Of a stretch of 34,106 nt of DNA, positions 1-34,106 are shown piece after piece. Position numbers and translations under genes: made by a program. The stretch comes from Candidatus Muiribacterium halophilum. GTDB taxonomy: Bacteria; Muiribacteriota; Muiribacteriia; Muiribacteriales; Muiribacteriaceae. The first letter of the stretch is position 1. Each line of letters starts with the position of its first letter. Location: the NCBI GenBank assembly GCA_002869225.1, contig PKTG01000012.1, positions 1 through 34,106 of the forward strand. The letters are read 5' to 3'. The notes under the pieces were generated by a model. That model searched no databases, had not been told where the DNA came from, and saw only the letters and a program-made list of their open reading frames with translations.

Positions 1-24
1 GAGCAGATCTCTCCGGCAAATCTG

Positions 25-57
25 TTTGAGGTTTTTGAGTTTGTATACGACCTCAAA
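25..57. other. Inverted repeat at the 3' end of the glycosyltransferase gene
   Basis: An 8-bp perfect inverted repeat (TTTGAGGT at 25-32, ACCTCAAA at 50-57) encloses a 17-nt loop and overlaps the stop codon of the glycosyltransferase gene. On the minus strand no T-tract follows, so this is not a clear intrinsic terminator. It may be a 3' stabilising hairpin or chance. Nothing else is supportable in 1-52: the reverse strand has no ATG there. Confidence 0.3.
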
Positions 58-1150
58 GGGTCTTCTCTTTGATCTTATTTATTATTGTTTGTGAAATGCT
101 TTTCCAGTTGTATTTTTTTGGATCTAGAAGTTTTGTCTTTTGGTATGATCTAATATAAAAGTCGATATCCGTCCTGAATCTGTAAAGTTTCTCTGAGAAG
201 TCTTTGATATCTGGTTCTTTTGCGATGACGGTCTTTTCTTTATTACTGTAATCGAGGCCTTTTATTTCTTTCGGATTTGATTTTAATATGATTGAGTTGT
301 CGGAGTTGCAAAAATCCAACTGACCTCCAAAGGAGTTCACTAAAACTGGTATTCCTAGTGATAAAGAGTCGAGTATTGAAAGACCGAAACCTTCTGAGTA
401 GCTTGGTTGTAAATAGAGTTGTGTTGAAAGCAGTAGTTCTTTCATCTCTTCTCTTGAGTAGATCTTGTTTATTATTTTTATTCTTTTGTCGTCTTTGATT
501 GATTCTTTTAAATCTTCCGTGGATATATCCCATGGAAATTTTCCTGGAAGGTAAGGAAATTTAATGGTTAGCGTTGTATCTGGGAAGTTTTTTATCGGAA
601 ACGCTTTTAAGAAAGCGTTGATCGTGAGTATGGGATTTTTCCTTTTTTGCGGCATGCATATAGTTAGAAAATTAAAAGGTTTTCTTTGGTATCTTTTGTT
701 TAAGTTTGAGTTGGTTTTGGATATCGTCTGTTTAAAATCGGTGCCGTAAGGTGTTATAATAGTCTCTGTTGTTACTCCTGATCTTTTTAAGATGTCATCG
801 TTGAATTTATTGGGAATCCAAATGAGGTCTGCGTTTTTGTTTAGATGATACGACCACGTTTGTGAGATTTCGGGAAATTCATATACGAAAGCTGCTATTA
901 CAAAATCGGAGTTCCTTTTATTTTTTAAGTTTGATGGAATATCGAATATTAAGTCGGCTTTAGCTTTTTTAAATAATGGTCTTTGAAGCTTTAAAAAAAG
1001 ATCTTCTTTGTAAAGGAAGCCTCGTTGATGTATTAGGTTAACTGACTCTAAATCTTTCGAGTAATTATAGATATTTCGTGATATGAAAGCCCAGCTGGCT
1101 GGAGAATTTATTAAAGAGATTATATTCAAAAAAGTATTATTGTTTTGCAT
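53..1150 (-). CDS. Glycosyltransferase family 4 (GT-B fold)
   Basis: This is a predicted cytoplasmic or membrane-associated glycosyltransferase that moves a sugar from a nucleotide-sugar donor to an unknown acceptor. The C-terminal half carries the GT4 donor-site signature: YLQPSYSEGFGLSILDSLSLG, then a G-x-P-V-L-V stretch and SFGGQ. In the usual E-x7-E motif the second acid is Asp (E-x7-D). The N-terminal half contains an acceptor-domain-like PYGTDF segment. The length of 365 residues is normal. There is no signal peptide. It is the last gene of a compact operon with waaA, 6 nt after the phosphoesterase gene, so a role in envelope glycan or lipopolysaccharide assembly is plausible. The family is confident; the substrate is unknown. 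Confidence 0.85.
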   Translation of the reverse strand: MQNNNTFLNIISLINSPASWAFISRNIYNYSKDLESVNLIHQRGFLYKEDLFLKLQRPLFKKAKADLIFDIPSNLKNKRNSDFVIAAFVYEFPEISQTWSYHLNKNADLIWIPNKFNDDILKRSGVTTETIITPYGTDFKQTISKTNSNLNKRYQRKPFNFLTICMPQKRKNPILTINAFLKAFPIKNFPDTTLTIKFPYLPGKFPWDISTEDLKESIKDDKRIKIINKIYSREEMKELLLSTQLYLQPSYSEGFGLSILDSLSLGIPVLVNSFGGQLDFCNSDNSIILKSNPKEIKGLDYSNKEKTVIAKEPDIKDFSEKLYRFRTDIDFYIRSYQKTKLLDPKKYNWKSISQTIINKIKEKTL

Positions 1151-1156
1151 AAGTGT

Positions 1157-2356
1157 TTAAACCTCTCTTTCTGAGAGCTTTTTAGCTAGATCTGAAATTT
1201 TAATATTTGTTTCGGTTCTGGGTGCCTTTCTGAATTCTGGAAAGAATGATTTTGAATGATGACCGCCTTCGGCAATGAAAGTCGGCATTGCTATTTTGAT
1301 GTTTCTTTTTTTTGTAATATCTTCTTTGGAGGATATTATTAGTTTTGTATAATGTTCGTCTTTTGATCTTTCGACGGCTTTTAATAGTTTTTCTGTAGAG
1401 ATCTTGATTATTGATATTGTTGAATCGAAACCGCATGTATATGCCAGATCCTCTTTCGTTATGTTGCCTTCTATAAGCAAGGGGTTTAAAGTTGATGAGT
1501 TAACTAAGGATAGATTTGTTTTGGTAAGCTCTTGCATCTTTTTTAAAATGAAATCGGTTATTGGATTTGTGTTTTTTCTTTTGTAAGCAATGGTTGTTGG
1601 GATTTTAAATATTGTTTTTGATTTTTTTCTGTGTTTGTTTAAGATGTTTAGGAAGTCGCTTTGGAGTTCGCTTTCGTAAGTGTTTTTGAAATCTGTTGAG
1701 AACTCTTTTATACGACCTTTGTCTATTATTAACGAAAGACTTCCTACCAGGTCTCCGAATCCGCCTGATTGAAGGATCAATGTTTTGTTGATAAGAGTCG
1801 GAGCTTTAAGTCTGGTGTGTGAGTGGCCGCCGAAGATGATGTCTATTTCCGGTGCAGCTTCGGCAATTCGTATATCTTCGTTTAGCCCTACATGAGATAA
1901 CAGTACTAAAAGGTCTACGTTTCTTCTTAGTTTCTTGATCTTGTGTATTATTACTCTTCCCTGATTTTGGTAATTGATGTTTTGGTCTTTCCCTTTCCCT
2001 GATATAGCTATAAAACCTGTCTTGACTCCTGAAAGGTCAAGGATTATCTCGTCTTTTATGTTTTCTATAAATTTCTGGTTAGTTATGTTTGATGATAGTT
2101 TTGTGGGATATATTCCTTTTAAAAAAGATTGAGGTAGTGAATCTATTATATCTACATCGTGGTTTCCTGGGGTCCAGATGTCAATGTGCTTTTTTAAAAG
2201 TTCGGCTGTGAGATTTGTATAGAAGTTTTCTGAAAATGTGTCTCCTGTATCGATTGTCAATGGATTGTCTATCTCTTTTTTTAGTTCTGTTATGGTGTTG
2301 AAGGCGAGTATGTTTCCGTGAAGATCGTTAGTGAAAAGAAAGTTTATCCTTTTCAT
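1157..2356 (-). CDS. Metallophosphoesterase of the 5'-nucleotidase (UshA/YunD) family
   Basis: This is a two-domain phosphoesterase expected to hydrolyse nucleotides or related phosphomonoesters. The N-terminal calcineurin-like domain shows every metal-ligand block in order: NDLHG, DTGDTFSE, GNHDVD, LLSHVG and GGHSHTRL. The C-terminal part (about residues 260-399) matches the 5'-nucleotidase substrate-binding domain, with NPITDFILKKM and a CGFDSTISIIKIS stretch. UshA proteins are normally exported, but this one starts directly at the first metal motif (MKRINFLFTNDLHG) with no signal peptide, so it is probably cytoplasmic like YunD. Its start overlaps the stop of the upstream gene by 4 nt, which indicates translational coupling. 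Confidence 0.85.
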   Translation of the reverse strand: MKRINFLFTNDLHGNILAFNTITELKKEIDNPLTIDTGDTFSENFYTNLTAELLKKHIDIWTPGNHDVDIIDSLPQSFLKGIYPTKLSSNITNQKFIENIKDEIILDLSGVKTGFIAISGKGKDQNINYQNQGRVIIHKIKKLRRNVDLLVLLSHVGLNEDIRIAEAAPEIDIIFGGHSHTRLKAPTLINKTLILQSGGFGDLVGSLSLIIDKGRIKEFSTDFKNTYESELQSDFLNILNKHRKKSKTIFKIPTTIAYKRKNTNPITDFILKKMQELTKTNLSLVNSSTLNPLLIEGNITKEDLAYTCGFDSTISIIKISTEKLLKAVERSKDEHYTKLIISSKEDITKKRNIKIAMPTFIAEGGHHSKSFFPEFRKAPRTETNIKISDLAKKLSEREV

Positions 2357-3804
2357 ATTTCTAACTCTGCTGTTCCTTGGAAAAACGGTTTCATTTCGAC
2401 AATAACCGGGGAATTATAATTATCAAATATGTATTTATTATTTGCTAAAGTGTAATCAAAACCTTTTCCAACAATATATTCTAGAGGTTCGAGATTATTA
2501 AAGATGTTTCTGAAATATATTGTTGTGGTGTTCTTGAATGTTTTCTTGTTTATTTTATAATCTGTTTCATAATGATATATTTCTCTGAAATATGTAGATG
2601 GTATTAAAAGAAGATCTTTTTTATCGCCATATGTATCCTGATAAATATAAAATGTCTTATCACCTTTTCTTGCATAACCACATATCATTACGGCATGAGC
2701 GCTGGTCCTTAGCTCACTTCCCATATATCTTAAACCGATTCCGCCAACTAGAAATCTATTAGAGAGTATGCTTTTTTTGATCTTAATAAAATCATGATGT
2801 ATTTTTTCAGGAACAGAATAATCTGTTCTTAGTTCACTTAGCTTATTGAGGTATCTGAAATTGGATTTTTTAAAATAATTATTTGGTATATAAGGATCAT
2901 ATATTCTTTCCGGAAGTTTATACAGCATTTTGGGGATTTCCATTGCTGATTTAAGAGAGTAAGCTATTCCATCTTTTGTTACGGGATCGGTTATGAAAAA
3001 TTCTGACATTATCTTAAATCTATCATTTGTTTTGGAGAGTTCTCTGTAACACAATTCTAAAAATCTAGGAGAAGTCCCTTTTATTTTTTTTCCGTTAAGA
3101 AAATCAGTGTAATTGTTTAGATTTTTTGGAGCCATCTTAAAGACAATATTATCAATATAGGATGAAAGAGTATAAAAATAACATTTATAAGCCGGGTTCT
3201 GTGGATTTCCTGAAAAAGCAAGATCGTTATCAGATTTTAAACTGTTTATAAAATCAATCTGTTTTTTGGTGTCTATCATGTTTTTAGCTTTTAAAAACGG
3301 TTTGTTATAATAAAATTCGTCAAATTCATCTTTTTTTAGTTCTTCAATAGGTATTCCTGTAACCAGATTAGCAAATGGAGTGTTATAAGCTTTTAATTTA
3401 AAAGGATAAGCTTCGCGGTCTTTGGATATCTTATCAAATAAAAAAACTGGTATATCAACCTTATTCCTTAATTTAAATATATCAAGAGGATTTCCCTGAA
3501 GGTCATAATACCATTGATAGATCTTATCGATATCCTTGTCAAATAGTATGTACATACCAGGATTCTCTTTTGTTTCAACTGCATACATATAAATATCCTG
3601 TTGATATTTTATTTCCATGTATCTATTAAATGTCAAACGGGGAATCTTTTTAGAGTTTTTGAGTAAAGAGTTTAGTATCTCATGCTGTTTAAAGAAATAA
3701 TCAAGTCTGTTCTGAATCTTTTTATCAAGATCTGTTGGCTGAGAAAATACTATGTTTGAGATTAATAGCAACATATATATTAGTAATAGAAGTGATTTTT
3801 TCAT
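2353..3804 (-). CDS. Exported protein with a papain/C39-like cysteine peptidase signature
   Basis: I do not recognise this 483-residue protein as a named family. It begins with a clear signal peptide (positive MKKS, a hydrophobic run to residue 19, then FSQ), so it acts outside the cytoplasm. A papain-fold-like active site can be read in the right order: Cys208 in AYKCYFYTLSSYI, His370 in SAHAVMICGY, and Asp390 in YIYQDTYGD, which sits where papains have Asn before SWG. The HAV-x-I-x-GY stretch followed about 12 residues later by a tyrosine-rich strand is typical of C1/C39 enzymes. The first 200 residues are lineage-specific sequence. It overlaps waaA upstream by 4 nt and the phosphoesterase downstream by 4 nt. 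An alternative is a non-peptidase papain-fold protein. Confidence 0.6.
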   Translation of the reverse strand: MKKSLLLLIYMLLLISNIVFSQPTDLDKKIQNRLDYFFKQHEILNSLLKNSKKIPRLTFNRYMEIKYQQDIYMYAVETKENPGMYILFDKDIDKIYQWYYDLQGNPLDIFKLRNKVDIPVFLFDKISKDREAYPFKLKAYNTPFANLVTGIPIEELKKDEFDEFYYNKPFLKAKNMIDTKKQIDFINSLKSDNDLAFSGNPQNPAYKCYFYTLSSYIDNIVFKMAPKNLNNYTDFLNGKKIKGTSPRFLELCYRELSKTNDRFKIMSEFFITDPVTKDGIAYSLKSAMEIPKMLYKLPERIYDPYIPNNYFKKSNFRYLNKLSELRTDYSVPEKIHHDFIKIKKSILSNRFLVGGIGLRYMGSELRTSAHAVMICGYARKGDKTFYIYQDTYGDKKDLLLIPSTYFREIYHYETDYKINKKTFKNTTTIYFRNIFNNLEPLEYIVGKGFDYTLANNKYIFDNYNSPVIVEMKPFFQGTAELEI

Positions 3805-5081
3805 AGATAATGACTTATAACTCTTAAAGCTATAGAAAGTGCTCCTTTATTCTTTTTTATCATCTCAACGGCTCTGTTTTCTATCTCAAGGGATTGATCT
3901 GGATTTTTAAGGAAATAATTTATTCCATCATATAACTGTGTCTTATCCTCAATCAAAAATCCACATTCAAATTTAAGTGCTTGTTCTTTTATAAATTCAA
4001 AGTTAAACATATTTGGTCCAAAAAAAGTAGGAATACCATATTTTATTGATTCTAATATATTATGTCCTCCTGTATTTGATATACTTCCTCCTATGAAAGC
4101 GATATCCGCAAGACCGTAGATAAACTTTAACTCTCCAATAGTATCAAGTATTATTATATCCGTATTTTCTGAAGGAGTATCTTTTATTTTCGATTTAAGA
4201 ATAAAATTCAGACCAAAACTTTTGATTATTTTTATTATCTCATCAATTCGTTTAAGATGTCTTGGTGCGATAATACCTGTTATATTTTTATCTTCTTTTT
4301 TGAGCTCTGATAATACTTCGATGAATATCTCGTCTTCTCCCTGATGTGTCGAACCAGCAATTATTACTTTATGTTCTTTTGGTATTTTAAGCTCAAGATC
4401 AATATTTTTTTCTGACTTAGAGTTTTCGGATTCAATAAGTGAGTCAAATTTCAGATTTCCCATTAACATTGTTTTTTCATCGCTTGCCCCCATATTGATC
4501 ATACGCTGAAGATCGATATCGCTTTGCATAAGCAATGTATCATAAATATCCAAACAGTCCTTAAGACCTATAAGATATTTGAACCTCATATAATTTTTAT
4601 AGGATTCAGGAGATATTCTACCATTTACTACCATGATAGGAATGGATAAACTATGACATGTGTGTAAAAAATTTGGCCAGATCTCTGTTTCTGCCATGAT
4701 TATGATGTATGGTTTAATCCTTTTTAAAAATCTAATACAGTTCTTTCTAAAATCCAGTGGAAAGAAAATATGATCTACTCTATCCTGAAAAGTCTTTTTT
4801 ACCATTTCTTTTCCAGTTGTAGTAACAGTACTTATAGTGATATTATGTCCTTCAAGTAAAAGCTTTTCCACCAGCGGTTTTACGGCTTCAGTCTCACCCA
4901 CTGATACTGCATGTATCAAAATGTTCTTTTTTGTTTTATCCTGATCCGGATTATAATATTTAAATTTTAATCTCTTACTTAGATGGATAGCTCTTTCCTT
5001 TTTAAAAAAATATAAGACTACTATAAATAAAGGAAATATAGTGTATCTAAAAAGATTTAATATTATATTATAAATAGTCAT
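3801..5081 (-). CDS. waaA: 3-deoxy-D-manno-octulosonic acid (Kdo) transferase
   Basis: WaaA (KdtA) transfers Kdo from CMP-Kdo to the lipid A precursor at the inner face of the cytoplasmic membrane, so its presence indicates an LPS-making outer membrane. The sequence has an N-terminal membrane anchor (about residues 5-26) and then the conserved HAVSVGE block with the catalytic Glu63. AETEIWPNF, a GSTHQGEDE donor-domain block and NTGGHNILESIKYGIP near the C terminus follow. The 426-residue length is standard for the family. It sits between pulA and the papain-like gene with 4-nt overlaps on both sides. Whether it adds one or several Kdo units cannot be read from the sequence. No other LPS gene is in the window, except possibly the GT4 gene of the same operon. 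Confidence 0.93.
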   Translation of the reverse strand: MTIYNIILNLFRYTIFPLFIVVLYFFKKERAIHLSKRLKFKYYNPDQDKTKKNILIHAVSVGETEAVKPLVEKLLLEGHNITISTVTTTGKEMVKKTFQDRVDHIFFPLDFRKNCIRFLKRIKPYIIIMAETEIWPNFLHTCHSLSIPIMVVNGRISPESYKNYMRFKYLIGLKDCLDIYDTLLMQSDIDLQRMINMGASDEKTMLMGNLKFDSLIESENSKSEKNIDLELKIPKEHKVIIAGSTHQGEDEIFIEVLSELKKEDKNITGIIAPRHLKRIDEIIKIIKSFGLNFILKSKIKDTPSENTDIIILDTIGELKFIYGLADIAFIGGSISNTGGHNILESIKYGIPTFFGPNMFNFEFIKEQALKFECGFLIEDKTQLYDGINYFLKNPDQSLEIENRAVEMIKKNKGALSIALRVISHYL

Positions 5082-7837
5082 CTTTCTACCGCTACTAGTG
5101 TGCTAAGTCCAGGTATTTCAATGTTTCTGGTATCTTTGTATTTTCCGGTTGACTCAATTCCACTCAGTATTACATTCCAATTACTTTTCATTTTAAGAAC
5201 TGTTTTTTTTCTGGATGCATTATGACATACAAGCACTCTTGTACCTTTATAATTTATAGTGTAGGCAATCAGAGAATATTCCGTTTTCATGATTGTGATC
5301 GATTTCAAGACATCCTGTTTAGATTCCAATCTAAAATGTGGATATTCTTTTTTTATTCTTATTATCTTTTTAAAATAATCGAACATCTTATAATTTTCTT
5401 CTTTTTGTTTCCAACGTATCATGTTTATTTTGTCAGGAAGATTATATGAATTGTGTTCACCATCTTTTGTTCTTAAAAATTCGTATCCTGAATGTATAAA
5501 AGGGATTCCTTCTGAAAAAATTATTATTCCAGCAGAAAGACATTGTCTTAACATATATTCCTTTTCATTGGCTTCGGGAAGTACTTTTTTTAATTTATCA
5601 TAAAATGTCATGTTATCATGACAGGTGACGTAGTTTATAGTCTCTAAAGGAGAGTTGGCAAAATCTTTAAGTCCGCCGAAAATCCCTTTGATAACATCGT
5701 TTTTAGTTGATATATCCCCTGTTGCGAATCCTTTTATATCTCCATCAGGATCACCTTTTACTGCGTTTCTTAATAGGTCGTTAAAGACACTGATTCCTGT
5801 TCCTTTCTGTGCACCCTTATAGAAAGAGATATTATCAGGTAGTGATGAACTACCTCCTTTCCAAGGTTCTCCATAGAGTAAAACATCCTTGTATATCTTT
5901 CTCAGTCTTTTATCTATCATCTTCATTGTCTCAATATCATGAAGAGCCATTAGATCGAATCTAAACCCATCGACTTTATACTGTTTTAAAAAATATGAAA
6001 GAGAATCTATCATGTGTTTTCTGAACATCTTATGCTCACTTGCCGTCTCGTTACCACATCCAGAGCCATTTGAAAAAGAACAATCGTTGTTTATCCTGTA
6101 GTAATAATATGGAACTGTCTTTGCAAGCGGAGATAGAGTTGAAGAGTAAGTGTGATTGTACACTACATCAAGTACAACACCTAAACCAAGTTCATGAATG
6201 TTTCTGATCATTTCTTTGACTTCATAAACTCTTTTTTCAGGATCATCGGCATCAGTTGAATAAGAACCCTCCGGTATAAAATAATGAAAGGGGTCATAGC
6301 CCCAATTGAAAGGTTTATCCGGTTTTGTCTCATCAATTGATGCAAAATCCATTATTGGTAGTATATGTATATGTGTTGCACCCAGATCCCTGATATGTGA
6401 AATACCGGTGCTAATATTTTTATTTGTTTTTAAATAAGTATCCTTTAGACCAAAACCTTTGTATGTACCTTTGTATTTAGAAGTAGATCCTTTATCCATG
6501 GTAAGATCTCTGATATGAGACTCATATAATATTGATTTATTTTTTTGTATTTCAGGTCTTTTGGAATCTGAAAAACCTTTTGGTCCAGTATTTTCTATAT
6601 CTATAACAGCACTATATTTTCCGTTTGCACTTGAAGCAAAAGCCCAAGGATCTGGTGAGGTTATTTTTACTGAGTATTGGTTCATCTCATAGAGATAATA
6701 ATAACCTTTGAGATCTTCAGATACTTTTACCTCAAATATCTTTCCGTTCTTCTTCATGTGAATGTTTTTTCTATCTTTTCCTTTAAGATCCTTAAATAGT
6801 ATAAGATCCACATTCTTGCTCACTGGTGACCATAATCTAAATGTTGTTGAATCTTTATGATAATCATATCCTAGCCAACCATCAAAGGTATATTCCGGTT
6901 TATCTAATATATCGTATGCTATCGCTTGTTTGGATTTAAAACCCTCCATATTCACGGTGTATTTGATTTCAGGTCTTAAAGGTTCAAGTGTCTTTAAATA
7001 TACATTTGAAGTTTTGTATTGTTTGTTTTTAATTGTCAGATTTTCCCCTTCAGGAAACCACAAGGTGTTAGAAGATTTATGTACAACAAATTTAAATTCG
7101 ACTTTATCGTTTATCTGATTCTTACCAATTCCATTTTTTTTGGTTATCTGAAATACATCGTTGTTTTCTTTTAATCTCCAATCAGAAGAAGCTTCTTTCC
7201 AACCGTTACTACTCGTTGCTAAAAACACTGATCTTATTTCAGATGGTTTTAGATTAAAATCTTTTGGATCAAAAGTGATATTAATATTATCCGAATCTTT
7301 TTCAAAGAATCGTTTTTGGGGTTTTATATCATCGTTAAATAGTTTTTTTACATCTATGTTTCTTCCTTCATCTGATCGTATAATCACTTCTTGAGGATTT
7401 TTTAGAGAGATTGGTCTTGTAAGTTCAACCATTATAATATTCTTGTCTTTTATTATTGCTGATAAAATTCGATCTGTCGTGTCCACTTCTTCCCTCCTGC
7501 TATAAATGTTTCTATCTCCTTGCAGTAAATAGAATTCCTGACCATTGGTGTTAATATTTATATATCTATCCATTGGTACGTCTTTTTCTTCCCAGTTTCC
7601 TTTTCTAATAATAAATCCATATCTTGTTGGTATCTTATCGAGATCTATTTTTGCCAAGACTCCATAATCGTCTTTTTCATTGAATGGAATACTTTTTCCT
7701 GGTTTTCCATCTTCCCAAAGCCATATGTTCCAGTCATCATATATACCGTCAAAACGATGATATCTAAGGCTGAAATTGTTGCTGAAAGTCAACGATGCTG
7801 ACAAAAATATAAATAATATGATAATGAACTTTTTCAA
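5078..7837 (-). CDS. pulA: Secreted type I pullulanase (GH13)
   Basis: Pullulanase cleaves alpha-1,6 branches in pullulan, glycogen or starch. A signal peptide (about residues 1-19, no lipobox Cys) sends it to the periplasm or outside. Domains in order are a CBM41/PUD-type starch-binding domain (about 24-110, RYHR...WNIWLWEDG), an AMPK/CBM48-like segment (about 200-265), the N-terminal CBM48 (about 320-400) and the GH13 barrel. The type I pullulanase signature reads FNWGYDP (510-516, Phe instead of Tyr). Catalytic residues are Asp628 in DGFRFDLM, Glu657 in LLYGEPW and Asp741 in VTCHDN. The start is a TTG at 7837, chosen because TAAGGAGAG lies just upstream; MKK plus a hydrophobic run follows. 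It is first in a five-gene overlapping operon with waaA, an unusual pairing. Confidence 0.93.
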   Translation of the reverse strand: MKKFIIILFIFLSASLTFSNNFSLRYHRFDGIYDDWNIWLWEDGKPGKSIPFNEKDDYGVLAKIDLDKIPTRYGFIIRKGNWEEKDVPMDRYININTNGQEFYLLQGDRNIYSRREEVDTTDRILSAIIKDKNIIMVELTRPISLKNPQEVIIRSDEGRNIDVKKLFNDDIKPQKRFFEKDSDNINITFDPKDFNLKPSEIRSVFLATSSNGWKEASSDWRLKENNDVFQITKKNGIGKNQINDKVEFKFVVHKSSNTLWFPEGENLTIKNKQYKTSNVYLKTLEPLRPEIKYTVNMEGFKSKQAIAYDILDKPEYTFDGWLGYDYHKDSTTFRLWSPVSKNVDLILFKDLKGKDRKNIHMKKNGKIFEVKVSEDLKGYYYLYEMNQYSVKITSPDPWAFASSANGKYSAVIDIENTGPKGFSDSKRPEIQKNKSILYESHIRDLTMDKGSTSKYKGTYKGFGLKDTYLKTNKNISTGISHIRDLGATHIHILPIMDFASIDETKPDKPFNWGYDPFHYFIPEGSYSTDADDPEKRVYEVKEMIRNIHELGLGVVLDVVYNHTYSSTLSPLAKTVPYYYYRINNDCSFSNGSGCGNETASEHKMFRKHMIDSLSYFLKQYKVDGFRFDLMALHDIETMKMIDKRLRKIYKDVLLYGEPWKGGSSSLPDNISFYKGAQKGTGISVFNDLLRNAVKGDPDGDIKGFATGDISTKNDVIKGIFGGLKDFANSPLETINYVTCHDNMTFYDKLKKVLPEANEKEYMLRQCLSAGIIIFSEGIPFIHSGYEFLRTKDGEHNSYNLPDKINMIRWKQKEENYKMFDYFKKIIRIKKEYPHFRLESKQDVLKSITIMKTEYSLIAYTINYKGTRVLVCHNASRKKTVLKMKSNWNVILSGIESTGKYKDTRNIEIPGLSTLVAVER

Positions 7838-7876
7838 TGGTCTCTCCTTATTGAGATAATAAGCTTTTGAATAGAA

Positions 7877-7953
7877 TGGTACCCCCGAGAGGAGTCGAAC
7901 CTCCGACCTGCGGATTAGGAATCCGTCGCTCTATCCTACTGAGCTACGGGGGC
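7877..7953 (-). tRNA. tRNA-Arg, anticodon CCU
   Basis: The reverse strand folds as a complete cloverleaf. The acceptor stem is GCCCCCG/CGGGGGT (first pair G-U), the D-arm begins TAGCTC, and the anticodon stem has loop TTCCTAA, giving anticodon CCU for AGG codons. The T-arm contains GGTTCGACTCC. The discriminator A and a genome-encoded CCA follow. No intron. It lies between nifS and pulA in the same direction, 17 nt after the nifS stop, so it may be processed from a nifUS transcript or have its own promoter. Confidence 0.95.
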
Positions 7954-7970
7954 ACATCTAAAAAAAACTA

Positions 7971-9143
7971 TCACATCTCAGATGAATTGTAAAGAGGTGA
8001 CATTGCTCTCAGTCTCTCTACTGTAAATTTAAGTTTTTCTTTTACGAAATCTATCTCTTCCTGAGTATTTAATGGTCCTAATGAGAATCTAACGCTTGAA
8101 TGAGCAAGCTCTTCTTTTACGCCTAAGGCTGTAAGTACTGGTGAAGCTTCCAGTGAATCTGAAGAACATGCAGAACCAGTTGATACAGCTATCCCAAAAT
8201 GATCTAGCATTAGTAGTAATGATTCTCCTTCAATAAATTCAAAGGAAATATTTGTTGTGTTATAAAGTCTGTGTTCTCTTGAGCCGTTGACATATGTATT
8301 TGGTATATTTTTCAGGATAAAATCCTCTAGATCATCTCTTAAAGCTGCTATTCTTTTGCTATCTTTTTGCTGAAGGTTTATTTCAAGTGCTTTACCCATT
8401 GAGATTATTCCAAGTGAGTTTTCTGTACCAGCTCTAAGCATTCCTTCCTGATGACCTCCGTGAATCAATGGACATATATGGTTGGCACATCTCATATAAA
8501 GACCACCTGTTCCCTTTAAAGCGTTGAATTTATGACCTGAAAATGTAAGGAAATCAACCCCCAGTTCTTTTACATCTATTGGCATCTTTCCAAAGACCTG
8601 AACAGCATCGGTATGGACTTTTATTCCTTTTTCTTTGGCTATAGCTATGATATCTTTTATTGGCTGTATAGTACCGATCTCATTATTTGCCCACATAACG
8701 GATATAAGTACAGTATTTTCTCTTATCTTTTCCTTAAGTTCTTCGAGGTCTATTCTACCGTCTTTTCCAACTTTAAGATAAGTTATATCTCCGCCGAGCC
8801 CCTCAATACATCTTGCAGTATTTGCAATTGAAGGATGTTCTATTACAGTTGTTATGATATGTGGTTTACAGCTTAGTGCAGAACATGTAGTACCGCAGGA
8901 GGAAACTCCTTTTAAGACAAGATTATTTCCTTCTGATGCACCGCTTGTGAAAATTATCTCTTTTGGATCAGCATTAAGATAATCAGCTATTATTTTTCTT
9001 GAGTTCTCTACTTTTTCTCTTGATCTTTGACCAAAAGAATGTTTAGATGAAGCGTTTCCAAAGATCTCAAGGGATTCTATTATTTCCTGTTTGACTTCAG
9101 GAAGAAGTGGTGTTGTAGCATTATTATCCAAATAGACTTTCAT
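7971..9143 (-). CDS. nifS: Cysteine desulfurase, NifS/IscS type
   Basis: This PLP enzyme takes sulfur from cysteine and hands it to the adjacent scaffold protein NifU. All key residues are present: His103 in VIEHPS, Asp179 in HTDAVQ, the Schiff-base Lys205 in FSGHKFNALKG, the RAGTEN block, and the sulfur-carrying Cys326 in STGSACSS on the long mobile loop typical of group I enzymes. The length of 390 residues is normal. One oddity is a short surface loop after VLKG (residues 81-92) with three cysteines, C83-x3-C87-x4-C92, which ordinary NifS proteins lack. The RBS is TAGGAGGA before the ATG. The gene follows nifU by 8 nt, so the pair is co-transcribed. With only NifU and NifS it is likely a housekeeping Fe-S system rather than a nitrogenase one. 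Confidence 0.94.
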   Translation of the reverse strand: MKVYLDNNATTPLLPEVKQEIIESLEIFGNASSKHSFGQRSREKVENSRKIIADYLNADPKEIIFTSGASEGNNLVLKGVSSCGTTCSALSCKPHIITTVIEHPSIANTARCIEGLGGDITYLKVGKDGRIDLEELKEKIRENTVLISVMWANNEIGTIQPIKDIIAIAKEKGIKVHTDAVQVFGKMPIDVKELGVDFLTFSGHKFNALKGTGGLYMRCANHICPLIHGGHQEGMLRAGTENSLGIISMGKALEINLQQKDSKRIAALRDDLEDFILKNIPNTYVNGSREHRLYNTTNISFEFIEGESLLLMLDHFGIAVSTGSACSSDSLEASPVLTALGVKEELAHSSVRFSLGPLNTQEEIDFVKEKLKFTVERLRAMSPLYNSSEM

Positions 9144-9151
9144 ATTTCCTC

Positions 9152-9715
9152 CTAAAGACTACAATATTTATTTAAAAGTTTTTCAACTTTCTCTCTACAT
9201 CTTTCACCTTTACATGCTCCGGTAGTTACACCTGTCTTCTCAATTACCTGTTCCATTGTAAATGCACCATGAGCTATAGCATGTTCAACAGTCTTCATGT
9301 CAATACCAAGACATTGACATATTATCTCATTTTCCTCTTCTCTATGGATTCCTTCATAGTCATCAAGGGCTTTGTTAATGGCATCAGCAGCAAGCACAGA
9401 GCAGTGGATCTTCTGTTTTGGAAGTCCACCTAAAGCCTCGACTATTGCCTGATTTGTAAGTTCTCTCGCTTCTGAAATGTGTTTTCCTTTGATCATTTCT
9501 GTGGCGATAGAACTCGTAGCTATTGCAGCACCACAACCAAAAGTCTTAAAAGTTACATCCTGAATTATTCCATTTTCATCTATCTTCAAAAATATCTTCA
9601 TGATGTCTCCACATGCTGCATTTCCAACTTCGCCAACAGCTGAAGCATCTTCTATTTCTCCAACGTTTCTGGGATTCATAAAATGATCCATTACTTTTTC
9701 GTTATAATCACCCAT
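9152..9715 (-). CDS. nifU: NifU-like Fe-S scaffold: IscU domain plus BFD-type [2Fe-2S] domain
   Basis: This scaffold assembles Fe-S clusters from sulfur supplied by NifS. With the start at 9715 the product is 187 residues. The IscU domain (about 1-120) carries the three assembly cysteines Cys35 (GNAACGD), Cys61 (FGCGAA) and Cys105 (IHCSVL). The C-terminal BFD-like domain has Cys133-x-Cys135 and Cys168-x4-Cys173, a permanent [2Fe-2S] site. The third domain of full-length NifU (the Nfu domain) is absent, giving the two-domain form found in some anaerobes. The frame stays open 40 codons upstream, but the ATG at 9715 has a strong GTGGAGG and matches family N termini, and the extension would cross the promoter. 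The gene is driven by the promoter at 9756-9784. Confidence 0.94.
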   Translation of the reverse strand: MGDYNEKVMDHFMNPRNVGEIEDASAVGEVGNAACGDIMKIFLKIDENGIIQDVTFKTFGCGAAIATSSIATEMIKGKHISEARELTNQAIVEALGGLPKQKIHCSVLAADAINKALDDYEGIHREEENEIICQCLGIDMKTVEHAIAHGAFTMEQVIEKTGVTTGACKGERCREKVEKLLNKYCSL

Positions 9716-9755
9716 TATTGCCTCCACTTTACAGTACTTTATTTCCTTCAGAATT

Positions 9756-9784
9756 ATGATACACCTGTTGAGAAATACAGTCAA
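9756..9784 (-). promoter_or_regulatory. Sigma-70-type promoter of nifU-nifS
   Basis: On the minus strand TTGACT (9779-9784) and TATCAT (9756-9761) are separated by exactly 17 nt. The predicted transcription start near 9749 leaves a leader of about 34 nt holding the nifU Shine-Dalgarno sequence. The composite repeat region begins within 5 nt of the -35 box. No obvious IscR-like operator was recognised. Confidence 0.7.
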
Positions 9785-9788
9785 TAAA

Positions 9789-10000
9789 GAACAGTATAAA
9801 CAGAGAACTATGAATAGATAAGAAGCACGATACATCGATAAGAGCCGACTAAGCGTAAGACGTAAAGCGTGAAGGGTAAAAGGAAATGCGAAGAACTACG
9901 AAAGAACACGAAGAAGCATGATATTTCGCAAAGTCGTTAAGTCGATTAGTCGGGATGTTGATTTTTAGCTTTTCTACTTTCTACTCCCCTTTTTCTACTT
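9789..10000. repeat. Composite short-period repeat element, copy 1
   Basis: The gap between the nifU promoter and the permease gene is filled with degenerate tandem words whose period changes along its length. 9789-9816 has period 7 (GAACAGT-like). 9825-9848 has period 8 (CATCGATA-like). 9853-9880 has period 7 (GCGTAAG, ACGTAAA, and variants). 9889-9918 has period 10 (CGAAGAACTA, CGAAAGAACA, CGAAGAAGCA). 9921-9960 has period 8 (five units, core AGTCG at a fixed position). 9971-9998 has period 7 (TTTCTAC). The last tract runs into the permease 3' end and supplies its stop codon. The word families and their order recur at 21034-21199. No ORF or RNA gene was recognised here. Confidence 0.8.
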
Positions 10001-10957
10001 GCTGCTTTTTTTGATAAGTAGAAATATTAAAAAGGGAGCTCCAAGACTAGATGTTATAATTCCGATTGGAAGTTGAGATGTCTTAAGAAGCATCCTGGCA
10101 AAAATATCACATAGAGAAAGAAAAGTACCTCCCGCAAATACACAGGCTATCGATAGTTGTATATGTCTCATCTTCATAATGAGTTTTACAAGATGTGGTA
10201 TTATAAGACCTACAAATGCAATAGGTCCACAAACCGATATTATTCCACCTACAGAAAATGATATTAGTATAAAGAAGATCTTTTCTATCTTCTCTGTATC
10301 AACACCTTTACTATAAGCGAAATCTTTACCGAAGATTATAATATCAAGTTCTCTATAATAAAACAGTACTACTCCGAGACTTACTATCAAGAAAGGCATC
10401 GCTCTTAAGACCGGTGCATAATCTATTACATCTAAAGTTCCCATCGTCCATCTTGCCATCTTAAAGGAATCTGTTATATCCCCAAGATAATTCAAAAGAA
10501 GTATCATGCTGGAGGCAAAGAAAGAAAAAGCTATACCTGAAAGAAGCATTGTATAACTTCTGTCTGTTTTTTTAAGTCTCATCATACTTACTATGAAGAA
10601 TACCGATAATAATGAACCTGCAAATGCTCCCAGAAAGGAAGCTGATACCCCGAATATCTCGAAGTGTATATTTGCTTTTATTATTATAGCAGCTCCTAAA
10701 GATGCCCCCGAAGCAACTCCTAGAGTAAACGGTGACGCCAATGGATTTTGGAATATTGTTTGAAATGAAAGACCTGCTATTGATAATACAGCACCGGCAA
10801 TAAAACCTAAAAGTAATCTTGGTAGTCTTATTTTAAAAAATATCTCTTTTTCTCTTATATCGCTAAGATCGGTGGTGAAATAGGAGAATATGGCTAATAG
10901 TAATACACACAATGATATAAATAGGAAGAGTTTCATAGTATCTTTGTTGGATGGCAT
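9995..10957 (-). CDS. ABC transporter permease, FecCD/BtuC family
   Basis: This is the membrane subunit of an importer for iron-siderophore, heme or corrinoid. It is very hydrophobic with about 8-10 membrane helices. It has the family hallmarks RLPRLLLGFIAGAVLSIAG, then IFQNPLASPFTLGVASGASLGA, and the cytoplasmic coupling segment GPIAFVGLIIPHLVK near the C terminus. The length of 320 residues is normal. The ATG at 10957 has a GGAG 8 nt upstream and lies inside the end of the ATPase gene (25-nt overlap), so the two are coupled. No periplasmic binding protein is present in the window, so the substrate cannot be inferred. The last codons and the TAG stop lie next to and within TTTCTAC-type repeat words. 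Confidence 0.9.
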   Translation of the reverse strand: MPSNKDTMKLFLFISLCVLLLAIFSYFTTDLSDIREKEIFFKIRLPRLLLGFIAGAVLSIAGLSFQTIFQNPLASPFTLGVASGASLGAAIIIKANIHFEIFGVSASFLGAFAGSLLSVFFIVSMMRLKKTDRSYTMLLSGIAFSFFASSMILLLNYLGDITDSFKMARWTMGTLDVIDYAPVLRAMPFLIVSLGVVLFYYRELDIIIFGKDFAYSKGVDTEKIEKIFFILISFSVGGIISVCGPIAFVGLIIPHLVKLIMKMRHIQLSIACVFAGGTFLSLCDIFARMLLKTSQLPIGIITSSLGAPFLIFLLIKKSSK

Positions 10958-11679
10958 ATATATTCTCCGTTATTATTTTTAAATACGTGAAACTCAACTC
11001 CGTATAGATCTGAAAGCATATTATCTTTGAATTCTTCACTATTACCTTTAAAGATTATTCTTCCATCATCTAAAGCTATTATATTATCTGCCATATTAAG
11101 TACATGATTCATATTATGACTTATTACTATTGCTGTCTTTTCGGTGTCTTTTATTATTGTTGATAGAAGACTGATAAAACCATTTTCTGCTCCAGGATCA
11201 AGTGCTGTCCCAGGTTCATCCAGTATAAGATAATAAGAATCCTGTACAATAGCTGATGCAAGCATTAGTTTTTGAAACTCTCCACCGGATAATGTACGAA
11301 CGTTCCTGTTTTTCAGATCAAGCATATCTGTTAGCTCAAGTGCGTTGTTTATTAACTCTTTATCAAGGTTTCTGTTTGTAATATGAGAGTATCTTGAAAA
11401 GTTAAGGAACTCGTTTACTTCAATATCATAGTTTATAAATGTCTTCTGCGGAATATAACATACTTTTCTAGCGAATTCTTTTCTTGAAATATCAGTAATG
11501 TTTTTCCCATCGATATTTATCTCGCCTGTATAGTCTTTAATTAGAGAATTTATACATCTTAATATTGTGCTTTTGCCTGAACCGTTTTTTCCTACAATAA
11601 AAGTAATATCACCTTTTGGAATATTTACAGATATATTTTTTAATATATTAAGATAACTTAGGTCTTTTATATTTATCAT
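10933..11679 (-). CDS. ABC transporter ATP-binding subunit, FecE/BtuD type
   Basis: This ATPase powers the FecCD-type permease encoded just downstream. The full nucleotide-binding set is visible: Walker A GKNGSGKST (about residues 30-38), Q-loop in CYIPQKTF, signature LSGGEFQ, Walker B YLILDEPGTALD, and the switch His in VISHNMNH. The length of 248 residues fits the family. The start codon lies 2 nt after the polC stop with no obvious Shine-Dalgarno sequence, so translation is probably coupled to polC. The placement of a metal or cofactor importer behind a replicative polymerase looks like operon convenience, not a functional link. Confidence 0.92.
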   Translation of the reverse strand: MINIKDLSYLNILKNISVNIPKGDITFIVGKNGSGKSTILRCINSLIKDYTGEINIDGKNITDISRKEFARKVCYIPQKTFINYDIEVNEFLNFSRYSHITNRNLDKELINNALELTDMLDLKNRNVRTLSGGEFQKLMLASAIVQDSYYLILDEPGTALDPGAENGFISLLSTIIKDTEKTAIVISHNMNHVLNMADNIIALDDGRIIFKGNSEEFKDNMLSDLYGVEFHVFKNNNGEYICHPTKIL

Positions 11680-11681
11680 AT

Positions 11682-14600
11682 TTAAAATAATTGAAGGTTA
11701 TTATCTTCGGGAAGCTCTCCAAAACAGTTTTTCTCTTTTAGAAGGTTCATAACATTTTTATTAAGTCCACATCTCTTAGCTAGATCTATTTGTGTCTTAA
11801 AAGGTACTTCTTCTCTTTCCTCTACTATCTTCAGTGCAGCTTTTTCACCAAGTCCATCAAGAGAAGTAAGTGGACATCTCAGTTTTCCTTCTTCTCTAAG
11901 ATATCTGGAGTAATGTGATTTATAAATATCCACTTCTAAAAATTCTATTCCTCTTTCCATTGCTTCGTATGCTACTTCAAGATAACCTAAGGAGTTTTTT
12001 TCAGTTGTAGTCATCTCATTTCCGAGATTTTTAAGGTTATTGATCACGGATTCAAGATATTCTTTACCATTTACAAGATGAGTTGAGTTTACTGAGTTAA
12101 AAGCTCTTACTCCAAAATATGCACTGTAAAATTCTAGAGGATAATAGACTTTGAACCATGCTATCCTGAATGCCATTACGACATAAGCTACCGCATGAGC
12201 CTTTGGAAACATATATTTGATCTTTTTACAGGAGTCTATATACCAATCCGGGACGTTTTTATCTTTCATTGCTTTTTCCATCTCCGGGGTAAGACCGCGA
12301 CCTTTTCTGACACTTTCCATTATTGTGAAAGCCTGTTTTTTCTCAAGTTCCATATTTATAAGGTAGTTCATTATGTCATCACGTACAGATATAACAGTAG
12401 CCAGCTCTGCATTACCTTCTTTTATAAGGTCCTGAGCGTTGTTAGTCCATACATCTGTACCATGAGAAAGACCGGATATTCTGATGAGCTCCGTGAATTT
12501 CGTAGGATGGGTCTCAGAAAGCATGTTTTTGACAAAGTGTGTACCAAACTCCGGTATAGCATTTGAATCTACTTCTGTAAACTGTCTCATAGTCTTTTTA
12601 TCATCAAGAGGAATGGTATAAATATCAACACCTGTCATCTCTACTAGATGTTTTATTATTGTCGGATCGTCATGCCCCAGCATATCAAGTTTAACCAGTT
12701 GTTCATCCATGACATGATAATCGAAATGTGTTGTAATAACACCACTATTTTTTTTATTAGCAGGGAAATTTACAGGTGAAAAATCATATATCTCTTTGGT
12801 CTTATGTACTACGATAATACCTCCAGGATGCTGGCCTGTGGTCTTTTTGACACCTTCAAATCCTGTCATAAGTCTTATCTGTTCAGAGCGAGGAAGTTCC
12901 TGTGCTTCACCATCAGGACTGATCTTTTCCAGATATTTTTTTAAATACATCGCACACTGTCCTTCTTTTAACATTGAAAGTGTACCTGCTTTAAAAGTAT
13001 TATCTTTTCCGAAAAGTTCTTCAACGTATTTATGTATAGTAGATTGATATTCGCCTGAGAAGTTAAGGTCGATATCTGGAATCTTATCTCCTTCAAATCC
13101 CATAAATACCTGAAATGGAATATTAAAACCGTCTTTTATTAATTTCTCACCACATTTGGGGCAGTCTTTGTCATCAAGGTCAACACCTACAATATCAATA
13201 TTTTCAAAAAATTCAGAATATTTACAGTTTTTACATACATAATGAGGTGGCAACGGGTTAACCTCTGTTACGTTTGAAAATCTAGCTACGACAGAAGAAC
13301 CGACTGAACCTCTGGAACCAACCAGATAGCCATCCTCAAGTGATTTTCCAACTAGAAGGTGTGCAAGATAAAAAAGAGTTGAGAATTTATATGTTGTTAT
13401 GGAATGTACTTCCAGTTCTATCCTATCCTCAACTATCTTCGGAAGTGGATCCCCATACCTTTCTTTAGCATTTTTGTAAACCATATCAAGAAGTTTATCT
13501 TCAGCTTTTTCTATCGTTGGAGGATGAAACCCACCTGGAATTGGCTGAATTAATTCTATTTCATCTGCTATTTTATTTGGGTTTGTTATACATATTTCTT
13601 CTCTTTTTTCATCTGATAGGTAAGAGAATTCTTTTAACATCTCATCTGTAGTCCTAAAGTAAAGTTCTGGTTGAAACATAAAATCCTTAAACCCTTTATT
13701 AGCAAGAAGGACTTTACGAAATTCTCCCTGAGATCTTTCGATGAAATGAGCATCGCATGTTGATATAACGGGTTTATTATATTTTTCGCCTAATCTGACG
13801 ATCTCGAGATTGAGATCTATAAGATCCTGATCGTCTTTAACCCAATGATTTTCGCTTCTTATCATAAATCGATTGTTTGTTATAGGTTGTATCTCCAGAT
13901 AATCGTATCTTGATATTATCTCTTCTATTACTTCTTCCGATTCTTTGTTGTATATTGCCTGAAAAAGTTCACCTCTTTCGCAGGCGCTTCCAATAATAAG
14001 ACCCTCTCTATATTTTTCTATATCTTCCTTCATTATAAGTGGTCTATAATAAAATGTATTTATATGAGATGTGGATACGAGTTTATAAAGGTTTTTTCTG
14101 CCAATATCAGTTTTTATTAGAAAGATAATATGTCTTACATACTTTCTTCCTTCTTTGGTATTAAACTTTTCAGGGTCACCAGTATATAAATAACCTTCCA
14201 TGCCAAAGATTGGTTTAATATCATTGTTTTTACACGCTTTATGAAAAGTAGGGAATCCTTGTACAACACCATGATCAGTTATAGCTACAGCTTTATGTCC
14301 CCAGTGAGCTGCAAGTGCAACGAGTTCGTTTATATCACATGTAGCATCGTCCATAGACATCTTGGTATGAAGATGAAGTTCTACTCTTTTTGTAGGATGA
14401 TTATCCATTCTAAGCATTGGTTGGCTTTCTGTATGATTATCTAGAAAAAGCACATTCTCTTTTGAAAATGTATCATATTTCACTCTTCCCTGTACACTTA
14501 TCCATTTGCCAGGCTTAGCGATCTTTTTTTCAAACTCAGCAAACTTTTTACATATTAGAGCAGCGCTATGACTATCAGCGATTACAAAAGAATGGATGTA

Positions 14601-15347
14601 TCTACCGTTTCTGGTCTGTTTTACATCTTCATAATAAAGGATCTTTCCGCTTGTCTCTACGTTTTCATTTGCTTTTATGTTTCCTATATCTTTTTGTTTG
14701 TATTTTCTATTTGAAAATCTTTTATTATTACTATTGTCCGAAACCTTAGGTTTATTTAAGGGCTTCTTTTTAGGTGCAGGCTTTGGTATTGATATTTTAG
14801 GTTCTATTTTTGGTCTGTTCTCTTCCATATGTTTGTTGATCAAGTCAGAATCATCAAAAAAAGAAAGGTTGAATCTGATATCTTTAATACCGGAATGTCT
14901 TTTGAAAAGTTCAACAGCATGTCTTTCTATATCTGAAAATATGCTTCTTATTGTATTAAAATAGTTTTTTCCTATTTCAATAGATAGTATGTTTTCTTTA
15001 GAAGAAATATTTCTTGTAAATCTTGAAAACTCGCGTGTTCTTGAACTAAACTTCTTTATGTTTTCAAAGAGTTCTTTTGAATATTTTTCAATGAGTATAT
15101 GCTGATCTATGATCCTTATATCCACTTCCATATTATCCGGTACAGTTGGGAAAAAAGAAAGTATGTTTTTTTCAATTGATGAGGTATCGATTATTGATGA
15201 TTGTTCCTTATCCGAAAAAAGGTTCAGACTTATACTTTTCTTTTTTGAATTTACGATAAGTTCATGATTGGATATATGACTATATATATCATCACCTAAG
15301 ATCTCTTTTAGGTATTCATCATCAAGTTCTATACGATATGAGCTCAT
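11682..15347 (-). CDS. polC: DNA polymerase III alpha subunit, PolC type, lacking the exonuclease domain
   Basis: This is a replicative DNA polymerase of the C family. Order in the 1221 residues: a variable N-terminal region (1-215), an OB-fold (about 220-305), PHP domain part 1 (His325/His327 in HLHTKMS, Asp358-His359), PHP continuing with GSACERGE and STCDAHF (to about 540), the polymerase core with GSRGSVGSS (677-685), a PolC-specific zinc finger (Cys705, Cys708, Cys729, Cys732), and catalytic IPDIDLNFSGEY (about 756-767). Classical PolC (about 1430 residues) has a DnaQ-like 3'-5' exonuclease inserted in the PHP domain after the IFGMEG/A strand. Here that junction (about 380-400) reads straight through, with no DVETTG-type motif anywhere. 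Proofreading would need a separate DnaQ or the PHP domain. The start has GAGGG 6 nt upstream. Confidence 0.93.
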   Translation of the reverse strand: MSSYRIELDDEYLKEILGDDIYSHISNHELIVNSKKKSISLNLFSDKEQSSIIDTSSIEKNILSFFPTVPDNMEVDIRIIDQHILIEKYSKELFENIKKFSSRTREFSRFTRNISSKENILSIEIGKNYFNTIRSIFSDIERHAVELFKRHSGIKDIRFNLSFFDDSDLINKHMEENRPKIEPKISIPKPAPKKKPLNKPKVSDNSNNKRFSNRKYKQKDIGNIKANENVETSGKILYYEDVKQTRNGRYIHSFVIADSHSAALICKKFAEFEKKIAKPGKWISVQGRVKYDTFSKENVLFLDNHTESQPMLRMDNHPTKRVELHLHTKMSMDDATCDINELVALAAHWGHKAVAITDHGVVQGFPTFHKACKNNDIKPIFGMEGYLYTGDPEKFNTKEGRKYVRHIIFLIKTDIGRKNLYKLVSTSHINTFYYRPLIMKEDIEKYREGLIIGSACERGELFQAIYNKESEEVIEEIISRYDYLEIQPITNNRFMIRSENHWVKDDQDLIDLNLEIVRLGEKYNKPVISTCDAHFIERSQGEFRKVLLANKGFKDFMFQPELYFRTTDEMLKEFSYLSDEKREEICITNPNKIADEIELIQPIPGGFHPPTIEKAEDKLLDMVYKNAKERYGDPLPKIVEDRIELEVHSITTYKFSTLFYLAHLLVGKSLEDGYLVGSRGSVGSSVVARFSNVTEVNPLPPHYVCKNCKYSEFFENIDIVGVDLDDKDCPKCGEKLIKDGFNIPFQVFMGFEGDKIPDIDLNFSGEYQSTIHKYVEELFGKDNTFKAGTLSMLKEGQCAMYLKKYLEKISPDGEAQELPRSEQIRLMTGFEGVKKTTGQHPGGIIVVHKTKEIYDFSPVNFPANKKNSGVITTHFDYHVMDEQLVKLDMLGHDDPTIIKHLVEMTGVDIYTIPLDDKKTMRQFTEVDSNAIPEFGTHFVKNMLSETHPTKFTELIRISGLSHGTDVWTNNAQDLIKEGNAELATVISVRDDIMNYLINMELEKKQAFTIMESVRKGRGLTPEMEKAMKDKNVPDWYIDSCKKIKYMFPKAHAVAYVVMAFRIAWFKVYYPLEFYSAYFGVRAFNSVNSTHLVNGKEYLESVINNLKNLGNEMTTTEKNSLGYLEVAYEAMERGIEFLEVDIYKSHYSRYLREEGKLRCPLTSLDGLGEKAALKIVEEREEVPFKTQIDLAKRCGLNKNVMNLLKEKNCFGELPEDNNLQLF

Positions 15348-15360
15348 TTAAACCCTCTTT

Positions 15361-15666
15361 TTAGCTTATCTCGAAAAAAGTATCGAGTTTTGTCAGTTTA
15401 AAAAGTCTTAATATCTTAGGTGGAGTGTTGATTATTTTAAGTTCACCACCGACACTAAGTATCTCTTTCAGTTTTCTGACAAGAGCACCCATACCAGCCG
15501 AATCTATGTATTTAAGATTAGTAAAATCAAGAATAATATCAAAATCTTCTCCTGAAAATTCTGAAAGTTTATTAAGAAGTTCATCAGAATTATTGATTGT
15601 AATATCTCCATCTATATGGAATATTATCTCATAGTCTTTTTTGTTTTCAACGATCTTGATATCCAT
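15361..15666 (-). CDS. STAS-domain anti-sigma factor antagonist (SpoIIAA/RsbV-like)
   Basis: This is a single-domain switch protein of 101 residues. Such proteins bind anti-sigma factor kinases when unphosphorylated and are released on serine phosphorylation. The conserved phosphoacceptor block is NLKYIDSAGMGALV with Ser56. The beta-alpha STAS pattern spans the entire sequence, with HIDGDITINN at the first strands. No partner kinase (RsbW/SpoIIAB) or alternative sigma factor is in the window. It is the first gene after the promoter at 15716-15744 and precedes polC by 13 nt. Co-transcription of a stress-switch protein with the replicative polymerase is unexplained; what it controls is unknown. 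Confidence 0.88.
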   Translation of the reverse strand: MDIKIVENKKDYEIIFHIDGDITINNSDELLNKLSEFSGEDFDIILDFTNLKYIDSAGMGALVRKLKEILSVGGELKIINTPPKILRLFKLTKLDTFFEIS

Positions 15667-15715
15667 AAAGTTACCCTCATCAGATTTTTTTGGAAAAAAT
15701 ATTTTTATTGTCTAG

Positions 15716-15744
15716 ATTATATAAAAAAATTGATTATTCTTCAA
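15716..15744 (-). promoter_or_regulatory. Sigma-70-type promoter of the STAS-polC-ABC operon
   Basis: The minus strand shows TTGAAG (15739-15744), a 17-nt AT-rich spacer, and a perfect TATAAT (15716-15721). The predicted start near 15709 gives a leader of about 43 nt with GAGGG before the STAS start. Just upstream, a direct repeat of AACGTC (15769-15774 and 15777-15782) could be an operator, but six bases is too short to be sure. Confidence 0.65.
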
Positions 15745-15784
15745 ATAAGATTTTGAAAATTCTTTCTAAACGTCCCAACGTCAC

Positions 15785-16846
15785 TTAAGTATAAATAGCT
15801 ATATCGTTAATAATACAGTTTCTAAGATTTTCTACTTCGATATTATAAATATCACCAGAAAATTCTTTTATCTGTACTTTTTCAACATATTTTTCTTTAA
15901 GTACCTTTTCTTTTCTGTTATATACTGCCATTTGCATCGTTCTTCTGATATGTGAGGCAGGGAAAAAGAAAAATGGAGTTGATGTAGTAAGTTGAGATCT
16001 CATTATTATTTCTAGATCTTCAAAACTCGCCAGCACATTTGCAAAGTTAACGATCTCATCATAATCATTTCTGGTAGTGTTAATGTTCCATGCACTTTTA
16101 TTAGCAGGATCAAGAAGACTTGTCTTCCCGAAATTTATCTTGTTATGATCGATGTTGACGAAGATCCTATGTGGATGCCATTTATCATCTTCTTCAAGTT
16201 CTTTATTACCAAACATTATTAGCGTAAGCAATCTTGTTCCGAACTGTTTGTTAGGTGCGATAAAATATGGGTAATCCTTGTACATGTTAAGGTCTTCTAA
16301 AACCTGAAAAGCTCTTTCATCAGTAGGTATTATATTAAATATTCTATCAAGCAACTCCTGTGGAAAATTAAATTTATCATTTTTGGCTTCAAAATCTGTC
16401 ATTGGAATACCGTATTTATACGAGTAGATATGTTGCATAAAGTTAGCTTCAGTCTCATCGTGACAGATATCCAAAATAAAATGTTTATCTTCATAATTTA
16501 TATGATGTTTATTTAATCCACGAATATCGGTTTCCTGTCCTATTCTCCATCCAATATCCTCTCTTTTTATAAGAGTGATAAAATAGTTTGTGCCACTTGT
16601 ATCAAATTTAGAGAAACATACCTGTTTAGGTAGGACTTTAATCTTTTTTCTACCCTCAATGTTTATTTCAACTATAGGTCCGGAATATTTTTCTTTTTTT
16701 AAAGATCGTATCTTAGTAGGTATGACATTTCCAAATCCACAACAACTAAGAAGAGTATCTTTTTCTTTTAATTCTTCTATTCCAATATATCCATTTTGAG
16801 TAAGAATATCGTTTCCTGAAACCAGTCCTTCGAGAATTGCTGACAT
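15785..16846 (-). CDS. Stand-alone Hint (intein-like) domain protein without splicing residues
   Basis: The 353-residue protein has the outline of an intein with no host protein around it. The N terminus matches intein block A (about residues 8-30: SGNDILTQNGYIGIEELKEKD). The C terminus matches blocks F/G (331-353: GDIYNIEVENLRNCIINDIA). The splicing residues are gone: no Cys/Ser/Thr at position 1, the block B T-x-x-H is L-P-K-Q (72-75), the block F His is Arg342, and the terminal His-Asn is Tyr-Thr. The middle (about 97-215: GWRIGQ, ETEANFMQHIYSYKYGIP, DERAFQVLEDLNM, TLIMFG) resembles, from memory, the non-LAGLIDADG insert of Hint domains found in some UvrD-like helicases. The start has GGAGG 9 nt upstream. 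It is divergent from the helical-repeat gene. Fold likely; function unknown. Confidence 0.7.
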   Translation of the reverse strand: MSAILEGLVSGNDILTQNGYIGIEELKEKDTLLSCCGFGNVIPTKIRSLKKEKYSGPIVEINIEGRKKIKVLPKQVCFSKFDTSGTNYFITLIKREDIGWRIGQETDIRGLNKHHINYEDKHFILDICHDETEANFMQHIYSYKYGIPMTDFEAKNDKFNFPQELLDRIFNIIPTDERAFQVLEDLNMYKDYPYFIAPNKQFGTRLLTLIMFGNKELEEDDKWHPHRIFVNIDHNKINFGKTSLLDPANKSAWNINTTRNDYDEIVNFANVLASFEDLEIIMRSQLTTSTPFFFFPASHIRRTMQMAVYNRKEKVLKEKYVEKVQIKEFSGDIYNIEVENLRNCIINDIAIYT

Positions 16847-17011
16847 CTTATAGATCCTCCACCGTATTATAAAAACTAAATCATATCCAGTAAATATCTC
16901 TTTATTATAGTGTTAACTGGTATTTTATCAGTTAATTAAGTGAAAGACAAAAAATTATCGATATATATTATATAGCTGAAATATAAGAGAGAGTGAAATG
17001 AGGTGCTTTAT
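16847..17011. promoter_or_regulatory. Divergent promoter region between the Hint gene and the helical-repeat gene
   Basis: This 165-nt AT-rich gap must drive both flanking genes. On the minus strand a TATAAT at 16904-16909 would give a leader of about 50 nt for the Hint gene, though its -35 is poor. A second TATAAT (16866-16871) has TTTACT 17 nt upstream (16889-16894), but its start point would fall inside the Shine-Dalgarno sequence. On the plus strand there are several TATATT/TATATA matches around 16960-16975 and no good -35. Which boxes are used is not decided by the sequence. Confidence 0.35.
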
Positions 17012-17908
17012 ATGAATAAAAAAATCAATAACACATTATTTATGTATAACAAAGAGCTTAATGAAAATGAGCAACTTGAACTTTATACAATGCTTTATGA
17101 TTCATATGATTCGGATTATCTATCCAGACTGTTTTTTAACTCTGAAGATAATATATTAAAAAGAGCTATAAGTGTGATCCTAAATCTAAGAAAAAACGAA
17201 GATGACCTTCTTTTTTTTATAAACACCGTATTCGATAAAGACCCTGAGATCAGATTAAACTCTCTATTATATTTACGTGAAATGGATTTTTTTACAAAGA
17301 ATATTTCTCTTCTTGAAGATTTTATAGAAAAAGAAACAGATAAAAATCTAATCAATATTGCAAAGTTTTTAAAAGAAGATCTAAATGTTAATGTCTCTCA
17401 GACAAAAGAGACTGAACAGATAAAAGAGGAATCTAAGATAATAACTATTGAGCAGCATTTTAAAGAAAAGAAAACTGAAGTTGTTGTTAAAAAAACTGAA
17501 GATAATGAAAAAGATATAAATACAGAAGAGGTTGTTAATAACGAAGTATATGAATTTGTAAAGAAGAATATTGATAGTGAAGACAATATTGTACTTATGA
17601 ATTTGTCATTTAAAATTAAAAATGAAAGATTTCCTTCAAAAAAAGAATTTATCTTAAGACTTTTAAAAAGAGTGGAAAGCCATGCGGTAATAAAGAATCT
17701 TCTTCTTGGACTAAATACTGAAGATATATCTCAACCATACAGACGAGAAGTCTGCAGTATTCTTTCAAAGAAGACTTTCTTTAACGAATTAAAATATGAT
17801 CTACAGATGTTGAAGTTCTATGAAGTAAACGAATTTATGGGGAATCCACAGAGACCAGGATTTTTAAAAAGATGTGCTCTTTTTATGTTATCGACCTTCG
17901 GGATCTAA
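17012..17908 (+). CDS. Uncharacterised helical-repeat (HEAT-like) protein
   Basis: I do not recognise a named family. The protein (298 residues from the ATG at 17012) is soluble with no signal peptide or membrane helix. Residues about 15-120 read as successive amphipathic helix pairs, including [17 protein letters not shown], which is characteristic of HEAT repeats. A Lys/Glu/Thr-rich linker follows (about 125-175), then a second helical part to the C terminus. I chose ATG 17012 over the in-frame GTG 17003 because GAGGTG lies 6 nt upstream of the ATG. It is the only plus-strand gene in the central part of the window. It is divergent from the Hint gene and convergent with rpoD, sharing the four bases CTAA at 17905-17908 for both stop codons. 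HEAT folds usually serve as protein-binding scaffolds; the partner is unknown. Confidence 0.65.
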
Positions 17909-19044
17909 TCCATATAAAATTCTTTTAGTTTTTTGCTTCGACTTGGATGACGCAGTTTTCTGAGAGCTTTGGCTTCTATCTGCCTTATTCTTTCTCGTGT
18001 CACCCCGAAGATCTGTCCAACTTCTTCAAGAGTTCTTGGACAACCATCGTTAAGTCCAAATCTATATTTAATGACCTTTGCTTCTCTTTCTGTAAGAGTC
18101 TCAAGAACTCCATCAATCTGTTCCTTTAAAAGTGTTTTGAAAGCAGCAAAATCAGGTGATATTGCGTTTTTATCTGAAACGAAATCACCAAGATGGGAAT
18201 CATCTTCTTCTCCGACAGGAGTCTCAAGAGATACAGGTTCCATAGATATTTTGAGTATATTTTTTATCTTATCTACAGGCATTCTTGCTGCCTGAGCGAG
18301 TTCTTCAACGGTTGGTTCTCTGCCGAGGTCCTGCATGAGATTCTTTGATATCTTTCTGATTCTGTTTATTATCTCAACCATATGAACAGGTATTCTTACT
18401 GTTCTTGCCTGATCAGCAATAGATCTTGTAATCGCCTGTCTTATCCACCAGATAGCATATGTTGAGAATTTAAAACCTTTTTTATATTTGAATTTTTTGA
18501 CTGCACGGATAAGTCCCTGGTTACCTTCCTGAATAAGGTCTAAAAACAATAGGCCTCTTTTGGTATATCTCTTTGCGACACTTACAACCAGTCTGAGGTT
18601 TGCTTCGATAAGTTTTTTTTCAGCTTCCTTATCACCTTTTTCGATCCTTTTAGCAAGTTCAACTTCTTCTGCTGCAGTTAGAAGCGGTGCCTGTCCAATA
18701 CCTTTCAGGTACATCTTAACCGCATCCAGACTTCTTATATCAACTTCAGCTTTTTTCTTTTTTGTAGCTTTTTTCTTTTTTGTAGATTTTGTTTTTTTGG
18801 TTTTCTTTTCACTTACTGAATCATCATCATCAGGATTATCTATATCATCAGGGATATCTAAGTCTCCATCGATAAAATCGGCATCTATTACAAGCTCCTC
18901 ATCTTCATCAATATTATCCTGTTTAACATCATATTCTATTTCGGATAGGTCGATCTTAGCCGCTTTTTTCTTTTTTGGACTTTCTTCTTTATCTCTACCC
19001 TTATCTATATATTTTTTCAGCAGTTCAAAATTTAAATCAACCAA
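17905..19044 (-). CDS. rpoD: Primary RNA polymerase sigma factor (sigma-70/RpoD)
   Basis: RpoD directs RNA polymerase to housekeeping promoters, consistent with the TTGACA/TATAAT-type boxes seen in this window. Regions 1.2 to 4.2 are complete: [13 protein letters not shown] (from about residue 105), region 2 with [20 protein letters not shown], region 3 with [11 protein letters not shown], and the region 4 helix-turn-helix [20 protein letters not shown]. The first 103 residues are an acidic stretch followed by Lys-rich blocks ([17 protein letters not shown]), unlike the folded region 1.1 of proteobacterial RpoD. The start codon appears to be TTG at 19044, with GAGGAG 8 nt upstream and no nearby ATG. 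It follows dnaG by 12 nt, the classical dnaG-rpoD arrangement. Confidence 0.96.
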
Positions 19045-19056
19045 TTTATTTCTCCT

Positions 19057-20796
19057 CTACTTAACTTTTTTTTCCAGTTCTATATTTATTTCTTTGATCC
19101 TGTTAGCCAGGAAAATATATTCATCTTCTTTATCCTGTGTCAAGTTTTCTGAAATCTCATCGAGTTGTCTCTGAAGACTTTTCTTTTCCTCCTCCAATCG
19201 ATTTCTTTCAATACTTATAAATATATTTTCAACTTCCTGCTTTACAGATTCAAGCTCCTTATAGGTATCTTCTTTACTAAAAGCATCTTCTCTTGTAATA
19301 ATATCTTTATATGGTGCAGGAATATCCAACTCCAATAATTCTGCAACATTTTTTCCCATATGTAAATAAAAAATAATATTTTTTAGATTAACATCCTCAA
19401 TTATCTTGTAATACTTTCGAAAAATAATGTCAAGAGCTTCTTTGTTTTTTAATGCCATTAACAGTATACGCCTGGAAAAATCATTGATTTTTGCTATCTT
19501 ATGACTTGTATTATTTATGTTTGTGAATTTTTTATTTTTCTTTTTTTCTTCTTTGACTTTTTTTTCTACCTGTCTTGAGATCTTTATATTAAAATGATTT
19601 TCTAATTGCTTTTTATATTCGTTAAAAATAACAGGATCACCGATTTTCATCAGAAAGTCTGTCGCTTTCTTTGCATTTCTACTCTTTACATATATATCTT
19701 TATCCTCTTTCATAAATGGCGCAAGATAAAAGTCAACATAGAATTTTGATTTTCTCAGTAGATTTACAAAATCCTGAATCGGATGATCTTTCAGAAAATC
19801 ATCGGGATCCTGACCGTCAGGAAGTTCAACAATTCTAAGATTAATATTGAATTGAGGCGCTTTTAAACATGCTTCGAACATTGCTTTTTTACCGGATTTA
19901 TCCCCATCGAAAAGAAGTATGAAATTTTTTGTCAGTCTTAAGAGTTCCTTAATATGATTGTTTGTAAAACTAGTACCTAAAATAGCTACTGAGTTTCTGA
20001 ATCCTTTTTCATGAAGTCTCATACAATCGAAGAATCCTTCTGTGATAATAACAAAGTCTTTTTCAGTAATATGATTTCTTGCATTAAATATACCAAATAA
20101 ATTTTTGGACTTATCGTATAGTATATTATTTCTTGAGTTTAGATATTTATTTTTTATATTTTTATCAAGTGCTCTTCCGCCCATGGCAATAGGTCGTCCA
20201 TAACGATCGTTTATTGGAAAGATTATTCTTCCAGTCATGGTCTCCGATAATCTGCTTCCTTTTTCAGAGGCTATTCCGAGTTCGATCATCTCTTTCTTTT
20301 GATCTTTTTTGGTTATTACTACGTTTCCTTCAGAATATCCAATCTTAAAATCTTTGAGTATCTGGGAAGATATTTTTCTTTTTTTCATATAGTCTTTAGC
20401 TTGTTTGTTTTTTGAAAATGCTAATTTATACTCTTCAATTATTTCAGACATTGTCTTTAAATATGGTTTTATTTTATTTTCTTCTCCAGAAAATTTACCA
20501 TCAAAATCAAGTGGTATTCCAAATTTATTGGCGATAAATTCCAACGCTTCTACAAAAGACATCATCTCTTTTTGTTGAATGAATTGAACGAGATTTCCGC
20601 TTTTTTTACATCCAAAGCAATAAAATACCTTTTTATCCGGATTAACATAAAAAGAAGGAGTATCTTCGTTATGAAATGGACAAAGACCGCTATAATCTCT
20701 GCTACCAGACTTTTTAAGTTCTGTATAGGAGCTTATTAGCTCTATTATACTGACTTTCTCAAATATTTCATCAATTGATTTTTTCTTTATTCTCAT
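19057..20796 (-). CDS. dnaG: DNA primase
   Basis: DnaG makes RNA primers for replication. From the chosen start (20796) it has 579 residues. The N-terminal zinc-binding domain shows Cys39-x2-His42 (CPFHNEDTPSF) and Cys60-x2-Cys63 (YCFGCKKSGN). The catalytic core with the TOPRIM fold follows, including ITEGFFDCMRLHEKG and LLFDGDKSGKKA, then a Lys/Glu-rich helicase-interaction region. The frame is open to an ATG at 20817 (seven more residues, AGG directly abutting it). The later ATG fits the family N terminus (M-x-KKKSIDEIFEKVSIIELI) better, but neither has a well-spaced Shine-Dalgarno sequence, so the start is uncertain by 21 nt. It is co-transcribed with rpoD. The upstream gap is filled by repeats instead of a clear promoter. 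Confidence 0.95.
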   Translation of the reverse strand: MRIKKKSIDEIFEKVSIIELISSYTELKKSGSRDYSGLCPFHNEDTPSFYVNPDKKVFYCFGCKKSGNLVQFIQQKEMMSFVEALEFIANKFGIPLDFDGKFSGEENKIKPYLKTMSEIIEEYKLAFSKNKQAKDYMKKRKISSQILKDFKIGYSEGNVVITKKDQKKEMIELGIASEKGSRLSETMTGRIIFPINDRYGRPIAMGGRALDKNIKNKYLNSRNNILYDKSKNLFGIFNARNHITEKDFVIITEGFFDCMRLHEKGFRNSVAILGTSFTNNHIKELLRLTKNFILLFDGDKSGKKAMFEACLKAPQFNINLRIVELPDGQDPDDFLKDHPIQDFVNLLRKSKFYVDFYLAPFMKEDKDIYVKSRNAKKATDFLMKIGDPVIFNEYKKQLENHFNIKISRQVEKKVKEEKKKNKKFTNINNTSHKIAKINDFSRRILLMALKNKEALDIIFRKYYKIIEDVNLKNIIFYLHMGKNVAELLELDIPAPYKDIITREDAFSKEDTYKELESVKQEVENIFISIERNRLEEEKKSLQRQLDEISENLTQDKEDEYIFLANRIKEINIELEKKVK

Positions 20797-20855
20797 TAAT
20801 CTGATAATACAATTCATCCTTTTAAATGTAAAGACTTAAAATTAAGAAAATTGTT

Positions 20856-21199
20856 GAACAGTAAAACCTTAAACCCAATTGAGAATTGACAATTTACAAT
20901 TGAGAATTTTGGTCTTAATTTAAATGAAACCGAGACACTCAGCAAAGCTGAGCATTTCAACGAAAGTTGAATATACAAATGGAGTTTGTCAACGGCAACG
21001 GAGTTGCTAAACTGATTTGGAACAGTAAACGGTGAACAGTAAAACCTTTTTTGTGAAGCGTAATGCGTAATGTGTAAAGCGAAGAAGCACGAAAAGGCAC
21101 GATGGGTCGATTTTTCGAAAAGTCGTATAGTCTGGATGTCGGAATATCGGGTTTTAAAAAAAGGTTTTCTACTTCCTACTTTCTATTCTCTATTTTCTG
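20856..21199. repeat. Composite short-period repeat element, copy 2 (longer)
   Basis: Degenerate tandem words follow one another. 20856-20876 has period 7 (GAACAGT, AAAACCT). 20876-20910 has five heptamers of CAATTGA/GAATTGA type. 20938-21007 has four small hairpins. 21020-21047 has period 7 (GAACAGT again). 21053-21080 has period 7 (GTAATGC-like). 21081-21100 has period 10 (GAAGAAGCAC, GAAAAGGCAC). 21104-21151 has six octamers with TCG at a fixed position. 21165-21199 has period 7 (CTTTCTA-like). From the second GAACAGT tract onward the word families and order match the element at 9789-10000. The periods were counted by hand and are exact within each tract. Confidence 0.8.
20938..21007. repeat. 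Run of four different small palindromes
   Basis: Four perfect inverted repeats stand in a row: CTCAGCAAAGCTGAG (20938-20952), TTCAACGAAAGTTGAA (20956-20971), ACAAATGGAGTTTGT (20975-20989) and GCAACGGAGTTGC (20995-21007). Stems are 5-6 bp and loops 3-5 nt. Stem sequences differ while the loops share a purine-rich GAA/GGAG theme, and the spacers are 3-5 nt. Each would form a mini-hairpin in RNA or single-stranded DNA. Confidence 0.75.
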
Positions 21200-21213
21200 T
21201 GATTTTTATAAAA

Positions 21214-21243
21214 AAAAAGAGCCCCATTTCTGAGGCTCTTTTT
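21214..21243 (-). terminator. Intrinsic terminator after hppA
   Basis: On the minus strand a GAGCC/GGCTC stem, extended by A-T pairs to about 10 bp with a 10-nt loop, is followed by a run of eight T. It begins 18 nt past the hppA stop. The flanking A-run and T-run make it potentially bidirectional. Confidence 0.85.
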
Positions 21244-21261
21244 GGAATTTGTTTTATATTA

Positions 21262-23268
21262 TTATATAAACATTGATGCACAAACAAGTGATACAATACT
21301 CATAAGTTTCATAAGTATGTTTAGAGATGGTCCTGAAGTATCTTTGAAAGGATCACCAACTGTATCACCAACTACAGCTGCTTTATGAGCATCAGAACCT
21401 TTTCCGCCATGATGGCCCTCTTCTATATATTTCTTTGCGTTATCCCAGGCGCCACCAGCATTTGCCATAAATATAGCGAGAAGGAAACTTGATACAAGTG
21501 TTCCTGCAAGCAGTCCACCAAGTGCTGCTTTGTCCCAAAGTCCTACAAGAATTGGTATTATTACAGCTGCTACACCAGGAATAACCATCTGTTTTAAAGC
21601 GGATGCTGTTGCAATATCAACACATTTACTATATTCAGGATCTGCTTCTTCTTCCATTATTCCAACTATATCTTTAAACTGTCTTCTTACTTCTATGATT
21701 ATAGCTTCAGCGGTCTTTCCTACTGATTTCATTGTTCTTGCACAGAATATATATGGAAGCATACCACCAACAAATAATCCTACAAGGACACGTGGAGCAG
21801 TTATATCAAGAGAGTCCAGTTGAACCTTTTCAAGATATGAAGAGAATAATGCCAAAGCAGTAACAGCTGCTGATGATATTGCAAATCCTTTTCCTATAGC
21901 TGCAGTTGTATTTCCAACTGAATCAAGTCTATCTGTTATTTTTCTGACTTCAGGTTCAAGACCTGCCATCTCAGCGATTCCACCAGCGTTATCAGCAACA
22001 GGTCCATATGCATCTACGGATACTGTCATTGCAACAGTCGCAAGCATACCTACTGCCGAAAGAGCTATACCGTAAAGACCGGCAAACTTATAAGCTATAA
22101 GAATAACACCTGAAACTATTATTACTGGCAATGCTGTTGAGTTCATTCCTAAAGCAAGTCCACTTATTATATTAGTAGCTGCTCCGGTTTTTGAACTTTC
22201 TGATACTTCCTGTGTAGGTTTATAATTTGCATCAGTATAGTACTCAGTTATCTTACCTATTAAAAATCCAGCTACAAGACCTGATACAACAGCCCAATAA
22301 AGATTCATCGCTGTAGCTTTATCAAATAGTCTGTTAAGAATGAAATAGAATCCTACTATTGATACTATTGAAGATATAAGCATACCGTTAGTCAATGCAG
22401 TATGTACTTTTTTAGGATCCGATGTCTTGACAAAAAGAGCGCCAACAAGTGATGCAAATAGACCAATACCAGCAACCAATAATGGAAGCATAGTAGCATT
22501 TATTACCATGGCATCTGTTGGAAATAGTTTAGGACTGAAGAAAGCAAGGGTTATAGTAGCTACCATTGATCCAACATAGGATTCATAAAGGTCAGCACCC
22601 ATTCCCGCAATATCACCAACATTATCACCAACGTTATCAGCAATAACCGCTGGGTTTCTAGGATCATCCTCAGGAATTCCCTGTTCTACTTTTCCAACAA
22701 GGTCAGCACCAACATCAGCACCTTTTGTATATATTCCTCCACCTACTCTTGCAAATAAGGCTATTGAAGAAGCGCCCATAGCGAATCCACCAACTATATC
22801 TTTTGCATCGTGAATTCCAAAGATCTTAATGAAAGCAGTTAAACCGAGTAGTCCAAGACTGGCAACGGTAAATCCCATTACGTTTCCGCTAGAAAATGCT
22901 ACTGTTAATGCTTTTGTAAGACTTTCTCTTGCAGAATTTGCGGTTCTTACGTTTGAAGCAACTGAAATCTTCATTCCAATATAACCCGCAAGAGCTGAGA
23001 ATATAGCACCAATAACAAAAGCTATTGCTGTATTTTTTGCCTGATCTTTTAGAAACACTGCAAGAAGTATAGCAACAACAATTACAAATACACTAAGTAC
23101 TGTGTATTCTCTTTTTAGAAAAGCCATAGCTCCTTCTGATATTGCTTTTGCTATTTTTTTCATTTTATCTGTACCTTCATCCTGTTTAAATATGAATAAG
23201 GTTCGATAAATTGCAAATAGCACACCTAGAATACCTACTATAAATAATAGGTTAAGATAGATACTCAT
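21262..23268 (-). CDS. hppA: Membrane-bound proton- or sodium-pumping pyrophosphatase
   Basis: This integral membrane pump (668 residues, about 16 helices) couples hydrolysis of pyrophosphate to export of H+ or Na+. The catalytic loops are intact: [55 protein letters not shown] and the C-terminal [15 protein letters not shown]. The K+-dependence site reads [10 protein letters not shown], with Ala where K+-independent enzymes have Lys, so it belongs to the K+-dependent group. Pumped ion not determined. The ATG has GGAGGT 5 nt upstream. A 35-residue membrane microprotein is encoded 54 nt upstream, and a strong terminator follows. It lies between rpsU and dnaG, which are neighbours in many bacteria. 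Confidence 0.95.
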
Positions 23269-23322
23269 ATTACCTCCAACTGATTTTTGGATCTTTAATC
23301 CGTTTTTTTATTTTATATGTAC

Positions 23323-23430
23323 TTACTCTATATCGGAATCTTTTCTAAAAATTTCATATACTTTTAAAGAAAATATCATTATTACTATTAAACTAGTTAG
23401 AATACCAAGAAATTCTAATCTTTTTTTCAT
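23323..23430 (-). CDS. 35-residue single-pass membrane microprotein upstream of hppA
   Basis: This small ORF reads MKKRLEFLGI, then a hydrophobic stretch LTSLIVIMIFSL, then a charged tail KVYEIFRKDSDIE. That is one predicted membrane helix (about residues 7-24) with positive charge at the N terminus. An excellent AAAGGAG lies 6-7 nt before the ATG, and the ORF fills the space between the rpsU terminator (23481-23511) and hppA. A TAAAAT -10-like box at 23448-23453 could start the transcript. hppA follows 54 nt later with its own Shine-Dalgarno sequence, so the two are probably co-transcribed. Membrane pyrophosphatases are known as homodimers without small subunits, so a partner role is only inference. 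I do not recognise a family. Confidence 0.6.
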   Translation of the reverse strand: MKKRLEFLGILTSLIVIMIFSLKVYEIFRKDSDIE

Positions 23431-23480
23431 TTAAATCTCCTTTTTTTATTTTACATAATTAAACAATGTTAAAATAAAAA

Positions 23481-23511
23481 AACAGGAGTGAGATTAACAA
23501 TCACCCCTGTT
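23481..23511 (-). terminator. Intrinsic terminator after rpsU
   Basis: AACAGGAGTGA (23481-23491) and TCACCCCTGTT (23501-23511) pair over 11 bp with one A-C mismatch and a 9-nt loop. On the minus strand a run of seven T follows. It starts 19 nt past the rpsU stop, so rpsU is mostly transcribed alone. Confidence 0.85.
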
Positions 23512-23530
23512 TGAATGTTTGCATATTTTA

Positions 23531-23725
23531 TTAACGACTCTTTCTGGTAAGCTTTCTCATTTTTCTTCTAGCTTCCTGAGCTTTTTTCTTTCTGGTTTCA
23601 CTAGGTTTTTCATATCTTTCACGTTTTTTATATTCGGAAAGAACGCCTGACTGTTCACAGACTTTTCTGAATCTTTTTAGTGCTTTTTCCAGAGGTTCAT
23701 TTTCACCAACATTTACTAATGGCAT
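23531..23725 (-). CDS. rpsU: Small ribosomal subunit protein bS21
   Basis: bS21 binds the 30S subunit near the anti-Shine-Dalgarno region and helps initiation. The product from 23725 is 64 residues: [19 protein letters not shown], then the SGVL segment, and a strongly basic C-terminal helix ([22 protein letters not shown]), all typical. The frame is open 40 codons upstream, but the extension crosses the promoter, and the ATG at 23725 has GGAGGTG nearby. It has its own perfect promoter (23763-23791) and terminator (23481-23511). In many bacteria rpsU leads the rpsU-dnaG-rpoD operon; here hppA and a microprotein gene separate it from dnaG. Confidence 0.96.
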
Positions 23726-23762
23726 GCTTTTTTCACCTCCTCTTCCCTTAAATAATGTAATA

Positions 23763-23791
23763 ATTTTACATAACGATAGATTAAATGTCAA
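23763..23791 (-). promoter_or_regulatory. Sigma-70-type promoter of rpsU
   Basis: The minus strand shows a perfect TTGACA (23786-23791), a 17-nt spacer and TAAAAT (23763-23768). Predicted start near 23756, leader about 30 nt with GGAGGTG. It abuts the A-tract of the terminator that closes the upstream operon. Confidence 0.8.
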
Positions 23792-23800
23792 CAATACTGT

Positions 23801-23836
23801 AAAAAAAAAAGGAGAGCCGGTTAAGCTCTCCCTTTT
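23801..23836 (-). terminator. Intrinsic terminator of the chaperone-giant protein operon
   Basis: GGAGAGC (23811-23817) and GCTCTCC (23825-23831) form a perfect 7-bp stem with a 7-nt loop. On the minus strand a run of ten T follows. It lies just after the stop of the giant secreted protein gene. Confidence 0.88.
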
Positions 23837-23848
23837 AATCAACATGTT

Positions 23849-26800
23849 CTATTTAAGTTTATCTTCTTTTCTAAGGTTGTGAATCCTAGTATCAAGAAGT
23901 TTGATGTTAAGTATTCTCACAGGTATTACAAAGAGTATTTCGTTACATTCATCAACGTTGTCAGAAGCGTTATCTATTACTCTTACATAGAGATATTCAT
24001 CTCCTTCTTCATCCCTTGTAGACTCTCTGAATACATGATAGTTGATCACTCTTCCATCACCTGCAACAGAAGCTGAATCATCCCATCTCAGATTTGGAGT
24101 TGAACCCGTACCATCCTCAAGGTTTGTCATATAGGTAGCTGAGTTTACAGTATTATCAACAAACTCAAGCATATCTCCCTCATAAACACCACCTAATGTA
24201 AGCATGATACTACTTTCACCACCACTCTTAATAGGATTGTTAACATTATCTACAGCGGCTAGTTCAAATTTTATTCTTCCATCCTCTTCAAGATAGAGAG
24301 TGTCAAGATCGTTGACAGCTTCGAAATCATATACCATATCATGGAAGTCTTCTGAACCTGTGATTCCACCAGCAAGTCCACCACCAGCTATAAATCCCTG
24401 TCCATACCAAGGAGCAGTCTGAGCCTGCATCTGGTCTATGACGGTAGGATATCCATCAGGAATTTCTATAATCTCAGGATCGAGGAAGAAATCATGATCA
24501 CCACCACCAACTGCTACAGCAAGTTCTCCTCTATCGGCTTCATCTTCAAGAGCAAGAAGACCTGGAATAGCTTCATCATAAGTTGTCTCATCTCTAAACG
24601 GATAGGATAATCTATCGTCATCACCATCTATTCCGTCAACATTGTTCCAATCGTAAATATAATAACCGATTGTTATATTTCTCTTAGGGTTAGTGACTCT
24701 AAGATAAACTTCAGGAGGGTCATTATCCTTGATGAATATCTCGCCTTCCTGCATTCCGTAATAACCATCTTCAGCCGGTCCACCTGCCTGTTTGTATACA
24801 AGGAACTCACCTTCATCGTCAGGGAAGAAACTTCCTGCATTAAATGGTGTAGGATCTATTGTGTTAAGTTGCATTGACTGAATGAACGAAGCGTTTTCTT
24901 CGAGCATTCCAGGATCATCTATATTTTTAGGTACGCCAATTGTATGTCTGTTCTCATAATCAGCATCCTCATTCACATGAACACGGTTAGTCATCTGCCT
25001 ATAAGCGTTTCCATCACCAGGATAAGAGAAAGTGGTTGATGAAGCAGAACCTGCTATTTCTACAGGTATATTATTTCTATAAGTCTCAAAATAGTTTCTC
25101 ATTCCATCTTCCGCAACGACAAGATATTTAAAATGTCCATAAAGATCATTAGTTACAGCATCAAATGGCATCAATAGTTTTAGATCTTCCTCATCGGCAA
25201 ATAAAGTTACCTCATAAGTACACTCTAAAAGACCCGGTATATCATATCCTGAAATTGCATTGGTCACGGACATGAAAGCAAATTCTTTATCATCATCCAA
25301 CGAAGGTCTATCCCATTTCCAACCATCGTTATTTTCCGGGCTATCAACCGGATCAGCAAAGGAATCTTCGAATTCAAACACATCTGCCGGGTTTTTATTA
25401 GGATCTAATCTTCTTGGATATAAAAGATATGCTCTTGTACCTGGAGATACATAGTTTTTATCGCCGAAGTTAGCAACAATATTATTGTATTCTGCCTGAG
25501 TTACACTATCAAACGGATTGTTATCACTGACATATGCAATAATATCTCTTGGGAATGGGTCACCAGTTGTACCGCCATCTTTTAGTGGTTCCTGAAGAAC
25601 GACTCTTGGAAGAGTTGTATCTTTGACATATACATCAACATAGAATTTAATTTCTTCTATAGTCTCTTCACAATCGAAACCTATTACCTGTCCACTTTCG
25701 TCAACAAGAGGATAAGCAAGGTTTCCATCTTCATCAAAATAATCTATTCTTGTATACCACATAGTGAATGTTACTCTGTAATGAAGTGGAAGTATTGGTG
25801 TATTAAAGATAGTACTAAATGCACTTGTCCTTCTTTCACCATCCTGACCAAGTATTAATCCTTCGGTACCTGTTTCCTGAACTCTTGACTGCCATGGCTG
25901 ATAATTGTTCTGTATATAAGGAACATCGATATCTAAGGTGTTTTCTTCGACATTTGGATAATAATTAAATCCATAGACCTGATCATCCATCATAGTCTCA
26001 ACTTTCCACTGATAATGCATCTTCATTCCGCCAGAACTTTCATATGCAATACCACTATATTTATCTGCTGTAGCAAGTCCGTTTTCGGTAGCAGTATCTT
26101 TATTGATCTCATCAGGTTCGATCTCGGACTGGATCTCCTGCTGTTGTTCACGGTTTGGAACAAATGTAAGTTCAGCATTATCACTTAAGATATTACCGTT
26201 TCTGTCTTTTTGGACAAGTTTCAATGTCCATTTATGATCGAAATCCTCGTTCATCTCAACAACGGCATGATCCGGGATTCCGTCGCTATCATCATCGAAA
26301 GACTGCCAGTTGGATAGCATCTTATTTGGATTGTATTCTGGAGATTCATTAGTATCACCATCTATAACAGCACAAAGAAGATTTGGTCTATCCTCAGGTG
26401 GTATAGCTCTTACAATGACTTTTTCTATATCAGGTTTCATTGGTTCAGCATCCTTGATATAATCAGGCTCATCCCACCAGAACATAAGGTTTCCTGCTTC
26501 GGATTCTGCTCTCATGGCTGCCCAGTCGATATATCTATAACCTGCAACACACATTATCTCATAAATACCACCATCATCGAATTTATAAGTTCCTGGCTGG
26601 AATCTGAATCCTTCCAATGTAGCACCCTGATTTATAAATTCCTGATTTGATATAAAGTCAACGTTAGCGTCCTGCATTATCTTTCTTGCATATTCGATAT
26701 CTGTATAGTCTCTTGCACCATGATTTATAATAGTCCAAGGGGTCTCTGCATTAACGAGAGTTCCGTTTGCAATAAGATCATCAATGTTTCCAATATCTCC

Positions 26801-29443
26801 TAGTGATTCTCCACCATCTTCTCCAGGAGCTGGAGAAGGTGTATTAGGTGTTCCCTCTTTAAATGGATTATAGATAGCTAGTCTACGGATTGCCCAGACA
26901 TAATATCTTGAATCCCTTCTAGGGTCTGCTTCTTCAGCAGAAGCATAGTTGTAATGTCTTCCCAAAACAACGTTTGATGGGAAACCACCACCTGTTACGT
27001 TTACGTTGGCATTATATTGATGTGAAAGATCGGTAGCGCCATCTGGAACATTAAGGTCTCCATCAATATCATCGTTAATGACATTAATAAGATTATATCT
27101 GTAATAATACTCATTTGGAGTAAACAGATATGGATTATGAGTGTTTATTATTCCTGAAGGAGCAGCTCTTTTTCCCTCAGGTACTGCAAATTCTCCAAGG
27201 AACTTCTGTCCCCATTCAACTCCATCATAGTTTTCAAATACTACGTCATTAGATGGTGACACAACTGAAGATACAAGAGTGTTTTCATCGATGTTCATGA
27301 AAAGTTCACCGGTTACGCCAAGCATTTGAAGAAGTGGAGCATCTGTAGGTGTGACTTTTATATCTACTATAGGAGCGCCTGTCTCTTTTGGAGGCATCGA
27401 ATAGTTCATAGTAGCAAGATCAGCCTCAGCTACAGCTTCGTATATAGGTATATAATCGGATAACTTAACACATTTACATCCACATGATCCCGGAGGCCAT
27501 GGAGATTCTGTACTGTAATAATAAGACCAACCAATGTTTGGAGATGTAAAAAGTTCTGTCTCGTTGTTATTTACATCGAGTTTATAAAGTGTGAACTTTG
27601 TCTCTCTTTTATAGAAATGAACTGCCTGACCGTTTCTTACAACAGCACCGGAAGTCTTCCACTTTAAATAATCTCCGAAAGTCCTTCTTACGGTATACTT
27701 GTTACCGTATCCATCAGCTGCAAAATATTGAATTGATTCATATGGAACGTGTGTTAGTTTAATGCAGGCAATATTATAAAAAGCAGTTAGTCCGAAGTTT
27801 CCTGGATTATTAAGATATGGATCCGGTTCCCATACATAATAGTATTCCCATTTATACCAGAAAGGCCAGATTATCCATTTTTTCTTTTTTTTCTGAACCT
27901 GTTTCATTGGAGTTGGACCTACATCGGTTATTGTGACTACTTTATCGTTATATGATATTCTATAATCCTCAGCTTCATCAGTCTCTATTCTGAAGTCATT
28001 TTCACCATTTTTAACAGAAAACTCATACTCTTCAGTTTTAAAGTTAGATCTTTCCCATATAAATAGTTCTTCACCTTTTTTGACTTCAACACCCATGGTT
28101 ATACCCATAGATGCTCTTCTTCCCATAGCTGTCCATGAATAAGGTGTGTTACCGAGAGCATACTGTGCACTTGTATTTGCGCCGGTATTTGAATATTCGA
28201 AACCTTCACCTGGTTGATAGAAGGTAAGGTTATTTCCCCATACATCTTTATATGCGATATTTATGTAATCTCCACCTGCTGCGTTGCCGTTAAAGATATC
28301 ATACATATTCGTAGTCTTATAGACTTTGTTTTTATAAAGTTCATATCTTTCACAATCTTCAATAGCATTTTCAGGACCCCATGTCTCTGCTATTGATAAT
28401 CCCTGAGCAAGTGAATAATGCACCCACTCTTCTTCTCTATTTTTTGTGGATACTGTCATTTGTTCAGGTACAAAACCGAGAGCTTTTTCAGTTAGTTTAC
28501 TCTGTTCTACATCGTATGTATATAATCTGGATGAGGGCTTATCCGCTGTTATATATATTCTTGAACCCTGTGGGTTAATAGCCAAAGAGACTTTAGGTTT
28601 TAAAGGATCTCCTACTCTGTCATATGATGCCACACCTGTTTTTACAAATTGTTCGGTACCAACAGGTATTGAAAACATATCTGTCTGTCCGTTCTTTTCT
28701 ACTGTAAGACTCATTTCTCTTTCGTACTTTCCGCCACCTACACTTCTAAACGGAGAATAACTTTTAAAAGTAGTGTATATATTTCTGTGACCATCAATTG
28801 CTATCTTAGGAAATACAAGTGGGATTTTTGCGTTATGCACTTCCACAACAGCAAGCCATAGTGGGAAAGTCCTTTCGGTACCAAAGAACCACCAACCGTA
28901 TTTTTCAGGAGCTCCATGGTTTTTAAACCAAATCTCCTTACCTATTGTCTCAATATAGATAGTCTGATCCTTGTGAAGTTTTAATGTATAGGAAGTAGAA
29001 CCATCCTTGCTTGGAGTTATAGTTGTAACTTTTGTATGATATACATACTTACCCTTTCCCAGGAAACCACCAAGGAATTTACCGCTTTTCTGCCATTCTC
29101 TATATTTGTAGTAAACCCTTATGCTTTGAGCATCCTGTGGAAAAGTAGGAAGCTGTATCTTTAATTCCCCACCGTAATCGATGTTTGCATAAGAACTGAA
29201 GTTAGAGCCAAGTGCATTTGATGGTGCCTGCACGTTGACCGCACTAACTACTTTGTTAGGATACATATCCTCAAGTTCATATCTGTCGGTAAAATCAAGA
29301 AGCTGATTACCTGTCTGATCAAATACGATAGAGTTAATAAAGACATAAGCTGTCTCTACATTATCGAGTTGATCTGCAAGCCCGAAAGATAATATTGAGG
29401 CGGTTAGGATTAAAGTTAATAAAAGTAAATTTTTTCTAGACAT
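23849..29443 (-). CDS. Giant secreted protein (1864 residues), family unknown
   Basis: I do not recognise the family. A signal peptide (MSRKNLLLLTLILTASILSFGLA) is followed by 1840 residues with no other membrane helix, so the protein is periplasmic or on the surface. The mature chain is rich in Asp, Glu, Tyr, Pro and Gly and predicted mostly beta. Visible landmarks are an aromatic and basic patch (around residues 515-540, KKKKWIIWPFWYKWEYYYVW), a cysteine cluster SCGCKC (around 654), and Asp-rich loops that resemble calcium-binding thrombospondin-type turns (FDDDSDGIPDH around 1050, GIDGDDD in the last quarter). There is no LPXTG, autotransporter barrel, SLH or obvious sorting domain. The Shine-Dalgarno sequence is G-rich (AGGGGGG, 3 nt before ATG). 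A Skp-like chaperone gene precedes it by 24 nt and may supply its escort. A surface-layer or adhesin role is possible but unproven. Confidence 0.8.
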   Translation of the reverse strand: MSRKNLLLLTLILTASILSFGLADQLDNVETAYVFINSIVFDQTGNQLLDFTDRYELEDMYPNKVVSAVNVQAPSNALGSNFSSYANIDYGGELKIQLPTFPQDAQSIRVYYKYREWQKSGKFLGGFLGKGKYVYHTKVTTITPSKDGSTSYTLKLHKDQTIYIETIGKEIWFKNHGAPEKYGWWFFGTERTFPLWLAVVEVHNAKIPLVFPKIAIDGHRNIYTTFKSYSPFRSVGGGKYEREMSLTVEKNGQTDMFSIPVGTEQFVKTGVASYDRVGDPLKPKVSLAINPQGSRIYITADKPSSRLYTYDVEQSKLTEKALGFVPEQMTVSTKNREEEWVHYSLAQGLSIAETWGPENAIEDCERYELYKNKVYKTTNMYDIFNGNAAGGDYINIAYKDVWGNNLTFYQPGEGFEYSNTGANTSAQYALGNTPYSWTAMGRRASMGITMGVEVKKGEELFIWERSNFKTEEYEFSVKNGENDFRIETDEAEDYRISYNDKVVTITDVGPTPMKQVQKKKKKWIIWPFWYKWEYYYVWEPDPYLNNPGNFGLTAFYNIACIKLTHVPYESIQYFAADGYGNKYTVRRTFGDYLKWKTSGAVVRNGQAVHFYKRETKFTLYKLDVNNNETELFTSPNIGWSYYYSTESPWPPGSCGCKCVKLSDYIPIYEAVAEADLATMNYSMPPKETGAPIVDIKVTPTDAPLLQMLGVTGELFMNIDENTLVSSVVSPSNDVVFENYDGVEWGQKFLGEFAVPEGKRAAPSGIINTHNPYLFTPNEYYYRYNLINVINDDIDGDLNVPDGATDLSHQYNANVNVTGGGFPSNVVLGRHYNYASAEEADPRRDSRYYVWAIRRLAIYNPFKEGTPNTPSPAPGEDGGESLGDIGNIDDLIANGTLVNAETPWTIINHGARDYTDIEYARKIMQDANVDFISNQEFINQGATLEGFRFQPGTYKFDDGGIYEIMCVAGYRYIDWAAMRAESEAGNLMFWWDEPDYIKDAEPMKPDIEKVIVRAIPPEDRPNLLCAVIDGDTNESPEYNPNKMLSNWQSFDDDSDGIPDHAVVEMNEDFDHKWTLKLVQKDRNGNILSDNAELTFVPNREQQQEIQSEIEPDEINKDTATENGLATADKYSGIAYESSGGMKMHYQWKVETMMDDQVYGFNYYPNVEENTLDIDVPYIQNNYQPWQSRVQETGTEGLILGQDGERRTSAFSTIFNTPILPLHYRVTFTMWYTRIDYFDEDGNLAYPLVDESGQVIGFDCEETIEEIKFYVDVYVKDTTLPRVVLQEPLKDGGTTGDPFPRDIIAYVSDNNPFDSVTQAEYNNIVANFGDKNYVSPGTRAYLLYPRRLDPNKNPADVFEFEDSFADPVDSPENNDGWKWDRPSLDDDKEFAFMSVTNAISGYDIPGLLECTYEVTLFADEEDLKLLMPFDAVTNDLYGHFKYLVVAEDGMRNYFETYRNNIPVEIAGSASSTTFSYPGDGNAYRQMTNRVHVNEDADYENRHTIGVPKNIDDPGMLEENASFIQSMQLNTIDPTPFNAGSFFPDDEGEFLVYKQAGGPAEDGYYGMQEGEIFIKDNDPPEVYLRVTNPKRNITIGYYIYDWNNVDGIDGDDDRLSYPFRDETTYDEAIPGLLALEDEADRGELAVAVGGGDHDFFLDPEIIEIPDGYPTVIDQMQAQTAPWYGQGFIAGGGLAGGITGSEDFHDMVYDFEAVNDLDTLYLEEDGRIKFELAAVDNVNNPIKSGGESSIMLTLGGVYEGDMLEFVDNTVNSATYMTNLEDGTGSTPNLRWDDSASVAGDGRVINYHVFRESTRDEEGDEYLYVRVIDNASDNVDECNEILFVIPVRILNIKLLDTRIHNLRKEDKLK

Positions 29444-29467
29444 AAGCCCCCCTGTTTATCTTCTGAT

Positions 29468-30541
29468 CTAATTAATATTCAACTGTTCCTGACCCTGCAT
29501 AAGGTCAATAACTCTTAGTGCTGTCTCTTTGACAAGTTTTGATACTTTATATTTATTTAAAAGCACTTCGATTACTTCTTTTGTAAGATCTCTTTCCATT
29601 TTTACGTTTGGTCCATATAGGACAGCGTTTGGTTTATAATAAATGAAAAATAATCTCGATAACTCTTCTATGCTCTGATATCTTTCACCATAGTATTGGA
29701 TTATATCATCCTGTTTATTTGAGTCCAGTAGACTATGTAGTGGTTTTTCAGTGAGTTTTGATTCATCTTCATCTAAAGGAAGAGATTCAAAAGTACCCTC
29801 AGGTTCTTCAACATCATCCTTAAATACCTGTTCAAAGGTTAGAGCATCCATTCTCTGTGGTATTGAGTTTTTATTAAATACTATATCAAGTCTATGTTTC
29901 TGAGCTACTTCTTTGATCGCTTTGTTTATTGTATCTACTACTCTCTGAGCTTTTTTTATTGATTCCTCTTCTGAGAGAAAAGCAGAATTAAAAGCTTTTC
30001 CATCCTCTTCAAAAACCTCTTCTTTAGCGCTTTGAACCGGTTCTTCTATTTTAGTTCTAAGTTTTATTATATCTTCGTTAATAGAATCTATTTTTGCTTC
30101 ATATTTTTTTACTATACCATCAAACTCGGATTCTTTTTTCTTCTGCTGTTCTGCTACCTTTACAGGATCATTTAGTTTATCCATTATTTCCATATATTTG
30201 CCGTTTAATTTAAAAAGTTCTTCGTTCTTATCACCTATAACAGATGAAAGTTCATCTTTTTTCTTTTTAAGCTCTTCCTGAGCTTTTTTAATTTCTTCTT
30301 CCTGTTTTTTTGATATCTTTATCTTTTCTTTGATCCTTTCTTCTCTTTTCTCGATTCTTTCCTCTTCGCTTCCTTCAAATTCATAAGAGTTTCCAGAGAA
30401 CCTTCCGTATTCTGGTAAAAAATCTTTCATATCAGGATGAAACATCAAAACGTACGATATATTCACCTCTCCTGCCCTTAAATTTGCAGAAAAAACTGTT
30501 GTTGCGATTAATAAGATCATTAAAAATATTGTTTTTTTCAT
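29468..30541 (-). CDS. OmpH/Skp-like periplasmic coiled-coil protein, extended
   Basis: Skp-type proteins hold unfolded outer-membrane or secreted proteins in the periplasm. This one has a signal peptide (MKKTIFLMILLIATTVFSA) and the family N-terminal strand (EVNISYVLMFHPDMKDF). A very long Lys/Glu coiled coil follows (about residues 58-175), then a return segment INKAIKEVAQKHRLDIVFNKN, close to the Skp IxxAVxxVAxxxGxDxVLxK pattern. At 357 residues it is about twice the usual 160-180. The extra C-terminal 120 residues are acidic and then helical, with no known domain. The start has GGAGG before the ATG. It is followed within 24 nt by the giant secreted protein gene, so that protein is the likeliest client. 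The assignment rests on pattern, so it is moderate. Confidence 0.65.
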   Translation of the reverse strand: MKKTIFLMILLIATTVFSANLRAGEVNISYVLMFHPDMKDFLPEYGRFSGNSYEFEGSEEERIEKREERIKEKIKISKKQEEEIKKAQEELKKKKDELSSVIGDKNEELFKLNGKYMEIMDKLNDPVKVAEQQKKKESEFDGIVKKYEAKIDSINEDIIKLRTKIEEPVQSAKEEVFEEDGKAFNSAFLSEEESIKKAQRVVDTINKAIKEVAQKHRLDIVFNKNSIPQRMDALTFEQVFKDDVEEPEGTFESLPLDEDESKLTEKPLHSLLDSNKQDDIIQYYGERYQSIEELSRLFFIYYKPNAVLYGPNVKMERDLTKEVIEVLLNKYKVSKLVKETALRVIDLMQGQEQLNIN

Positions 30542-30599
30542 CTTGATCCTCCGTTTGTTCTCACTAGTAATACTTTTATATAAAAAAAATGTTTCATTT

Positions 30600-31676
30600 T
30601 TATTGTATTAATTCTTTTAATATTTTAGTAGCTGATATTATTTCATTGACAGTGTTTAGAGCGCAAAAAGAAAAACGAATAGAACCTTCAGGATATATGC
30701 CCAGCATCCTATGTGCTCCGCTCTCTCCAAACATACCGCTAGATACCATTATTCCGTAATTTTCATCTAGTTTAGAAGCAATGTTTACTGGATTGTCGAT
30801 CTTAAGACTGACAATTGGAATATTTTTATCTCCGCTTAATAACTCAATATTTTCAATATCTATGAGATTTTGAACAAAGACTTCTACTAATTTTGAAAGA
30901 TGATTGTTTATATTATATATTCCTTTGGTTTTTATATAATCCAGTCCGCCTGATAATGAAGCTAAAGATGGCAGAGAAAGGTTTTCTTCTTCCGATGAGA
31001 AAAATTTATCAGAAAATCCTAATTCCTTTTTTAGAAAACAACATGAAAGCCCGTTTAAAGAAAACAGATTTCGACTACAATCGGTTAAAAGGATATCAAT
31101 CTTACTTTCAGAAAGGTCTACCGGTAGAACACCTGATATAAGGGAAGCATCGACTGCAAAAGGTATAGATCTTTCTTTGCAGATATTAGATATATCTCTG
31201 ACAGGAATTACAGCACCGTTAACACCGGATACAAAACTTGTATATACTAAAGTTGTGTTTTCTCTAAAGGAAGCTTTGAGTGATTGAAGGTCAATATTAC
31301 CCTCATGTGACATTGGTAAATATGATATCTCTATCAAACCAGCTTCAGATAGTGATTGAAGTTTTTCCTTTACGATATCATTTTCAATCTGAGTTGTTAT
31401 TATATGAGAACCTTTTTTCAAAAACAATGAGAATAATCTGTTTACAAAGAAAGAGATAGAAGGACCAAAAAATGCATCCCAATCTTCATTATTATTAAAA
31501 AGATGGTTCATCTTCTCTCTGGATTCTTCTATAAGTCTTTTTGCGTTCATACTGGTAGTGTTCGGTCCAGCACCAAGTGAGGAACATTCCTTTAGACATC
31601 TATCGATCCTGTTGTATGAATCACCTGGTTTAAACATAGTTATAGAAGCGTTGTCAAAATATATCATTTCTTTCAT
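30600..31676 (-). CDS. Class V aminotransferase/cysteine-desulfurase-fold protein, apparently catalytically dead
   Basis: The 358-residue sequence aligns along its whole length with the SufS-like/NifS-like family: it starts MIYFDNASIT, keeps Asp176 (the pyridine-N partner, in FAVDAS), and ends GSIRFSFCALNTVNEI. Yet four functional positions are changed. The PLP-stacking His is Asn99 (TTQIEND), the Gln contacting PLP is Leu179, the Schiff-base Lys of the GHK motif is Arg202 (DCSRNLFSLNG, ungapped), and the sulfur-carrying Cys is Gly317 (SSGMFGESGAHR). The frame is intact and has GGAG before the start, so it is a pseudoenzyme rather than a pseudogene. It begins 1 nt after the MogA-like gene stop. 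Possible roles are a regulatory or scaffold partner in sulfur or selenium transfer to a cofactor; this is inference. Confidence 0.8.
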   Translation of the reverse strand: MKEMIYFDNASITMFKPGDSYNRIDRCLKECSSLGAGPNTTSMNAKRLIEESREKMNHLFNNNEDWDAFFGPSISFFVNRLFSLFLKKGSHIITTQIENDIVKEKLQSLSEAGLIEISYLPMSHEGNIDLQSLKASFRENTTLVYTSFVSGVNGAVIPVRDISNICKERSIPFAVDASLISGVLPVDLSESKIDILLTDCSRNLFSLNGLSCCFLKKELGFSDKFFSSEEENLSLPSLASLSGGLDYIKTKGIYNINNHLSKLVEVFVQNLIDIENIELLSGDKNIPIVSLKIDNPVNIASKLDENYGIMVSSGMFGESGAHRMLGIYPEGSIRFSFCALNTVNEIISATKILKELIQ

Positions 31677-31677
31677 T

Positions 31678-32409
31678 TTATTCTCCGCATTTTTGTTTTG
31701 ATCCTGCTAATTTTTCGAGTGCATGTCTTAATACACCATTTCTTAGTGGGGAAATAACTTCAAAGGCTTCGGTTACTGCTTTGAGTGAACCAGGCAGGTT
31801 GATGATCAAAGTCCTACCAATAGAACCTGCAAATATTCTTCCAAGCATTGCCATAGGAGTCTTTTTGAGCCCATAATTGATAATTGCTTGTGGTATTCCC
31901 CATATCTCTTTTTCTACAAAGCTCCTAGTTGTATCGGGTGTTATGTCCCGATTATAAAGACCTGTTCCACCAGTTGTTATAATAAGATTAATATTTTCTT
32001 TTAAAAGTTGTTTATAGACTGACAGTAGATTTTTTTTCTCATCCGGGATTATTTCAGCCGAATCAGGATAAAAACCACATTCTTCAAGATGACTGGTAAT
32101 AAAGAGACCACTTTTATCTATTGCAGAACCCTCATAACATGAATCGCTAAGGACTATAACAGCAAATCTTGGTATTAATCTTACACTTTTTATAGGAGCA
32201 TCGCTGATTGTAATATCACTTATTGATTGAAACAAATTATTTTTTTTTATAAAACGATAAAGAGAGGAATTAATACTGATTATATCTCGATCTTTTAGTA
32301 TGGAATCATCTATAAGTTCAATATAAGATGATTCTGAAGAATAGCCGAGAAGTATTTCATCGGCATTCTCTTTATCTATAGATAGATCTTTCAGTTCAAG
32401 TTTAAGCAT
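31678..32409 (-). CDS. MogA/MoaB-like molybdopterin-binding domain protein with N-terminal extension
   Basis: MogA/MoaB proteins bind molybdopterin and adenylylate it before metal insertion. Residues about 80-235 form this domain: PRFAVIVLSDSCYEGSAIDKSG, TTGGTG (145-150), RDITPDTT with Asp155, and the late INLPGS motif. The first 75 residues (ELKDLSIDKEN... ISDAPIKSV) are not part of the family and I do not recognise them. They could be a small beta domain giving this gene a special role. No other molybdenum-cofactor gene is in the window. It sits between the DUF4438 gene (4-nt gap) and the NifS-like pseudoenzyme gene (1-nt gap), so the three are translated as a unit. Confidence 0.85.
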   Translation of the reverse strand: MLKLELKDLSIDKENADEILLGYSSESSYIELIDDSILKDRDIISINSSLYRFIKKNNLFQSISDITISDAPIKSVRLIPRFAVIVLSDSCYEGSAIDKSGLFITSHLEECGFYPDSAEIIPDEKKNLLSVYKQLLKENINLIITTGGTGLYNRDITPDTTRSFVEKEIWGIPQAIINYGLKKTPMAMLGRIFAGSIGRTLIINLPGSLKAVTEAFEVISPLRNGVLRHALEKLAGSKQKCGE

Positions 32410-32413
32410 TTTA

Positions 32414-33322
32414 TTATTTTCTTTTATTACCTATTTTTAAAATATCAGCAATATTAGCTTTTTTATCTATAACTGGACTAATACAACCACTAACATCAGC
32501 CATTAAAGTGCTCACTCCAGGACCGTGTCCTGAGAAAAGGCAATCTGAATGAACAATTATACCGATTGTTACAGCTCCTTCTTTCCAGCATCTTCCATAT
32601 CTGTTGTCGTGATTAACTATAGCGACAAAATCTCCAAATCTAAGGTCTTCCAATTTATGTTTTTTAAGATATTTTTTATCCATGGTCATGATATCGTAAT
32701 CACCGGTAGTCACGCTTAACGCACCAACTCCGGAACCCATCAATTCACCAGGTATTATTGCTGTAACAGGTACTTCTAAGGTTTTTTTCTTTCCTTTTTT
32801 CTTTTCTTTTATTTTCAGTTTATTAAGTAGTTTAGGATCAAGATTGTAAAGGAGTATTTCAGGATAATCTGTAAGTTTAAGTCCTTGACCATGTCCTTTT
32901 ATCAGTATCTCATCTTTCAAAGTCATCTTTTCCATTACGTTTTGTGGAAAATCTACTATTACATGTTCAATACCGCCGTGATGACCTATTACTACTCCTT
33001 TTTTCCCGACTATGCTTTTATCAAGAGCACTTACTATTCTTGCTTCATTTCCTGTACATGCATAGAAGTTATATCCATTGTTCAGACTTCCACTTCTTTC
33101 TTTTTCATGAGCGACAGTTGATACTCCAGGTTCAATATGATCACCAGCTAGTCCATATACACTATCACCAACTTTAACATTATATACAATGCCACCGGTT
33201 CCTGGCAGAGTAAAAGCTTTTCCTTCATGATCTACCGTATGATTGGCGGATCTTTTCATTGGATTTGCTACTTTTCCCTGAACAGACATCATAACGACTT
33301 TTTCCTGATTTGTCTTAAGCAT
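32414..33322 (-). CDS. DUF4438-type protein of unknown function
   Basis: From memory this matches DUF4438, a family known from Thermotoga and Clostridia with no assigned activity. Characteristic blocks are MLKTNQEKVVMMSVQGKVANP at the start, LPGTGGIVYNVKVGDSVYGLAGDHIEPGVS, YACTGNEARIVSG-type segment (here VSA), and SGHGPGVSTLMADVSG near the end. The 302 residues include a Lys-rich insert (KIKEKKKGKKKTLEV, about 174-188). There is no signal peptide or membrane helix. An excellent AAAGGAGAGG precedes the ATG, and a TATAAT-like box lies near 33350 with a weak -35. It leads the three-gene operon with the MogA-like and NifS-like proteins, which suggests, as inference only, a shared sulfur/pterin theme. 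Confidence 0.75.
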   Translation of the reverse strand: MLKTNQEKVVMMSVQGKVANPMKRSANHTVDHEGKAFTLPGTGGIVYNVKVGDSVYGLAGDHIEPGVSTVAHEKERSGSLNNGYNFYACTGNEARIVSALDKSIVGKKGVVIGHHGGIEHVIVDFPQNVMEKMTLKDEILIKGHGQGLKLTDYPEILLYNLDPKLLNKLKIKEKKKGKKKTLEVPVTAIIPGELMGSGVGALSVTTGDYDIMTMDKKYLKKHKLEDLRFGDFVAIVNHDNRYGRCWKEGAVTIGIIVHSDCLFSGHGPGVSTLMADVSGCISPVIDKKANIADILKIGNKRK

Positions 33323-33716
33323 TTTCCTCTCCTTTGTTAGTCATTGAAATTATATGTTTCAAAAGCAAATTAATCGTCTTTTGATTTAAACCAGGTTCAA
33401 ACTTCCTCGAATTAGCGATGCTAGTCCTTCGTCAGCTTTCACTTTCTTTAAACTAAAATCCTTCATAATTTTCATTTTTTAACACACAATTTAAAAGACG
33501 AAAATTTTTTATTAAATTTTAGTTATTGTTTTAAAAGCAGGAATTAGGATTTAGGGGTTAGGGATTAGGGTAGGAATTGATTTACCCGAAATCCAAAATC
33601 CAGTTTCATCCAAGTTTCCTAATTACCTTTGACTGCTTTTTTAATTTTATCAAAAAAAACGGTAATTAAACAGGTTAAAGGTGGAAATATACTATATTTT
33701 ATTTTATAATCAAAAC
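33323..33716. other. 394-nt divergent gap between the DUF4438 and MazG-like genes
   Basis: Both promoters must lie here. A minus-strand TATAAT is near 33350. A plus-strand TATAAT at 33705-33710 sits only 6 nt before the MazG-like ATG. The middle is AT-rich without open frames of interest. The segment 33541-33606 holds heptamer repeats. I saw no RNA gene or riboswitch. Confidence 0.6.
33541..33606. repeat. Two heptamer repeat tracts in opposite orientation
   Basis: 33541-33568 is four period-7 units of GAATTAG/GGATTAG type. 33586-33606 is three period-7 units (CCGAAAT, CCAAAAT, CCAGTTT) whose reverse complement (GGATTTTGGATTTCGG) resembles the first tract. The two could pair into an imperfect stem. 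They belong to the same style of short-period repeats as at 9789-10000 and 20856-21199 but use a different word. Confidence 0.7.
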
Positions 33717-34082
33717 ATGAAAGACAATAATGTTACATTCACACAGATGAAAGAGACAATAAAAGAATTTGTAAAAGAAAGAGATTGGAATCAGTTTCAT
33801 TCTCCAAAGAATCTCTCTATGTCAATATCTATTGAAGCATCGGAACTCATGGAACATTTTCAGTGGCTTACTACACTTCAGAGTTGGGAAGTTGGTGAAG
33901 ATGAGGAAATGATGCAGGAAATAAGGGATGAGCTTTCAGATATACTTTGTTATTGTTTTAATATGGCTAATGTACTGGATATAGACATATCTTCAGCGAT
34001 GGAAACCAAGATCGAGAAGAATAAAGAGAAATATCCTATTGATAAGGCAAAAGGGTTAGCGACTAAATACGATAAATACTGA
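33717..34082 (+). CDS. MazG-like nucleotide pyrophosphohydrolase
   Basis: This all-alpha NTP-PPase family hydrolyses non-canonical or excess nucleoside triphosphates (dCTP/XTP-type) to monophosphate and pyrophosphate. The 121-residue product has the metal-binding set: Glu40-x2-Glu43 in SIEASELMEHFQW and Glu72-x2-Asp75 in EIRDELSDILCYCFNMANVL. RDWNQFHSPKNL upstream is typical of the RS21-C6/iMazG subgroup. I chose the ATG at 33717 because the in-frame GTG at 33681 adds 12 residues foreign to the family. The ATG has no Shine-Dalgarno sequence, but a TATAAT ends 6 nt before it, so the message may be leaderless. It is complete; only 24 nt follow it in the window. Confidence 0.88.
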   Translation: MKDNNVTFTQMKETIKEFVKERDWNQFHSPKNLSMSISIEASELMEHFQWLTTLQSWEVGEDEEMMQEIRDELSDILCYCFNMANVLDIDISSAMETKIEKNKEKYPIDKAKGLATKYDKY

Positions 34083-34106
34083 TACATTTCAGATATTTTT
34101 TTAATT

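What the first reader, a model, noticed from the sequence alone, without database searches (positions are those of the whole stretch)
15785..16846. Free-standing Hint protein that lost every splicing residue
Intein blocks A, F and G are recognisable at the two ends of a complete short ORF with its own Shine-Dalgarno sequence. Position 1, the block B Thr and His, the block F His and the terminal His-Asn are all changed, and no extein surrounds it. The middle resembles the insert of UvrD-associated Hint domains. An intact but splicing-dead Hint protein suggests a new function, for example DNA or ligand binding, or a partner of the divergent HEAT-like protein.
Basis: partly seen in the sequence, partly recalled or inferred. 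Interest (0 to 1): 0.65.

Follow-up and report, generated by a model that had tools for sequence, protein, structure and literature searches.

The report
Domesticated splicing-dead UvrD intein gene
A self-splicing protein insert that normally sits inside the DNA-repair helicase UvrD has, in this bacterial phylum, become a separate gene that has lost its splicing and probably its DNA-cutting residues yet is still protected by natural selection, so it has very likely taken on a new job for the cell.

Summary
Confirmed and extended. ORF 15785-16846(-) encodes an intact 353-aa Hint-fold protein (AlphaFold pLDDT 83; Foldseek TM 0.85 to the RecA mini-intein) with no extein. All five class-1 splicing residues are gone (0/5 kept), while 37/57 other intein-invariant positions are kept. 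Homologues occur in 35 of 40 genomes of the phylum. Its closest kin are true inteins in motif III of UvrD/PcrA helicases (Ca. Wallbacteria, Clostridia, Endomicrobia; more distant phage homologues such as SPO1 and phi92), all with Cys1...His-Asn. In Ozemobacteraceae (Riflebacteria) the homologue is also free-standing and splicing-dead. It lies immediately 5' of an intein-free uvrD in 22/22 loci from 10 genera, with stop and start codons overlapping or a few bases apart, and is under strong purifying selection (dN/dS 0.03-0.14). All 14 in-helicase copies keep Cys1/His-Asn; none of 28 free-standing copies does. The insert looks like a GIY-YIG homing nuclease whose catalytic residues are intact in Clostridia and lost here. 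This is a domesticated intein, a bacterial counterpart of yeast HO that appears dead in both activities. Function is inferred: most likely a non-catalytic UvrD partner or regulator, less likely a DNA-site binder. The HEAT-like neighbour is not conserved.

The parts
15785..16846 (-). Free-standing, splicing-dead UvrD-type intein (Hint) gene, 353 aa, complete ORF
16604..16846 (-). N-terminal Hint half (residues 1-81); position-1 equivalent is Gly7 (16826-16828), block B is LPKQ (16622-16633) in place of TxxH
15974..16603 (-). Insert between the Hint halves (residues 82-291), homologous to the insert of UvrD/PcrA inteins
16391..16603 (-). GIY-YIG-like part of the insert (residues 82-152), catalytic Tyr/Tyr/Arg/Glu not kept (0 of 4)
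15974..16279 (-). Second, beta-rich part of the insert (about residues 190-291); the corresponding region is the most conserved one in the free-standing Ozemobacteraceae copies; fold not identified
15788..15973 (-). C-terminal Hint half (residues 292-353), ends in Tyr-Thr where inteins have His-Asn (15788-15793)
16856..16860 (-). Shine-Dalgarno GGAGG; TATAAT box at 16866-16871
   Evidence: consensus match only
17003..17908 (+). Divergent HEAT-like protein, proposed partner, not conserved with the Hint gene

Best explanation
The gene is a domesticated intein. An intein of the UvrD/PcrA helicase (inserted in motif III, GDxDQ^SIYxWRG) with a GIY-YIG-like homing-nuclease insert left its host gene, gained its own start and Shine-Dalgarno sequence, and lost both the splicing and the nuclease active sites. 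It is kept as a stable, non-catalytic protein. Most likely it binds UvrD/PcrA (or UvrD on DNA) through the old insert and modulates the helicase, in Ozemobacteraceae as a translationally coupled operon partner and in the window's genome in trans. Shown by sequence: the origin, the loss of splicing residues, selection on the Ozemobacteraceae copies, and the uvrD linkage there. Inferred: loss of nuclease activity, physical interaction with UvrD, and the direction of any effect.
For: Origin: best matches of the window protein are inteins inside UvrD at GDDDQ^C...HN^SIY; tree places it with them (91/93). Dead: 0/5 splicing and 0/4 nuclease positions kept against 37/57 other intein-invariant positions, Fisher p=0.008 for splicing versus other. 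All 14 in-helicase copies keep C1/T/H/HN; 0 of 28 free-standing copies keep C1 or the terminal HN. Selection: dN/dS 0.025-0.14 in the Ozemobacteraceae copies. UvrD link: the Hint gene is directly 5' of uvrD in 22/22 loci of 10 genera while the genes upstream vary, with overlapping or near-adjacent stop and start codons such as ATGA; in f2 (G001) the order is hint-galU-uvrD. Genomes with the free-standing gene that were checked (f1, f2, f5, f6) have an intein-free main UvrD; the in-helicase genomes (f3, f4) have no free-standing copy. The beta-rich part of the insert is the most conserved region after release (61% mean identity against 46% for HintN).
Against: In the window's own genome and in f6 the gene is not next to uvrD, and in f7 no uvrD was found near it. 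No interaction data exist, and a multimer model could not be run. Operon position could reflect where the intein landed rather than a functional link. No close relative of the window copy is held, so dN/dS could not be measured for it. Three f2 genomes lack the gene, so it is dispensable in some lineages.
Confidence: 0.5

Rival explanations
1. Domesticated DNA binder: the catalytically dead homing-endonuclease insert still recognises DNA, for example the empty intein site in uvrD, and acts as a repressor or shields the site from active UvrD inteins (anti-homing immunity).
For: The insert, not HintN, is the most constrained part. The Ozemobacteraceae beta region has a conserved basic stretch (FKRKQ-KHG). 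The empty site accompanies the free gene in the genomes checked. Active-looking inteins of the family circulate in phages.
Against: The window protein has net charge -6 and its insert is acidic. The catalytic GIY part decays fastest relative to inteins. DNA binding is untested and the fold of the beta part is unknown.
Confidence: 0.25
2. Independent exits: the window copy left UvrD separately from the Ozemobacteraceae copies, and each has its own, perhaps different, new function.
For: The tree puts the window with Firmicutes/Wallbacteria inteins; the label 'free' needs at least 2 changes in all bootstrap trees. Only the Ozemobacteraceae and f2 copies are uvrD-linked.
Against: The AU test does not reject one free-standing clade (p=0.22). 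The window branch is long.
Confidence: 0.4
3. A decaying relic with no function, still open by chance.
For: Catalytic sites lost; patchy loss in f2.
Against: A 353-codon open frame with native codon use, 65% retention of intein-invariant positions in the window copy, dN/dS of at most 0.14 across Ozemobacteraceae, phylum-wide retention.
Confidence: 0.05
4. An active split or trans-splicing intein, or an alternative-class intein, working on UvrD.
For: Hint fold kept.
Against: No Cys/Ser/Thr1, no C-terminal Asn and no split extein in the free-standing copies. UvrD is contiguous through the site in the f5, f2 and f6 genomes checked, and in the window's genome motif III is intact.
Confidence: 0.02

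Closest known systems
UvrD/PcrA (and phage UvrD-like, e.g. SPO1 gp34.33) inteins
   Same: Same Hint fold, same insert, detectable homology over the whole length (up to 33-34% identity), the presumed ancestor
   Different: Those lie inside the helicase at motif III and keep Cys1, TxxH and His-Asn; the window gene is free-standing with none of them
HO endonuclease and WHO elements of yeasts (PMC7282813)
   Same: Stand-alone, extein-less proteins derived from an intein; HO is domesticated
   Different: HO/WHO carry a LAGLIDADG nuclease with a zinc finger and act by cutting DNA; here a bacterial protein with a GIY-YIG-like insert whose catalytic residues are gone
Bacterial intein-like (BIL) domains and Hedgehog Hint
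   Same: Hint fold outside classical inteins
   Different: From established knowledge, BIL and Hog domains autoprocess larger proteins and keep the N-terminal nucleophile; this one is a whole protein without it
GIY-YIG homing endonucleases
   Same: Insert follows the Y...(Y/F/W)xG...R...E pattern in related inteins (A10)
   Different: All four catalytic positions changed in the window copy; similarity to the family is sub-threshold (Pfam E=0.0067 in one intein; hhalign E=1.3e-4)

Membership tests
Hint fold superfamily | Hint beta fold | tested here: met
   AlphaFold pLDDT 82.7, pTM 0.81; Foldseek 2in9 TMt 0.85, 1at0 0.79
Class 1 intein (UvrD/PcrA) | Inserted in frame in a host protein | tested here: not met
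   Own start, SD and stop, no extein; UvrD of the same genome is empty at the site
Class 1 intein (UvrD/PcrA) | Cys/Ser/Thr at position 1, block B TxxH, C-terminal His-Asn plus nucleophile | tested here: not met
   0 of 5 kept
Class 1 intein (UvrD/PcrA) | Common descent with UvrD inteins including the insert | tested here: met
   E 1e-59 to Wallbacteria UvrD inteins; trees
GIY-YIG nuclease | GIY-YIG sequence pattern and fold in the family's insert | tested here: inconclusive
   Pattern invariant in 15 inteins; Pfam E=0.0067; hhalign E=1.3e-4 against 7.5e-5 for two true GIY families and 0.015 for a control, but no match to the UvrC family and no fold match
GIY-YIG nuclease | Catalytic Tyr, Tyr, Arg, Glu in the window protein | tested here: not met
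   0 of 4
HO-like domesticated intein | Stand-alone, extein-less, intein-derived, under purifying selection | tested here: met
   (Ozemobacteraceae copies); dN/dS not measurable for the window copy
HO-like domesticated intein | Active site-specific nuclease | tested here: not met
   Catalytic residues absent; activity itself not tested
UvrD accessory protein | Physical or functional interaction with UvrD | not testable with these tools
   Only genomic linkage is available

The most novel reading that the evidence does not exclude
A dead intein turned guardian: the free-standing protein recognises the uvrD motif III region (DNA or protein) and keeps the helicase allele free of active UvrD inteins from phages and other bacteria, a domesticated anti-homing immunity protein.
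Probability: 0.12. Interest if true: 0.85.

Novelty: new variant of a known kind. Interest (0 to 1): 0.64.

Why it matters
Inteins are usually seen as parasites or, at most, as splicing switches. The clear precedent for a stand-alone domesticated intein that I found is yeast HO, which still cuts DNA. Here a bacterial intein appears to have lost both of its activities and is nevertheless kept across a phylum, next to its former host gene in Ozemobacteraceae. This makes the question of whether the Hint/HEN scaffold has a non-catalytic use directly testable, and it suggests a new UvrD/PcrA regulator.

Tried and rejected
HEAT-like partner: not conserved. Block F His as a diagnostic: rejected, since clostridial inteins also have Arg. 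'of' = a locus id is not accepted by the genome search, so the intein's distribution in Clostridia was not counted. The insert modelled alone was of low confidence (pLDDT 64) and gave no fold match. PADLOC and PHROGs gave nothing useful. No paper on free-standing inteins of this kind was found in the open library; subscription journals are not covered.

Full report
WHAT IS THERE. The ORF at 15785-16846(-) is complete, with ATG, a GGAGG Shine-Dalgarno sequence and TAA, and codon usage typical of its genome. Alone it matches Hint models only weakly. With relatives it folds as a confident Hint domain (pLDDT 82.7, pTM 0.81); the best PDB matches are inteins and Hedgehog.

RELATIVES. A search of the phylum found homologues in 34 of 40 genomes with the single sequence and in 35 with a profile. 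Record titles name the largest family as Ozemobacteraceae/Riflebacteria and family f4 as Ca. Wallbacteria; the window's own organism could not be named. Three arrangements exist. (a) Inside UvrD/PcrA as an intein: f4, with GDDDQ^C...HN^SIYSWRG. Eight loci from Clostridia and Endomicrobia have the same arrangement, and more distant homologues are annotated as inteins of UvrD-like helicases in phages such as SPO1 and CampHawk. In f3 the intein sits in a degenerate UvrD-like helicase. (b) Free-standing immediately 5' of an intein-free uvrD: all 22 Ozemobacteraceae loci with a full-length gene, 10 genera; in one f2 genome a very divergent copy is separated from uvrD only by galU. (c) Free-standing with no uvrD found next to it: f1 (the window), f6, f7. 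The window genome's only UvrD is empty at the intein site (GDEDQAIYGWRGAD).

LOSS OF FUNCTION, KEPT STRUCTURE. All 14 in-helicase copies keep Cys1, block B Thr and His and the terminal His-Asn. None of 28 free-standing copies keeps Cys1, the penultimate His or the terminal Asn; some Ozemobacteraceae copies keep block B Thr or His. The window copy keeps 0 of 5 splicing positions and 0 of 4 nuclease positions, but 37 of 57 other positions invariant in the inteins (p=0.008 for splicing versus other). dN/dS among Ozemobacteraceae copies is 0.025-0.14 (dS is often near saturation, so values are approximate), and 0.05-0.19 in f7.

THE INSERT. In 15 related inteins (Clostridia, phages, plasmids; some in DNA methyltransferases) the first part of the insert has an invariant Tyr, an aromatic-R-x-G, an invariant Arg and an invariant Glu, the GIY-YIG pattern. 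Support is moderate: Pfam E=0.0067 in one member. hhalign against stand-alone GIY-YIG domains gives E=1.3e-4, near the 7.5e-5 between two genuine GIY-YIG families and better than a control (0.015), but there is no match to the UvrC GIY-YIG set and no fold match. A 2006 survey stated that GIY-YIG domains had not been found in inteins (PMC1564403). After release the conserved region shifts: in Ozemobacteraceae the beta-rich second part is most conserved and HintN least.

EVOLUTION. Trees place the window copy with Wallbacteria and Firmicutes UvrD inteins rather than with the Ozemobacteraceae copies. A single free-standing clade is not rejected (AU p=0.22), and long branches make the placement unsure, so one or several exits remain possible.

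MECHANISM. Splicing is excluded on residues; nuclease activity is improbable. The conserved operon order with overlapping or near-adjacent stop and start codons, the origin in the helicase's motif III, and the exclusive distribution of free gene and in-helicase intein point to a UvrD-related role, most simply a non-catalytic partner. A DNA-binding role is the main rival. The window copy must act in trans. None of this is shown biochemically.

KNOWN OR NEW. UvrD/PcrA inteins are known (PMC5874633). Yeast HO is a known domesticated intein relative (PMC7282813). No report of a bacterial free-standing intein-derived gene without either activity was found in the library searched. I rate it a new variant of a known kind.

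Noticed in passing
L056 about 9051 (G000:C49, minus strand): The window genome's only UvrD/PcrA gene carries one in-frame TAG between the UvrD-helicase and UvrD_C parts; TAG serves as an ordinary stop in the window's genes, so this is a real nonsense mutation or an assembly error.
   Followed up: partly
L044:7759-8754(-), L048:4136-5128(-): Two f3 genomes have an intact-looking Cys1...HN intein in a UvrD-like helicase whose motif III has lost GDxDQ, plus a normal uvrD elsewhere.
   Followed up: partly
L062-L069, L144-L150: UvrD and methyltransferase inteins of Clostridia, phages and plasmids carry a GIY-YIG-like insert with invariant Tyr, Arg and Glu; the 2006 survey knew none in inteins.
   Followed up: partly
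L027, L035 and other Ozemobacteraceae loci: Conserved operon hint - uvrD - small membrane protein that looks like it has a carbohydrate-binding (E-set) domain - large protein that looks like GAF/HD-GYP (reading by eye), in 9-10 genera.
   Followed up: partly
window 17003-17908 (+): HEAT-like protein without convincing homologues in the other 39 genomes of the phylum, between the Hint gene and a sigma-70 factor gene.
   Followed up: yes
L088:7002-8069(-): Extremely divergent free-standing homologue (profile E=2.8e-11) in an mnmA - hint - galU - uvrD gene run of family f2; two other f2 genomes keep mnmA and galU side by side but lack it.
   Followed up: partly
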